In this document: positions 1 through 64,000 of the stretch, piece by piece | Layout: the number at the start of each line of letters is the position of its first letter | Position numbering within the stretch: position 1 is the stretch's first letter | Program-made: the position numbers and the translations under genes | The notes under the pieces: generated by a model | The model's input: only the letters and a program-made list of their open reading frames with translations | Database searches by the model: none | Told to the model about the DNA's origin: nothing | Source: Zymoseptoria tritici IPO323 | Taxonomy: Eukaryota > Ascomycota > Dothideomycetes > Mycosphaerellales > Mycosphaerellaceae | Direction of reading: 5' to 3' | Length of the DNA stretch: 64,000 nucleotides | NCBI RefSeq assembly: GCF_000219625.1 | Contig: NC_018218.1 | Coordinates: 5,642,001-5,706,000, forward strand

Positions 1-1
1 C

Positions 2-508
2 AACGGCCCCCTCTTCCTCTTCGCCCTCGGAACCGCCGCCCTCCCCTTTCAATCCTTCGCCTCCTACGGCAACGAAGGCACCCCCTCCGTCTCCACCATC
101 GCCCCCTTCTGGGCCGCCACCCGCACCTCCACCGGCCACTACACCGTCGCCCCGGGAACCGAACGTCTTCCCTCGTACTGGTACAATCGACCCACCTCCC
201 TCTCCTTTCCCGAAATCGTGGGACAAGTTTCCGACCTCTACCAAGCCGCGGGCAGTCCTGCGTTTGGAGGTAATACGGGGAAGCCGGACTCGTTTGTTGG
301 GTTGGAGTTTCCCCAGGGGGGGATCGAAGGCGGTGTGTTGAAGAATTCGACGCCACAAGGCGTGGCATGTCTGTTCTATCAACTCGTGACGGACTTTATC
401 CCGTTGAGTTTGGATAATCAGGTGTTGCAGTTGTCGAAGGTTAGTCAGATTTTTGCGAAGAGCAAGTTGACGAGTGTGTTTGCGAATTTCGGGTGTCCGG
501 CTTTGTAG
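2..508 (+). CDS. C-terminal part of a secreted fungal protein, possibly chloroperoxidase-like
   Basis: The reading frame is open from the first bases of the window to a TAG at 506-508, about 168 residues, so the gene starts outside the window. The protein is rich in Gly, Pro, Ser and aromatic residues, with a GNEGTPS stretch near the start, a WYNRP motif in the middle and a C-terminus ending FANFGCPAL. No membrane segment is seen. The style (NGT-type glycosylation sites, cysteines spaced far apart) suits an extracellular protein. From memory it resembles the C-terminal half of secreted fungal proteins annotated in the family-2 (heme-thiolate) peroxidase group, but the heme-binding N-terminus is not in view, so that name is weak. 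That it codes is fairly sure; the function is not. Confidence 0.6.
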   Translation, partial: NGPLFLFALGTAALPFQSFASYGNEGTPSVSTIAPFWAATRTSTGHYTVAPGTERLPSYWYNRPTSLSFPEIVGQVSDLYQAAGSPAFGGNTGKPDSFVGLEFPQGGIEGGVLKNSTPQGVACLFYQLVTDFIPLSLDNQVLQLSKVSQIFAKSKLTSVFANFGCPAL

Positions 509-875
509 AGTGCAGAAGGGAGGGGGAGGTGTATATACGGAACTGGCGCATGTCGAGTGGGATCGTATATGGGGGATTGTATATAGTAATATCACGAGTA
601 TGATGATATGGAGCACAGCATGGAAGCAATGCAAGCTGGATTTTGACAGTATGGTGTGTGGCATTCATTTAGTCTACCTTGAGCATGAAATTACGGAGGG
701 CGGTACAGAAGCGATGCAAGCTGAACTCGGATGTCATGATCTGGTATTCATTCTATCTGCGAGAATATACTGATCGTTCTCGAAAGCCCAATTTCGTATG
801 ATCCTGTCTTGAGCCGTTCGTGACCCGCCCTGTCCGACATCCATCCTCAACTCCTCCACCGTCCGGGTATCAATC
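509..875. other. Intergenic, convergent 3' ends
   Basis: Stretch between two genes that end towards each other. Short overlapping frames on both strands have no protein-like composition. I see no RNA gene or repeat. Confidence 0.6.
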
Positions 876-1650
876 TTACTTCTCATTCTCCTTCTCATCC
901 AAACACACACAAATCGCCGCAATCATACTCAAATCCACACCCGGCGCGACCGTCACAAAGTACTAAAACCACCCATTCGTCAGCAAAAAAACCCCCTTGC
1001 ACCCCATCCTCCCTCCCCATCCCTCAACAACACAATTGAAAAACTCACCGTCTGCTTCCCCCCCACCAACTCCCTCGCATTCGCAAACTGCCTCCCCACG
1101 GTCGCCACAACGCGATCATTGAGGGTTATGTTGGCCGACCGATCAAACCAGTCCCCCTTGACGAGCAACTCGATGTCCCTCCCATCGGAGGCGTTTTTGA
1201 AGTGTACACTGCTCTTACTGCCTCCGAGGGCGAATTTCCCTTTGATCTCGAAGTTGTGCGCTGGGGAGAGTTTCGACTCGGCGGTGAAGGATTTGAAGAG
1301 GGCGAGGGTTTTGTGGGAGAGGGAGCTAGCACACATATCAAATTAGCAGGTGGGTCTTGGGCGGGATGGGATGGGTGGGAGGTTGGGTGGGCGTACAAGA
1401 GTTCCACACCAGCGGGATCGGTAAAGACTTTCGTGGAGTGGAGGGAGATTTTCTTGGGTTTGAGGAGCACCACGGGTTGAGAAGTTGCGGCGTTGACGAT
1501 GGTGAAGCCGTCGCCGGTTAGGGAGAGGACTTTTTCTTTGAGGAGGAGGGTTACGGGTTGGGGGGAGTAGAGGACTGGGTTGGCGGGTTGGGGGCCGAGA
1601 GGGGGGATGAATTCTTGGAGGGCGACGGGAGTTGCGGCGGAGTGGAGCAT
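876..1650 (-). CDS. LURP-one-related (tubby C-terminal-like) protein
   Basis: Three exons on the minus strand: 1650-1397, 1325-1049 and 962-876, joined by GT-AG introns of 71 and 86 nt, give 205 residues. The first exon ends in phase 2 and the third starts in phase 0, and all joins keep the frame. The fold signature of the LURP-one/DUF567 family is visible in order: VTLLLKEKVLSLTGDGFTI, then KISLHSTKVFTDPAGVEL, then HNFEIKGKFALGG, DWFDRSANITLNDRVVATV and the C-terminal block YFVTVAPGVDLSMIAAICVC. The family shares the tubby-like beta barrel with a central helix. In plants it is linked to defence; fungal members have no settled role, and binding to membranes or lipids is only inferred. Divergent from the Pgc1-like gene across about 940 bp. 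Confidence 0.85.
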
Positions 1651-2591
1651 GTTGATTGAGGGAGGTGTGGTGTTGTTGCGTTGGGTCGTTTGTTGATGTT
1701 GGTTTGGCGGGGTATTGAGAAGGACGAATGCTATATGTATCCTCGGTGAGTGGGATATACTTACCGTGAGGTGGCTGCTTGGAATGACGTCTCGAAGGAA
1801 GAGTGAGCTGGGCTTCTTTGAATCGAAAGCAGCGCCACTTTGCTGTGCCATTTGATCTTCAGACCACGGTCTCATCATAGGTGGCTGACGCCCACAGGAT
1901 TCACTCTCGCATATCATCGCCAGGTGAGGTCGCGATTAAAAAACCGGCTCATAGATCCAGGGCATCTTTGTCTTATCACCTGCCAAGGCGTAACCGGTAT
2001 TCGGCGGCAGGGGACACAGGGGACTTCGGATCTTCTGAATCTGAATCGGAGACCGTCGATCGCAACGAAAGATCAGATAACGAATCTACGACATCGATAT
2101 ACACGGACGACAATGGGGGCAGCAGCATCAAGACACCGCACTTGTGGCAGGACAGCAAACATGCCCTCCGCATGACCTAGTTCTACCCTGGACGTGGCCC
2201 CGGACATGAAACAAGAGCAAAAAGTCGTCATAACAACGCATCCCGTCGCCATCTTTGTCCCTCGGCCCGTGGAGTTTGTCGAAGAAAAATCGATCGTCCC
2301 TGAGATACTTCTAGTCTCTCGCGTGCCATTCGCTAGTCGATGTGCAGTCGAGACGTCTATCGCGCTCTTCGGTCCGGTGGTTTGAATGCAAATCATATTG
2401 GACATCTAACAACTCCTACGACGAAAGCACTCTTCTCTTCTTCATGCTCTTCACGAAAACAACACCGCAGAGTTAGGACGACGACGACTGCCTTCTGGAG
2501 GAGGAGACTCTTCGGCAGGCTGTCACCTCCACCGCCGCCCATGAGAAAACGATCAAACCAATCGCCAGGAACCCTCGCCACCAAAAAGACC
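1651..2591. other. Divergent intergenic region
   Basis: Separates the LURP-one gene (minus) from the Pgc1-like gene (plus) and must hold both promoters. Several short frames exist but none reads as a protein. Confidence 0.5.
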
Positions 2592-3698
2592 ATGACCACT
2601 CAAACCCACCACGAAAAGATGTCTCCCTCAGCCCACCAACCCTCCACATCCACCCTCCCGCCCCCTCCGCCGACAACCCTCATCCCCCCCGTAATCCTCC
2701 AACCCGGCGTCGAAAAACTCGACACCCTCATCTCCCTCCCCTCATCAACCACCTTCCCACCCCCATCCTTCCTGCACCCCATCCAAACCAACTCCCACCC
2801 CCTCCCGCAAATCATAGCCCACCGCGGCTACAAATCCAAATTCCCCGAAAACTCCCTCCTCGCCTTCTCCCAGGCCATCCTCGCCGGCTCCCACGCCCTC
2901 GAAACAGACATCCACCTCACCGCCGACAACATCGTCGTCCTCTCCCACGACCCCACCTTAAAACGCTGTTTCGGCCGTCCCGAACGCATCCTCGACCTCA
3001 CCTGGGATGACATCTCCCCCCTCCGAACGGTCGCCGAACCACATGTGCCCATGCCGCGACTGATCGATCTGCTGCATTACCTCTCCTCCCCTGGTCTCGA
3101 AGACATCTGGCTCCTACTGGATATCAAACTGGATAACGATGCGGAGGATGTAATGCGACTCATCGCTTCGACCATCGCTTCCGTGCCGGTCGCATACGGC
3201 AGGAAACCGTGGGAGCAGAGGATCGTGTTGGGCATCTGGGCGGCGAAATACCTCCCCCTCGCATCCCAATTCTCCCCAAACTTCAGCGTCATGCACATCG
3301 GTTTCAAACTCTCCTACGCGCGGCATTTCTTCGACACGCCAGGGGTGGGATTCAACATGCTCCTCCCCATCCTCATGGCACCAGGGGGTCGAAAATTCAT
3401 CCGCGAAGTGCAGTCTCGACGTCGGAAACTCGTCGTCTGGACCGTCAACGATAGAGGGAAGATGGAGTGGTGTGTCCGCAGGGGTGTGGACGGAGTGATC
3501 ACGGATGATCCGGGACTTTTCCTCGAGGTGTGCGAGACGTTTGAGTGGGAGAAACGGGAGCCTTGGTTTGGCGGAGGTGGGGTGAAGGGCTGGTTGGAGG
3601 TGTTGAGGGTTTGGGTTATGGTTACGTGTTTGTGGGTTTTGTTTCGGAGGAGGTTGAGTCCGATTCGGAAGGGTGCGGAGAGGGGGGAGGTGAGGTGA
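2592..3698 (+). CDS. Glycerophosphodiester phosphodiesterase family, Pgc1-like
   Basis: Single-exon gene of about 368 residues from the ATG at 2592. The frame is open further upstream (ATG at 2541 and 2340), but those parts are low-complexity, so the start is uncertain. The GDPD core is clear: IIAHRGYKSKFPENSLLAF with the catalytic His-Arg, then ALETDIHLTADNIVVLSHDP with the metal-binding Glu/Asp and second His, LLLDIKLDN, and near the end LVVWTVNDRG followed by GVDGVITDDPG. This order matches yeast Pgc1, a phosphatidylglycerol-specific phospholipase C of mitochondria and lipid droplets. A hydrophobic segment close to the C-terminus (VWVMVTCLWVLF) followed by arginines looks like a membrane anchor, as in Pgc1. 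The family is sure; phosphatidylglycerol as substrate is inferred from the resemblance. Confidence 0.88.
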   Translation: MTTQTHHEKMSPSAHQPSTSTLPPPPPTTLIPPVILQPGVEKLDTLISLPSSTTFPPPSFLHPIQTNSHPLPQIIAHRGYKSKFPENSLLAFSQAILAGSHALETDIHLTADNIVVLSHDPTLKRCFGRPERILDLTWDDISPLRTVAEPHVPMPRLIDLLHYLSSPGLEDIWLLLDIKLDNDAEDVMRLIASTIASVPVAYGRKPWEQRIVLGIWAAKYLPLASQFSPNFSVMHIGFKLSYARHFFDTPGVGFNMLLPILMAPGGRKFIREVQSRRRKLVVWTVNDRGKMEWCVRRGVDGVITDDPGLFLEVCETFEWEKREPWFGGGGVKGWLEVLRVWVMVTCLWVLFRRRLSPIRKGAERGEVR

Positions 3699-4968
3699 GG
3701 TGATGCGAAGCAGGTCTTGGATAAAAAGGTGGATGAAAGATTCGAGCGGGAGGGCAGCAGCAGGATGAATTCGAGAGAGAGTGTAGTGCATTCCGAATCT
3801 CCGGATCTGCGGTCGTTGGAAGAGCCTGCGACCAGGAATATTGGAAACTCCCTCGCCTACCTCCTCCTTCGCAATCTTCACTACAACCTCACCTCCTTCT
3901 CGCCTCCTTCTCGCCTCATTCTCGTCTCGTTCTCTCCAGTCAAATCAATGCAAGCAAGCATCCTCCTCCCCAACCGCCCCAACTCCATCAACAAAAAGGC
4001 AAGAACTTCCACCAAACGAACCGACAAAGATTCAGACTCGAACCCAAGCCCCCTTCCTCAGTTAACAAAAAACACCACCACCCACTACTCGACGACCACT
4101 CCGTCCACACCTCGGAGTTCTTTACGAAAAGAACTCGTTTCAGATCATGGGATTGCGTGGTGGTGGTGCTGGGGAGGGGGGGAATTTTTGTGTACATATA
4201 CCTCCTTTGTCACGCGCTCCAATTCCTGGCCATGTCACACACACTACGCAGTCTTCGCAGTCTTCGCAGTCTTCGCGGCCCAGCGGAGCGAGGCGAGAAT
4301 ATAGAGCGTGGAAAATTAGAAGACGGAGAGGGGAGGGGATTTGTACACACACTCTCCTCCTTTTCTACGAGGTGACGGGGTGTCTACTGTGGAGTGCTGG
4401 TGAATAACTCCTGAACTCGAAGGGAGAATGGCGCTCGGTTACCTGGATGTCCATATCTCCCACACTTTCACTCTACATCGGCTCTTTGCATGTCGGCTCA
4501 CTGCATATGCAATGCGAGCAGTACGGCGAGAGAGCGGAGCTGCATCTGATGTGCCACAAAGTCGAGCAAGGCGCCTTGGAACCATGAGATTGGACGATGA
4601 AGAACGAAGACGACCTGTACACTGCCTCGAACAGCGTGGCTTCCCCTGCGGAGTGCTCTATGAATACCCATCTATACAACCACACATAACGTCGCGCCCA
4701 AACTCGACGGCTTGCTGGAGCCGGAGCAAGTGTCCCAATGCTGACCACCATTCCGCGTCTATGCAATGCCAGTGCAATATAATGCCATGCCAAGGCGCAA
4801 GACGTCCTCCCAACGCCATATAAATGCTCCTCTTCTGCTTCTCTTCTTCTCTTGACTCGTACGACGACCAGCATCATTCAGCAATACCGCCCATCCACCC
4901 ATGCATGCAACATTAGATCCCCAATCCACCCCGTAGATTCGTACTGCCTCTTTAAGAAATCAATGCTC
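3699..4968. other. Intergenic, convergent 3' ends
   Basis: About 1.27 kb between two gene ends. Parts are pyrimidine-rich. A 9-bp unit (GCAGTCTTC) occurs three times in tandem at 4248-4274. No coding frame here has protein-like composition. Confidence 0.5.
4248..4274. repeat. 9-bp tandem repeat, three copies
   Basis: GCAGTCTTC repeated three times without change inside a non-coding stretch. A simple minisatellite seed with no visible function. Confidence 0.8.
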
Positions 4969-6534
4969 TCAAACATCCTCCCCATCACTCTCATCCCCAG
5001 CCAACTTCTTCTCCCTCGCCTCCTCTTCCATCTCTCGATAAGTTGCCCAACTTAGCAAACCAAATGCGCCGATGATTAATATACCTCCCGCGACAGCTGC
5101 CGTTGTGAGCGGCGAATACAGCGGCGGCGGAAGCATTTGGTCGCACAAGGCAACCAGGAAAATGGTAAGCAGTGCCGCCACGGAACTCAGCACCGGACTC
5201 GTCAGACTGATCAGTACCAAAAAGGACCCCGAAAAAGTGGCGTTGGAGAGAACGGAGATGACGAGCATCCAAGCGGCTTCCCCGCGAGGGAGTTCGAAAG
5301 TTTCGATACCGGTGAAATGGAGAATGGGCAAGGGGATCCAGAGAACGAGGAGTGTGAAGGTTCCAATCATGCTGCCGAATGTGTTGGCGAAGAGCATACC
5401 GCGGATGGGATCGCAGTGTTCGGGTGGGCAGGCCACGCGTTTGTATAATACTTCGTAGAATCCATACAACACGCTTCCCACGCCGATGACGAGATTTCCC
5501 ACCGCGCGGTTGGAAGCTTCGCTGTCGTCTGGGGCGGAAGGGCCACCTGCTCCACCGCCGGATTTGGAGCCGTGTTTGGCTGTACCCGTGTCACCGTATG
5601 CGACGACGAGGACGCCGATGATGGCGATTGCTACGGCGATGACTTTTGATATGCGGAGTTTTTCGTGGAGGATGGGGACTGCGAAGGCGTAGGCGAAGAA
5701 GGCGGAGCAGTTGTAGATTGCGGTTAGGTCGGAGGCGGTGGTGAGGTCGACGGCGACGTACCAGCTTCCTCCGGCGACGGTGAGGGCGCAGGTGACGAAG
5801 GCGGTGGTGCGGAGGAAGTATGGCCAGGGGGAGGCTTTGGCGAGATGCGAGGGGACGACGAGGGTGCGGTGTTCGATCATCTGGGCGGTGGAGGTGAGGA
5901 GGGAGACATGGCGGCGCCAGAACGCGGGCCAGGGTTGGGAGAGTTTTTGCAGGCGGAGGATGAGCAATTGCACGACCCAGAGGAGGGACCAGGAGCCGTG
6001 GGTGAAGTAGAGCATGCAGTAAGGTTTTGTCCAATTCAGGTCGTGTTGGATGTAGACTGCTGTTTCGGTTTGGACGGCGAAGGAGAAGAGGGAGAGGAGG
6101 AGGAAGCAGCCGGCGAGAGTGTAGCGCTGGCGGGTGTTGGATTTGTCGGGGAGTATTTCTGGGTCTCTTTCGTGGAAGCGGGAAGTCGAGTGTCTTGTGC
6201 CTAAGGTGGGACGTTGTTGTGGGGGAGAGGCATAGTCTTGTTGCTTGTCGCCGGCGAGGAGGGGTTGGCGGTGGGCGGTGGAGTGGAGGTCGGAGGGCAT
6301 GTCGTCGGTGGGCTCGTCGTCGCCCCAGTCTTCGAAGCCGCTGTCGTCGTCGTCGTCGTCCGCTTCGTCTTTGAATTGGGAGGGGTCGGCGAGGGTGTTG
6401 AAGGAAGGGGTCGATTGGCGGGAGGGGTGATTGAGGCCGTTGTGGAGGTCGGAGGAGGAGGCGGCGTGGGAGGGCGGAGACAGGGACGAGTCGAGCTCGT
6501 ATGCTTGAGCGGGAGGGTGGTGTGTTGAAGGCAT
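4969..6534 (-). CDS. SLC35F-type drug/metabolite-superfamily membrane transporter
   Basis: Single exon, 521 residues. The N-terminal 130 residues are hydrophilic, Ser/Pro-rich, with an acidic run (DEADDDDDDSGFEDWGDDE). Then come about ten hydrophobic segments, starting YTLAGCFLLLSLFSFAVQ and including TSDLTAIYNCSAFFAYAFAVPIL and VIAVAIAIIGVLVVAYGDTG, the last being the typical second-half start of EamA/SLC35 transporters. The C-terminal tail is short and charged (EMEEEAREKK). This layout matches fungal SLC35F5-like proteins such as yeast YML018C and THI74 of the vacuolar membrane. Substrate unknown. The ATG at 6534 opens the frame and gives the family's usual cytosolic N-tail. Confidence 0.85.
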   Translation of the reverse strand: MPSTHHPPAQAYELDSSLSPPSHAASSSDLHNGLNHPSRQSTPSFNTLADPSQFKDEADDDDDDSGFEDWGDDEPTDDMPSDLHSTAHRQPLLAGDKQQDYASPPQQRPTLGTRHSTSRFHERDPEILPDKSNTRQRYTLAGCFLLLSLFSFAVQTETAVYIQHDLNWTKPYCMLYFTHGSWSLLWVVQLLILRLQKLSQPWPAFWRRHVSLLTSTAQMIEHRTLVVPSHLAKASPWPYFLRTTAFVTCALTVAGGSWYVAVDLTTASDLTAIYNCSAFFAYAFAVPILHEKLRISKVIAVAIAIIGVLVVAYGDTGTAKHGSKSGGGAGGPSAPDDSEASNRAVGNLVIGVGSVLYGFYEVLYKRVACPPEHCDPIRGMLFANTFGSMIGTFTLLVLWIPLPILHFTGIETFELPRGEAAWMLVISVLSNATFSGSFLVLISLTSPVLSSVAALLTIFLVALCDQMLPPPLYSPLTTAAVAGGILIIGAFGLLSWATYREMEEEAREKKLAGDESDGEDV

Positions 6535-6922
6535 GCACGCGGTGGATCCTCGCTACAACCACATGTGACTGTGTCGGTATGGCGTTATCTGCACCACGAG
6601 CATGGACAGGGTGAAGTGAACTGAGACCCTGGAAAATGACCCCGGTTTATTTCGGGGACCCTCGCCAAGGAACGCTCAAAGGAGATGCAATGTCTGGAAT
6701 GGGACATCTCTGACTTCTGGTCGTTCATGCTATGCACAATTGCGCTCATCTCGAAGACATGACTGCTATGGACTCGGAGTACGCCCATTTGTCCGACTAT
6801 GGAGCGAACATGCTTTACCCGGTCCACGCCGATGGCATCATTCATTAGCTCCACGACTCCGCATATCGTCCCTCTCATCAAGAACATGCAGCGCAAAGCC
6901 CATTCCGCTGCGGAAGAGGCGC
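6535..6922. other. Intergenic
   Basis: Upstream region of the SLC35F-type gene. Nothing recognised. Confidence 0.5.
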
Positions 6923-7423
6923 TTAGCACATGCAACCACTGTTCAGCATCACATGCACTCTGAGCTTGACTCTCCGCAGGCAGTCCGACGCTGGCTTACG
7001 CAAGGTCCATTCGTGCCACATCCGCCGTGGGATCTTGTTGCTCGAATGCCGAAAGTCAGTTCCATCAGATCCAAAACCCATCATGTTCCGCCACTCGCTC
7101 TCGGCGGTGGCCTCGTGTCCAACCTCGTTGAAGTTGACAGGCACTCTTGCGGGGTTTTGCATGCTCGTCGACTGCTGTGGCTGAGCTGGAAGAGCTACGC
7201 GACCGTTTGCGTAGTATGGGTTGTTGGAATTGATCGGTGCCGCTAGGTTGAACTGCTGCTGGAAGTTGTTATTGTTGGCTCTCGAGTTGAGGAAACCGCC
7301 GCGGCGCCCTCATCCACGGTCGAAACCTCCTCGCTGTCCGTCTGAAGTCGAGGTTGGGTCTTGAAACCGGTTCTGGGTGAAGCCGTTCTGGTTGTAATCG
7401 AAAGATGCCTTCCCAGGAGACAT
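6923..7423 (-). pseudogene. Decayed RGG/Asn-Gln-rich protein gene with in-frame stop
   Basis: A 167-codon frame on the minus strand from an ATG at 7423 to TAA at 6923-6925 is interrupted only by a TGA at 7310-7312 (codon 38). Either side of the stop the composition is consistent: Asn/Gln-rich with RGG-like spots (GQRGGF before, RRGGF after), then FLNSRANNNNFQQQFNL, and a better conserved-looking C-terminal part with HEATAESEWRNMMGF and RMWHEWTLRK. The TGA could come from a CGA by a C-to-T change. No splice pair that cleanly removes the stop is evident. I do not recognise the family. It may be a recent pseudogene or a fragment of an RNA-binding-type low-complexity protein. Confidence 0.45.
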
Positions 7424-7910
7424 CTGACGCCTCCATTGCGCTGATGAAGGTCATTTGATCGGTCACTGACAGCGCGCCTCAAAGACATAAATCCAGCTTG
7501 TCTTGAAGGTCAGACATGGTTCCATGTGCTTAGAACGGAGTCTACTGGCAGGCTTTGCGAGCGAGAAGCGAAAGCAATGCTGAAGAGGAGCAGGATATGT
7601 CTCGACAGCAAAACGTAGTTTTGTGCACATGAGATCGATCCCACTGGCATGGTGTGTCAGAGGAGAGCGGAAGCAGGTTGGTGAGGCTGGACTGTCGGCT
7701 CAGTAGCAAGACGTGAGTTCTGTGTGCATGAGTTGGAGATCATCGGTCGGGAGTTTGGACGTAAAGTGGAAGCAGTTGGAAGACAGCGGGTGCTTGCACA
7801 TGTGTGTTTTTCAATGCACGATGTGGTGTTCAATGACACGGTGCGGGTCCTGAACATGAAGAGATGGCAACGCAAAAGCAAACAGCAAATCCTCCCTCCC
7901 CTTCACGCCC
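7424..7910. other. Intergenic
   Basis: Between the decayed RGG-like frame and the end of the UstYa-like gene. Only short shadow frames seen. Confidence 0.5.
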
Positions 7911-8989
7911 TTAAAACGGCACCTCCCCAACCAAATCCGTAAAAATCGCATCCTCCGGAATAACCAAATCCTTCTCCGGCGCCAATTTCTTCACCTGCCT
8001 CTCCCTCGCCCAATCCCTCACCGCCTCGAAATCATGACACTGATGCTGCCGCACGAAATTTGGCTGCGTGATAAAATGCGGATCACTCGACCACACCCAC
8101 GGCACCACCCCAATGTCCGCCCCGCACATCAATTTCTCGCGTAGGGCGTCGACGCAGTGGTTCAGATGCGCTTTCTGGACGGGCAAGGAGGCGTTGTGAG
8201 TGGAGGCGTAGTGGTCGCGGTTGAACCAAAGATTTCGGCGAAGGGCGTCCTATGATGGGATCGGTTAGCAAGGGAAGATGTGGTGGAGGAAAAAGGGGAC
8301 TGACGAGACAGTGCAGTTCGTGCACCGCTTCGAGGATCGCTATGTAGCCCGTTACATCTCCGTGCTCGTCGACGTGCATTGCGTTGTGTTGAGGGTCCAG
8401 ACCGAATATGGCGCCTTGGTCGGGAGGGATGACAAAGTAGTCGACTACGAACAGTCTTTGAGTTCTTGGCCATCTTGAGAAGAGGATTGCCACGACTTAC
8501 ATTCCACGCCCAAGTCTTCCCATGCGGCGTCCGGGTCGGATGTTTTGGGGTCGGCGGTGTATGGACTTCCCGAGAAGTTGAATGGCGAGAACCATTTGAG
8601 ATGCCACGAGCGGTCGATATCCGATAGCAGGGAACCATCTGCGGGAAGTATAAGGACGTTGCTTCTCTCTCTCTTCAGAAATGAGCTTCAAGGCAAGACA
8701 TACCGTCGACGGAGAGATCTTCGCAATGGGAAGGGGTGGGCTGACGCCGTAAGACAGCCGCTGTGATGACACTCGACGAGAGGGCGATCAACGCCCCTAG
8801 TAAAAGCAACAACGAGTATTGCAATCGTTTTGATGCGCGATGAGCTGGAGCGGTTGGGTGGTGAAAGAGAAATCCTTCTGTTTCAATGGCGGAGTCATCT
8901 GATGTTGAGCATCGCCCACCTTCGGTGTACGCTTCTTTGGACAGGTCCATGGTCGTGGAGGGAAGTAGTCCACGGCGCCGACGATTCAA
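7911..8989 (-). CDS. UstYa-family (DUF3328) oxidase, candidate RiPP cyclase
   Basis: Four exons (8989-8704, 8638-8501, 8444-8305, 8249-7911) joined in frame by three GT-AG introns of 55-65 nt give 300 residues. Residues about 57-80 form one membrane segment (LQYSLLLLLGALIALSSS), the usual N-terminal anchor. The two family hallmarks HxxHC are both present: HELHC at 183-187 and HLNHC at 216-220, the second followed by the typical DALREKLMCGAD. In known ustiloxin, phomopsin and asperipin pathways such proteins oxidatively cyclise core peptides, with the paired HxxHC motifs thought to bind metal. An ATG 13 codons in (8950) is an alternative start. It is divergent from the repeat precursor gene at 10212 across 1.2 kb, which suggests joint control and a shared pathway. 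Family call sure; substrate inferred. Confidence 0.92.
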
Positions 8990-10211
8990 TGTAGGGCCCT
9001 TGGGGAGGCCACGACACAGCAGCTTCGGTATCTGGAGGCGAAGATTCCAGATACCGAGTTGTCGAGATTCATGCGTGTCCCGAAATCATCCCGAGTTCAA
9101 TGGCACTGGCGATACGACGTTGCCATTACGAAAAGGTATTCGCCGTAGCGTTCTTCTGATCTTGTCATGCCCTGTACGAGGTTGTTCCGCACCAGTAGTC
9201 TCGCGGGGTTCCAGATGGTTCTAACGATCACCGACGATCGCATCATCGCAGTCGACCTGAACCATGTGACATGTTGCAGCGTTGACGGATCGGACTTGCA
9301 GCCGTTATCTCGAAGCAACATCCACATGGCGGTGAAGGCTCGCAAGTGTGGTTTGGCTCGTGTATCTCAAAGCTAAGGCCGGTCAATTTTTTAAGACGTG
9401 GTCATCCACCACTTAAGCCTCGAGAAGCCCGGAGCCAGCAAGATAAGCAATCCTTGACGCGCTACAGGCAAGGTGCCGATAGCTTCACCGGCACCCATCA
9501 CATGCTAGCGAGCTTGATACAGACTGTATCCTGCATACAGGAACAGCACTTACAGTCGGAAACTCAATCGATGCCCTTTCCAGGCAGGTATCGACGGAAT
9601 TTCGAGCTCATGTTGGCCCGGGGAGCGTTCAAGGGGCGGACACCAATTCATGCTCTGGGTACAGGACCTTTATTCACTAGTGCCGACGCTTGATCAGAAT
9701 GCTTCCCGGAGATCGGGATTCATACCAGGATCTCTACCTTCACGTGGCGCATGATAGCGTTCCATGGACCAGGTGACGGGTTTGATCGCGAAGTTTCCCT
9801 TCAAGGCGACAACAACCCATGCATTTGAGCAAGTTGGACCCACAATCGTCGTAAGCTTGATTTGTCGCCAGTCGTCGATGACCATTGCCGAGCCAATGCG
9901 ACTTCGACGATGGCGAGCTCTGACCGGAGATGTCGCCTTATCAGCTGTGGTATTCTGAGCTACTGCTCGTGGACACGAGACAAGGGGTAGCAACACGGAG
10001 CAACAATGCCGCCCAAAGTGGCAAAGACAGCGCCCGCAGTCTGGGTAAATTCCGAAGCGTCGAAGCGAGCCGCGGTCGACTGGCAAGACGGGAGCGCATA
10101 AGTACCTCCAAGAGGGAATCTCTCAGGCGCAGCAACCTACCTTCTACGCATCGAACATCATCTTGCTTTCCCAAAGGGCATTCCAAAGACTCCGACCAGA
10201 ATCTGTTCAAC
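8990..10211. other. Divergent intergenic region of the UstYa/precursor pair
   Basis: 1.2 kb between the start codons of the UstYa-like gene and the repeat precursor. It must contain both promoters. A minus-strand frame at 9694-10086 has some protein-like stretches (WSMERYHAPREGRDPG) and could be an old gene remnant, but it has no family resemblance I can name. Confidence 0.45.
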
Positions 10212-11092
10212 ATGAAGCTCACCAACATGCTCCTCATGGCCACGCTCGCCGTCGTGGGTTTCGCATCTCCGGTGGACCGTACGTTTCGCTCGACGCGCCG
10301 ACTACCAGCTCCACCATGCCATGCAACGTGAAAGCTGACAACGTTCCAGGTCGAAGCCAGCTGGCGGATTCTTGCTACGGTCCTCCCGGCTGCGCTGCAG
10401 TGGAGGAGCAGAAGCGCGCCATCAGTCCATCTGTCGAGTCTTACGACGGCGCCAGCGTCGAGACCAGGAGCCAGCTGGCGGAGGAGAAGCGCGCCATCAG
10501 TCCATCAGTCGAGTCTTACGACGGCGCCAGCGTTGAGGAGAAGCGCTCCATCAGTCCATCAGTCGAGTCTTACGACGGCGCCAGCGTTGAGGAGAAGCGC
10601 TCCATCAGTCCATCAGTCGAGTCTTACGACGGCGCCAGCGTTGAGGAGAAGCGCTCCATCAGTCCATCAGTCGAGTCTTACGACGGCGCCAGCGTTGAGG
10701 AGAAGCGCTCCATCAGTCCATCAGTCGAGTCTTACGACGGCGCCAGCGTTGAGGAGAAGCGCTCCATCAGTCCATCAGTCGAGTCTTACGACGGCGCCAG
10801 CGTTGAGGAGAAGCGCTCCATCAGTCCATCAGTCGAGTCTTACGACGGCGCCAGCGTTGAGGAGAAGCGCTCCATCAGTCCATCAGTCGAGTCTTACGAC
10901 GGCGCCAGCGTTGAGGAGAAGCGCTCCATCAGTCCATCAGTCGAGTCTTACGACGGCGCCAGCGTTGAGGCCAGGAGCCAGCTGGCGGAGGAGAAGCGTA
11001 CCGAAAGTCCAGACGTGGACGCTTACGACGGCACCCTCGTCGAGGCAAGGAGCCAGCTGGCTGCTTCCGTCTACGGCGATTCGACGGAGTAA
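10212..11092 (+). CDS. Secreted Kex2-repeat peptide precursor, candidate dikaritin RiPP precursor
   Basis: Two exons (10212-10278 and 10350-11092, 71-nt GT-AG intron) encode 269 residues. Residues 1-19 are a signal peptide (MKLTNMLLMATLAVVGFAS). The rest is built from 18-residue units with eleven Lys-Arg pairs at 44, 69, 87, 105, 123, 141, 159, 177, 195, 213 and 238. Ten units carry the core ISPSVESYDGASV; the last is divergent (ESPDVDAYDGTLV). Most KR pairs are preceded by Glu-Glu, as in ustiloxin-type precursors. Cleavage after KR by the Golgi protease Kex2 would release peptides of the type SISPSVESYDGASVEEKR. Each core has one Tyr, the residue whose ring is cross-linked in known dikaritins. 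A second motif RSQLA flanks the array four times. A UstYa-family gene lies divergently upstream. Alternative: an unmodified Kex2-processed peptide (pheromone-like or surface-acting). Confidence 0.87.
10535..10966 (+). repeat. 54-bp tandem repeat array, eight units, inside the precursor gene
   Basis: Eight consecutive 54-bp units starting GAGGAGAAGCGCTCC appear identical or nearly so at the DNA level, each coding 18 residues. Two earlier units (from about 10403 and 10478) and one later unit (about 10991) are more diverged. Such sameness at silent sites points to recent expansion or gene conversion. Copy number is likely to vary between strains. Confidence 0.95.
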
Positions 11093-11677
11093 AAACACGA
11101 CTGCGCTGGTCCATGGAGAGCTCCCTGCCAAGGCGGTACTCGCAGCTATTCCCCTGGAGCGGAAAACTTGCGCCCATCGGCGAGAGATGGCGCAAGGATC
11201 AAAGGAGCCTCTGCTATTGGCGATGGAATGATGGCTGTGCCCGGTATTCTCAAGATGGCGTAGCTAATGCTTGAAATCGACAATGGTTCGCTGATCTCTC
11301 ATGTCCTTGGTCGTGTCTTTTGTCCCAGTGAAAGGTCGTCGTTGTTGCTCTTGTAGGCGCATTCTTGGTTGTAGTCGAGTGTTTATGCAGAAGAGCAGCC
11401 ATACGGCCATACGACTCGGGAACAGTGTGATGATCTCTCAGTGTGATGATCTCTCAGCGTGATGATCTCTCAGCGTGATGGTACGGCCGTCCTTGGGCTC
11501 TGCTGCCTCTACCGCGTTCGTCTAGGATGAAATAGATTGATCGCAAAAGCGGTGAGTTCGAGACGCGTTTCAGCAAGGCTACGATGTCGTGCCCCCGTCC
11601 CAATTACCTCATCGTTAACTCCATTAACGCCGTCCCTGCCGTCTTCCTCCTACATCATTCACACTCTTACTCTTCCC
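11093..11677. other. Intergenic with a 16-bp minisatellite
   Basis: Between the precursor gene and the aldo-keto reductase. Holds the short tandem repeat at 11425-11481; otherwise nothing recognised. Confidence 0.5.
11425..11481. repeat. 16-bp tandem repeat, about 3.5 copies
   Basis: Units of GTGTGATGATCTCTCA, the later ones with GC in place of GT at the start, run head to tail downstream of the precursor gene. Non-coding minisatellite. Confidence 0.85.
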
Positions 11678-12924
11678 ATGTTCCGCCTCCTCCCCAAACT
11701 CTTCCATCATACCATCAAGCCTCAAGCCCGACCCTTCACAACCACAACTCCATACAAAATGCCTCTCCTCGCCGCCGGCACGGGCAAGCCCCGCGTGATC
11801 CTCGGAACCATGACCTTCGGGCCCGACCCCGCCCAAGGTGCCCGAGTGACCTCTCTCGACGAATACAAAAAAGTGCTCGACACTCTCCAGCAGAACGGAT
11901 ACCACGAGATCGACACCGCGCGAGTCTACGTCGGAGGTCAACAAGAAGCTTTCTCCCGGGAAGCAGGCTGGAAAGACCGCGGCCTGAGCGTGGCTACGAA
12001 ATGGTATCCTTTCCAAGCGGGAGCTCATCAGGGCGACAAGCTCGAGGAGCAGTTGAACAAGAGTTTGGAAGAGCTGGGAACGAATTGTGTGGATATCTTC
12101 TACCTGCATGCTGCAGACCGAAGTTTGCCTTTCCAGGAGCCACTGAAGAAGCTCAATGAGCTTCACAAGGCTGGCAAGTTCGTGCAGTTGGGATTGAGCA
12201 ACTTCACTGCTTTTGAGGTCGCCGAGGTGGTCATGCTCTGTATTCAAAACAACTGGGTCCGGCCTACCATCTATCAGGGAATGTATAACGCCATTCAGAG
12301 GAACATTGAACCCGAGCTCATCCCGGCGTGTCGACGGTACGGCCTGGATATCGTGGTTTACAACCCGATCGCAGGTGAGTTGTGAATTGGATCAGGTCTG
12401 CAGTAGCCCAAGACCGACCATGGGAGTGCCAGCAGATCTTACTCCATTGAAACCTCGTTGGCGAGACCATAGCTGACATAAACACGTCTCCGCCAGGTGG
12501 TATTTTCTCAGGCAAATACAAGACCAACGAGATCCCGAAGGAGGGAAGATACAGCGACGTCAACGCCAAAGTCGGCCAGAACTACCGCAAACGATACTTC
12601 CAAGACGCAACGTTCGATGCGCTCCGACTTATCGAGCCAGTGGCTGAGAAGCACAACCTCACATTGCTGGAGATTGGCTTCAGATGGGTCGTCCACCACT
12701 CCAAGCTCAAGGTCCAAGACGGTGGAAATGATGGCATCATCATCGGTGTATCAAGTTTGGCACAACTGGAGTCGAATTTGAAGGACATCGAAAAGGGACC
12801 TTTGCCGGAGGAGGTCGTGAAAGTGCTGGACGAGGCGTGGCTGATTACCAAGCCGACGGCAGCGGTCTACTGGCATTTGGATCTGGAGTACAAGTATGAT
12901 ACGCTCAAGGCGTTGTTGGCGTAG
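11678..12924 (+). CDS. Aldo-keto reductase (AKR7-like, aflatoxin-aldehyde-reductase group)
   Basis: Exons 11678-12374 and 12497-12924, joined by a 122-nt GT-AG intron at the GGIFSGKY motif, give 374 residues. Family marks: PRVILGTMTFGP at the start of the barrel, EIDTARVY with the catalytic Asp-Tyr, VATKWYPF with the Lys, DIFYLHAAD with the catalytic His, QLGLSNFTAFEV, and IIIGVSSLAQLESNL near the end for NADPH binding. AKR7 members reduce aldehydes such as succinic semialdehyde and dicarbonyls. An in-frame ATG at 11759 (MPLLAAG) starts the enzyme proper; the upstream 27 residues are basic and Ser/Thr-rich (RLLPKLFHHTIKPQARPF) and could be a mitochondrial targeting signal. It lies 0.6 kb after the peptide precursor on the same strand; a tailoring role there is possible but unproven. 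Confidence 0.88.
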
Positions 12925-13584
12925 AATAAGCGATCATGAGATGTGGAATTGCCTAAAGTGGTAACAGGTACTGATCTGATCTAGCAGCGGCACTTATACA
13001 GCACACAATTACGACCAAGATCTGTATTGCTGCACTCTGTCCACGTGCTCCATCTCAGCATGCCCAAACAAGAAAGATGGGAGAGTCTCAAAGTCGAGTC
13101 AGCTGCACTTATCAGACAATGTCTCACATGTGATGCGCCAAGCCGCAACCACCTCTATCTTCAACACAAAAACCCACGCGCTGCACTTTTGTCTCTCACA
13201 CGACAATCTGAAAAGTCATGGCCAACACACTTTACCACGCCACAGTGCTGGTGTCCGAACTGGAGCCTGGCCTGTCCCTCCTGATCGCCCTCTGCCGCAC
13301 ATCCACCACTTTTATCCATCGATCTGCGGCTCAATGTGCCTGCTGAGAGGACGACTTCGTGATGTTGTGTTGAGATAGAGGTCACCCTCCTTTCGAGGTC
13401 CGTGGCAATAGTCCAGTCAGTGTTTGCTGTACCTTCTGCCAGTCCCATTTGCGTTCCTTCTCGCTTCCTTCTCTCCATCACATTCGCTTGCATCGCATAC
13501 GTGGCGCAACTCATTCCATCCCATCGCCTTCATACCCATCACATCAACCCAGCCGGCCTCCACCAGTACATCTACCCCCTCAAG
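12925..13584. other. Intergenic
   Basis: No convincing coding frame or RNA gene seen. Confidence 0.5.
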
Positions 13585-13947
13585 ATGTCCAACCAACCCC
13601 CTCCCTTCCGCTACCATCAACCTACTTCCTACCGCTACAACACCAACCCTTCCTACACCACGCGTCCCACAACCCGTCCCACGACCCGTCCACCGCACAC
13701 AACACCGTCCTACACCACCGCTCCTACTTCCTCGACCCGCCCCTCCCCCAGCCCCTCATCCTCCCGCCGACAAGTCCATTTCCCCGACGACCACCTCCCA
13801 AGCTCACTCTCCCTACGCCTCAAATTGGGTCCTCACGATCGTCCGTCGTGTGTGATCAAAATCAGTGTGTATTTCGAGATGGGAAGATTGCCGAGGGTGA
13901 AGGTCAAGACTTCCAGGCCGAATGAGAGGAGGAGACATCGGCGGTGA
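13585..13947 (+). CDS. Hypothetical small Pro/Thr/Ser-rich basic protein
   Basis: A 120-residue frame with an ATG in acceptable context (CAAG before it). The N-terminal half is Tyr/Pro/Thr-rich and carries a short repeat (TTRP three times). The second half (SLSLRLKLGPHDRPSCVIKISVYFEMGRLPRVKVK) looks more like a folded segment and ends in an Arg-rich tail. I do not recognise it and no domain is visible. Base use is like its neighbours. It converges on the gamma-tubulin gene. It may be spurious. Confidence 0.35.
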   Translation: MSNQPPPFRYHQPTSYRYNTNPSYTTRPTTRPTTRPPHTTPSYTTAPTSSTRPSPSPSSSRRQVHFPDDHLPSSLSLRLKLGPHDRPSCVIKISVYFEMGRLPRVKVKTSRPNERRRHRR

Positions 13948-14257
13948 AAAGGGCAGGGACGGCAACGAGAAGGGGAAATTCGATGTGAGGGTGGAGGTGC
14001 AGGTGGAGAGGGAAAGATGAGGCTGATGAGGACGGGAGAAGCAGAAGAGGGAATGATAATGGAAAGGAATGAGAAGCAAGCCAAAGCGTCGAGTCGCTGG
14101 TATCGTGCATTTTGCCTCTTAAATAGCTGGGAAAGATCGAACGGAAGGGAGGGTTTGGCCGTACACTCCCAAACACAAAGGACGCCATGATCGCCGAAAC
14201 GCCGAGCTTCAAAGAACAGCACTCCAAGTTCCACCGTCTTTTCAGGCCCTTCACGCA
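13948..14257. other. Intergenic, convergent 3' ends
   Basis: Purine-rich plus strand; nothing recognised. Confidence 0.5.
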
Positions 14258-15892
14258 TCACCTCCCCGTCGCCCCACCATCCGTCCGTCCATCCTCCTTC
14301 CCCTCCCCCTCCTCCTGCTCCCCACTCAAATAATCCGCCTTCTCCGCCGCCTCATACTCCCCAACCAAATCCATCACCACCTCCTTGCTCTCGTCAAACT
14401 CCCCGAAACCATCTCGAAACGAGTCGTAGCGCTTATACTGTTCGAGATACGCGTTGCGGTTGCGCATGCGGTCGTACTGCCAAACGATGCGCTTGAAGAG
14501 GGTCGCGATGCCGGTGTGGTTGGCGAGCATGAGGCCGGATACTCGAGGGGGTGGGGTCGAGGTGTAGGGTGGGGAGAGGTAGGGAGATGTGCGGGAGAGG
14601 GCGACTTGGATTGAGGCGGGGCCCCAGGGGATGAAGGAGGCGAGGGAGCGTTCGCGGATGCGGAGGAGGGATTTGTGGACCTGAGAGGTGGTGTTAGCTG
14701 GGAATTTTTCGGTATTTTGGGAGGGGGGCTTACGTCGGTGGGATCGGCTTCCCCCATGATGATATTAAGGATGGAGATGTAGCAACTCGACTTGCTGGGC
14801 TTCGTCGAGACCATTTGATTCTTCGGTTGCAGCAGTCGACGCATAACGTCCAAGACGGTGGTTTTTCGCACAGTCTTCGCGGCTTCAACATTGTCGCCTG
14901 TGAAAGGAGTGTAGCTAGTCTGGAGGAAATGACATCGCGGGGTGGGAATCAAGCTGGCCATAATTCCTACCAGATCGTTGTGCATGTAGCCCGGGTATCT
15001 CAGTGTTGTGGTCGCAGCGGACATGACCGTAGCGACGAGCTGGTTTGTTTGTTGGAGGGAAGGTTTCTGAACGTGGAGGGTGTCTGCTGCGATTCGGGAG
15101 AGAGCGCCGTTGTCGAGGACTACAACAGCATCGGCATTTTGTGTAAGTCGTCGCAAGGCGAGGAGGGAGTTGTATGGCTGCACCACGACGTCTCCCGAGC
15201 CTTGACCTTGCGTATCCGGGAAGACAGAGTACGTCTGAATAATCTTCTTCGGGAAGCGGTCGTTCAGTCGTTCGAGCAGGAAAGATCCAAGTCCAGATCC
15301 TGTACCACCAGCAATCGAATGCAGCAGCATGAATCCCTACTCCATATCAGTATCCACATGTCCACTCCTTCTTCTGACAGCATCTCACCTCCAAACTATC
15401 ACTCCCATCCGCCTCCCGATCAATCATATCCATCAACTCATCCTGCACCGTCGCTCCCATATCGAACCCAGCCGCCCAATTGTTTCCCGCGCCCGCTCCC
15501 TCTTTATGCACATAAAAGTTCTCCGGATTGTAGATATTCTTATACGGCCCAGTCTGAATGCCATTGATCACACGCGGTTCGAGGTCGAGGAGGATCGCAC
15601 GGGGGATGTATCGTGTGTCGTCGGATTGGTAGAAGAAGACATCTTTGCGGTCGCCGCCGGAGGTCGCAAAGTCTTCGAGATTCCCGTCTTGGTTGATGCC
15701 GTGTTCAAGGCAGAGCTGTTGCCAGAATTGGGAGCCGACTGCGTGGTGACATTAGCATGGGTCGTGGGACTGGATGAGGGTGGTGGTACTCACCGCTGTT
15801 GCCGCACTGGCCGGCTTGGAGCGTGATGATTTCACTGAGAGCGAAAGTTAGATGAGGCCTTCTCTCATTGAGGTCACGACTTACCGCGGCAT
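14258..15892 (-). CDS. Gamma-tubulin
   Basis: Five exons: 15892-15885 (8 nt), 15834-15794, 15738-15389, 15336-14734 and 14680-14258, all joined by GT-AG introns of 50-55 nt, give 474 residues. It begins [16 protein letters not shown], the gamma-type N-terminus, and carries the tubulin GTP-binding loop in [15 protein letters not shown], then the gamma-specific TYSVFPDTQ and KYNPENF-like [10 protein letters not shown]. The last exon contains [19 protein letters not shown] and ends in an acidic, Glu/Gly-rich tail ([11 protein letters not shown]). Gamma-tubulin nucleates microtubules at spindle pole bodies as part of the gamma-tubulin complex. The first coding exon of 8 nt and the 41-nt second exon are typical of how fungal tubulin genes hold their introns near the 5' end. 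Confidence 0.96.
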
Positions 15893-16431
15893 GTTGTCGT
15901 GCGATCATGCAGAGAATTGTTGTATGTGTATTTTGAGGTGTTGTCAAAGTGTTTGGTTGGAAGACGTGAAGTTGGCGGGGCAGAAACGCGTCTCTCAAAG
16001 GCTTCACGCGTTGAAGGGTGGACGGCATGGCCGAATTCTTTACAACGACATACTCTACATTTCTACAGGATCGAATCCATGAGGAGCCTTTCGCAGCCAA
16101 ATGGTATCAATTTGACTCTTCCCTCTAGGAATGCCCTCCCAGCACTAACCGTATGCTGTGCTATCCGCTTTCAGTGACCTTCTATCCTCAGAGCAGGTCT
16201 TGGAAGGTCAATGTGGCCTGCCGCAATCGATTTCGCAGCCAGCAGATGTGCTCTTATCCATGCCTCGGATCTCGTCGTCTCTTGTAGCTGGCCCTTAGGC
16301 TGCGTGTTAAATGACAGGCGTCTTTTGCCAGACGGATCCCTCCTCTTCCGGGATGGCACTTGGAGCAGCACGAGACTTCCTCGTTCTTGCAGCGTCATTG
16401 ATGCAATTTGTTCCTCATCAAAGACACTCTC
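15893..16431. other. Intergenic, gamma-tubulin promoter region
   Basis: Lies upstream of the gamma-tubulin start and downstream of the dynactin p25 gene. No other feature recognised. Confidence 0.5.
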
Positions 16432-17185
16432 TCACTTGATCGTCCTCACTAATCCCTTCAAATCTCCTCCCTCCACAATCTCCACCTCTCCACTCCCCAC
16501 CTGTCCCCAGCCATCACCCACCTCGCCAACAATCCTCGCCGGCCTACCCGCCACAACACTCCCTGGCGGAATCATCATATTCGCCGGCACAACCGTGTTG
16601 GGCAACACTTTGCACCCTTCCTTGATCATACTAAAGGGTCCCAGCACGCAGTTCTCCCCAATGTGGACGTGGCTGGAGATGCTCGCGGATGAAATTTGCG
16701 AGTTGGCACCGATGAAGACGTTGTCCGCGATACGCATGGGGTAGTAGGTTAGTTTGCCGTGGTGGAGACGGGAGGGAGGGTGGAGGGTTGTGCCGGTGGA
16801 GATGATGCTCGCTCTGTCGAAGGTTAGTCAATATCTTTCTCGAGGGACAATGGACGAGAGATCTCATAATTGCTGGAGTTTCGTTTACAAGGACTTGCCT
16901 TCCAATGTTGATAGCAGTCGTTGGAGCTTTGGCTGGTTGCCCTTCGGCTGGTGGTTCTGGTATTCGTTGGAGATCACCGCGAAGGTGTACGCCAGCCATC
17001 AAGACTGATCTACCACCCAGCATGATGTTCTGTTTCCCTTCGATATGCGCTCGCCGTGAGATCTTGTTGCCTGTGTCCTGGTTTTGTTGTTAGCATGCGT
17101 TATTATGTCTAAAAGAATGTTGGCTTACTGTCTCTATGTATTCGGTCTTGACCGAACGTCGACTTGTTGCTGTAGGTCGCGACAT
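16432..17185 (-). CDS. Dynactin subunit 5 (p25), hexapeptide-repeat protein
   Basis: Exons 17185-17129, 17077-16899 and 16813-16432 give 205 residues. Intron 1 is GT-AG (51 nt); intron 2 (85 nt) begins GCAAGT, a GC-AG intron, and only this join restores the conserved AINIGRASIISTGTTLHPP. The start MSRPTATSRRSVKTEYIETDTGN matches the p25 N-terminus, followed by NIMLGGRSVLMAGVHLRGDL and the left-handed beta-helix repeats (DNVFIGANSQISSASI, HVHIGENCVLGPFSMI, TVVPANMMIPPGSVVAG). p25 caps the pointed end of the dynactin Arp1 filament and is needed for linking dynein to early endosomes in filamentous fungi. Divergent from the PI-PLC-X gene over 350 bp. Confidence 0.92.
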
Positions 17186-17535
17186 GATGCCTGCGCACTT
17201 CAGGGCTGTCAAAAGATGTTTGAAGGTAAGATGGTTGGGAATCGTAGATGTTGTTGACATCTCGTGCACTCGTTCATATATCCTTGTTGTGCCTCAGGCA
17301 CCATCTGTTTCACGACCACGCCATTGACCAGGATGGCCCCACATGAGGTCTCGTTTGACTGACCACATGACATTGGACTTCACCCAATACACCGCTTTTG
17401 AACAGGCAGACCTTGCTTCGATCATCAGCGTGATGTGCAAGAGATTTCCAGCGAGCAATGGATGAGACGAACTGTTGGAAGCAGAGCGAGTGGGACAGCT
17501 TCTCACCGCTCAAAGCTCGATAACAACAACCCACC
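17186..17535. other. Short divergent promoter region
   Basis: 350 bp shared upstream region of the dynactin p25 and PI-PLC-X genes. No further features recognised. Confidence 0.5.
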
Positions 17536-18789
17536 ATGAAACAATGTATCCTCAAAGGTACAAAAGACCGGCGGCCTACCAATGTTGACGCTTTCGCCGA
17601 CCTCGAGAAAGGCTATGGGACTTTCGACCATGATAACCAGCAATCCTCCCAAGATGGTCCGAACGAACCAGAAGAAGACTTCGGCTCGAATTGGATGTCC
17701 CATCTGCACGACAGCACCTTACTATCCGCCCTGACCATCCCGGGAACCCACGACTCCGCGACCTCAGCCTCCCACATCCCATTCATCCGCACACAATCTC
17801 TTTCAATCACAGACCAACTCGCCCTCGGAATCCGCTACTTCGACCTCCGCTGCGCTCTACGGCAAAACATCCCCGTCATGGTTCATGGCCTGGCATATCT
17901 AAACCTCACCCTCGCATCCGTGCTGTCCGACTTGACGGCCTTCCTGTCCGCCCATCCAGGAGAAGGCCTGGTCGTACAAATCAAGCAGGACCGCAAACCC
18001 TCCAAGTCAGACATATCCTTCTCGCGGGCGATATACCTCGAACTCGAAGCCATCCGCCCTTACCTCCGCACCCTCCCCACAACTCCCACCCTCGGCGAAG
18101 CTCGCGGCAAAATCCAACTCTTCCGCCGCTACAACCTCCCCCGTGGCATCCGAGGATACGGCATCGACGTAACCCAATGGCAAGACAACCCCGAGGAACC
18201 ATTTACAATCCACCACCCCTGGTTCCGCCAGCAATTAACAATCCAAGACCACTACTCCTTCACATCCGGAACCTCCCTCCCCTCACTCGTCACCTCAAAG
18301 ACGACATCCGTGATCTCCCTCCTCAACCGCGCAGCCTCTGACTCCGATTCCCCCTCGCACGACGACGACGAGCCGGATTCAGCGCACTGGTACATCAACT
18401 TCACCTCCGCCTTCGAAATCAACGTCTGGTACCAGATCCCTCCCCGCACAATCGCCGTGGGAGGATATTATTTCCTGCGGTGGGTGGATGGAGTCAATGC
18501 AAGGCTGCGGGCCTGGGTGGAAGTAAAGGGGGGAGGGAAGGGGTTGGGGATTGTGGTTATGGATTTTCCGGAGAGTGAGGGGGATTTGGTGGAGGAGTTG
18601 ATTTTGACGAATTTTGAGCAAGGTGAGAAAGGTAGCGATGTGGGGTGGAGGAGGTGGTGGCGGGGAGTGGGTGTAGGTTTGGTGGTGGGCATGGCGGTTG
18701 GTCTGCTTTTGATGGCGGTCGTGTTGGCCTGGGCGATGTTTATGGATGAGCAGACCGCGAGGGTGGTGGTTGGATATCTCGGGTGGTGA
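17536..18789 (+). CDS. PI-PLC X-domain phosphodiesterase-like protein with C-terminal anchor
   Basis: Single exon, 417 residues. The X-domain begins at about residue 55 with WMSHLHDSTLLSALTIPGTHDSA, whose His is the first catalytic histidine, followed by QLALGIRYFDLRCA (metal/phosphate-side residues), VMVHGLAYLN with the second catalytic His, and HPGEGLVVQIKQDR. This is the small bacterial-type phosphatidylinositol-phospholipase-C fold, with no Y, C2 or PH domain. A hydrophobic segment near the end (VGLVVGMAVGLLLMAVVLAWAMF) predicts one C-terminal membrane span. Fungal members of this type are common and mostly uncharacterised; cleavage of phosphoinositides or GPI-like lipids is inferred only from the fold. 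The ATG at 17536 is the first in the frame. Confidence 0.88.
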   Translation: MKQCILKGTKDRRPTNVDAFADLEKGYGTFDHDNQQSSQDGPNEPEEDFGSNWMSHLHDSTLLSALTIPGTHDSATSASHIPFIRTQSLSITDQLALGIRYFDLRCALRQNIPVMVHGLAYLNLTLASVLSDLTAFLSAHPGEGLVVQIKQDRKPSKSDISFSRAIYLELEAIRPYLRTLPTTPTLGEARGKIQLFRRYNLPRGIRGYGIDVTQWQDNPEEPFTIHHPWFRQQLTIQDHYSFTSGTSLPSLVTSKTTSVISLLNRAASDSDSPSHDDDEPDSAHWYINFTSAFEINVWYQIPPRTIAVGGYYFLRWVDGVNARLRAWVEVKGGGKGLGIVVMDFPESEGDLVEELILTNFEQGEKGSDVGWRRWWRGVGVGLVVGMAVGLLLMAVVLAWAMFMDEQTARVVVGYLGW

Positions 18790-19370
18790 GTTGCATCGGA
18801 TTGGAGGTGTACATATTGCATTGCGGACAACGAGGAACAGCGCAAGCTTGGCCAAAAGGCTGGAAGAGAGAATGAGAGCATGGCATATGACATGTAACGT
18901 AGCATTGCATTGAGACGACTACCATGTGGACTCAGAGCTTCCTCCGTTGAAAGCTTCCACAGACAGTTCATGATCCGATTGTTCGAACTCCTGATACCAC
19001 CAAACGTGCGGTGGACATCGTTTCATTACTGCACCGACCTGGCGCACACTTGACTCTGGCTCTCGCGGCTTGTAAGTTCGCCTTCATGTTGTTTCTCGAG
19101 AATGCGTGGCCATCTGAGCGATGTGTTATCCCTCGCTCGCCGCCTCCGAGATCTTACAACTCTCTGTCATCGGCGCCGCCCAGCCAGAAATGCTTTAGTC
19201 CAGCACGAGCGTTTGGAAAGCCGATCCATAACGAGTGCACCCAATTTCATTGTGGGTAGACTCCATTCGCAAGGAGGTGGCCGTACTTGCAGACAATACC
19301 TCGTAAGCTGCGTGTGAGAAAACTTCAGCGCTCGTCGACATCAAATCCACATCTTTATGTTCTCAATCCT
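18790..19370. other. Intergenic, convergent 3' ends
   Basis: Between the PI-PLC-X gene and NOP16. Nothing recognised. Confidence 0.5.
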
Positions 19371-20129
19371 TCACTCGACAGAACCACCGCTCTGCCTCCA
19401 TTTCTTGATCCTCTTCTTCAAATCGCCCTCACTCCGCTGCATGTAATTGATCTTGTGATCCCTCGCCATCTTCTCGTAATCAACCCCATACTTCTTCACC
19501 AACTCCTCAATAAACGCCACTTCCCCCTCGGGTTGTCTCCTCTTATACTTCGTGACAGGTCGATTCGCCGCTTCCTCCAATTGCCGCACCGTCTCAGTCT
19601 TGTTCGCCGCTCGTCGGCTGGAGGACGCAAGATCTGTGCTGCCGTGTTGATTCTTAAGGTTGAGAATATCGTCATCTCCCTCCTCGCCCTCTTCATCCTC
19701 GTCTTCCTCCGAACTATCCAACTCATTCAACGGATCATTCAACGGATTACTCCTCTTCCCCTTCCCCTCATCCATAACCCTCAAAATCGCCCCGGTCTCC
19801 GGGTCCCGCTCAATCCGCACCTCACTAACATCCAACCGTTCCTTCCTCTTCGTCGCCGCCGTAATATTCAACGGATCCACTTTCCCCCTCGACTCGCCTC
19901 CCTCCTCTTCTTCCCGACGCACATCCGACACTTTGCGCTCCACGCCTCCAGTCGACTTGTTCAATTTGGCCGTGAGACCGAGGCGAGAGTAGTTTTGTGC
20001 GAAGGTGAGGTTTTTGTCCCAGTTTTGGGCGATGATGGGGTGGTGCAGGAGGCGTTTTTGGGATTTGGGCTTGTGTTTGACTTTGCTTATTGAGGAGCGG
20101 TTTTTCTTTTTTTGGAGGGTGCGGCCCAT
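19371..20129 (-). CDS. NOP16: Nucleolar ribosome-biogenesis protein NOP16
   Basis: Single exon, 252 residues, from the ATG at 20129 although the frame is open upstream; the family always begins MGR-LQKKKNRSS, as here. It continues ISKVKHKPKSQKRLLHHPIIAQNWDKNLTFAQNYSRLGL, the signature block of NOP16. A middle acidic region (SSEEDEDEEGEEGDDD) is followed by the conserved C-terminal helix region ending in KRIKKWRQ, with EVAFIEELVKKYGVDYEKMARDHKINYMQ before it. NOP16 is a nucleolar factor for 60S subunit assembly. Divergent from the ZIP transporter gene, with 258 bp between start codons. Confidence 0.95.
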   Translation of the reverse strand: MGRTLQKKKNRSSISKVKHKPKSQKRLLHHPIIAQNWDKNLTFAQNYSRLGLTAKLNKSTGGVERKVSDVRREEEEGGESRGKVDPLNITAATKRKERLDVSEVRIERDPETGAILRVMDEGKGKRSNPLNDPLNELDSSEEDEDEEGEEGDDDILNLKNQHGSTDLASSSRRAANKTETVRQLEEAANRPVTKYKRRQPEGEVAFIEELVKKYGVDYEKMARDHKINYMQRSEGDLKKRIKKWRQSGGSVE

Positions 20130-20387
20130 TTTGAAGGATGTTGTGGGAGGTTTGTGTATGGAGATGTTGTAATGGGTTCGAAGATGGTCGTCTTCGAGTT
20201 CACATGCGATTCGGAAAATTCTTAGCGGCGGGAGTGTCCGTCCCCCGGATCCAGGGTTCTTATCGCTTATCGAGAGGAACAGGGGCGGGCTGGGCATTGG
20301 AATTCATGGAGACGTCGCTTGAATTGAACAGCTTTTCGTCCGATGGTATAGAACATTGCTAAAGAGGAGGGATACTGGATCAACACC

Positions 20388-21753
20388 ATGGCGATCTCAA
20401 GAGGATACCGCATGCTTGCGTGCATTGCAGTGCTATGCTTTGCGTACACTGTCATTGCCGAAAAGGCGCGTCTGCCCGACATTGATGCTCAATTGATAGC
20501 TCGCATGAGCACGCAAGAGATTGAGGATCAACTACAGGTAAGACTTGGAGAACACATGTCCAGCCAGATGGACACCTCTGACAATGTCTAGCACTGCCCC
20601 ATAATCGAAGGCCTTACCGCCCACAAAGCCGCCCACGCCCCAACGACATCCTCTTCCCTGCAAAATGCCTTCAGCATCCTGTTCCCCTTCGCGAGTCCGG
20701 CCTACAATGCCCTCATGGGAACCCTCTACATCTCCGGCCCGCCCAACTTCCTCCTCGCCCTTTGCCCGCCGAACATCGACCCGAGCAGCTTGAACGTCAT
20801 GGTGGCCTTCGCCGTGGGAGGACTTCTAGGAGACACCTTCTTCCACCTATTGCCGGAGATCTTCCTGGGAGAGGTCCCAGAAGGAGAAGTTAAAGCAGTG
20901 CTGGTAGAGCCGAACAAGAACCTTCTCCTGGGAGTTGCCATCATGATTGGCTTCGTCACATTCGTGGCCATGGACAAAGGCCTGCGCATCGCAACAGGTG
21001 GAGGAGATGGACATTCGCACTCGCACTCCCACGACGCCAGCGCCAACACCCCGGCTTTAGCATCGACATCTTCCACCGATCTGGACAACAAGACCTCCCT
21101 CCGCAACCGCAAAGACGTCAAGTCCAAAACCTCTTCCTCCACTCCGGTGGTAGCAGATCCCAAACCCTCAGTGAAACTCTCTGCCTACCTCAACATCATT
21201 GCCGACTTCACCCACAACATCACCGATGGCCTAGCGATGTCTTCCTCCTTCTACGCCTCCCCCACTCTCGGCGCGACCACCACCCTCGCAGTCTTTTGTC
21301 ATGAAATCCCGCACGAAGTCGGGGACTTTGCACTACTAATACAGGGAGGTATGAGTAAACGCACGGCCATGGGACTGCAATTCGTCACCGCGCTGGGAGC
21401 GGTGTTGGGCACATTCATCGGAATCGCGGTGCAGGAGGTCGGAGGGAATGCAGCGAGTGCTGCTGCGACAGGAGTAGAGACAGTTGGGAATGTTGGTATT
21501 TGGGGCACGAGTTTGATGGCGGGCGATCTTTTGTTGCCGTTTACGGCGGGTACGTTCCTGTATGTGGGTACAGTGGGAGTGATTCCGGAAATGTTGGAGA
21601 CGGGACCGAATCGATGGAAGGAGTTGAGGAGTATGGGAATGCAGTTTGCGGCTATGGCTGCTGGGGCGGGAATCATGCTTGCGTAAGTACTTGATTATTG
21701 AGAGGGACGAGACGACATGCTGACTTGCTGTGAACAGGATCTCTTGGGACTAA
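20388..21753 (+). CDS. ZIP-family zinc transporter (SLC39A7/Yke4-like)
   Basis: Exons 20388-20537, 20592-21682 and 21738-21753 (introns 54 and 55 nt) give 418 residues. The last exon adds only the five codons ending ISWD. There is an N-terminal signal sequence (MAISRGYRMLACIAVLCFAY), a luminal stretch, then the ZIP core: FFHLLPEIF in TM2 and, after a His-rich loop (HSHSHSHD), the two metal-binding helices DFTHNITDGLAM and HEIPHEVGDFALLIQGG. HEIPHE is the hallmark of the LIV-1 subgroup. Relatives are yeast Yke4 and human ZIP7, which move zinc across the ER or Golgi membrane. Compartment is inferred from the family. Confidence 0.93.
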
Positions 21754-22009
21754 GCGGTCGCGGTTATGTCGACAAGAGAATTTGGGATATCGCCGTGGAA
21801 TAGAGATTGTGATGCACACGCAGACTCCGTGAGGTCCTGGCGAGAGAAGCTCGAGTCATCCATGCAGCGCCGTGCGAAGGCAATGGGGAGATGACATCTT
21901 GAGCAACGATATCATGTCAATAGATACAGATATACAGCTCCTCATCTTCAGCCGCTCCACCTGGAGCTTGGACTTGTTCCGATGCAGCATCTCGTGCGCG
22001 ATGGGATAA

Positions 22010-22700
22010 CTCACTCGCGTCGAACTGATTCACCAACACCGACACGAGCAAAGGCGAGGGATACTCCATGCCGATCGTGTTGCCGCCGTCGCACCGGCCT
22101 GGTTGGTCGACTGCCTGCAAACCTCACCTGGCCTAAACACGCCGATCGAACGCGTAACGCTTCGCGGCAACCGTGATGGCAGTGCCAGAGTCGCGGACAG
22201 CTTCGAGCGATCTCCAACGTGCACTCGAAAATGTGCTTGCTGGTGTTGTACTCATTCGAGTGCTCATACCAGAACGGCAGTCGCCTCGAGAACTCCAATC
22301 ACCGTATGTCAGGCGCGGTGGAAACTATTCCGCGGACTGCTCGACGCCTTCGGTGGTCTTGAATTCGCTCGATGCTTGACTTGCGCTCACGATGCAGCGA
22401 ATCTTGACGTGCTTGGAGTGGAACACGCCGACCTGCATCCTGTCGGCCTCGCGCAAGACAGTATCGAGGTCGAATGTGCCGTTGTTGTAGTCTTGGAAAC
22501 TTGGAAACCTCCATTGTTTCGAAGTCTTTCAATTGCTCGCACGTGTCGAAAGTGTGACCATCGGGCTGGCTCACCGTTCCCTCGGTGTTTTCGGTGGTTT
22601 CGGCATTGCTCGCGGACGGGTCATCTGCAGCAGACATGAAGTGCTCCAAGTCCGGTGTTTGATCGCGCTTCGTTGGACGCAAACAGGACATCTGCGTAAT
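22010..22700 (-). pseudogene. Decayed protein-coding gene, unknown family
   Basis: On the minus strand a frame beginning near 22637 (MSAADDPSASNAETTENTEG) continues to KDFETMEVSK, then an 8-bp tandem duplication (CTTGGAAA twice at 22492-22507) coincides with a shift of the protein-like frame: the next sensible stretch, DYNNGTFDLDTVLREADRM, is in another frame and runs to a stop after EFKTTEGVEQSAE. Further protein-like residues (LPFWYEHSNEYNTSK) follow in yet another frame. No intron pair fixes these breaks. I cannot name the family. Limits are approximate. Confidence 0.4.
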
Positions 22701-23459
22701 CTGCGGTGTGGAAGAAGGTCTCACTGAGTTTCTGTAAGCCGGGCCTCTCCTGGTGCGAACGGTCCTCCAGCGAACGTGCCACTCCCTCTGCTGGAAGCAG
22801 TTATGAACAAACAGTATCGATCCTGTTGGCATGGCGCCTCGGACCGGCGAGAGAGGAAGTCATGCATCAACATACAAGGCTTTCCGCATCCAGCGAGTTC
22901 ACGCCAAGTGCTCCATCGAACCGTCTTCTATCGCAACGAGACCCCAATCTCAAGCTATAGATCCGACTTACGATTCGGACTCCGGCTCGGAGGATGAACA
23001 ACCACCGAACTCCCGCTACAGCTCTCCCGGAGCACCAAATCAAGCGCCGCATCGCAGCGTCACATCGCTCGCGGGCTCAACTGAAGTACCGTAAACCCGC
23101 CATCGACGAGAGCGAAATCCTGCCCGTACCCACGGCGAGGCGAGCGGTGACACGATCATGGGAGTGCACGCAGACGTATTCGAATCCGGAGTTTCTTCCG
23201 CCACCGGCGTTGCATCGGTATAATAGTATCGGAATACAATGTGCCTTGGGTCGGGATCTGGAAGCTGGACCCCTCCACGCTGCACGCCGTCAAGACGAGA
23301 CGGTCGAGGACTTGATAGCATAGCCCGCTCAGATCGCCCCGCAAAGCAAGAGTAAACTCCTAGCGCCACCTGATAGTAGGGCAATGCACTGCTCAGTTGG
23401 TCGAATCTGCCCGACGATTAAACGAAGTGTCGCCGACGGCATGATTTCTCATATGCCAG

Positions 23460-24025
23460 CTGCCCGTGCACACAATCGGCCGAACGAATGCGAGCGTCAT
23501 TCTGGCTCGGTGCCGAACAAGAGCAGGGAATTTAGATTTTGCTGCACCGTTGCGGTGATTTGTACCTGTTCGACACGGAAATGCTCCAGATCTTGGGGCG
23601 TATCAGGAACGATCATGGAAGTAAGTACTATGCTTACTATGACCACAGGACTCTGTCGGTTCCTGCAGAGTTCAAGCTCTGTAGCTGTCCCATCTACCGA
23701 AGACTTACCGTTGAAGGAGCCGTCCCAAATTTGATCCACGTTGTCCAACTCCACTGACAGACCGACTCAGCCATGCGAACAGATAATCTAAGCCGACGCT
23801 TCGACCAGGACCGCACTCTTATTGATCCTCCCAGCATAATCTTGGTTCAGAATTCGGTCCAGCTGGTCCACATACTGCTGGAGTACGGATGAACCAGCCC
23901 TAATATCTGCCACGCATCCATGTCGTAGGATTCTGAGGCGTGGATCCTTCGAGGTTTCAAGACTGTCTGGCCGTCATGATACATCCACATGCCAGTATGA
24001 GCCTCCTCTTTCAACGTAGGGTTGG
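23460..24025 (-). pseudogene. Decayed protein-coding gene, unknown family
   Basis: Protein-like stretches on the minus strand lie in succession but in different frames: NPTLKEEAHTGMWMYHDG, then VLQQYVDQLDRILNQDYAG ending at a TAG, then ELDNVDQIWDGSFNGKSS running on to SMIVPDTPQDLEHF. An undetected set of introns could join some of them, but I found no clean splice pairs. Most likely a degraded gene. Limits are approximate. Confidence 0.35.
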
Positions 24026-24213
24026 AAGGGACAATCCACTTTTAGCAACCATTTGCGCATGGACTCTCACCGATTGTCGGCGACGTCGACTCAGAGCAAA
24101 GACCTCAACGAGGTATATATTTCATGCTCTCGTCCTCGATAACTTCCTCTCAGCATCTTCTCCAATTCAAGACCTGCACGACCCAGCACGAACGCAACCC
24201 CATCACCGCATCA

Positions 24214-24807
24214 ATGCAGTCCACCACCCTCCTCCTCGCAGCCGCCATGGCTCTGGTACAACCCGCCTTCGCCCTGCCAGGAACAGCCCTCCTTGCCAAA
24301 AAGGACGCCAGCTGGCACTGCACGCCCACTGGAAAAGCCGACCAGTACAACAGCTACGACTCGTATGACGTGACTTCCACTTGCGAGCGACAGCCAGATG
24401 CGTGCAACTGGGCCTGCGTGACGTTCGTGCATTCAACTACAGTCGGGTGTCCGTCGAACATGGAGGTGCAGGATTTCGAAGATATGTTGTAAGACCTGCC
24501 TCCTTCCTCGCCCGTGTTGTGTTGTGAGAATCGCTGAAGCTGACGATAATTTGCAAGGTATGCCATTGCGCAACAAATCAACAAAGACGGCTGGACGAAG
24601 ACGTCTGAGCGTGGCAGGTGGCACGCTGGGTTCGACCTCAACACCTTCACTACCGCCATCAAGGACCGGAGTGTTCTCTCGGAATGGAACTATCCAATCC
24701 AGACATTGAGGAACCGGGTTCGCGATGAGGGATTTGTGCAGTATTTCCCGGGAACGGTGTATTTGCAGAGCGATTTGGGGAATATCATTGTAACTCCCAG
24801 CTGCTAA
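24214..24807 (+). CDS. Small secreted protein with six cysteines
   Basis: Exons 24214-24488 and 24558-24807 (69-nt GT-AG intron) give 174 residues. The first 20 (MQSTTLLLAAAMALVQPAFA) are a signal peptide with an ALA-type cleavage context. The mature part has six Cys (WHC, STC, DAC, WAC, VGC and the terminal PSC), consistent with three disulfides, and no membrane segment. The second exon, YAIAQQINKDGWTKTSERGRW and onwards, is a continuous soluble domain ending with the last Cys at the C-terminus. I do not recognise a family. The size, secretion signal and cysteine content are those of effector-like or surface proteins of fungi. Without the intron the protein would end early, at residue 92. 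Confidence 0.82.
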
Positions 24808-25618
24808 TGAAGAGACGGGATGATAGTTGAGACGAGACTTGGACCGATCAGCTGGTGAATGAGATGTACAGCCGCGGATATGTCTCAGCTGTCTGGCGAA
24901 GCGTGACTGAATTTGAGCGGCGATGTGTACATACATATGAAGGCACTGTACAGATTGTCAGCCTCACGTTTCATCTGTCCTTGCGTCAGGAGTTGCGTGA
25001 CTAAGGCCTGTCAGGGCAGTGACGGAGCTTGAAGTGGAATGGAGCTCGATAGCAGGAGACAAGTCTCTTTCATTTTCAACCAAAATCAAACACAAGACTC
25101 CAGAAATTGTAGATCAGCTCTTCTCTATCCCAATTGATCCCAAAGAAAGACAGACGCCAAAGCAGACTATTACCCAAGTACAAACCCCAATAATCCAGAC
25201 CCCAACCTACCTGCAGTCCATTCAGAGACTATCTTCTCTCGCACAACGCCAGCAGAAACAAAAGAAATTCGCGATTGCTAAGGGCTTGATCTGTTCGCCG
25301 ACAGAGTTCGCAAATGCCACAGAGTAGATAACAGAAGATTCAAAGACAAAAGACATAGAACGCCGCGCAGCTTCGCATGTTTCGCCGAACAGCAGCTGTG
25401 AAGTGGTGATGAGCATGTGCGTGATGTTGACAGAAACAGTGCGGTGTCGGACCATGTTGATGATGCTGTTTACAACGATGTTGTTATAGAGATATCGTTG
25501 GAAAAGGTGCTGGTGCTGGTGATGATGTTCAAGGTGAATGACGAAAAGCCTGACGATCGTGGCCTTGATGCACGGTCGGAGAGGTGCCTGTTGAGCGGTC
25601 ACAGTTCCGAAGAGATGC
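24808..25618. other. Intergenic
   Basis: Between the secreted protein gene and the 3' end of Argonaute. The plus-strand frame at 25019-25327 is short and unlike a protein. Nothing else seen. Confidence 0.5.
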
Positions 25619-28600
25619 TCACATCCAGAACATCTTGTCGTCCAGATTTGGGTGCCAGGGGTTCTCGCGCCCTGCGCCACCGCGCTGCCACGCAATGTTC
25701 ATTTGAGATGCAACCACTGCCGGAGTCGCGTTCGCAACCATGGTAGAGTTCTCGTTGAAGTGATACAAGTATAGCATGAGCCGCTCACACAGCTTGTCGG
25801 CGGCGTACACTGGGGCAGGGTACGACACTGCACTCGTGGAATGTTGAAAAGTGTAGCAGAAGGAGTTGGTGAGATCCTGCAACTCAGCCTCCTTGAGCTT
25901 CATACCATTTTCGAGCACGAAGTAGTGAGTTGGCTTGGCCGAGCCTTTCTCCACGTCGTGAGACTGGAGAAAAAAGTCCATGTAGAGAGGCGATGTGATA
26001 TGCGTATCAACAACCATTCCTGGCTTGCAGTTCCAGGTGGCGGTCATGTTCTCATCCTTATCGCTGAGTGGGTAGAAACGGGTGTTGTGGCGTTTGACGG
26101 CGACAATGCATGTGACTTCCACAGGCTTGGGCGCTCTCATCGTTTGTGCGGCGTTGAGGTTGCTCCAGGCGGTCTTGATGGCGCTAATCTCCTGCAAGAT
26201 TCCAGAGTACTGACTGAGACCAGTTCCGTCTCGGAAGTAGATGATGCGAGTCGGAAGACCTTTGGTAGTCGTGTCGCTCTTGATCCACGCCTTCATGCGC
26301 TCAGTGACCATGCTCTTCATGTTCGCAGGCTCGATGATCTCTTGGCCGCCCTGCTGACGACGAGCGGAACCCAAGAGCTTACCGAAAGTCGCGTTGACAC
26401 TTCCAACTACCGCCGCAATGGTGGGCGTGCCAGCTGCACATCTTTGACCGGGATGAATCAAATCAGCACCAAGTACCAAAGTATCGGAGAGATTGCCTTT
26501 GAGAAGTTTCTTGAAACCGTCTCTCACGGTGTGATTCTCGTTGCCAAAGCGAACGTTGATCTTCATCGCATTGTTGGCCATGTATGCTGTCAAATTTCCT
26601 GGCTGAGGCCTGCCGCCACACATCGTCTTCTCGTTCAGTACAATCGATGTGCATCCGAGCAGCTGATCAGTGACGATGCGAAAGCTTGCGTATTGTTGGC
26701 GATACAGTTTATTATCGTCGGGCAGAATAAGCACAGACAGATTGGCCTTGCGCCTCTTGTTGATGTCAGAGAGTTCACCGCAAAGAGGATTGACATCACC
26801 GATGTCCTGGCCGATGTGAACAGGATCGAGTTCCTGGTTGACGTTGTTGGCTTGACGTAAATTCAGCTGAAAAGTGTTCATGAAAGCATCAATGTAGGCC
26901 CTTTCGTGTGCCGGTTTGCGACCCTTCAGATGAAGGAAACTGACCATGCCCTTCTCCGGAATCCGCTTTGCATGAGTGAGGAACTCTTGACCTCTGGTGC
27001 TCCATCCTGCAGACTTGTCAGGGTTGGCTGTTTTGTTGCCGCCGGCGTAGACAATCGCTGGGTTGTTGACTCTACGGAATGGCACCTTCAGCATCTTTGC
27101 CGCCACGGTCATGCCTGCGTCTCTCAGAGCCTGGAGTTGCGGCAGGACGATATCCGCATTCGTGCTGGATGCTGTGAGGCCAAGAGCTTGAAGTCCGGCC
27201 GAGGTGATCATGCCCTTGTTCGCAGCGGGTGTCTGGCATGCCAGAGTGATCATTTCTCCAGGCAATTCTGAGTTGACACGATCAAGCGTCTTGCGGAAAA
27301 TCTGGCCGGGTAAAATTTCAAGCTGATCTGGTAGAAACCAGCATTCTTTGCCTTCCGTTGTACTGCCGGTATTGACACATATCTGATTTCCTTTTACAAC
27401 AGACGCGCCTGCGGGAATAGGATAAGTCTCCTTGAAATGCTGCCAGACGGAGACCATTTGGCCGTTGCGATCGAAGAGTGTTTGAGATGCGAGGCCGGCC
27501 GAAAAGCCAGTGATTGTCTTGATACGCCTCTTCGGAGAGTCAATGGCTGGATCTCCGTCCGGCTTGCAGCGATTGTACATAATTTTGACCCGTACTCCAG
27601 TCAAATGTTGTGCACCTTGCCCGCGAGGAAAGGCGCCAGGATCGGTTCGATACGTTTCGATGACATTGAGGACCTTCTGCTGCTGGTAGAAGGCACTCAA
27701 AGCAGTGTTGATGTTGAGTCGTAGCGCGCCGTCCACTGGCTGGACACTGCTCGAGTACCCTCGCATGGCCACCAAGCCGTGGCTCTGAGGCAGTGGCGTT
27801 TGACCCTGCGGGGTGAAGAAACGGTTGTCGCCGATTTTGATGACGGCTGCCTGTCCGATGTTGGCGTTGGCGGTACGGGTACCGGAGCTGATGAGAATGT
27901 CCAGCGCTGAAGCCGCACCTGTGTCTTCGTAGGTCGGATTCTGATGTTTGGCGAAGGACAGCAGCCCATTGAGGTCGATCACACGCTTGAACACGACATC
28001 GATGTTGAGCTGTCTCGAAACCTGGCCGGGTAGGTCGCGGCTGTAGTCGTCGACCGGTGTGGTATCGACAATGTCCTCTTTCTGAGCGCCCGGCGACAGA
28101 TCATTCCAGGCGATGATTCTGCCATGGTCGTTGCATGCGAAAGCGTTCTGGTTGTCGCGCAGAATAGGCGAACTGTCAATCTTGCGCTGGATGATGACCT
28201 TCTTCTTCGAACGGGAGAGGTCTGCCGCGGTATTCTGAAGCCCAACAAGTTGATACTCGTACAGCTTCGTATCAGGTTTCAGATCAATGGTGAAATGGTT
28301 GGTGAAGACTTTGGGCGCCGAGGCAGGGGCGGCAGGACGGTCAGGACGCTTGATACCGGTTGGTCCATTGCGCTGTGTCGTGTGCTGATCATCTGAAGCA
28401 GTGCCCACCAGTCCGGACAACGGAGCAGCAGGGTTGGAGGCTGCGGTGGTGGATGTCCCAGTCGTAGAGTTGTTGCTTGCAACCTGCTGGGGCGGTGGCG
28501 CGGCATCTTTCAGGTTCAGGGAGCTTGGAGTGGAGGAGTCGCCAATAGAAGTCTCGTTGACCTGCTGAGGTTGCTGAGCGGTGTCAGACAGGTTCAGTGC

Positions 28601-29029
28601 GCCGAGCTGGGCAGTCGCAGTCTCGAGGTTTGAGGAAGTTCCTGCCACGGCAGAGGCCGCAGAGGACGATGTCGTTGGCGTGCCATTGACTTGCTGGAAG
28701 GCGTACTCCAAGTGCTGTTTGGTGACGGCCGGAGGATATTTGCTGGACAGCTGATCGGCAATTTGATCCACAATGGTGTTATGAGGCCGAGCGGATCTGT
28801 GGTCTTTGTGGGCTTGCTTGCGTAGGTCGGTAACCGTCTGAAGAAGTTCACGGCAGGAGGCATCATCGGCGAACATCTCGGATGGTTTGCAGCTCTTGTC
28901 ATTCGGGAAGCGGGACCACAACTCAGACGCATCCTTGTTTTGGTTGCATTTGAGGAAATCTTTTGAGCCGGGGACACAGGCCTCCTTGTGGGATGGACAT
29001 CTCAAGCACCAAGTACCTGCTTTAGGCAT
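25619..29029 (-). CDS. Argonaute (RNA silencing slicer, QDE-2-type)
   Basis: Single exon of 1,136 residues, long for the family because of a 240-residue N-terminal extension. That extension starts MPKAGTWCLRCPSHKEACVP with a CxxC pair plus further Cys (a zinc-ribbon-like cluster by eye) and then Ser/Thr/Gln-rich sequence. The core runs N domain (NHFTIDLKPDTKLYEYQL), linker, PAZ, MID (NLSVLILPDDNKLYRQQY) and PIWI. Catalytic aspartates are visible: D856 in LVLGADLIHPG, D934 in YFRDGTGLS and D1078 in PAPVYAADKLCER, so the slicer site looks intact with Asp in the fourth position, as in other fungal Argonautes. The protein ends FWM rather than the usual FYA/FYV. Expected role: binding small RNAs for quelling-type silencing of repeats. 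Confidence 0.93.
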   Translation of the reverse strand: MPKAGTWCLRCPSHKEACVPGSKDFLKCNQNKDASELWSRFPNDKSCKPSEMFADDASCRELLQTVTDLRKQAHKDHRSARPHNTIVDQIADQLSSKYPPAVTKQHLEYAFQQVNGTPTTSSSAASAVAGTSSNLETATAQLGALNLSDTAQQPQQVNETSIGDSSTPSSLNLKDAAPPPQQVASNNSTTGTSTTAASNPAAPLSGLVGTASDDQHTTQRNGPTGIKRPDRPAAPASAPKVFTNHFTIDLKPDTKLYEYQLVGLQNTAADLSRSKKKVIIQRKIDSSPILRDNQNAFACNDHGRIIAWNDLSPGAQKEDIVDTTPVDDYSRDLPGQVSRQLNIDVVFKRVIDLNGLLSFAKHQNPTYEDTGAASALDILISSGTRTANANIGQAAVIKIGDNRFFTPQGQTPLPQSHGLVAMRGYSSSVQPVDGALRLNINTALSAFYQQQKVLNVIETYRTDPGAFPRGQGAQHLTGVRVKIMYNRCKPDGDPAIDSPKRRIKTITGFSAGLASQTLFDRNGQMVSVWQHFKETYPIPAGASVVKGNQICVNTGSTTEGKECWFLPDQLEILPGQIFRKTLDRVNSELPGEMITLACQTPAANKGMITSAGLQALGLTASSTNADIVLPQLQALRDAGMTVAAKMLKVPFRRVNNPAIVYAGGNKTANPDKSAGWSTRGQEFLTHAKRIPEKGMVSFLHLKGRKPAHERAYIDAFMNTFQLNLRQANNVNQELDPVHIGQDIGDVNPLCGELSDINKRRKANLSVLILPDDNKLYRQQYASFRIVTDQLLGCTSIVLNEKTMCGGRPQPGNLTAYMANNAMKINVRFGNENHTVRDGFKKLLKGNLSDTLVLGADLIHPGQRCAAGTPTIAAVVGSVNATFGKLLGSARRQQGGQEIIEPANMKSMVTERMKAWIKSDTTTKGLPTRIIYFRDGTGLSQYSGILQEISAIKTAWSNLNAAQTMRAPKPVEVTCIVAVKRHNTRFYPLSDKDENMTATWNCKPGMVVDTHITSPLYMDFFLQSHDVEKGSAKPTHYFVLENGMKLKEAELQDLTNSFCYTFQHSTSAVSYPAPVYAADKLCERLMLYLYHFNENSTMVANATPAVVASQMNIAWQRGGAGRENPWHPNLDDKMFWM

Positions 29030-29958
29030 GGCGGCGTGGTTGAAGTCTGGTGGTTTTGAAGGCTGTGAGTTCGAGTTGAATGAAGACGCTTCAAAGTTGA
29101 AGCTGGGGGCAACGGTTGGTTATGAAAGTAGGGGTGGGAAACGGAGACGGTGAGAATGGTGGAAGAAGGAAATGGTTGGAGAGCAAGAGCCTGAACGTAT
29201 ATCAGGAGGGGAAAAGCTCGCAAACATAATCCGCTGAAAGAAAGTCTGTAGCAATCGATGTTGACAATGCAACACCTTCTTGGACCTTCGAGCATGCAAG
29301 CAGTTCAATGCTATTTGCGAGTCTTGCTAGAACGTGCTGCAACATTGTGAAAGGAATCTGTTTGGCGTGTCGGCCAGAGACAAGGGATGCATTGTCGGTT
29401 TGTGCGTATGCAGTTTGCAGTATGGAGTTTGTCATTGTTGAGTCGAGAAACGCCTGGCAAGAGGGACCCGGGCTTTGATGACAGTGGTTGCCATCTTCAT
29501 GTAGGTTCTGAGAGCAATAGCATCACCGTATGGCTTGCCAGGTCATTCTCGCGAGCGGTGATATAGCAGAGCGACAATACAGCAAGCTGCATGACTGCCA
29601 GGTGAGATCCTGTAGGCTGAATAGTGAGGCATTAGCATGTGAGGCGACTGTGGCACAGCAATTATGGATTGAAGTCGAGATGAATGCGATGAATGTCTCG
29701 ACGGTTGTTGTGAGATCGAGGTGATGTGGAAAAGGTACCTTAAAGTAAGGCAAGAACAAGGTCGTTGCTGCCTGAGGCGCCAAATAGAACTACTCGAGCA
29801 AGCTTGACAGACATCTTGATTCCCGATCGACATCATGCTTCACTTCACTTCTGATCGCTTTAAAGTAATCGCTGGACGATTGATAGGCTGACGATTGCAA
29901 TGGACTGAACGAGAGCTGCCATGGTCGTCCTCATCCCGAGACCATAATCCATAGCGTT
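29030..29958. other. Divergent intergenic region
   Basis: Upstream of both Argonaute (minus) and VPS23 (plus). No convincing coding frame. Confidence 0.5.
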
Positions 29959-31694
29959 ATGGCACAAGTTCCGGACAAAGTGCTTGCCTGGTTGTACAGC
30001 GTTCTTCACGTATGTTGAATCTCAGGAAGCATGGCCTAGCAATGCGACTTTCACTGACACGCCTACAGGAGTACCAAGATCCGCAACGAACGTACTCCGA
30101 TGCCGCCAGAGCGCTGTCCGCATACCCCTCCATCTCCCCACGAACAGAGGTCTATACACACGAGAACGGCGCATCTGCCTTGCTGCTGACACTCTCTGGA
30201 ACCCTACCTGTATCGTTCCGTGGAAGTACATATCGGTTCCCAGTCAAGCTATGGCTTCCTCATGCCTACCCTCAAGATGCCCCGATCGTCTATGTCGAGC
30301 CTGGGAAAGAGATGCTCATACGGCCAGGACAGCATGTCGGGGTCGATGGGAGGGTATACCATCCATACTTGAGGGATTGGCGAGGGATGTGGGATCGAGC
30401 TGGGCTACAGGAGTTTCTCGAATTGCTGCAGCAGGTTTTTGCGAAGGAGCCTCCGGTGATCAGTCGAGCGCAACAGCAGCAGTTTCAACGACCATTGGGA
30501 GGAAGCTTACAACAAGGTCCTGGTGCTGTTGGTCCGCCGCAGCTACCTCCGAAGCAGAGGGTTGGCAGTGCTGGTCCACCATCTGGATCAAGCGGGAGCT
30601 CGGCGCCACCTGTACCGCCGAAACCAGGCGAGGAATATGCTCAGCCATCCCGCGATGTCAGAAGGGACGGTCCTCCCCTACCACCTTTACCACACGAATT
30701 GGCGCAGCGTTCATCGCCTGCTCCGACCTCACGTCAGACACATGGATCGGATCAGATGTCCTCCGCTCAAGGCTGGCCGGCACCGACTTCAGGATATCAC
30801 AATGGCCGGCCACCTGGCCCTGCTGGACTAGTATCTCCACCGCCGCAACAAGCTTCATACCAGCATCAGCAGTACCAACCTCGGAATAGAGACAGTCCGG
30901 TGTCGCCTGTCTCTCCTGTCTATGGGCATTCGAATGTGCCGCATGCGGGTTATGCACAACCAAGTGCGCATCAACTTCAGGGTGGAAGACAAAGCGGGCC
31001 CTACCCTCCTCAGCAGCTTCATCCGTACCCGCCGCAACATCAGCCGAATATCCAATATTCTCCCCAGTACCAACATCCTCCTCAGCCACAGAAGAAGCAG
31101 CCAGCTCCAGACCTGCTCTCAGACCCGTTCGAGGTGGCTCTTCCCGGGGGGTCGATTCACGGACCACCAGCTCCAGCGCCCCCTATTCCGCCCAACCCGG
31201 AGAAAGAGCATCTTCTGCAAGCTATATCGGCTACGCTGGTGCAGCAGGCTCAGCAGAAGGTGAACCAGAATCTCTCCGCAATTGCACCTCTTCAAGCGCA
31301 ACAGCAAGCTTTGTACACCGCGCAAGAACGACTCAAAGCAGAAATTCGCCAACTGGAGCAGCTCGACCAGACTCTCTCCAACAATGAAGCAATCCTGCAT
31401 CGCAGCATCCAAGACTGCGATCGCACGATCGAGACGGCGAAGTCGAAGAAACAGCCACCTATCGACGAAGTGCTCATTGCACCGACGATGGTCGCCAATC
31501 AGCTATGGACACTTTGTGCAGAGGAGGCGGCATGTCGCGAGGCGATGTATGTGCTGCAGAAAGCCAACGATCGTGGTAGAATCAGCGGCAACGACTTTGT
31601 ACGGCAAATGCGTGGGCTAGGACGAGAATGCTTCCTGAAAATGGCTCTCGCGCGGAAGTGTGCAAAGGGAATGGGCTTGGAAATACGCAGATAG
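29959..31694 (+). CDS. VPS23: ESCRT-I subunit VPS23/TSG101
   Basis: Exons 29959-30009 and 30069-31694 (59-nt GT-AG intron) give 558 residues. The short first exon supplies MAQVPDKVLAWLYSVLH, which joins EYQDPQRTYSDAA to complete the UEV domain (residues about 1-145) with LPVSFRGSTYRFPVKLWLPHAYPQDAPIVYV. This inactive E2-like domain binds ubiquitin. A long Pro/Gln-rich linker follows, then a coiled coil (QQALYTAQERLKAEIRQLEQ) and the C-terminal steadiness box (DEVLIAPTMVANQLWTLCAE to the end) that assembles ESCRT-I. It sorts ubiquitinated cargo into multivesicular bodies; in fungi it also serves ambient-pH (Pal/Rim) signalling. Confidence 0.94.
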
Positions 31695-31730
31695 CCGGAC
31701 GAATCACGAAGAATGACATGTTCAACATGC

Positions 31731-32411
31731 CTACGAATTCTCCTTAACGACCTGCTCCAAAGCCTTGACATACTCCGGCACCTCTCTACACCCCTGCAAC
31801 GTCACATCCCTCCTCTTCCCATCAATAACGATATACGGCACCGAGTCAATCGCATTGCCCGCCTGCTCCCTAATCAACATCTTCGTATCCATCAACCCCT
31901 CATCCTCATCCTCCACAATCACCCTCCTCGCTTCTCCATCCTCAATCCCCGCCTCCCTGGCCGCCGCCAGCAGTGTGTCATGACTACTCGGATGTTTCTC
32001 CTCCTCAAAGAACTGGCGGTACAAACTGTCCACGAACTTATCCACCACCTCGGGACCATACTTCTCTTGAAATACGTATATACAACGATGCGCGTGGATG
32101 GTATTCGCTACGGTGCCGGTGAATTTATAGTCGATCCCCTCCCCGATTCCGTAGGCGGTCATGAGGGTTTCGTAGACTTTCATTTTCTCGGCGGAGTCGC
32201 CGTAGCGGGACTTTTTGTACCAGGCGTATTTGTCTTCGCCGGTTTGCGAGGCGGAGGGGTAGAGTTGGTAGGGGAGGTATTTGACTGTGAAGGTTGTGGA
32301 GGTGGTGTCTTGGGGTATTTGGGCGAGGGCTTTGGCTAGGCGACGTTTGGCGAGGTAGGTCCATGGACAGATTGTGTCGAGGGTGAAGTTGATGGTGCTT
32401 TCGTACGGCAT
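31731..32411 (-). CDS. DsbA/FrnE-like thioredoxin-fold oxidoreductase
   Basis: Single exon, 226 residues. Starts with the first strand and active-site loop INFTLDTICPWTYLAKRRL, where FrnE-type proteins have CPWC or CPWS; here only the first Cys is kept (CPWT). The helical insertion carries KYLPYQLYPSA and HAHRCIYVFQEKYGPEVVDKF, and the C-terminal part ends with the thioredoxin-fold cis-Pro loop SVPYIVIDGKRRDVTLQG. This is the layout of the DSBA-like family (Pfam DSBA), related to 2-hydroxychromene-2-carboxylate isomerases. With one Cys missing, a glutathione-dependent isomerase-like role is likelier than disulfide formation. Substrate unknown. No targeting signal. Confidence 0.88.
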   Translation of the reverse strand: MPYESTINFTLDTICPWTYLAKRRLAKALAQIPQDTTSTTFTVKYLPYQLYPSASQTGEDKYAWYKKSRYGDSAEKMKVYETLMTAYGIGEGIDYKFTGTVANTIHAHRCIYVFQEKYGPEVVDKFVDSLYRQFFEEEKHPSSHDTLLAAAREAGIEDGEARRVIVEDEDEGLMDTKMLIREQAGNAIDSVPYIVIDGKRRDVTLQGCREVPEYVKALEQVVKENS

Positions 32412-33147
32412 GGTGGAGGTACTTTGAAGTAGGGGAGTAGGAGGTGGATGGGAGTTGTATCGGTGTTCCTTATGGTGAGGGTGTCTAGAGCTGGTCTGAT
32501 CGATATTTGTCGTCTATGTGGAGGGCGTTTGATTCCTGCAGTCAAGGAGAGATGTGCATTGTCTTCACATCTTTGAGTAAACGTTCGCATGTATACTTTA
32601 CCTCACCCCTCATACCGCGGGATGATCGTTTACGCGGCACGGCTCCGAGGGAAGTGAATGATAGAGCGGTCCGTTCATCCGCGAATGCTCGGTGTGACTT
32701 CCCATCGCAGCTCAGTATCAACCAACTGAAGTACACATGGGCTGTTGCTCGTCTCGCCTCTGCAGATGGTGAGGTTTTTGCAGGAGAGATCGAGACTTCG
32801 ATTCACCCTTGATGGAAGAGACGTCCCTGATGTGGCCCGGGGCATTGCGGAGAGCTAGAAAACGACTTATGATGCTATATCGGATCAGACCCAGTAGAGC
32901 ACCTCAACGCACAAGGATCGAGTCATTGCCACCTCCACCTCGTTGACAGCTTGTCGGGAGTGTTCATAATCACACGCAGGAGTTATGCTGAATCGATCGA
33001 TCTGTGAAGTTTCTGTACACATTACTATCGAATCCAAGCTGGTTCCAGGCTGACTTGCAATACTGCACGACTCCGACGAGCGAGCAGCGCGGCGGATCAT
33101 GAGGGCGTTTCCCTTGTTGCCAATGAACGACACGACCTAATCCCGTG
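32412..33147. other. Intergenic
   Basis: Between the DsbA-like gene start and the 3' end of the BAR-SH3 gene. Nothing recognised. Confidence 0.5.
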
Positions 33148-34530
33148 CTATGAGTGGACCTGCACATAATTCCCCGGAAACTGCCCTTGCCGTCCTGCTA
33201 CCTTTCCTATCCACCACTCATTCACATTATCCGTTCTCGACACAATTTCAATCGTCTCGCCAGCAGTAAACGACAGATCGCCTTCCGCCTGGGCTTCGTA
33301 GTCGTATAATGCCGTCACAGTCTCAACACCAGGAACCGCACTCAATTTCGAAGGCTTCGGTTTTGGAGGAGGAGGCGCGGCTTTAGCTTTTGCGGCGGAT
33401 GCCCAATTGCTGCCTGTAGAGTTCGCCCGACCGAGATCTTTGGAATCCGTGTAAGCGCTGCTGGCGGTGTATGCGGGTGGAGCCGCGTTGGAGTCGGAGC
33501 TGAACCGGCGAGCAGGGGAGGCACTCGCTGAACCGTCTTCGATCGCTAATCGGCCGCCAGGCTTGCCATTCTCGAGCATCTTAGTGCCTCCAGGGCCGTA
33601 CTTCAACGGTCTGCGAGGTCCGCCGGTGGTCTTGAATTTCGTCATGCCCAGGGCTTCGACTTGCTGCTGGATGTCGCCGCGTTTGGCTTCGAAAGCCTCT
33701 TCAATGTCTAGAGTGAGGTTGAAGTAGCCAATGTCGATGGATTGCATTTTCTCGTGGAGTGTGTAGAAGACGTTGAGTTGCATGTAATAGAGCGACTGGA
33801 AAAGAGGACCAATGAACTCTTTTTCCAGGCGGAAGAGTTGAGGGAGCTCTTCTTTGATGAGGTTGTTGAAGTACTCGTATTCTTGTGTGGCTTGCTCGAC
33901 GTTGTTTTCCGCACGATAGAGGGCTTTTTCGTCCTTGAGGGACTTGTCCTTCTTGTCTTGAAGCGTTTTGAGCGTGGCGTTATGTCGATCGTAGTCGAGT
34001 TGTTTGTGGTCGCGCTTCACAGTGGCTTTACGCACGACCTTGATAATTTCCATGAGTTCGTCGGCGGGCTTGACGATGCGGGACTCGATCATTTCGAGCT
34101 CGGGTTGCAGACTCGCTTTCAATTCTTGCACAATATTCTCGTATTCCTCGCATGCTCTTATGCCTTCCGGGTTGCCGTCTATAACATAGGAGTCTGGGTC
34201 CGAGGCGCGACCGGAGATGGGCTTGTAGATCTCGGCGCAGGCTTTGGAGAACTCGATTTGGTGGTCGAGCATGCCGTTGATAGCTTCGAAGTACTTTTGC
34301 GATTCATCGTGGAGCTTCTTCGTCTCGCGTTCTAGGTCGGCGAAGCGGCGCTCGGCGTCGATGTAGATGGCATCTTTGGTGATATCGCCCATGTTGAACT
34401 TTTGCTTGATCGTTTGCGGTGCCTGTTCATGAGGTCAGCCCTCATCCGGAGGTGGCCATTTGTGTTGTGCATGAAGCTCTTCGATTGTCCATACCCTCGT
34501 CACCGTCTTCTGGAAGCCCTTCCAACTCAT
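33148..34530 (-). CDS. BAR-SH3 protein, Rvs167/amphiphysin-like
   Basis: Exons 34530-34495 and 34422-33148 (72-nt GT-AG intron) give 436 residues. The 12-codon first exon MSWKGFQKTVTR joins APQTIKQKFNMGDITKD, the amphipathic N-terminal helix and start of the BAR domain. The BAR domain fills about residues 15-250, mainly helical, with DAERRFADLERETKKLHDES and FIGPLFQSLYYMQLNVFY. A Ser/Pro/Ala-rich linker with a polyproline run (PPPPKPKPSK) leads to the C-terminal SH3 domain (VTALYDYEAQAEGDLSF, NEWWIGK, GQFPGNYVQV). The yeast relative Rvs167 shapes membrane tubes and acts with Rvs161 in endocytic scission with actin. The whole architecture is standard length. Confidence 0.94.
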
Positions 34531-35128
34531 CTCGGCGGCGTTATCTTCTCACAAAATGGCGGCGTGCCGGGTTGGTGTGCTCAAGCGGGTGGTGTAGTGG
34601 AATGTGACAACGGGCAGCAGATCTTGGAGTTTGCTGGAGAGATGTTGTCGGATGACGGCAAGTGGCTTAGCAGTCGTCGGCAAGCTTGGCCGTTGGTGGT
34701 TGTGTCGTTTGGCGGGGTGGGGCGGCGCGGGCGGTGATCTGTCCGCTGCACAGGATTGATTGAAACAAGATATGCACAAGATATGCTGGTCAATGATCTA
34801 GAACGACATCCTTGTTGTCGCATCACAAAGAAGATGCAGCTGTCCGTCCGCACATGCTGCCAAGCTCGTTGCGGCGTCATGCTGAAGACGTCAGCCAGCG
34901 GCCGAGGAGGTCCCGCCGCATCGGGTTTGTGCTTCTTCACGTTTCACACCAACGACTTCGACAATTCGAATACGCCTGTTATACGTCGATTGGGACTTAG
35001 TCGACTGATCAACAGAACGGAAGCAACGTAATTTTCGACACTATGCATCTAGCTAGTGATCTACCTTTGAGCAACGAGCCATGCAGCGCTGGCGAATGGA
35101 ATCCGGCTTTTGGCGTCGTAGCGGTCCA
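34531..35128. other. Intergenic
   Basis: Upstream of the BAR-SH3 gene and downstream of the PAN-like secreted protein gene. Nothing recognised. Confidence 0.5.
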
Positions 35129-35983
35129 CTAATTAGCGAAGGAAACCTGTAAGGCTATGGACGCAGCAGGCGCGGCGTCATTTCCCTCTCCCACCGTCAA
35201 TTGATATTGACTATCGACTCCAAAATCGTTCTGGCTGTCAACGCGGTCTCCGAACGTGCACGTTAGCACGCTAAGCCCGTTGCCATAAGTAAAGATGGCA
35301 CAAACTCCGGGAACGACACCTGGGACTCCTACGTTTGCGTCGAAGCTGACCCGCTGAAGACCTGGATCATTAGTGAATATGGTTGCGAGTCTGTCGCTTT
35401 TGGAGGAGACGAGGTGACATGAAGAGTCGAGCGTGAAGGTCGCAAGTCCGGAGCTTGTGGAGAAGAGCAGATAGTCGGGACCGGTTCTAGGGCCATTTGT
35501 GATATCTTCTTGAGGGAGCGTTGCCGGCGTGCCGATGTCGGGCGTGCCGTCGGCGCTCGCGGTGTTCTTGAGCGATAGGATCGCGAAAGGTTTATTGGAC
35601 GGACATGCTAATGCTGTTGTGGTGGTTGAGACTGTAGACGTGGTGGTGATCTTTGGTCCGATCGGAGCCTTGCAGGCCTTGTCGTAGAAAATGTATGGCG
35701 ACCTCTTCTTGCAGTCGACGTTGTCTTTGACCAGCGACGAGTATAGTCGGCAGGTATTTTCGCCATATCCGTAGCTGCGACATTGCGAATTCTTCGCACA
35801 GAGTGTCGCACACTCGGAGAGACTGCACTGGCGCTTATTCAGGATGAAGTGTCCCCGGTCGTAGCCTACGACACCACAAGACGTTCCAGCGGGCGCAAGA
35901 CGCTTCTCAATGGGGCCGAAAGGAGAAGCGTATGCTCCGCTGAGGAAGAGTGGGAGAGTGGCAATGAGGCTAATGAGCTGCAT
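35129..35983 (-). CDS. Secreted protein with N-terminal PAN/apple-like domain
   Basis: Single exon, 284 residues. A signal peptide (MQLISLIATLPLFLSGAYA) precedes a possible Kex2 site (EKR at 26-28) and a cysteine-rich block: SCGVVGYDRG, QCSLSECATLCAKNSQCRSY, ENTCRLY, VDCKKR, which has the cysteine order and LYS-type ending of a PAN/apple domain. A Thr-rich linker (TTTSTVSTTTTA) is followed by a second domain of mostly beta character with scattered Cys and no match I can name. PAN domains bind protein or sugar ligands, so a cell-surface or extracellular adhesion role is inferred. The gene is divergent from NFS1, now separated from it by the retrotransposon. Confidence 0.8.
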   Translation of the reverse strand: MQLISLIATLPLFLSGAYASPFGPIEKRLAPAGTSCGVVGYDRGHFILNKRQCSLSECATLCAKNSQCRSYGYGENTCRLYSSLVKDNVDCKKRSPYIFYDKACKAPIGPKITTTSTVSTTTTALACPSNKPFAILSLKNTASADGTPDIGTPATLPQEDITNGPRTGPDYLLFSTSSGLATFTLDSSCHLVSSKSDRLATIFTNDPGLQRVSFDANVGVPGVVPGVCAIFTYGNGLSVLTCTFGDRVDSQNDFGVDSQYQLTVGEGNDAAPAASIALQVSFAN

Positions 35984-36631
35984 GATCAGAGAGCTGAGGC
36001 AGAATGGAGGTAAAGGAGAGAGCAGGAGACATTAGAAAGAACGGACGCCTGTAGATATACCTCCGTACTTACAAGTGGTCAGGCCACGAAGCTCGCGGGC
36101 TCCTCGTGAGATGTAAAATTTGCATGCGCTGTCGTGAGCGTGCAACACCTGGATGCGGTTAGAGATCAGTCGATGTAAGTTCTGGACCTCATCAGCTGTG
36201 CTGCATCTTTGCATCCGCGCTGCCGTCGGGGCTGCCGTGTGGCTTGTTCAAAGTTCTCGGAGCGGCCGAACACAGAATGTCGAGTTCATCTCAGCTCTCT
36301 AGTGATGATGTGACTTGTTCTCGGAGCCCTGAAGGCAATCGTGTGGGCGGCGTCCGCTTCGCTTTCCTTCTTGTACATCTCTGACCTGACTCGAAATGGG
36401 GACTACGGATGAACAGACACAGTCAGCTTGGTCAAGCGTGACAGGATCGAATGGACAGGGACAGGACTCCTGCGCATTGTTCTCGGTTGTGTGCATCTTA
36501 ACTCTTTGCTCTTCTGGTCATTGCCACAGCAATTGAGAAGAGGCCGTCATGCTTTGTGCTTGCGAGGGGCGAGGTCGGGTCGGGTCGTCAGACTATTGTG
36601 ATGACTCAGCACCGTCAGCATCGAGCTTGCC
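35984..36631. other. Intergenic; left flank of the retrotransposon insertion
   Basis: Upstream of the PAN-like gene. Before the insertion this stretch plus 43000-43073 formed a divergent promoter of about 0.7 kb shared with NFS1. The sequence keeps ordinary TCA, CCA, TGA and TGG triplets right up to the element. Confidence 0.6.
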
Positions 36632-36636
36632 CTAAT
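36632..36636. repeat. Target site duplication, left copy (CTAAT)
   Basis: Five bases directly before the left LTR, identical to 42995-42999 after the right LTR. Five bp is the usual duplication size for Ty1/Copia integrases. Confidence 0.93.
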
Positions 36637-36807
36637 TGTTGTGGATCATTAGACTGACTATCAGTGAAGTGCACGTGACTAGTGCCAAGGCATTTACACA
36701 CACAGATAGCTGAAGTGAGAATCTTACACTTAAGATTCTCTCTGCATAACAATATATACCTGCTAATTAGAGGTCTTCTTCTACTTAGCTTAAGTCTAAT
36801 TACAACA
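36637..36807 (+). repeat. Left LTR (171 bp)
   Basis: Starts TG and ends CA. Differs from the right LTR at 17 positions, all transitions. At eight of these the left copy holds the mutated base; seven lie in its inner half (position 89 onward), one at position 14. The outer half is nearly untouched. Confidence 0.96.
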
Positions 36808-36823
36808 GGTTATAAGCCCGGCG
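36808..36823 (+). other. Possible primer binding site
   Basis: The sequence directly after the left LTR (GGTTATAAGCCCGGCG) lies where a tRNA primes minus-strand synthesis. It loosely resembles the GGTATCAGAGCC site common in Copia elements, but mutation makes the tRNA uncertain. Confidence 0.3.
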
Positions 36824-36944
36824 TAACTACTGCACACTTAAGGAAGAATTGTCTGTTCTAAGCGCAGCTACTAGAACCTTACTATACACTGTTTAGACAG
36901 TTAACTAGCGAGCCGAGAAAGAGCTAGTTACAACAACAGCCGCA

Positions 36945-39900
36945 ATGCAGGTTAATAAGTTTAAGACTACGAAGGAGAATAAAGTCCTAAGAAAGGGAAG
37001 CAACTTCTTAGACTAGTTAAGGATACTTAAAGCAGCCCTTATAGACAAGGAGGTGTTAGGCTATGTCTTTTATAACATTCCCTAGTGCCCTGCCTAACTA
37101 AAGCTAGGAATTAAAGTTAGATATCCCTCTCTACCAACTAAGGAGAGTACTGCTTTATCCTCCTAGGCTCTAACTCCTTCCTAAAAAGAAGGAGGGGACA
37201 CTCTAGTAACAGAACCTATTCTGACTAGTAGACTAAGACTAACTCCTCTCTAAGTCTAGCACAAGTATAACCTAATTGCATACGGGATTGTTAGCAAAAG
37301 GATTAACTAATCTCTAAGGCCCAACTTTAGGGATATAGAGAAGATAGCTAAGGAACTGTATAATACTGTTGTAGCTACCTATAGGCCTGTTGTAACTATA
37401 AACATTTATAACAGCCTAAGGATTCTTAGAATTAGTAATATTAAGATCTAAGGAACAAACACTTAGAAGTACTGTAAGGACTTCTAGAAGTAGTATTATA
37501 AGTACATCTCTACAACAGAACAATACTCCAGGTCTAAGAGCATTCTAGTCTTAAAGCTTACCTTTAGTAATAAGCAGATTAGGCTGTTCTTTATCTAGGG
37601 CCTCTACTATCTGGAATACCTAAGAAGCTAGAGACAATCCTATTACATTAAGAACACAACTCTTAAAGAGCTGATTACCTTACTAATTAAGGAACCTCCT
37701 CTATAGACATAGAGGACAGCAGGAGGATTTAGGGGTGCTGCAGTAGATAATAATTAGTGTACTAAGTGTACCTATTATATCTACACAAATGCAGATTGCT
37801 TTAAGAAGCACCCTAACAAGGCCCTAAAGTCCTAGGTATACAGAGGAAAAGGAGGATCTAATAAGGATAAGAAGAAGTCCTAAGATAAGAGCAAGAGACA
37901 TAATAAGAAGGGAGGAAAGGGTGCTGCAGCAATTAAGCCTATCTCCTCTTCTAATATAGGCTTAGGCTCTAATTTAGACAGCTTATTTGCAGGAGCAGCA
38001 ATTGCTGCCGCTGGAATATAAAGGAGTAACACTATTGTCTAGGATTCTAGTATATTATACTACTTCTTTAATAATAAGTCCTAGTTCTTAGACCTTAAAC
38101 CCCTAGAAACCCTAATTAGGTTCTCTTAAGCTATTAGACAAAGTACAGTTACATACTTAGGAAGTGTAAGGATTATAATAAAGTATAAGGGGAATAAGTT
38201 AAACATTACCTTGCAAGATGTGTTGTACTCTCCTAACTCTAATTACAACCTTATCTTAGTAGAGACTCTCTAGCTAAAGTGCAAGGTCTACCTAGACAGG
38301 CTATCTTTATGCATTCTAAGGAATGACAAGAAGATAGGCAAGGTTTAGTCTACTTATAATGTTCTAATCCTCTAGAATGCAACTGTCTCTCTCCCTAAGG
38401 GGAGTACTAAAGTTGCTTCTACAACTAACAGGAACATGTCCTGTCTAGCCTTTGCTATGCCTAAGGCTAACACAACAAGATAGCACTAGAGACTAGGCTA
38501 TATAGGGAACAAGATTCTTAGTACAACAAAGGCTTAAGTCTAAGGACTTAAGCAGATTAACACATCTACACTTAAGCACTATAAGCTATGCAAGCTTGCA
38601 AGGTTATAGAGAGTAGTGTTAAGAACTCTAAGACTAATACCTTAATCCTTATTAGATAAGGTCTATATTAACATTATAGGACTAATCTTTCTACTAGACA
38701 TCTTTGGATGCAAGTACATCCTTATAATTACTAATGCAAAGTTAAGAAGGAGATAGGCTATCTTCTGCAAGCTTAAATTACAAGCTGCACAAATTATTAA
38801 GAAATAGACTACTAAGACATTTAACCAGTACAAAAAGATAGTTAAGATCTAGTTCTTAGATAGAGGAGGAGAGTTTGACAACAATAATCTAATTACATTT
38901 GCAGAGAATAAGGGACTAAGATAGGATTTCTTAGCTCCCTATACTCCTAAGCAGAATAGAGTTGCAGAATTATCTAATAAGGTTATCCTTAACAAGGCAA
39001 GAGCAATAATAATTAACTCTAGCCTACCTCTCCCTCTCTGGAGTTTTGCAGTTGCATATATAATCTTCCTTACTAATAGGCTAGTATGCCTGTTAACTAA
39101 CAAGATTCCTCTTTAGGAATTTAATTAAGATCTTAATGCTAGAACTCTATATATTAATCTAACAAAGGTTAGGAGATTTAGATGCAGAGCATATCTGCAT
39201 AATTAGGGGAGACCTAATTTATAGAAGTTCTATCCTAGAGCAGAGAAATACTAGAATCTAGGATTCCAGGAGAACACTTTAACTAACTATATAGTTTAGA
39301 AGTTTGAACTATCTACCCTTGCTAGGTTTTAGCACAAGATTATAACCTCTCCTTATGTAACACATAATAAGGATAAGGTATATAGCACAATACCTGCTGC
39401 CCTAGACTTCTAGGGGGAGAGTTTCCTACAACTAATGCAACCTATTGCTACAGAACAGGAAGTCTATACTATCTACACTAAGGATCAAGATTAGGGCTAG
39501 GATGCCTAAGGGTAAGATGCCTAACCTCTTACTACTTCTTATCTTTAAGAAGTAGAGAACATGTTTAATACTATGCAGAGAGAGAGAAACCAAGCCTCCC
39601 TTTTAACATCTTAGGGGGAGCAAATATTAGGTTAGGACATATAGTCCTAGGATAACTAACACAAGCAGTCTAAGCCTAATTAGCTAGAGGCTACTAAGCA
39701 TAAAGAAGCCTCCTAGCTAGCTTAGGGGGAGTATGTTTCTAAGGAAACAGGAAGTCCTAAGGGATTCTAAGGAAGTCTTAAGGGATTCTAGGAGTAGGCT
39801 AATGCCTTATTAACACAGCTACAACATTAAGTATTAGCAGAGGATTGCCCTAAAAGGGAAGACCTCTAAGATTATGCTATAACTCCCTTCCTAGACATTT

Positions 39901-41600
39901 ATGTTATAGGAAAGAGGAAAGCAGGGAGAAGCCCTAAGAGACCTAAGAAATTAGGCAATAAAGCAAGTCCTAAAAGCTCAGGCACATTTAGACTCTTAAG
40001 AAGTAGAAGATCAGTTGTGAGAAAAGACTACAGCAAGATCCAGAAGATAGGACTTAAAGCAACAAATCCTAATCTGTCTAATCCTAAGACAGTTAAGGAA
40101 GCTCTCTCCAGATCTAACTATAAGGAATAGGAGAAAGCTATTATTAAGGAAGCTAAGTCACTTAAGTCCACAGGATGCCTTAAATAGAAACTTATTAGCA
40201 CCCTCCCTAAGGGGAGAGTCCCTCTTATAGGGAAATAGGTCTTTAAGATTAAGGTGCTCCTAGATAGAACTATAGAGAAGTATAAGGCTAGATAGACAGC
40301 TAGGGGATTCACACAAAGGAAGGGACTTAACTATGTTAATACCTTTGCTCCTACCCTAAGAGCTGCAACAGGGAGAATACTTCTGTCCCTCTTAGTTAAC
40401 TTTAGCTAGAAGAGGAGATAAGTTAATATTAAGACTGTATTCCTGAATCTAAACCTAGATAAGTAGATCTTTATTAAGCCACTAGAGGGAGCTTATCTCT
40501 TTAAGAAAGATGCCCACAAGTACATTATACATGTTAAGAAAGGACTGTATAGGCTTAAGTAGGCAGCTGCTCTCTAGCACTACGATACTATAGACACTCT
40601 CCAAAAGCTTGGTCTAATAAGAACTGTTAGCGATGCTTGCCTCTTTTAAAGGAAAGGCATCCTTGTTCTCCTTTATATAGATAACTTCCAGATCTTTAGA
40701 CAGTTAGACTATAAGATTAACAAGCTAATTAAGGGATTAGAGCAGAAGTACACAATTAAGGTTGTTAATACTAATGTCTTTCTTAGACTTTACCTAAAGG
40801 AAGGGAAAGATGGCTCTATGTCTGTCTCTTAGGAACACTATTCTAGAGACAAACTTTAAGGACATAGTCTTAGCAATGCAAAGAGTGTTAAGTACCCCCT
40901 TAACACCCTCCTTAAACCCCTCTAGGATAAGGGAACAAAGGAGGACTATAATCTCTTTAACAAGATTATTAGGGAACTGCAACATCTATTAAACTATACT
41001 AGACTAGACATTAGTTTTGCTGTTAACTACTGTATAAGGTTCCTTTAGAACCTAGGACCTCTGCATGTTTAGGTAGCCAAACACATCTGGAGATATGTTA
41101 TAGGCACAATTAACAAGTGCCTTGTGTATAGGAAAACTAAGGAGCAAATTCAGATTGAAGTATTCTCAGACTCTAACTTTGCTAGTAATCCTAGCACATC
41201 TAGGTCTACCTTAGGAATGCTCTTTAAAATTGCAGGAGGCCTAGTTATCTAGAGATCTTAACTGCAGAAAGAAGTAGTGCTGTCTAGCACTAAGGCAGAG
41301 TACCTCTCTCTTACTAAGGCAACAAGAGAAGTGAATTAGGTAAGGAATCTTATTAATAAGCTCTAGCCCTTTACCTAGGCTAAAAGCATTTCTACTATCC
41401 TTATTAAAGTAGACAATTAATCAGCTATCAGCCTTGTAGAAAACCATGCTAACTCCAAAAGATTAAGACATGTCTCTCTTAGGAACTATTACTGCAGAGA
41501 GCAATATAACAAGGGGAGTATTAAGGTAGAGTTTGTAAGGACAGACATGCAGCTTGCAGACTGTCTAACAAAACCAAAATCCCTAAACACTATCCTCTAA
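36945..41600 (+). pseudogene. Copia gag-pol polyprotein, inactivated by TAA/TAG stops
   Basis: One reading frame of 1,552 codons from ATG 36945 to TAA 41598-41600 keeps its phase throughout: the zinc knuckle (37758-37799), the integrase stretch near 38925, the RT region near 40239 and the final LTKPKS all fall in frame 0. The knuckle reads C-x2-C-x4-Y-x4-C, the Tyr replacing the expected His through CCAC to CTAC. Integrase shows LDRGGEFDN and APYTPKQNRVAE; reverse transcriptase shows KARxTARGFTQRKGLNY and YIDN in place of YVDD; RNase H shows SSTKAEYLSL and the end RTDMQLADCLTKP. Stops are TAA or TAG, as expected when Trp and Gln codons mutate. No frameshift was needed anywhere I checked, so loss of function came from point mutation. 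Confidence 0.92.
37758..37799 (+). other. Gag CCHC zinc knuckle (His changed to Tyr)
   Basis: Codons read CTKC, four residues, Tyr, four residues, Cys. The Tyr codon TAC after a C fits mutation of CAC in a CCA context. Confidence 0.85.
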
Positions 41601-41614
41601 TGTAGGCGTCCACC

Positions 41615-41619
41615 AAAAA
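41615..41619 (-). terminator. T5 run, possible RNA polymerase III terminator
   Basis: Five T on the minus strand, 57 nt after the tRNA-like gene and just beyond the hairpin. A T-run of four or more is the normal Pol III stop. Confidence 0.5.
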
Positions 41620-41622
41620 GAG

Positions 41623-41673
41623 CATCTCGTGCGAGCATAAGAGGAACACATCCTAACATAGTCGCACGAAATG
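41623..41673 (-). ncRNA. 12-bp hairpin downstream of the tRNA-like gene
   Basis: Inverted repeat of 41623-41634 with 41662-41673 around a 27-nt loop. Read as minus-strand RNA all twelve positions pair, with one U-G wobble; read as plus-strand RNA the same position is a C-A mismatch. This favours a minus-strand transcript, the same strand as the tRNA-like gene. No known RNA family recognised. Confidence 0.5.
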
Positions 41674-41675
41674 AG

Positions 41676-41747
41676 AGGCTGATACAGGAATTAAACCTGT
41701 AACCTTCTGATTTGTAGTCAGAAATTATACTACTAGACCAACTAGCC
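41676..41747 (-). tRNA. tRNA-like gene, anticodon ACA (Cys by code), partly mutated
   Basis: On the minus strand the sequence folds as a tRNA: acceptor GGCTAGT with ATCAGCC (one A-C mismatch at pair 5), D arm with TAGTAGTAT loop, anticodon stem TCTGA/TCAGA closing loop CTACAAA, five-base variable region, and T arm ACAGG-TTTAATT-CCTGT. U33 precedes the triplet ACA, which would read the Cys codon UGU. The internal B box reads GGTTTAATTCC where GGTTCAATTCC is expected, the A box has an A for the second G, and the acceptor mismatch likewise fits TGG to TAG; all three are YCA-context changes. Probably not transcribed now. An ACA anticodon is unusual; nuclear tRNA-Cys normally has GCA. Confidence 0.75.
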
Positions 41748-42079
41748 CTTAATAAGAAGAGGGAAATTGCTCTTAAATTTATGCCTTAGTACCTGCATTC
41801 CCACCTAAGAAGGATTCCCTCCCTAGAATTACACTATTTTATTTGTTACAAGACTAAGAAGTATAACATTTAGAACACTTATTTTATTCTTATCTGTACA
41901 AAGGAAAGGAGGCAACTACACACCTCTACAAAAGCATCTAAGAAACTATAAGAAAAACACCTAGCTAAAGGAAAACTTTTCTATAAAAACCTAAAAGTAT
42001 TAGAGCATGTCCTAGAACCTGCAGCCTGCCCCCCTAGAACTACTACCAAAAGACTAAGCTAATTCCCCTAGAATCTTAA

Positions 42080-42640
42080 CTTAAAGCCTAGGAGAATGTT
42101 AGTTTCTATTAGGGAAGAAGGGATTTTAAGGAGAACATACATAGGATACTATACTACTAACTACTGCTTTATCTCTGCCTTATTAGAGCTTAATATTTAG
42201 CTAAGAGGAGTCTAGTTATAGCATAACATAAATCCCTAAGGATTAGGAGTTGTTAGACTAGGGTAGTTTTCTACTAGGAAGGCCTACTCCCTTAGGTTAT
42301 ACAGCTCCTCTATTACTATGTTAATAAGGTCTGTAGTAAGGAGATCCTTATTAAGCTTAGCTATAAACCTATTAAAGTAAGCTACAAAAGAGAAGGGACC
42401 CTAAGCCCTAACATTTACTCTATTGTAGTGTCTGTTTATCTCTCCTCTAATAAGTTAATACATAGTCTAATATGCTATAGAACTATCTTTATAGATCTAT
42501 AGGAGATCTCTACTGCTAATAGCTCTTGCTTTATCGATAACTTGCTAGAAGGTTTTCCTAGGGACAGAGAAAGCTGCTCTTCTTCTAGAAGCTATAGCTA
42601 GTAATGTAGATTGTGTTATTAATAGCTGTAAGGGATAGAT
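42080..42640 (-). pseudogene. Antisense coding frame in the element's 3' region, stop-riddled
   Basis: Read on the minus strand, one frame stays protein-like for about 180 codons and is broken only by TAA/TAG. Recognisable runs include STLLAIASRRRAAFSVPRKTF, then VIDKARAISSRDLL, IRGEINRHYNRVNVRA, GPFSFVAYFNRFIAKLNKDL and LINIVIEELYNLRE. The mix of charged and hydrophobic residues is that of a soluble protein with helix-turn patterns, unlike the low-complexity reading of the other frames. The frame can be followed to a TAA at 41879-41881 and perhaps upstream to about 42717, with no clear ATG. I do not recognise the family. It may be cargo or an accessory gene of the element, or a captured host fragment mutated together with it. 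Confidence 0.6.
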
Positions 42641-42813
42641 AATAGATTAGCTAATAAATTAGCTAAATAGATAAGAGGTGTAGATTGTAAAGTAGAGGAA
42701 TAAAAAAGCTAGAAGAAGATGCTTTTTAATAAGCTAAAGCCGAGCATTAGCTACGTAGTAGGTAAATACCTGCTATATTTAGGTAACAGACAGCTCGTAA
42801 TAATGCAGCTGCT

Positions 42814-42823
42814 AATAGGGGAG
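42814..42823 (+). other. Polypurine tract before the right LTR
   Basis: AATAGGGGAG directly before the right LTR. The single T-A pair fits mutation of TGG to TAG in an originally longer purine run that primes plus-strand synthesis. Confidence 0.6.
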
Positions 42824-42994
42824 TGTTGTAGATTATCAGACTAACTATTAGTAAAGTGCACGTAACTAGTGCTAAGGCATTTACACACACAGATAGCTGA
42901 AGTAAGAATCTCACACTTAAGATTCTCTCTGCATAATAATATATACCTGCCAATTAGAGGTCTTCTTCCACTCAGCTTGAGTCCAATCACAACA
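42824..42994 (+). repeat. Right LTR (171 bp)
   Basis: Same length and ends as the left copy. Of the 17 differences, nine carry the mutated base here, all at positions 7 to 114; the outer 57 bp are clean. It ends 79 bp before the NFS1 start codon. Confidence 0.96.
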
Positions 42995-42999
42995 CTAAT
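42995..42999. repeat. Target site duplication, right copy (CTAAT)
   Basis: Identical to 36632-36636. Confidence 0.93.
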
Positions 43000-43073
43000 G
43001 TGATAGCGACTTCCATTTCTTCTAGACTTGCACGCTGATCCGCACAATCTCTTCCTCATCACAATCAACCAAA

Positions 43074-44794
43074 ATGTCACATCTCGCACCAAACGCTGCC
43101 CGCCAGGCGCTACGGCAATGCACTCGCCGTCTATCCACATCGACGACATCTTTCACCGCACATCTTCCTCGAGCCTGTATCACTGCACGAAGTCGGAGGA
43201 ACTATGTCTCCGAGTCAAGTCCTAAGAATGCCACCGTCGAGAGCACAATTCGACAGGATCAAAAGGCATTCCTATCAGAGACCGGCATCAGGCCAAAGGA
43301 CACCACACTGCCCGGCTCGGGCATCCCAGGCGATGTAGCAATGAGTCCCGCCGCCGGCATCTTGAAGCAAGCAACCGTCATGGACGAAGGCACCCGACCT
43401 ATCTATCTCGACATGCAAGCCACCACACCCACCGATCCACGAGTACTCGATGCAATGCTACCTTACATGACTGGAATGTACGGCAATCCTCATTCACGGA
43501 CACATGCTTACGGATGGGAGACCGACACAGCGGTCGAGGACGCACGAGCACACATCGCAGCGCTTATCGGAGCCGACCCGAAGGAAATTATCTTCACGAG
43601 TGGCGCCACCGAGAGCAATAATATGAGTGTAAAGGGTGTTGCCCGCTTCTTCAAGAAGGGTGGCAAGAAGAATCACATCATCACTTGCCAGACCGAGCAC
43701 AAGTGTGTCCTCGATAGCTGTCGGCATTTGCAAGAAGAGGGCTTCGAGGTCACATATCTGCCAGTTCAGAACAATGGACTGGTTGATATGGCAGAGTTGG
43801 AGAAGGCCATGCGACCTGAGACTTGCTTGGTGTCGATCATGACTGTCAACAACGAGGTCGGCGTCGTTCAACCAATGGAGGAAATTGGCAAGCTGTGCCG
43901 GAGCAAGAAGATCTACTTCCACACAGATGCCGCGCAAGCGGTAGGCAAGATTCCGATTGATGTGAACAAGATGAACGTCGATCTCATGTCGATCTCTGGA
44001 CACAAGATTTATGGACCGAAGGGTATCGGAGCTTGCTACGTGCGAAGACGACCACGAGTGAGACTCGACCCAATCATCTCGGGAGGCGGACAGGAGAGAG
44101 GACTTCGATCTGGAACGCTGGCTCCGCCGCTCATCATTGGATTCGGCGAGGCAGCACGCATTTGCAAGGAGGAGATGGAGGTAAGCTCAAATCCGTCCCA
44201 TTCAATACCCCGCCCACAACATGATTATACGCTCAAACATGCATGGCTTTCTGAGCGCATCTTGACCGGTGCATTCATGCTGAGACACAGCAAACTGTAT
44301 GATTGAAAAATCATCTTACACATACTGCACTTTGACAGCCAGCAGAGAATTCCGACTGACGATCTTCTTAGTACGACACCAAGCGCATTTCCGCCTTGTC
44401 GAAGAAGCTCTCCACCAACCTCCTCGCTATGGAACACACATCTCTCAACGGAGATCCAGTGGCTCACTATCCCGGCTGTGTCAATGTCTCCTTCGCTTAC
44501 GTCGAGGGCGAATCGCTGCTTATGGCGCTCAAGGACATTGCGCTCAGCTCAGGCTCAGCCTGCACGTCTGCTTCTCTTGAGCCCTCTTACGTGCTTCGTG
44601 CGTTGGGCAACTCTGATGAATCGGCGCATAGCTCGATCCGTTTTGGTATTGGACGCTTCACGACGGATGACGAGATTGAATATGTGTTGAAGGCGGTCCA
44701 GCAGAGGGTCACGTTCTTGAGAGAGTTGAGCCCACTGTGGGAATTGGTCCAGGAGGGTGTGGACCTGAATACTATTGAGTGGTCGCAGCACTAA
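43074..44794 (+). CDS. NFS1: Mitochondrial cysteine desulfurase NFS1
   Basis: Exons 43074-44180 and 44372-44794 (191-nt GT-AG intron) give 509 residues. The N-terminal 70 residues are Arg/Ser/Thr-rich with no acidic residues at first, a mitochondrial presequence. The PLP-binding lysine is K311 in [12 protein letters not shown], and the persulfide-carrying cysteine is C433 in [21 protein letters not shown]. Other marks: [47 protein letters not shown], and the C-terminal [26 protein letters not shown]1 takes sulfur from cysteine for iron-sulfur clusters and tRNA thiolation and is essential in fungi. Coding sequence shows no RIP-type damage despite the mutated element just upstream. Confidence 0.97.
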
Positions 44795-45129
44795 AGTGAA
44801 GTGGAATGAGAGTATTGGAGTAGTTGAAGTCTGTGTATGATACCACCTTTCTGGGACAGGACATCAGGGCGGCGGTGCTCACGGCCTTTTACGAAGAAGA
44901 CAATAGCTGTACACCTGTGATTCTCTTCATTGTAATCCCATGATCGTGAATGTAGACTGATGTCGGCCATGTCTTGTCGAGAGACATTCTGCTCGTGATC
45001 GAAGGCCAATGCCAAGCTCGATCGACGTCAGGCCGAAGCTCCAACCTCAAGCTCACGACTCGCTCTATCGACATCTCCACCTCCACACCCACCTCCAAGG
45101 AGACTGCTGCATCTACAACACCCGCAAAT
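44795..45129. other. Intergenic
   Basis: Between NFS1 and the V-ATPase subunit H gene on the same strand. Holds the VMA13 promoter; nothing else seen. Confidence 0.5.
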
Positions 45130-46640
45130 ATGTCGATCGATGCGCCCGCCTACATTGTCTCCCTCCAGAACAACATCCGAGCACGGCCGATCTCATGGGA
45201 AGGAGCCGTCCGCGCAAAGACTATCACCGATGAGGACCTCAAGAAGATCAAGGCAATTGACAAGGTGCGGAAAGAGCAGAGGAAGCAGACAATCGAGGGA
45301 GATGTGAAGACATATACTGCGTTGCTGTTAGGCAACGGCGAGTCGTCGAAGAGCATATTCGAGAGTGCGGCGAAGCGGACGGACATCTTGCAGTACATGC
45401 TAGTATTGACGGGGGATTTGATTGATGGTGAGGACATTGCTGTGACAGGACATCACTAAAGAGTCATTCTGATGTATCTGCAGACATTCCCTCCTTGACA
45501 GAGTCGCTCATTGCCCATCCGCACCCATACAAGCCGCTCCTGCCTCTTCTGAAGCAATCGAATAACCCAGAGGATCCGATCCCACTGCTCACATCCTCCG
45601 TCCTCTCGTCACTACTTTCGCACGCTTTGATAGCACAACCCAGATCCACACCCGAGATCGACGAAGCGCTGCCGAAGCTCTACTCCTACATCGCCGAGCT
45701 CGCAAAGACCTCCGACTCCAACCTGCAAGACATCGCAGTCCAAGAATACAGCGCCCTCCTCCGCACCAGCAAATCCCGCCAACAATTCTGGACGCAACGC
45801 AAGGAGACCCTTGGTCCACTCATCGACGTCCTCCGCAATGCTACAGGCGGTAAGGATACGGACAGCACCTTCTACAATGGCAGCACCGGCACCAGTATCC
45901 GCAGCCTCACAGAAGCGAACATCAAAATCAGCGGCGTGGGTCTTCAACTTCTATACCACATCCTCATGGTCCTCTGGCAGCTCTCCTTTGAAGGCTCCCT
46001 CGTCGGTCCCGGTCTAGACGAAGAACATGACATCGTCCCACTTTACACCCAACTCCTCCGCGTCTCACCCAAGGAGAAAACCACCCGCCTCCTCCTTGGC
46101 ACTCTGTTCAACCTCCTCTCCTCCAACAAAGCCACCCTCATGCCCGCTGCTCTCCCTGCCAAATTGCCTGGAATCCTCACAAACCTCAAAACCAGGCATC
46201 TCACGGATCCGGACTTGCTCGAGGACCTCGAATCCCTTACGACCATGGTCGAAGAATATACCGCCACCCAAACCACATTCGACGAATACTCCGCTGAAGT
46301 CCTCTCAGGCCATCTCCGCTGGTCACCTCCGCACAAAGACGCCACTTTCTGGCGCGAGAACGCCCTCCGCATTATCGAAGATGACAAAGGTGCGCTATGC
46401 AAGAAACTGGCTGAGGTGCTTTCCAAAGAATGGGCGAACGACAAGCAGGTCCTCGCGATCGGATGCAACGACGTGGCGTTTCTAGTCAAGACGTGTCCGG
46501 AGAAGAGGGCGGTGTTGGAGAAGTTGGGGTTGAAGGTCAGGGTTATGGCGTTGATGCAAGATGGGGATGAAGGGGTGAGATGGGAGAGTCTGAGAGCGGT
46601 GGGAGAGTGGTTGAGGTATAGTTTTGATAAGGAGGGTTGA
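45130..46640 (+). CDS. VMA13: V-ATPase subunit H
   Basis: Exons 45130-45427 and 45484-46640 (56-nt GT-AG intron) give 484 residues. Starts MSIDAPAYIVSLQNNIRARPISWEG, the conserved N-terminus of fungal subunit H, followed by armadillo-like helical repeats. The C-terminal domain carries DATFWRENALRIIEDDKGALCKKL and ends with KLGLKVRVMALMQDGDEGVRWESLRAVGEWLRY, where D-P/D-E-VRYEAL-type sequence is standard. Subunit H (yeast Vma13) bridges the V1 sector to the stator and stops futile ATP hydrolysis when V1 is detached. Frame is open upstream to 44974, but the ATG at 45130 is where family similarity begins. Confidence 0.94.
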
Positions 46641-47039
46641 TTGAGTTGAGTTGATGAATGGTTATGTTTCTAGGGCTGGGAAGTATGAACAGATTCATCT
46701 GATGCCGCGTTGACGTTGCTCTCAAGGCTGATGCTTCCTTTCCTGTCCGATGAACAAGGGTGCGGACGTTCCATCCATCAGTCTGCAGGCTGTGTATTCA
46801 CCGATGCGGTTCAACGCGGAATCCGACGCAGTGAGCAGAATACGGCGGCAGACGAGAATAGATGGAATCCATGTTCCGACTCTTCCGGCCGCGAAGTTAC
46901 CGTATTAGGTTGGTGGTCTCGAGCCCTCATATCTCTTCCTCTTCTTCCTTTTCTTCCTCTTCTTTCCCTTGTGCTCTTCTGCCAGTTCCTCACAAACGCA
47001 GTCCACGCACTCGAAATACTCCAAACACGTCAGACCAAA
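46641..47039. other. Intergenic
   Basis: Upstream of the 12-cysteine secreted protein. Part of it (from about 46861) is echoed at about 47785 upstream of the broken paralogue, so a tandem duplication includes promoter sequence. Confidence 0.55.
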
Positions 47040-47414
47040 ATGAGGATCCACACTCTGCTCACCATCGCCTTCGCCGCCATCGGTGTATCCGGCGAACTGG
47101 TCTCGCTCGACTGTATCCCCGGCACCGGCAAAGATGGTACGCTTCTCGCACTTCTGTTCGCTGGCCGATACTGACTTGCGTCGAACAGCATACTGCGCTC
47201 CGAACGGCAAGTGCTGCGCTCCGCAGACCTGCCACTACAACGAATGCCAACGTACGCTACTCACATCGCCAACTCGACAGGGAAGGGTCCTTTTTACTGA
47301 CACTCGCAAGGCACGTGCGAAGATGGCGGCGACTGGTGCGATAATGGCCAGAAGTGCTGCCCCACATCTGGATCAACGGGACCTCCTAAGTGCAATGACG
47401 TGTGCGTTCTTTGA
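47040..47414 (+). CDS. Small secreted cysteine-rich protein, 12 Cys in 87 residues
   Basis: Three exons (47040-47136, 47189-47251, 47311-47414; GT-AG introns 52 and 59 nt) give 87 residues. No single open frame shows it. Residues 1-18 (MRIHTLLTIAFAAIGVSG) are a signal peptide. The mature 69 residues hold 12 Cys in two blocks: AYCAPNGKCCAPQTC with NEC, and RTCEDGGDWCDNGQKCC with PKC and VC, so each block has a CC pair six to seven residues after a Gly-rich turn. The pattern suggests a duplicated, disulfide-knotted module. Both inner introns lie in phase 1, which suits module duplication. No family recognised. Secreted effector or antimicrobial-type protein is the likeliest class. Confidence 0.8.
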
Positions 47415-47978
47415 GGGTATGACACTTTCTCTCCGTGTTGGGTCTACTTGCGAAAGGTGGTACTGATTCGGCGCTGCTAGGGAGTGAGATCGACGAGTGT
47501 GAGGAGCATCAGCGACTTGCTGCGTGGACAGACTCTTGGACATCTCTGTTGTGTATCGCATGCCAGTGGGATAGTCTGTCATAAGCTTCTGGCCAATATT
47601 CATGTCGCTTTTGCCTTGAGGCTAGTGCGAAACCCTCTTCTTTTCCTCCCTTATTTACGAAGCCGCTGGAGGTTGAATGGGCTAACACTGTGCGCAAGCT
47701 GTGTGTGTCTGTATGAACCAACATCATTCAATCCCAAGGACGATTCATTACGCCAGGTCCGTTGACAGACAGACGGACATGGCATCCATGGTCCGACTCG
47801 TCCGGCTGCGAGCCTGGTTATTGTCGAAGCACCGCCTCTGCCGCGACTGAGGTCATGATTGTACATCTACCTTCGTATTTTCCTTCGTCCTCTTCCATCT
47901 CTTATTTATGCTCTTCAAGTTCTTCCTCGCCTAGTTCTTCGCAAACACCCGCTGGACACTCCAAAAACGAATCAATAT
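47415..47978. other. Intergenic between tandem paralogues
   Basis: Contains the second copy of the upstream sequence, recognisable around 47780-47805 (TGGCATCCATGGTCCGACTC). No gene. Confidence 0.55.
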
Positions 47979-48101
47979 ATGAAGGTTTACGTACACGCCT
48001 TACTCGCCATCGCCTTTGCTATGCTGGTCCGACTTGCACGGACACTCCGAGAAGTGCTTGAACTAATAGAGGCTTCTCACCTTCCCTTCTTGCGGCAATG
48101 A
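47979..48101 (+). pseudogene. Broken paralogue of the 12-Cys secreted protein gene (exon 1 only)
   Basis: Starts MKVYVHALLAIAFAMLVRLA, aligned with the signal peptide of the gene at 47040 (both have an xLLxIAFA core). After the signal the frame runs into unrelated residues and a TGA, with no cysteine-rich exon found behind it. The upstream 150-200 bp also match between the copies. Likely a tandem duplicate that has decayed or lost its 3' exons. Confidence 0.55.
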
Positions 48102-48301
48102 GACTGCGAGACGTGGATCGTATTGGTGCATGGACCCGGATGGTGAGCAAAAGTTTTGGCACGATGAGGCACGTTCAGTCCTTTCGGTCGATCTTCGTTC
48201 AAAGAGAGTACAAATACACACATGCTTCATCGCTTCTTCTCAGCGGGTATCATAATGCCATGAAACATGCAAAATCCAGTGCTCCAAAGTCACCAAACTT
48301 T

Positions 48302-50431
48302 TCAGAACATATCAGCCTCCACCTCTCTCTCCCTCACTTGCCAGTCCCCTCCGCCATAGTCGAAGTTATACCCGACCCTCTCCTCGCCCGGCGTCTCGAA
48401 CGGCGTCTCGCCCTCCGAGCTAATTCCAAAGTCCATCTCTCGCACTCCTACGCCGAGTTCGCTCTCGCTGCCGCTGAATCTGCTCATCATCACCGCGGGT
48501 GCTCCAGTTTCCAACACGCCGGATGATCGTTTCATCTTCAATGAAGGGCTGGGCGAAGAAGGCCCAAGGGAAGGAGAAGGAGAGGACTCAGGGTATGAAT
48601 CTGTTTCGTCGAGAAGTTGTTGCAGGCGTGCCGAGGAGCCGATGAGGAGGTACGAACTGCGTCTGGGATCCCCCTCTCCACCTCGCTCGGTATCGTTGGG
48701 ACCAAGATGCTGAGAGTGATTCGACGTTACGCTTAGTCTGGCTGTCAAGTCCTGAACTTGTCCCTGCAGGCTTCGGAGGTCGGACTCGAGTTTCCGCCGC
48801 TCGGAGCGTTCGGTTGAGAGCATGAGGTAGAGGGAGCGGAAGGTGTGCGCTTGCGTAGGGGAGGTGGGTGAGGAGTGAGAGTTAGATGGAGTGTGGTGGT
48901 TAGTGCTACGGGGAGGGGTCGGAAACTCCTTCATAGTCGGGGAGACTTGGGGGAGAGGGAGGGCTTTATTCGGTGGGTGGTTGAAGAGGCTCTCTGGGTG
49001 GGTTGGAGGGAGACCGTGGGGGCTTGTGGGATGAAGGGCTTTGATGTACTCGTATTCTTGGGTAAAGGGGTCGAGGGTATCGGCTAGCATGCTCGGAGTG
49101 CGGTCGGAAGTTGGAGAGCGTGGATTCGATGCCTGGCCGACGACGATTGTGCGGCGATTGCGAGAGGACGTCAGGCGGTTGAGGGAGGTTTGGAAGGAGC
49201 TTAGGCCGGCTTCGAGGTTGGCGATGCGGGATTCCAGGTCGATTGGGTGGTCACTCTCATGGTCGCGGTCGGGACTGCTGTGCTGGTTTAGCTCGTCGGC
49301 AGTGGCATATTGACTGCCTGTGCTGCGGAGGGACCCTCCTCGGACGGGAATGTCGGTGCATGGTATGTGGTCCATGGGCGGTGGTGCCAGATGGTGGTTG
49401 CTCTTCTCAGGCTGCTGGCTGGGTTCATCCTGGGCGTAGACAGGCTCTTCTGGAGCCTCACTCTCACCGTCCTGCTCAACAGTCTCCTTTTGTGTTGGAT
49501 TGTGATTGTAGAATCCGCTCGTACGCATCACATCCGACTGCCGGAAACTCTGCCGCCATACACGTATGTCGCTGTTCCGGTTTCCCGTCGACAATCTCTT
49601 CTTGGAATGCCTCCTTCCCCTGATGATGTCGTCGATACTCCGCGATCTTCTCTTGACTCGCTTCCTGGGGCTTGCCGGCCGATTCGAGAAGCTAACTGCA
49701 CCGTGGCCAACACCCTCAAAGTCAGGACTCACGGTCCTAGAGACAGCCCTCGCAGGGTTTGTGGCGTGGTCAATTGGATCCTTGTCGTGCTCCGCTTGTT
49801 CTTCCTCGGCCTGCACGCTTGGTAGCGTCACCCTTCGCCTCAGTTCTGGAGAGGCAACAGGTAAGAAAGTGGTCCCGAGATCCATTGGCTTCAGCATAGC
49901 ACTTTTGGGAAACGACACGGCAAAAGGCGATCCTGTCCGTTGCATAGCTGGAGGTGGAGACCGGTCTGGATTCCGCACGGAAAGCATTCTCTCAGGTTCG
50001 GGACGGCGTTGGTTAGGTTCCTGAACTTGCGCATGCATTGCAAGACCACCTATAGGCTCACTCTGGTGGTATGTATGCCCAGGCACGACTGACAGGCCTG
50101 ATGCAGACTCCTCCGGAATATGTGCAATGGTCCGACGCTTGCGGCCAAATATTCGTCGAACAGCATTGCGTATTGATCCTTTTCGAGCCGCCTTGCCTCC
50201 GTCTGCTGCTCCAAGACCGCTGATAGCAGAGCCAACACTGCTTCTCCACGCATTGAAGCTTTCGCCGGGCATGGAGAATGTTGGTCCATGGCTAGGACCA
50301 CGCATCTTGGGAACGGGCCTTTCCTTGTGGAGGCGATTTCTCGGTCTGATCTCGTAGCTTAACCTGCTCTCGAAGGCGCTTCCGGGTCGAATGTCAACCT
50401 TCAGTTCCTCAATATCACCTGGAAGTTCCAT
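48302..50431 (-). CDS. Conserved-looking fungal hypothetical protein, basic/Ser-rich, coiled coil
   Basis: Single exon, 709 residues. Most is Ser/Pro/Arg-rich and probably disordered. A basic stretch (IRNAVRRIFGRKRRTIAHIP) near residue 90 and a second (RKRVKRRSRSIDDIIRGRRHSKKRL) near 260 could be nuclear localisation or membrane-binding segments. Two coiled-coil candidates are seen: IDLESRIANLEAGLSSFQTSL around 400 and ERSERRKLESDLRSLQGQVQ around 550. The acidic C-terminus ends DWQVREREVEADMF. This pattern occurs in fungal proteins of unknown role; I cannot name a family. The long frame, regular codon use and start ATG at 50431 make a real gene likely. Confidence 0.75.
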   Translation of the reverse strand: MELPGDIEELKVDIRPGSAFESRLSYEIRPRNRLHKERPVPKMRGPSHGPTFSMPGESFNAWRSSVGSAISGLGAADGGKAARKGSIRNAVRRIFGRKRRTIAHIPEESASGLSVVPGHTYHQSEPIGGLAMHAQVQEPNQRRPEPERMLSVRNPDRSPPPAMQRTGSPFAVSFPKSAMLKPMDLGTTFLPVASPELRRRVTLPSVQAEEEQAEHDKDPIDHATNPARAVSRTVSPDFEGVGHGAVSFSNRPASPRKRVKRRSRSIDDIIRGRRHSKKRLSTGNRNSDIRVWRQSFRQSDVMRTSGFYNHNPTQKETVEQDGESEAPEEPVYAQDEPSQQPEKSNHHLAPPPMDHIPCTDIPVRGGSLRSTGSQYATADELNQHSSPDRDHESDHPIDLESRIANLEAGLSSFQTSLNRLTSSRNRRTIVVGQASNPRSPTSDRTPSMLADTLDPFTQEYEYIKALHPTSPHGLPPTHPESLFNHPPNKALPLPQVSPTMKEFPTPPRSTNHHTPSNSHSSPTSPTQAHTFRSLYLMLSTERSERRKLESDLRSLQGQVQDLTARLSVTSNHSQHLGPNDTERGGEGDPRRSSYLLIGSSARLQQLLDETDSYPESSPSPSLGPSSPSPSLKMKRSSGVLETGAPAVMMSRFSGSESELGVGVREMDFGISSEGETPFETPGEERVGYNFDYGGGDWQVREREVEADMF

Positions 50432-52343
50432 CGACCAACGCTGGCGCGGTCCAATCCATGCGGGCCTGGTAAAAACGATCGATCAAGGACCAAAATAACT
50501 GCTGACAGAGATCCGGTAGAGACTGTGATGCAATAAAAGACAGTGTTGAACACGACACGACCGCCAGCAGACGTTCGATAGAAGCAGAAGCTCCCCAAGA
50601 GCTGAAGCAGAGCAGAGCCAAGCGATGATGAGTGCTGACAACGAGATCAAGTACAGCTCTCTCTTTCCAAGATCAAGATCCGCCAAACCAGAATCGGAGG
50701 GTTGTGGCTGTTAGCTCTGGTAGTTCGGGCCGTCAGAGTAAGTGAACGGAATTCAATTGGCGATTGAGTGCAATCGGGCACGCAGAGTCGCAGATCAGTA
50801 GGCCAATTAGTCGTGAGCGTTCAAGAGCAGGGTAAAGACGCAGGTACAAGTAGAGTGTGACGAGCGGAGAAGGAAAATGGCCAGCAAATAAGCAGATCGA
50901 GCGGTGTGTGTCAGTCGCAGTACCTCCCTAGATGTATCGGCGTTGCGTCGAATTGACACAGATGGACTTTCATATATAAGTTGTGGCGGCCACGGCTGCC
51001 CATGTGCTGCTCATCATGGACAGGTCCGTTCCTTGCAGCATCAGACTACTGAAGCGTGCCGGCGCAGCGACTCCTCCGTGGCCGTAGCGAGACTGAGGGA
51101 TGCGCCACGATCCGCGACTAGAGCATAAAGTTGGGATGCGCGAGGTGCATGGCGCAACTTTGCGTCCGGTATTGCATAGCGTTTGAGCTGGAAGCCGTCG
51201 TCCAAGGTCCGTGGCCCTTCATCAGGTTGGTAGGGGTCATAGGCCCGTTCATCTTGCAGGCAGTGTTTCAGCGCGCTCGAGACGGAAACGAGCATGCTTT
51301 GCGACATACAGGAGGGAGGGGAAGGGAAGGGAAGGGAAGGGAAGGCTGTGCCCTAGCCCTGCTCCCAATGGCTGCAACACCTGCATCTTTAATTTCGCCC
51401 CCACGGACAAGCGCATTGCCTTCGACTGTTCCCGTAACGCGAATCTCGGGTGGTTGCAATACCTATTGTGTATATAGACGCCGTCCAAAGGCTGCTCCTA
51501 AACCACCACGTCGATCGACAGTGTGGCTCAGTTCTTGCGGCCGAGATGGAAGGTCGATCGGCACCCTTGTCACCCCGCGCGAAGTTCGACCTCCACAGAA
51601 CGCGCTATTGCCATGCACGCTAGAGCACGAGCGCGTGCGGGAGGGTGTCACGATAAGCGAAAGATCTGTCCTCGTGCACTCCTTTGGCAAACCATGCAAA
51701 CGCAAATCGTTTTGACCCCGAAAGGAACCCGCCAAAACCACGGCAAACGACATCCCTGTCCTGCTCTGAGGCAAGGCCCAGAAGCGGGGCGGCTGCTGGA
51801 GTCGACCCGCCTGATACATATATATATCCGTGGAAGTATGAATGCGAATGCGAAGAGAGTGGTGAAAGTCGAAACGCAGGATGAGGATGGTCGCGGTTGA
51901 AACATGACGTTGCATCGAGACTGTGGTGAGAAAGAAAGGGGCTTTGCGATGTTTGCGACTCTTCGCGAACTGTTAAGATATGCTTGAAAGATGCGATCAG
52001 AGGCGATCCACACTGGTCGATTCGATAATCAGTAATAGTCTGGAAGCAATGGACTCATCTCATCTGGAGCCCTTGCCTGGTGTCAGCGATACTTTATTGT
52101 TCAGATCGGATATGGGAGCGCAAAGTCCGTTGCATGTTAGATTCGTGTAAGCGTATCGTGCACAAGAGTCATGTACCTGCAGCGGCTAGCTGCAAGCGTC
52201 CAAAGCTCCGCTGTTTTCACACGGGCATGCACAGCTGGACGTCACCTGGCAGCGGCTCTGTGTCGTGGAACAAGCGTGGCCTGTAGTTCTAGCCCACAAG
52301 TGAGATGAACCTGGCGAACGGCTGTCAAATTGTCGATATATGC
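50432..52343. other. Long intergenic region
   Basis: 1.9 kb between the hypothetical gene's start and the end of the Hcs1-like gene. It holds a GGGAA microsatellite (about 51311-51345). Frames present on both strands look like shadows of one another; no gene was assembled. Confidence 0.45.
51311..51345. repeat. GGGAA microsatellite
   Basis: Pentanucleotide GGGAA repeated about six times with an imperfect start. Simple repeat. Confidence 0.85.
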
Positions 52344-54673
52344 TCACGGCAGCAGATCAGATGGGTCCGGATATCTCAAATCTGCTTTTTGCTCGAGGAA
52401 AGCCATCCAATTTTTGAGAAACTTCGAGCCCCTAGATTATTGTGAAACGTCAGTCTGGTCGCACATGAGCATGGATGGCTTCGACCACATCGTCGGGACG
52501 CTCGCATCTCAAACAACATGACTGGTGAAGTCGAGACTCACCTGCAAATTGTCTCGGAGTCCCCAATCACAACGAGCGCCCGCTTCGGTCGAGTCATTGC
52601 AACTGGAGAAATCTGTCAGTTCGGTGGTGCAGCAAACCCTTGCAAGAATTGACCATTACTCACCGTTGAGCCTCCTTTTCTCCGCCAGGAACCCGACTTC
52701 ATGTTCCGGATTGCTGCGGACAAGACTGACAATTACAGCTTCCTTCTCACGGCCCTGAAAACCGTCCACGCTTTCAAGCTCGATTCCCGGGTACCGGTCT
52801 TTCAACATCTGTGATAGAAGAGCAAGCTGGCCATTGTAAGGCGTGATGATGGCAATGTCTTCGGCTTTTACGCCAGCCTCGATCAAGCTCTTGACGTGCA
52901 GTTGCGCGATTCCAGCTTCATATTCGTTGACTTTGCTCTCTGCCAGCAGGCTTGACTTTCCTTTTGCGCCGCTGTTGTCGTCTTCTGTTTTCTCGGGAAA
53001 GTCACCGCCAGCAGTGTCGTAGAATACCACGGGCTCAGAGGTGTCGTCTGTTTTTCGGACTTCGTATGGCAGATCGTGGAGGAGCCGTGCTTTGACGGCT
53101 TCTGCTGCGATGAGTTTGCCTTCATACAGAGCTTCGGACGGGTACTGCATGATCAGATCGTGCATTCGATATTGTGTTGTGAGCATGCGCTTGATTTTGC
53201 TGCCGTGCAGGGCAAGCAGACGGTCAAAGAGAGTTGTCTCAAGCTTGACGTGGTCTTCCTTCGCAACCTTCTTGTCCTCCATGGACAGCTCTGCAACGCC
53301 TTCTGTGGCATTTTCGACCTTGGTCGAAGTCTTCTTGGCAGTCTTGCTGTTCAGTGATTTGATGGTCGGAGGCAATTGAAGGTGGTCGCCAGCGAGAATT
53401 AGCTTGCTGGCGCCGCTGCTCAACACTGGAATCCAGCATTGAGCCTCCAATGCTTGACTTGCCTCGTCCACGATCACCACGTCGAATTGCTGGTCTTTGA
53501 GTTGATAGCCTCCAGAGCCATGCAAAGTCGACAGCACGACTCCACTGCCACGGAGGAGATCACTCACCACGCGACCTTCGCGCTGTCGATACTCTTTGCG
53601 TAGATCTTTGAGCTCGCCGTAGATGACTCTCCTCTCGCGACCGTTCCTCGTCTTCCGTATGGATGCCTGCTTAGCGTCCATTTCGTTCCTCACATCGGTG
53701 ACAATTGCGGCAGCGTCACTCGTCCGCGATAGATACTCCATGCTGTGACTGAGGACGCCTGGAAGTAGCCGCGCAGGATGTCCGAGACGGACCATGTTGA
53801 CTTTGTGTGGTGCCAACCTCTCGACGATGTTGTCGACACTGATATTGCTGGGACCGCAAACAAGCAGACGCAATTTCAGCTTCACCATCTGCAAGATGAG
53901 CTCGATCAAGGTATGGGTCTTGCCAGTTCCTGGTGGACCGTGTATCAATGCAACTTCTCGACTGGCAAGCGCAAACTGGATGGCATCCTTTTGACTATCA
54001 TTCAAGGTTGGATCGTTCCACTCAATCGCAGCTTTCAAGTCAGACTCGGAAATTGGTGTAGGAGAAGAGTGACCAAAGAGAACTTGTGTGAGGATGCTGT
54101 GCTCGGAAGGTTGCATCTTTTGCAGTCGTGTCATGGTTTGACTCAACCTCTTGTGCGTGACATCGTTGGCCAACTTCACACTGTGTGTATGACGAGAATC
54201 AGCGAAATGAAATGGACTTACCGTTCCTGGAGATTTACGTACAGCCATAGCTTACCGTTGGGCACGTCTACGTCTTCCTTATCCAAGGCCACGGTGATGT
54301 TCGTTCTATTTGTCCGTGTGATAACTCCCTCTGCGCCTCTTTTTTCCATTCCCTCTCGCTCTTTCTTCTTTTCCGCGCCTTTGGGCTGCTCGGCCACGGC
54401 GCAGATGTCGCCCACGCGCAAGCCATGTTCTGGAATCTCGTCCGAGTCGGACGCGACTGCAGGATCCAGGGCGAGTTCCAGAAGAGTTTTCCCGCCGAAT
54501 CCGGTCCTCTGTGACGATACCGTCAGGTTGAGGACCGCGAGTCCGGCGCGTTGGAGTGATACAGGCGCGTGGGTCGAAGTCAAGAGCTGCGTCTCAGCAA
54601 GTTCTGAGTCCAGCTCATTCTGCAGCAGCGATAGCTGACTGGCCGCGAAGGCTGGAATGTCCGTTGACTTCAT
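52344..54673 (-). CDS. HCS1: SF1B DNA/RNA helicase, Hcs1/SMUBP2-like
   Basis: Exons 54673-54222, 54180-52664, 52602-52542 and 52431-52344 give 705 residues; the introns are 41, 61 and 110 nt. The last two small exons restore the helicase end motif (MTRPKRALVVIGDSETI) and the family's C-terminus (SKFLKNWMAFLEQKADLRYPD). The N-terminal 190 residues form the UPF1-type beta-barrel part (HGLRVGDICAVAEQ, GVITRTNRTNITVAL). Helicase motifs follow in order: Walker A GPPGTGKTHTL, motif II VIVDEASQA, motif III LAGDHLQLPP, TQYRMH, and VDGFQGREKEAVIVSLVRSN. Yeast Hcs1 is DNA helicase A, associated with polymerase alpha; human IGHMBP2 is the relative with translation links. R3H and zinc-finger domains of animal SMUBP2 are absent. 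Confidence 0.93.
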
Positions 54674-55049
54674 ATCTCGACTACGGCATGTGTGGAGGAA
54701 CAAAGTAAAGTGCTTGTATGTGATGGAAGAAGTGTTGATGGATGGTCCTTGGCGTCTGTCTGGCGTCATCCAAGCAAGCTTCCACCGATGTCGCTGCTTG
54801 GTGAATGACAGGCATCAGTTCGGGAACATCAAAAACAGCATGACCTCGTGAGATTCCTTCTTCCCAATACACTCATCTTGGGCTCCTCGGGACAAATCCG
54901 CTCACGAATGGAAGATCGTATAGGCGACGCCTGCACATGAGAGCATCTGTTATTCTTGGAGAAGCTCCAGGCTTGTCTTGCCGGATCGGGAAGGAACTCA
55001 GAATGCCAATCAATACTTGAACGACTGCACCGGACTAAAGTCAAGAGCT
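54674..55049. other. Divergent intergenic region
   Basis: Between the helicase gene (minus) and the 2EXR-like gene (plus). Nothing recognised. Confidence 0.5.
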
Positions 55050-55616
55050 ATGAATTCAAACCTCGGGGTGCTGGCCAGGCTCCCTGCAGAAATTCGGACT
55101 CTTGTCTTCGAATTTACTGTCTCCGCCGAGCAACTCATGACTTTCCGTCTGGACACATTTCAACGAGAGTACTACGTTCCGGCCACGCAACCCGCGCTGA
55201 CCCGTGTGAGTCGACGCGTTCGATCCGAGAGCCTTCCGCTATTCTACGAGTGCAACGACTTTGTCCTACACACAGAGTCTCCGCAGACTCTGGACGCACG
55301 CAAATGGCTGGAACACTACAAGACCTACCTACCACTGTTGAGGACGGTATCGCTCTGGGTGCGACATGTTCCGGCTGGAGCGTTCCAGTTCACCATCAAG
55401 CGTGCGAAAAGGCATTGCCCATGGAAAGTGGACGACTCGTGGAAGTGGATTACCGTCGTGCGCAAGCCTTCTGAGCTGGCCAGGGACGCTGATTTCGTGC
55501 TCGAGAAGCTTCGAGAGCTGATATTGACGATGTCGGACCGCGATGCAGGTCCGGAGGACTACTTCGACATGATGTTGGAACTGAGGAAGGCGTACGTGAA
55601 GATGAAAACTGGTTGA
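55050..55616 (+). CDS. Fungal 2EXR/F-box-like protein
   Basis: Single exon, 188 residues from the ATG at 55050; an in-frame ATG at 54978 would add 24 residues of no recognisable kind. The start LGVLARLPAEIRTLVFEFTV is the F-box-like motif of the fungal 2EXR group, followed by PALTRVSRRVRSESLPLFYECNDFVLH, the second signature of these proteins (conserved R-xxxE-x-LPxxY). The C-terminal half is helical with no known domain. Many fungal genomes hold dozens of such proteins; their functions are largely unknown, with a ubiquitin-ligase adaptor role inferred for some. Not adjacent to other members here. Confidence 0.82.
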   Translation: MNSNLGVLARLPAEIRTLVFEFTVSAEQLMTFRLDTFQREYYVPATQPALTRVSRRVRSESLPLFYECNDFVLHTESPQTLDARKWLEHYKTYLPLLRTVSLWVRHVPAGAFQFTIKRAKRHCPWKVDDSWKWITVVRKPSELARDADFVLEKLRELILTMSDRDAGPEDYFDMMLELRKAYVKMKTG

Positions 55617-55671
55617 TTATCGGCTGAAACGTCTATACTGGGTCGGCACCTCTGCGCTACAAATCCCCGGC

Positions 55672-56573
55672 TCATCCACTGTAGCTCGAGAACCACTTGC
55701 TGAACCACGCCACAGCCTGTGCCTCAGCTTTCTTGCCCTGCGCGGCTTCATGGGTATCGTCCTCATCTGCTCTCACAGCAAATCCATGATGAGCGCCGTC
55801 ATACATTACAAACTCAAATTCCACACCTTGGTCTTTCGACTTCGCAGTCTTAGCGGTCAGAATCTCCTTGGTCTGCTTCGCACTCTCAGGAGACATCTGC
55901 GGATCGATCTCAGGTGCAGCGACCGCATACGGCAGAACGACCTTTTCAATATCATTCGGGTACGTCAACATCGAAGGATGAGCGGTGAACCCGCAGACAA
56001 TCAAATCGCTTCCGTCTTGGGCTTTGACCTCGTTGCTGCAGAGCTTCGTAACCCACAGTCCTCCCCAGCAGAACCCAGCGACGCCGACGGGTAAGTCTTT
56101 CGCTTCGTTCTTGTTGACTGCTTCGAGGAAGTTGTAGATCTTTGGGCCTGCGACTGACTGGCGGCAGGAAATGAGAAAGGGGACGAAATAGCGGGCGAGA
56201 GTGAAGAAGTGGGTGATCTTCCATAGTTGGAAGCCCGGTTCGCTCACGACTTTGAGGGAGGTCAGGGCTTCAATAGGGAAACCGCAGCCTAGATCATGTC
56301 AGCACGTGGAATGCAGTGGATCGACAGTATGATCGTACCAGCTTGAAACTCAGGCAACAGCACTTTGAAGCCATTCTTTGCGTAGTCGTCCGCCAAGATC
56401 CGATTATTCGGCAACTCCCAGCCGAACGCATCCGGAATGATCACGATCACGCCTTTGGAAGATCCGTTGGGAGCATCGGCAATGTAGCAGTCGAGTCCGT
56501 GAACCTTCTCGACACGACCTGTCGGCGTGCCAGTGTGCAGCGAGCCTGTCGCGCAGCAAGATTTGAGTGACAT
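55672..56573 (-). CDS. Dienelactone hydrolase-family protein
   Basis: Exons 56573-56339 and 56288-55672 (50-nt GT-AG intron) give 283 residues. The start MSLKSCCATGSLHTGTPTGRVEKVHGLDCYIA is typical of fungal members. Core alpha/beta hydrolase marks: VIVIIPDAFGWELPNNRILADDYA, the nucleophile elbow GFCWGG with C152 in place of Ser, and the catalytic His in MYDGAHHGFAVR near the end, with the Asp about 40-50 residues earlier. Such enzymes hydrolyse dienelactones and related esters in aromatic degradation; many fungal copies are general carboxylesterases of unknown substrate. No signal peptide, so cytosolic. Divergent from the fRMsr gene with about 250 bp between starts. Confidence 0.92.
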
Positions 56574-56821
56574 GGCGAGCTTGTTGATGAAGACAGAAGA
56601 GATTCCTCGAGAGTTGATGAAGCTGACAGGGCTTGGGACGTTCAGGATGATATAGTGCAGGCGTCGGAGTCGGAGCCGGTCGATCTGTTTAGCCGGACCG
56701 GGCTTTTGGGATGCCACCGGGACTTCCGTTCCGAACAGGTTGCTGGCTTCGACACATTTTCCAGACAGAAAGCATTTTGGCATTGGCCTCTGATTGAAGC
56801 GCCGCAGCGAGCCCCTCTGAT

Positions 56822-57611
56822 ATGGTGATTCTTCCACGACCTCCAATACCGGTACAAGTCTGATTTCCGAAAGGTTCACGCCGATTCTTCAAATTTTGCC
56901 AATGGCGTGACGAAAAGAGAAGCATATGATCAAGTAATTGAACAAGCGAAAGCGCTTTTCGATGGTCAACAGAATTGGGTAGGGCGAATCGATCGTTCGG
57001 AAAGTTTAGAGCATGAGGACTGATTCGGATCGCAGGTCTGGTAAGATTCGACGATTGAACACGGCCAATGTCATCTCTGACATGGACTCAGCAACACTGC
57101 GAACGCCGCCAGCTTACTATGGCACGCCTACCATGCCCTACCATCGCCTAGCAACAAAGTGAACTGGTCAGGTTTCTATGTGGCAGATCCGAGGAAGCAG
57201 AATCAGCTCATACTTGGTCCTTTCCAAGGCAAGGTGAGATTTCGTCTTTGGCCCATGCTGGGAGACCACCGTGCTGACGTGCTCAGGTCGCTTGTCAGAC
57301 CATCAGCTTTGGCAAAGGAGTCTGCGGTGCTGCTGCGAAGACAGGCAAGACTCAGCTTGTGCCTGATGTCGAAAGGTTTCCAGGTCACATTGCTTGTGAT
57401 GGAGCTTCGAAGAGTGAAATTGTTGTGCCCATCGTGAAGGATGGAAAGGTAGCAGAGACGCGCCCGATGAAGGTGATACAAGCTGACGTCTTTCCAACAG
57501 GTCGTGGCCATAATAGACATAGATTGTGCAGTCGAGAACGGCTTCGACGAGGAAGATCAATTGAAGCTGGAAGAGCTTGCGGACGTTCTCGGTCAAGGAT
57601 GCAACTGGTAG
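56822..57611 (+). CDS. Free methionine-R-sulfoxide reductase (GAF domain), with micro-exons
   Basis: Six coding exons: 56822-56824 (ATG only), 56874-56978, 57036-57040 (5 nt), 57092-57233, 57287-57448 and 57501-57611, all with GT-AG introns of 49-57 nt, give 175 residues. Protein: VHADSSNFANGVTKREAYDQ, then NWVCNTANAASLLWHAY, VNWSGFYVADPRKQNQLILG, CQTISFGKGVCGAAA, HIACDGASKSEIVVPIV and VVAIIDIDCAVENGFDEED. This is the GAF-fold fRMsr family (yeast YKL069W), with the three conserved Cys of the CQTI, GVCG and IACDG motifs. It reduces free methionine-R-sulfoxide in oxidative stress. The 5-nt exon encodes the VC of NWVCN; without it the frame breaks. The ATG-only first exon is the least certain join. 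No single long frame reveals this gene. Confidence 0.88.
57036..57040 (+). other. 5-nt microexon (GTCTG) of the fRMsr gene
   Basis: Flanked by CGCAG on the left and GTAAGA on the right. Its inclusion joins NW to CNTAN with the expected Val-Cys and restores phase. Confidence 0.75.
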
Positions 57612-58197
57612 AGCTGGTTCCTCTGCGCACTCACGCATTGGATGCCTAGATCGAAAGCGACTCTTCCACACGTGGATCGCCTACGTTGTTTTCAGCAAGC
57701 TGCTACTGTAGGAAGACAGTCACAGCATGTAAAATATACACATGCAGTCCCAGCACTTTTGCTGCTTGCAAACCCATGTCGTTGGATGTGGCTGACCGAA
57801 TCCTTCACGACGCAATCATCGTCACGTTCTGAGGCCGCTCATTTCCTTCGTTCCATACCCCCTATCAACATGTACTTGTCCACAAGCCAGACATCACACT
57901 GAAGCGACATCAACAAAGCATTGAAGACAATCGCCTAAGCGGATACGCGCGACCGCTGGCCTCCAAACCCTGAAGAAACGTCATCGGACAGTGACGATGT
58001 TCGAGTTTACTCCGAGATTTTGGACTGCCGGATCATCACCGTCCATCAAGCTCTGGTTCGAACCATTGCATTTCTAAGCATGTAGAAACGAGGCTAGGTC
58101 AAAGGCGCGTCTTTTTCATCGTTCCTATATTATCCAAACCTCTGTCCGCAGCGAAACCCTCTCCTACCACACCATCATTCCAGTCACAACACGCACA
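57612..58197. other. Intergenic
   Basis: Between the fRMsr and OYE-like genes. Nothing recognised. Confidence 0.5.
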
Positions 58198-59691
58198 ATG
58201 TCTTCATCACCACGATTCCAGTCCGACGATGTCGACGCTTCGGTCTTGGGCAAGCCGCTCAAGTTCGAATTCAGTGGGAAGACTGCTCCGAACCGGTTCC
58301 TCAAGGGTGCGATGACCGAGAGAATCTCTTCATGGGACCCCAAGAACTTTGAGGCTCGTGGCATTCCATCGAAGAACCTGGTCAATGTCTACAAGCGTTG
58401 GGGCGAGGGCGGACTCGGTCTCATCCTTAGCGGAAACATCATGATCGAATATGACCATTTGGAGGCAGCCGGTACGTGATCACTGGATAGCAGGCATATG
58501 GCTTTGGGCCGCACATGAAATCGATGATTGAGATATGGGCTGACTTCCCCATCCCCTCACAGGCAACCCCATCATTCCCCGAGACGCACCATACGAAGGC
58601 GAGCGATTCGAGCGATTCAAGGAAATGGCAACTGAGGGCAAAAAGCACGGAATGCTGATGGTGGGACAAGTTTCACACCCAGGCAGACAAGTCGAGGAAC
58701 GAATCCAGAAGAACCCTGTCTCAGCGAGCGACGTTCAGTTGGAAGGCGAGATCATGGGCATGCACTTTGCCAAGCCACACGCTGCCACCGAGGAAGAGCT
58801 CAAAGGTTTCGTTGAGGGATGGGCACACGCTGCGGAGTACCTCGAGAAGGGTGGATGGGACGGCATTCAGTTGCACGGCGCTCACGGCTACCTCCTCGCA
58901 CAATTCCTCTCACCGACCACAAACAAGCGGACGGACAAGTACGGCGGCTCGCTCGAGAACCGTGCTCGCCTGATTCTCGAGATTGCACAGGAGATCCGCA
59001 AGCGTACCAAGCCCGACTTCATCGTCGGCATCAAGTTGAACTCGGTCGAGTTTCAGGACAAGGGCTTCAACACTGAAGAGGCCAAGGAGCTCTGTTCGCT
59101 GCTTGAGCAGAACAAGTTCGACTTTGTCGAGTTGTCGGGTGGAACTTATGAGAAGCTCGCTTTCGCTCACCAGCGCGAGAGCACGAAGAAGCGTGAGGCG
59201 TTCTTCCTCGAGTTCGCGGAGACAATCGCGCCGGTGCTTACCAAGACGAAGACATACGTGACTGGTGGTCTCAAGACTGGTAAGTTTTGAACCTCAAGAA
59301 GACTTTCACCGAGCCATGCTGACTTTCCTGTTTAGTCGGTGCTATGGTCAGCGCTCTCGACGTGGTCAACGGAGTTGGTCTTGCGCGACCTGTATGCCAG
59401 GAGCCACACCTTTGCAAGGACATTCTTGATGGGAAAGTCAAGGGCGCGATCCTGCAAAAGCTGGACCAGGATAACTTTGGCCTGACGAACGTTGCGGCTG
59501 GAACACAGATCCGACAAGTCGGCAAGGACCAGGAGCCCATCGACCTGTCGCAAGACGACAACGTTGATGCTTTCATGAAAGATATGGGATCGTGGGGCGA
59601 GAAGATGGCGAAGGATAGTGCGATGCAGAACTATGGCTATGTCGACATCGCGAGCGCTGCTGCGGTTCCATACGGCACTGCTTCGGCTTGA
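58198..59691 (+). CDS. NADH:flavin oxidoreductase, old-yellow-enzyme-like
   Basis: Exons 58198-58471, 58563-59279 and 59336-59691 (introns 91 and 56 nt) give 448 residues. TIM-barrel flavoprotein marks: KTAPNRFLKGAMTE at the first strand, HGMLMVGQVSHPGRQ, then WDGIQLHGAHGYLLAQFLSPTTNKRTDKYGGSLENRARL, which is the family signature with the His pair and the active-site Tyr region, followed by VGIKLNSVEF and the phosphate-binding TGGLKTVGAMVSAL across the last intron. It resembles fungal NADH oxidase-type (YqjM-like class) enzymes rather than classic OYE2. It uses FMN to reduce activated alkenes; the natural substrate is unknown. Cytosolic, no targeting signal. Confidence 0.93.
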
Positions 59692-60134
59692 AGTGTTTGA
59701 GGACGAATTGCGACGGTACGAACAGACACGGTCTCGAATAGAATGTAAATGATCACTCGGTATCAACATAACATCCTATCGTACGATGTGTTGGTACTTG
59801 CCGCCAAGCGAAATAGCACTCGCGCTTTCCGCGTTGTAGTCCGCCGTACAAACTCGACCTCTGCCCTTACCAAGCAAGGCATTCCTTCACACCAATATTG
59901 TCGAGACAATCGATATGGCATTGTCGCATCGTCTGATCTCTTGCACGGCTCAATGGACCTCAGTGATCGCTACAGTACCGCCTTACTACCCGCCGAACGC
60001 TCGCGATGATGCCAATTGAAGGAACGCACAGGCCTGGAAACAACACTTCACTGAACGAACCACCTTGAAAGCATCACAAGTCAGGGGCATATCCATGGAA
60101 TCGAGCCTCGCATTGAGCGAAATCATATGATAAG
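59692..60134. other. Intergenic
   Basis: Upstream of the SCAP gene. Nothing recognised. Confidence 0.5.
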
Positions 60135-63100
60135 ATGCTATGGTATCTTCTGTATCCTCTCCGAGGTACAACCTCGCCACCTCGTTTGTCCGCGAACCAT
60201 CCCGTCCGGAGAGCCTTTTATCGCCATGGAAAGACGACTGCTCAGCATTGGCTGCTCACCATGTTGGTCGCGGTCGCGATAGCTATGGCTTTCTCGTATC
60301 CGTCAGTTGCATTCCACGAAAATGCCTCCACAGGACTATCCGCGATTGCCCATCAAGTTTGGACGACCGCTAAGCCTCTCGAGGACGGCCATTCCGCGGT
60401 CGATGTCGAGATGCGTCAAATCTGGATTCACGGCTCCTTCATGAACGCGTTGGACAAGAGTGTTCTTAAGCAGGCGCTGAGGATTCAGCAGAGCCTGGTC
60501 GGCGATGAGCCTTCGAGCAGTATTGCTGATGCAAGTCATGTCGAGGCGCGACCAGACGTCCTCGATAGAGGATATCATTCTCCGTTGATGTACTGGAACG
60601 ATTCCGAGTCGATCATTGATGCCGATGCCAATGTACTGAAGACGATCAACGAGCAGAAATATGCATTGACCTCGCTCGGTGTCTCCCTTCGTCCAGCTAC
60701 TGTTCTCGCTGGGAAGAAGTTCGACAAGGATGTGGTCATCGCCGCCGATGCGCTTGTCATTACTCTCATGAATCACTTTGAAGACGACGCAGGCAAGGAA
60801 TGGCACGTCAAATTGCAAAACTTGAAGCAAGCCGTCTGCCAGGACTGTCTTCTTTTCCCGGGCAACGGCCAGATGGAGAATGACAGAGTATACGAGCTCA
60901 GTCTCAAGCCTCTAAGTCTGCGAGAACACTCCGCGCTCGCTCTGGCATATGGCTGCATGGCACTCTACGTCCTGATCAGCCTTCGCAGGATGAGAGCGTT
61001 CCACAGCCGATTCGGTCTGGTCGTCACGGCCATCACACAAATGACCTGCTCCATTCTCGCCAGCTTTACGATCTGTGGTATTCTGAAGATCAACTTGTCG
61101 ACGATCCCACACAACGCATACCCATTTGTCGTGCTGGTGTTCGGTGTGGAGAACATGTTCCGACTGATTAATGCTGTCCTCGCTTATCCACCTACCATGG
61201 CGACCGATAATAGAGTGGCAAACGCTTTGGGGGACATTGGACCGATCTCCGTTGCTGCTGCGGTGCAAAACATGATCATACTCTCGATGTTGTCGACTGT
61301 GGTGACACCTGGAGTTGCTGCTTTCTGCGCCTTCGCAGCAATCGCGACACTATTCGATGCCTTCTTCTTGCTCACATTCTTCGTCGCCGTTCTAAATGTA
61401 GACATACACCGCCTCGAACTCCAGGATGCGCTTGCTGCAAGGCACAATCAATCTCGGACTGGGCATCGTCGACGACCATCACCCTCGAAGAACACCTGGT
61501 TCGATGCTTTGGTACACGGGAAGCTGCCTTTTAGCACCCGCATGGCTGGCACAGTTGTCACCACAACATTCATCTTGTCACTGAATTACCATTTCTCGGA
61601 ATATCACGACCACAGCACGAATCTGCGTCAGCTTCTGGGACTTGAACGCGGGCAACCTCCAATTTCTGCCGGCACGGACCCATTTCCCGCTCCTCCTATG
61701 AATGCAACGTTGAGTCCTGGCGAGTGGATGCGCATGCAGGAGCTTGAGACAGCAAAAGAGGTCATCAAGCTTGCGAAACCTGGCGCAAATAGTCTGGTGG
61801 TCCGCGTCTTCGCACCGCTGATCATTGTCCTCGGCGGTTCCGACCGATCGGGCGCATCAGCCGCAGACGAAACACTGACATATGCTCTCCAGAGGTTTGC
61901 CAAGTATCACCTCTACCCGGTCGCAGTCGCTGTTGTTTTCATCGTCGCTTTCGTGTTCATATTGATGAACTTCTTGCTATACAATCAAGCGGGAGACGAG
62001 GATCATGACATTGCTTTGGAACAGATGGAGGATCAGTTGACCGTGCAGCATGTCGCGCTCCCGCACAAGCTCGATATTGTGAAGTTGGTCAAGAGTCGTG
62101 GAGGACACTTCGTCAGCGTTGGCTTGGACCGCACGATCGCCATCTCCGTCATGGACAAAACGCAGCAGACGCACCGAATCATCTCAGTTCCGTCAAATGT
62201 GACTGGCAACATCATGTGGCCGGTCCGTCATGTAACTATCGACGACAATGGCGAGTGGATTGCCTGCCATGGCGCCGATGATCGAGTGCTTGTATACAAC
62301 TCTGCTACTGGATCATTCTTGTCCAGGGTGATACAGTACCCGGACGACCATCCTGCCTTGATCTTTAGCTTCGTGCCATTGCCAGTCACCGGAGGATCGA
62401 AATTGCACCTGATCGTATTGAGCTCCGCAGGAAGATTGGCTCAGTCGTGTTTGGAGGACGGAACCTCGAGCGGGGCCGACCTGTCGACGATCTCGCTTGT
62501 GGGAGCATCGACATTCGAAAGCGCTGCGAACGGCCGGAGAATTTACACGATAACGGAAGACGGCAGAGCAGTATCTTTTGCGTGGAACGGCGGCAACTGG
62601 GTTCACTCAGCTTCTCAGGAAATGCAGACGCATGCTGCCCAGGACAGAGGTGGTCCTGTCAGTCTTCAGCTGAACACCGAAATCGACACGGAATTTCTGA
62701 TCGTCACAACTTCCAAGTCGGCGCTGTTCTTGGACAGTACCACGCTAGGTCACATTACACGATTCGACTTTAAGTTTGACGTCGTTGACCCCGAAGCGAT
62801 CAACGACAGACTCTTCGTAGAAGATCCACGGACCTGCCAAGGTTGTGGGAACATATCCATGCGACGAGTCGCCTGGCCCAGCGAATCAACCAAGACAGGA
62901 TGGTGCAATCTCTATATCATGACTTCCGGCGAGAACAATACAGCCTACATGTGCCTCTCCGACAGCACTTCGGTATGCAGATCCGTGGGCGGTGTGATCA
63001 GAGATAGACTCGACATGAGCAAGCCGGACAGGAGAATGACTTCGCATTGCAGAGCCCTCGGCAGCGCTATCAGGGCGAAGCTCATCTGCACTATGCCAGG

Positions 63101-63575
63101 TACTTGGGCAATGGTCGACTCGCAAACCATCTTGGGTATACGTCGACGCCAGCATGACAACGAAGCACCCTCTACTAGCAGCACCGCTACAACCGGAAGA
63201 GGATTATCGACATCCCAGCCAAGACAGCGTCGCAATGCACGATCCACTAGCCACGATCAAGAGGCTCAGGACGAGCGTTGGGAAGTCTTCAAGCTCTCAC
63301 CCAACGGCACCGACGATGAAATCGAGACCCTTGACCTACCCAACACCTCTGATGGAGCCACCGTCACCGGCGAGGACTCTGCGCTGTACGTCATCAATCC
63401 AGGCCCGATTGTGGCTCTAGACTCCCAAGCCGTCGCAGTGGCTTTTGGCAACACGATCAAGGTCATTCGTGTCGCGAGGCGAAGCGCCCTATCCAGACGC
63501 TCGGTTGCGGAAGGGCTTGAACCATGGGCCTCCGACGCGATGGCCAGTGGCACTGATGAGAGGAGAGGAAGATGA
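60135..63575 (+). CDS. SREBP cleavage-activating protein (SCAP) homologue
   Basis: Single exon, 1,146 residues. N-terminus MLWYLLYPLRGTTSPPRLSANHPVRRAFYRHG followed by the first membrane helix (WLLTMLVAVAIAMAFSY). After a luminal loop comes the sterol-sensing domain, about residues 265-425, with the hallmark HNAYPFVVLVFGVENMFRLINAV and VAAAVQNMIILSMLSTVVTPGVAAFCAF. Further membrane spans lie near 465 and 600. The C-terminal half, from about 640, is a WD40-like propeller (DRTIAISVMDKTQQTHRII, NGEWIACHGADDRVLVYNSATGSF). In fungi SCAP escorts SREBP from ER to Golgi when sterol or oxygen is low, controlling ergosterol synthesis and hypoxia growth. Size and order match the family; no intron needed. 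Confidence 0.93.
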   Translation: MLWYLLYPLRGTTSPPRLSANHPVRRAFYRHGKTTAQHWLLTMLVAVAIAMAFSYPSVAFHENASTGLSAIAHQVWTTAKPLEDGHSAVDVEMRQIWIHGSFMNALDKSVLKQALRIQQSLVGDEPSSSIADASHVEARPDVLDRGYHSPLMYWNDSESIIDADANVLKTINEQKYALTSLGVSLRPATVLAGKKFDKDVVIAADALVITLMNHFEDDAGKEWHVKLQNLKQAVCQDCLLFPGNGQMENDRVYELSLKPLSLREHSALALAYGCMALYVLISLRRMRAFHSRFGLVVTAITQMTCSILASFTICGILKINLSTIPHNAYPFVVLVFGVENMFRLINAVLAYPPTMATDNRVANALGDIGPISVAAAVQNMIILSMLSTVVTPGVAAFCAFAAIATLFDAFFLLTFFVAVLNVDIHRLELQDALAARHNQSRTGHRRRPSPSKNTWFDALVHGKLPFSTRMAGTVVTTTFILSLNYHFSEYHDHSTNLRQLLGLERGQPPISAGTDPFPAPPMNATLSPGEWMRMQELETAKEVIKLAKPGANSLVVRVFAPLIIVLGGSDRSGASAADETLTYALQRFAKYHLYPVAVAVVFIVAFVFILMNFLLYNQAGDEDHDIALEQMEDQLTVQHVALPHKLDIVKLVKSRGGHFVSVGLDRTIAISVMDKTQQTHRIISVPSNVTGNIMWPVRHVTIDDNGEWIACHGADDRVLVYNSATGSFLSRVIQYPDDHPALIFSFVPLPVTGGSKLHLIVLSSAGRLAQSCLEDGTSSGADLSTISLVGASTFESAANGRRIYTITEDGRAVSFAWNGGNWVHSASQEMQTHAAQDRGGPVSLQLNTEIDTEFLIVTTSKSALFLDSTTLGHITRFDFKFDVVDPEAINDRLFVEDPRTCQGCGNISMRRVAWPSESTKTGWCNLYIMTSGENNTAYMCLSDSTSVCRSVGGVIRDRLDMSKPDRRMTSHCRALGSAIRAKLICTMPGTWAMVDSQTILGIRRRQHDNEAPSTSSTATTGRGLSTSQPRQRRNARSTSHDQEAQDERWEVFKLSPNGTDDEIETLDLPNTSDGATVTGEDSALYVINPGPIVALDSQAVAVAFGNTIKVIRVARRSALSRRSVAEGLEPWASDAMASGTDERRGR

Positions 63576-64000
63576 GTGAACCTCGAGACGTGAAGTCTTG
63601 GGCTGATGTCGTTGGCTACCAGGATCATGGATGTTGATGGGATGTTCGAAGTGAGGGCACGATTCAGCGCATGTGAATCATGCGAGCACCCACGTTTCAT
63701 CTGCGAAACTGCGGAGTTTTGATATACGCCCCGTGCAAACATCAGACCTAAAGTGTCGGAGTCTCTTGAAAACATGCTCTGACTGAGGCGATCTTCAGAC
63801 GTGGCAATGTTCGCCGCTATTGTATCGCATGATTCGGAAAGATTTTGTCTTCCAGCCAGTGCTACACCACTGGTAGCATGGACAACTTACGCATGCTCGG
63901 ACGAAGAGACAGTTCACATCGACACCATGTGCAATCACCGAGATCTCCAATATCGGCGGCATTCGACTCGCCATTCAGCCGCCGCCACAGGAGGTAAGGC
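63576..64000. other. Intergenic at window end
   Basis: Downstream of SCAP; no feature recognised before the window ends. Confidence 0.5.

Follow-up and report, generated by a model that had tools for sequence, protein, structure and literature searches.

The window analysed here, a 64 kb stretch of chromosome 1 of Zymoseptoria tritici IPO323 (C1:5642001-5706000), contains two genes in divergent orientation: a UstYa-family gene (DUF3328, PF11807) on the minus strand at 7911..8950 and, on the plus strand at 10212..11092, a gene for a putative secreted Kex2-repeat precursor (KEP). The UstYa gene was modelled from sequence with four exons (8950-8704, 8638-8501, 8444-8305 and 8249-7911) encoding 287 aa, and all three introns (8703-8639, 8500-8445 and 8304-8250) have GT..AG boundaries. 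The encoded protein carries two HxxHC motifs, HELHC (residue 170) and HLNHC (residue 203), and matches PF11807 with 145.5 bits (E 2.8e-42, cut-off 25) along the full length of the Pfam profile (positions 4-220 of 220), bearing out the first-pass annotation of a gene with both motifs of the UstYa family. A hydrophobic stretch was noted by eye at approximately residues 45-67, and the protein looks membrane-anchored. Searching the protein database returned a partial model from the same strain, MYCGRDRAFT_27270, at 100% identity over 61% of the query, with 175 of its 178 residues matching exactly, as well as a Z. brevis homologue with 73% identity over the full length, which is probably the orthologue. 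The PDB sequence search with this protein gave no relative up to E 10, and an AlphaFold2 model of the Z. brevis homologue was set aside (pLDDT 41, two-row alignment).

The precursor gene model comprises two exons encoding 269 aa. Exon 1 (10212..10278) translates to MKLTNMLLMATLAVVGFASPVD, which by eye has the typical look of a signal peptide at the N-terminus; after an intron of 71 bp (10279..10349, GTACGT..CAG), exon 2 (10350..11092) encodes a leader remnant (RSQLADSCYGPPGCAAVEEQ), eleven KR-led units and the stop. Within exon 2 lies a tandem array of a 54-bp unit in 9.1 copies with 99% matches (10481..10970), the sole such array that the KR-repeat finder reported in the 64 kb. A second frame is open across the array too, and the frame joined to the signal-peptide-like exon is the KR frame. 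The units are arranged as a 23-mer and an A-starting 16-mer, seven identical 16-mers (SISPSVESYDGASVEE) from which the A-starting one differs by A for S, an S-starting 23-mer, and a diverged C-terminal stretch of 30 aa (TESPDVDAYDGTLVEARSQLAASVYGDSTE) that runs to the stop. EE precedes ten of the eleven KR sites and EQ the first; one Tyr is present in each of ten units and two in the last, with one further Tyr in the leader. The first-pass annotation had described a divergent gene for a secreted precursor of eleven KR-bounded units, mostly after EE and each with one Tyr. The divergent layout, the eleven KR sites and the ten EE pairs agree with this description, and the bounding by KR with a single Tyr holds for ten units and fails for the last, which has two Tyr and no closing KR.

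The most diverged unit, the last, still reads SPxVxxYDGxxVE, with S, P, V, Y, D, G, V and E in place, suggesting from this one unit that these positions are under constraint. A module RSQLA occurs four times in the precursor (in the leader, both 23-mers and the last unit), which suggests that the 16-mers multiplied after an older, longer unit had been shortened by seven residues. Pfam gave one family above cut-off, DUF3106, which matches part of the array (31.5 bits, cut-off 24.3) and is taken for a composition artefact, and the Mating-factor domain of ascomycete alpha-type pheromones was absent from the Pfam matches of the precursor up to E 1. At E 10 the protein database gave no relative of the precursor, either among the 7,999 candidates that had the most words in common with it or among 139 candidates compared separately; the word-based first step of this search has its own limits. 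A local search of the precursor against itself scored 524 bits; repeat filtering during scoring is therefore not enough on its own to account for the missing identical record. Protein searches, one of the checks proposed with the first-pass annotation, gave the 73% UstYa homologue in Z. brevis and no precursor relative. The core string and gene names led to no paper in the library covered by a literature search.

The two start codons are separated by an intergenic stretch of 1.26 kb (8951..10211), a candidate shared promoter region in which two ORFs (9286-9690 and 9697-10122) have no Pfam match. Downstream of the UstYa gene, Pfam identifies an EamA-like transporter gene (4969..6534, minus strand), which was missing from the earlier account of the neighbours, and a GDPD gene lies on the same side of the pair. 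A long, coding-like frame at 6923-7420 (minus strand), between the transporter and UstYa genes, contains one in-frame stop, which may reflect an intron, a decayed gene or chance. On the opposite side, a two-exon aldo-keto reductase gene (11678..12924, plus strand), with aflatoxin B1 aldehyde reductases as its nearest solved relatives, is followed by genes for gamma-tubulin (14377-15336, minus strand, some 3 kb away from the precursor), a protein with a PI-PLC-X domain, Nop16, a Zip transporter and an Argonaute with a Piwi domain by Pfam (25622-29119, minus strand). The gap from the precursor to the aldo-keto reductase contains a 16-bp tandem repeat (11423-11480, 3.6 copies, 97% matches). Ustiloxins bind tubulin, and the tubulin neighbour was examined for this reason; antimitotic self-resistance through this gene was rejected, as comparison with solved relatives gave 305.5 bits for gamma-tubulin vs. 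135.6 for the best beta-tubulin. Elsewhere in the genome, a tubulin-domain fragment occurs in an open frame of 103 aa at C21:87468-87743, C21 being perhaps an accessory chromosome. The Pfam scan covered 54 of the 58 window ORFs of at least 110 aa, the other four (7914, 8165, 8678 and 10049) being exons of the pair itself, and detected no tyrosinase, methyltransferase or peptidase domain among the 54; in the UstYa search of the whole genome, the window has one listed place and no second UstYa. Across these ORFs and that search, the statement in the first-pass annotation that tyrosinase, methyltransferase and a second UstYa are all absent has stood.

The UstYa profile gave 61 exon-level matches in the genome (39.69 Mb, 21 contigs). 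Around such matches, 26 regions, each 7 to 10 kb long, were read, with the places at C2:830k, C5:2138k, C7:842k, C4:1991k, C2:3319k and C6:1989k left out. A KR-repeat finder identified further KEPs beside UstYa genes in six of the 26 regions (L016, L024, L028, L030, L031 and L040), each less than 3 kb from a UstYa match. Readings of the same arrays in other frames (L016, L024, L028, L030, L031 and the window) were dropped before this count, as was an RR-spaced repeat, L034, that the KR-only scan does not report. The same finder located no KEP in the other 20 regions; therefore, a UstYa gene by itself is no proof of a precursor. The repeat units of the further KEPs are GEWDYEPTPHYYPPAADSANIPVE on contig C3, DPEAQRGGIMDYI on C6, DEAYDYPRDSGYSFITKPEEETEQKVKA and TDDGDDAAVYAYAPS on C2, and YEGDVEWKDKT on C7, and in the C13 precursor (L031) two kinds of unit, DGPKDPLTDSEVWFA and DEDRPDSEVWLG, alternate. 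The cores differ among all six, all six starts look signal-peptide-like by eye (five with a tentative intron after the start, one within the same exon), and all seven paired precursors, like the YVIP-type precursor described below, carry a Tyr or Trp within their unit.

With the window included, five of the seven pairs are divergent and one is convergent, and in L040 the KEP stands between two UstYa genes; at least five divergent pairs of seven would arise with p = 0.013 under a one-in-four expectation. As an estimate only, made with the number of KEPs assumed to be 10 to 100 and that of UstYa genes 42, 100 randomly placed KEPs would put approximately 0.6 within 3 kb of a UstYa gene. In a paralogue tree built on 36 UstYa C-terminal fragments, from the regions read and the window and spanning at most 75 columns, the window UstYa falls nearest to the KEP-paired L016 (41% over 61 columns); the KEP-paired members are scattered, and the tree was given no weight. 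A precursor of the YVIP type (L042) starts at C4:1706288 with nine 48-bp copies of the unit AEAVEDYVIPVDKT-KR, the closest UstYa match being approximately 14 kb away. The core named for Zymoseptoria in a published survey is YVIP (PMC7329392), and antiSMASH-predicted fungal-RiPP clusters are reported for Z. tritici (PMC8939313). The six further pairs suggest that the peptide stock is larger than the one core named for the genus in that survey (PMC7329392).

The survey recorded 7,878 KEPs in 1,461 fungal strains, of which 1,758 (22%) lie no more than 15 genes from a UstYa gene; such pairs are most numerous at the next gene, and Tyr occurs in 65.6% of the repeats of UstYa-associated KEPs vs. 38.2% of other repeats (PMC7329392). 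As given in one operational definition, a dikaritin locus consists of a UstYa/DUF3328 gene near a signal-peptide precursor that has tandem repeats between kexin sites (PMC9632046). Measured against the terms of that source, the window locus has a DUF3328/UstYa protein with two HxxHC motifs, and its tandem repeats between kexin sites exceed the minimum of 10 aa, the usual unit being 16 aa plus KR. The Ding criteria for a dikaritin of the phomopsin/ustiloxin type name a tyrosinase, multiple DUF3328 proteins and a methyltransferase in the cluster (PMC12048977); none of these three features is seen at the window locus, which has one UstYa place and no tyrosinase or methyltransferase among the 54 ORFs scanned out of the 58 that reach 110 aa. 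The first-pass annotation had read the pair as dikaritin-type with "exactly such a precursor" as the ustiloxin, phomopsin and asperipin pathways. As an assignment of the gene pair this reading is well supported; the word "exactly" goes too far for a locus with no EDYxI motif, no tyrosinase found and one UstYa. The DNA itself shows how both genes are built, their divergent arrangement, the motifs, the array and the repeated co-location of such pairs, and the pair is likely to be a UstYa-modified RiPP locus, in the minimal two-gene form of the dikaritin type with one UstYa and one KEP.

Kex2 cuts after KR in the Golgi, and KR tails are trimmed by a Kex1-type carboxypeptidase. Provided that both genes are expressed, the precursor would enter the ER by its signal peptide, and Golgi Kex2 would cut after KR to release eight 16-residue peptides, (A/S)ISPSVESYDGASVEE, together with longer end pieces. 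After trimming of the KR tails by the carboxypeptidase, the UstYa of the pair would oxidise the peptide at or near the Tyr of each unit, most likely forming a cross-link, and the finished product would be exported. The route outlined for ustiloxin likewise runs through secretion, Kex2 cutting at KR, UstYa oxidation and export (PMC7329392, PMC9233826).

The chemistry of any ring should differ from that in ustiloxin and phomopsin. The ustiloxin and phomopsin precursors have in common the core motif EDYxI (PMC6339444), which is absent from the window precursor, where VESYDGA or VDAYDGT stands instead. Ustiloxin and phomopsin close their ring through a link from Tyr to Ile at the third core position (PMC7329392). 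At this position, the second residue after the core Tyr, all eleven window units have Gly, making the Tyr-Ile link impossible here, and so any ring in this peptide must close away from the third core position. The YVIP-type unit and the usual window unit both read V-E-x-Y and both have seven residues from Tyr to KR; by this analogy the window core may likewise start at Tyr, and may be Y-D-G-A within VESYDGASV. The cyclic product with loss of 2 H put forward in the first-pass annotation is an inference; for the linear 16-mer SISPSVESYDGASVEE the calculated [M+H]+ is 1655.728 (2+ 828.368), and losing 2 H would give 1653.713 (827.360). Given Gly as the third core residue, either the ring lies elsewhere or the UstYa has another activity.

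The second of these possibilities, in which the UstYa modifies the peptide by hydroxylation, chlorination or a similar reaction and forms no ring, gains from the impossibility of the known Tyr-Ile link and from the hydroxylation and chlorination attributed to UstYa-family proteins in the cyclochlorotine pathway (PMC12048977). It appears improbable nonetheless, since cyclisation in the known KEP pathways requires UstYa-type proteins according to the survey (PMC7329392) and Tyr is retained in all eleven units. Somewhat less remote, and still unlikely, is a precursor that yields unmodified linear peptides, as an alpha-pheromone-like signal or an antimicrobial, beside a UstYa that serves another substrate or is a chance neighbour. 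Approximately 78% of the surveyed KEPs have no nearby UstYa gene (PMC7329392), this genome is rich in UstYa genes (the 61 matches, and the 36 C-terminal fragments that the window and the other regions read contain), and several neighbours, such as gamma-tubulin, Nop16 and Zip, are housekeeping-like. However, a chance neighbour fits poorly with the six other KEPs found beside UstYa genes, mostly in divergent order, and pheromone-type KEPs in the survey's account have no UstYa neighbour, with three exceptions (PMC7329392).

The regular KR sites, which lead every unit and follow EE in ten of eleven cases, also argue against a secreted repeat protein (a wall protein, adhesin or effector) that stays uncut at KR. 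Wall proteins can carry near-identical tandem units as well, and this likeness is the point in favour of such a protein; with DUF3106, a presumed artefact, as the sole Pfam family above cut-off, we consider it very unlikely. The UstYa-modified RiPP locus is retained as the preferred reading. Counting against it are the lack of a tyrosinase, methyltransferase, peptidase or second UstYa among the window ORFs scanned, the precursor's lack of relatives in the protein searches, and the 20 regions where the KR-repeat finder saw no KEP. On the preferred reading the window pair is a further example, with its own precursor, of a kind of system that is already known and common. More speculatively, Z. 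tritici could have at least seven private UstYa-precursor pairs in addition to the YVIP-type locus, all with unlike cores, and the window pair could form a cross-link of an as yet undescribed kind, between Tyr and a position other than the third core residue; we regard this combined claim as possible and rather doubtful. The value of the locus lies in a specific, testable precursor, not found in the searched protein database, in a major wheat pathogen, and a cyclic product would show UstYa activity where the known ring-closing residue is missing.

Among known systems, the closest published layout is the asperipin-2a locus of Aspergillus flavus, in which, as in the window, a repeat precursor is accompanied by one UstY gene (PMC7329392). 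The transporter and reductase in the window recall that layout too; their families are possibly unrelated and the genes possibly outside the locus. The ustiloxin and phomopsin loci, together with the YVIP-type precursor of this genome, have the KR-spaced repeats and the V-E-x-Y core start in common with the window, whereas in comparison with ustiloxin and phomopsin the window has no EDYxI, Gly in place of Ile at the third core position, no tyrosinase found and a single UstYa. A tyrosinase is needed in the ustiloxin and phomopsin pathways, whose UstYa-type genes number two and five, respectively (PMC7329392). UstYa-type proteins are also used in pathways that are not of the RiPP kind (PMC12048977), a further point against the preferred reading. 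The nine dikaritin clusters described in Venturia inaequalis resemble the window in having a UstYa gene near a precursor with tandem repeats between kexin sites and with a signal peptide, judged by eye for the window precursor; some of those clusters are expressed during infection (PMC9632046). Additionally, the epichloecyclin precursor GigA is, like the precursor predicted here, secreted, repetitive and multi-core, and is thought to be processed by Kex2 (PMC9233826).
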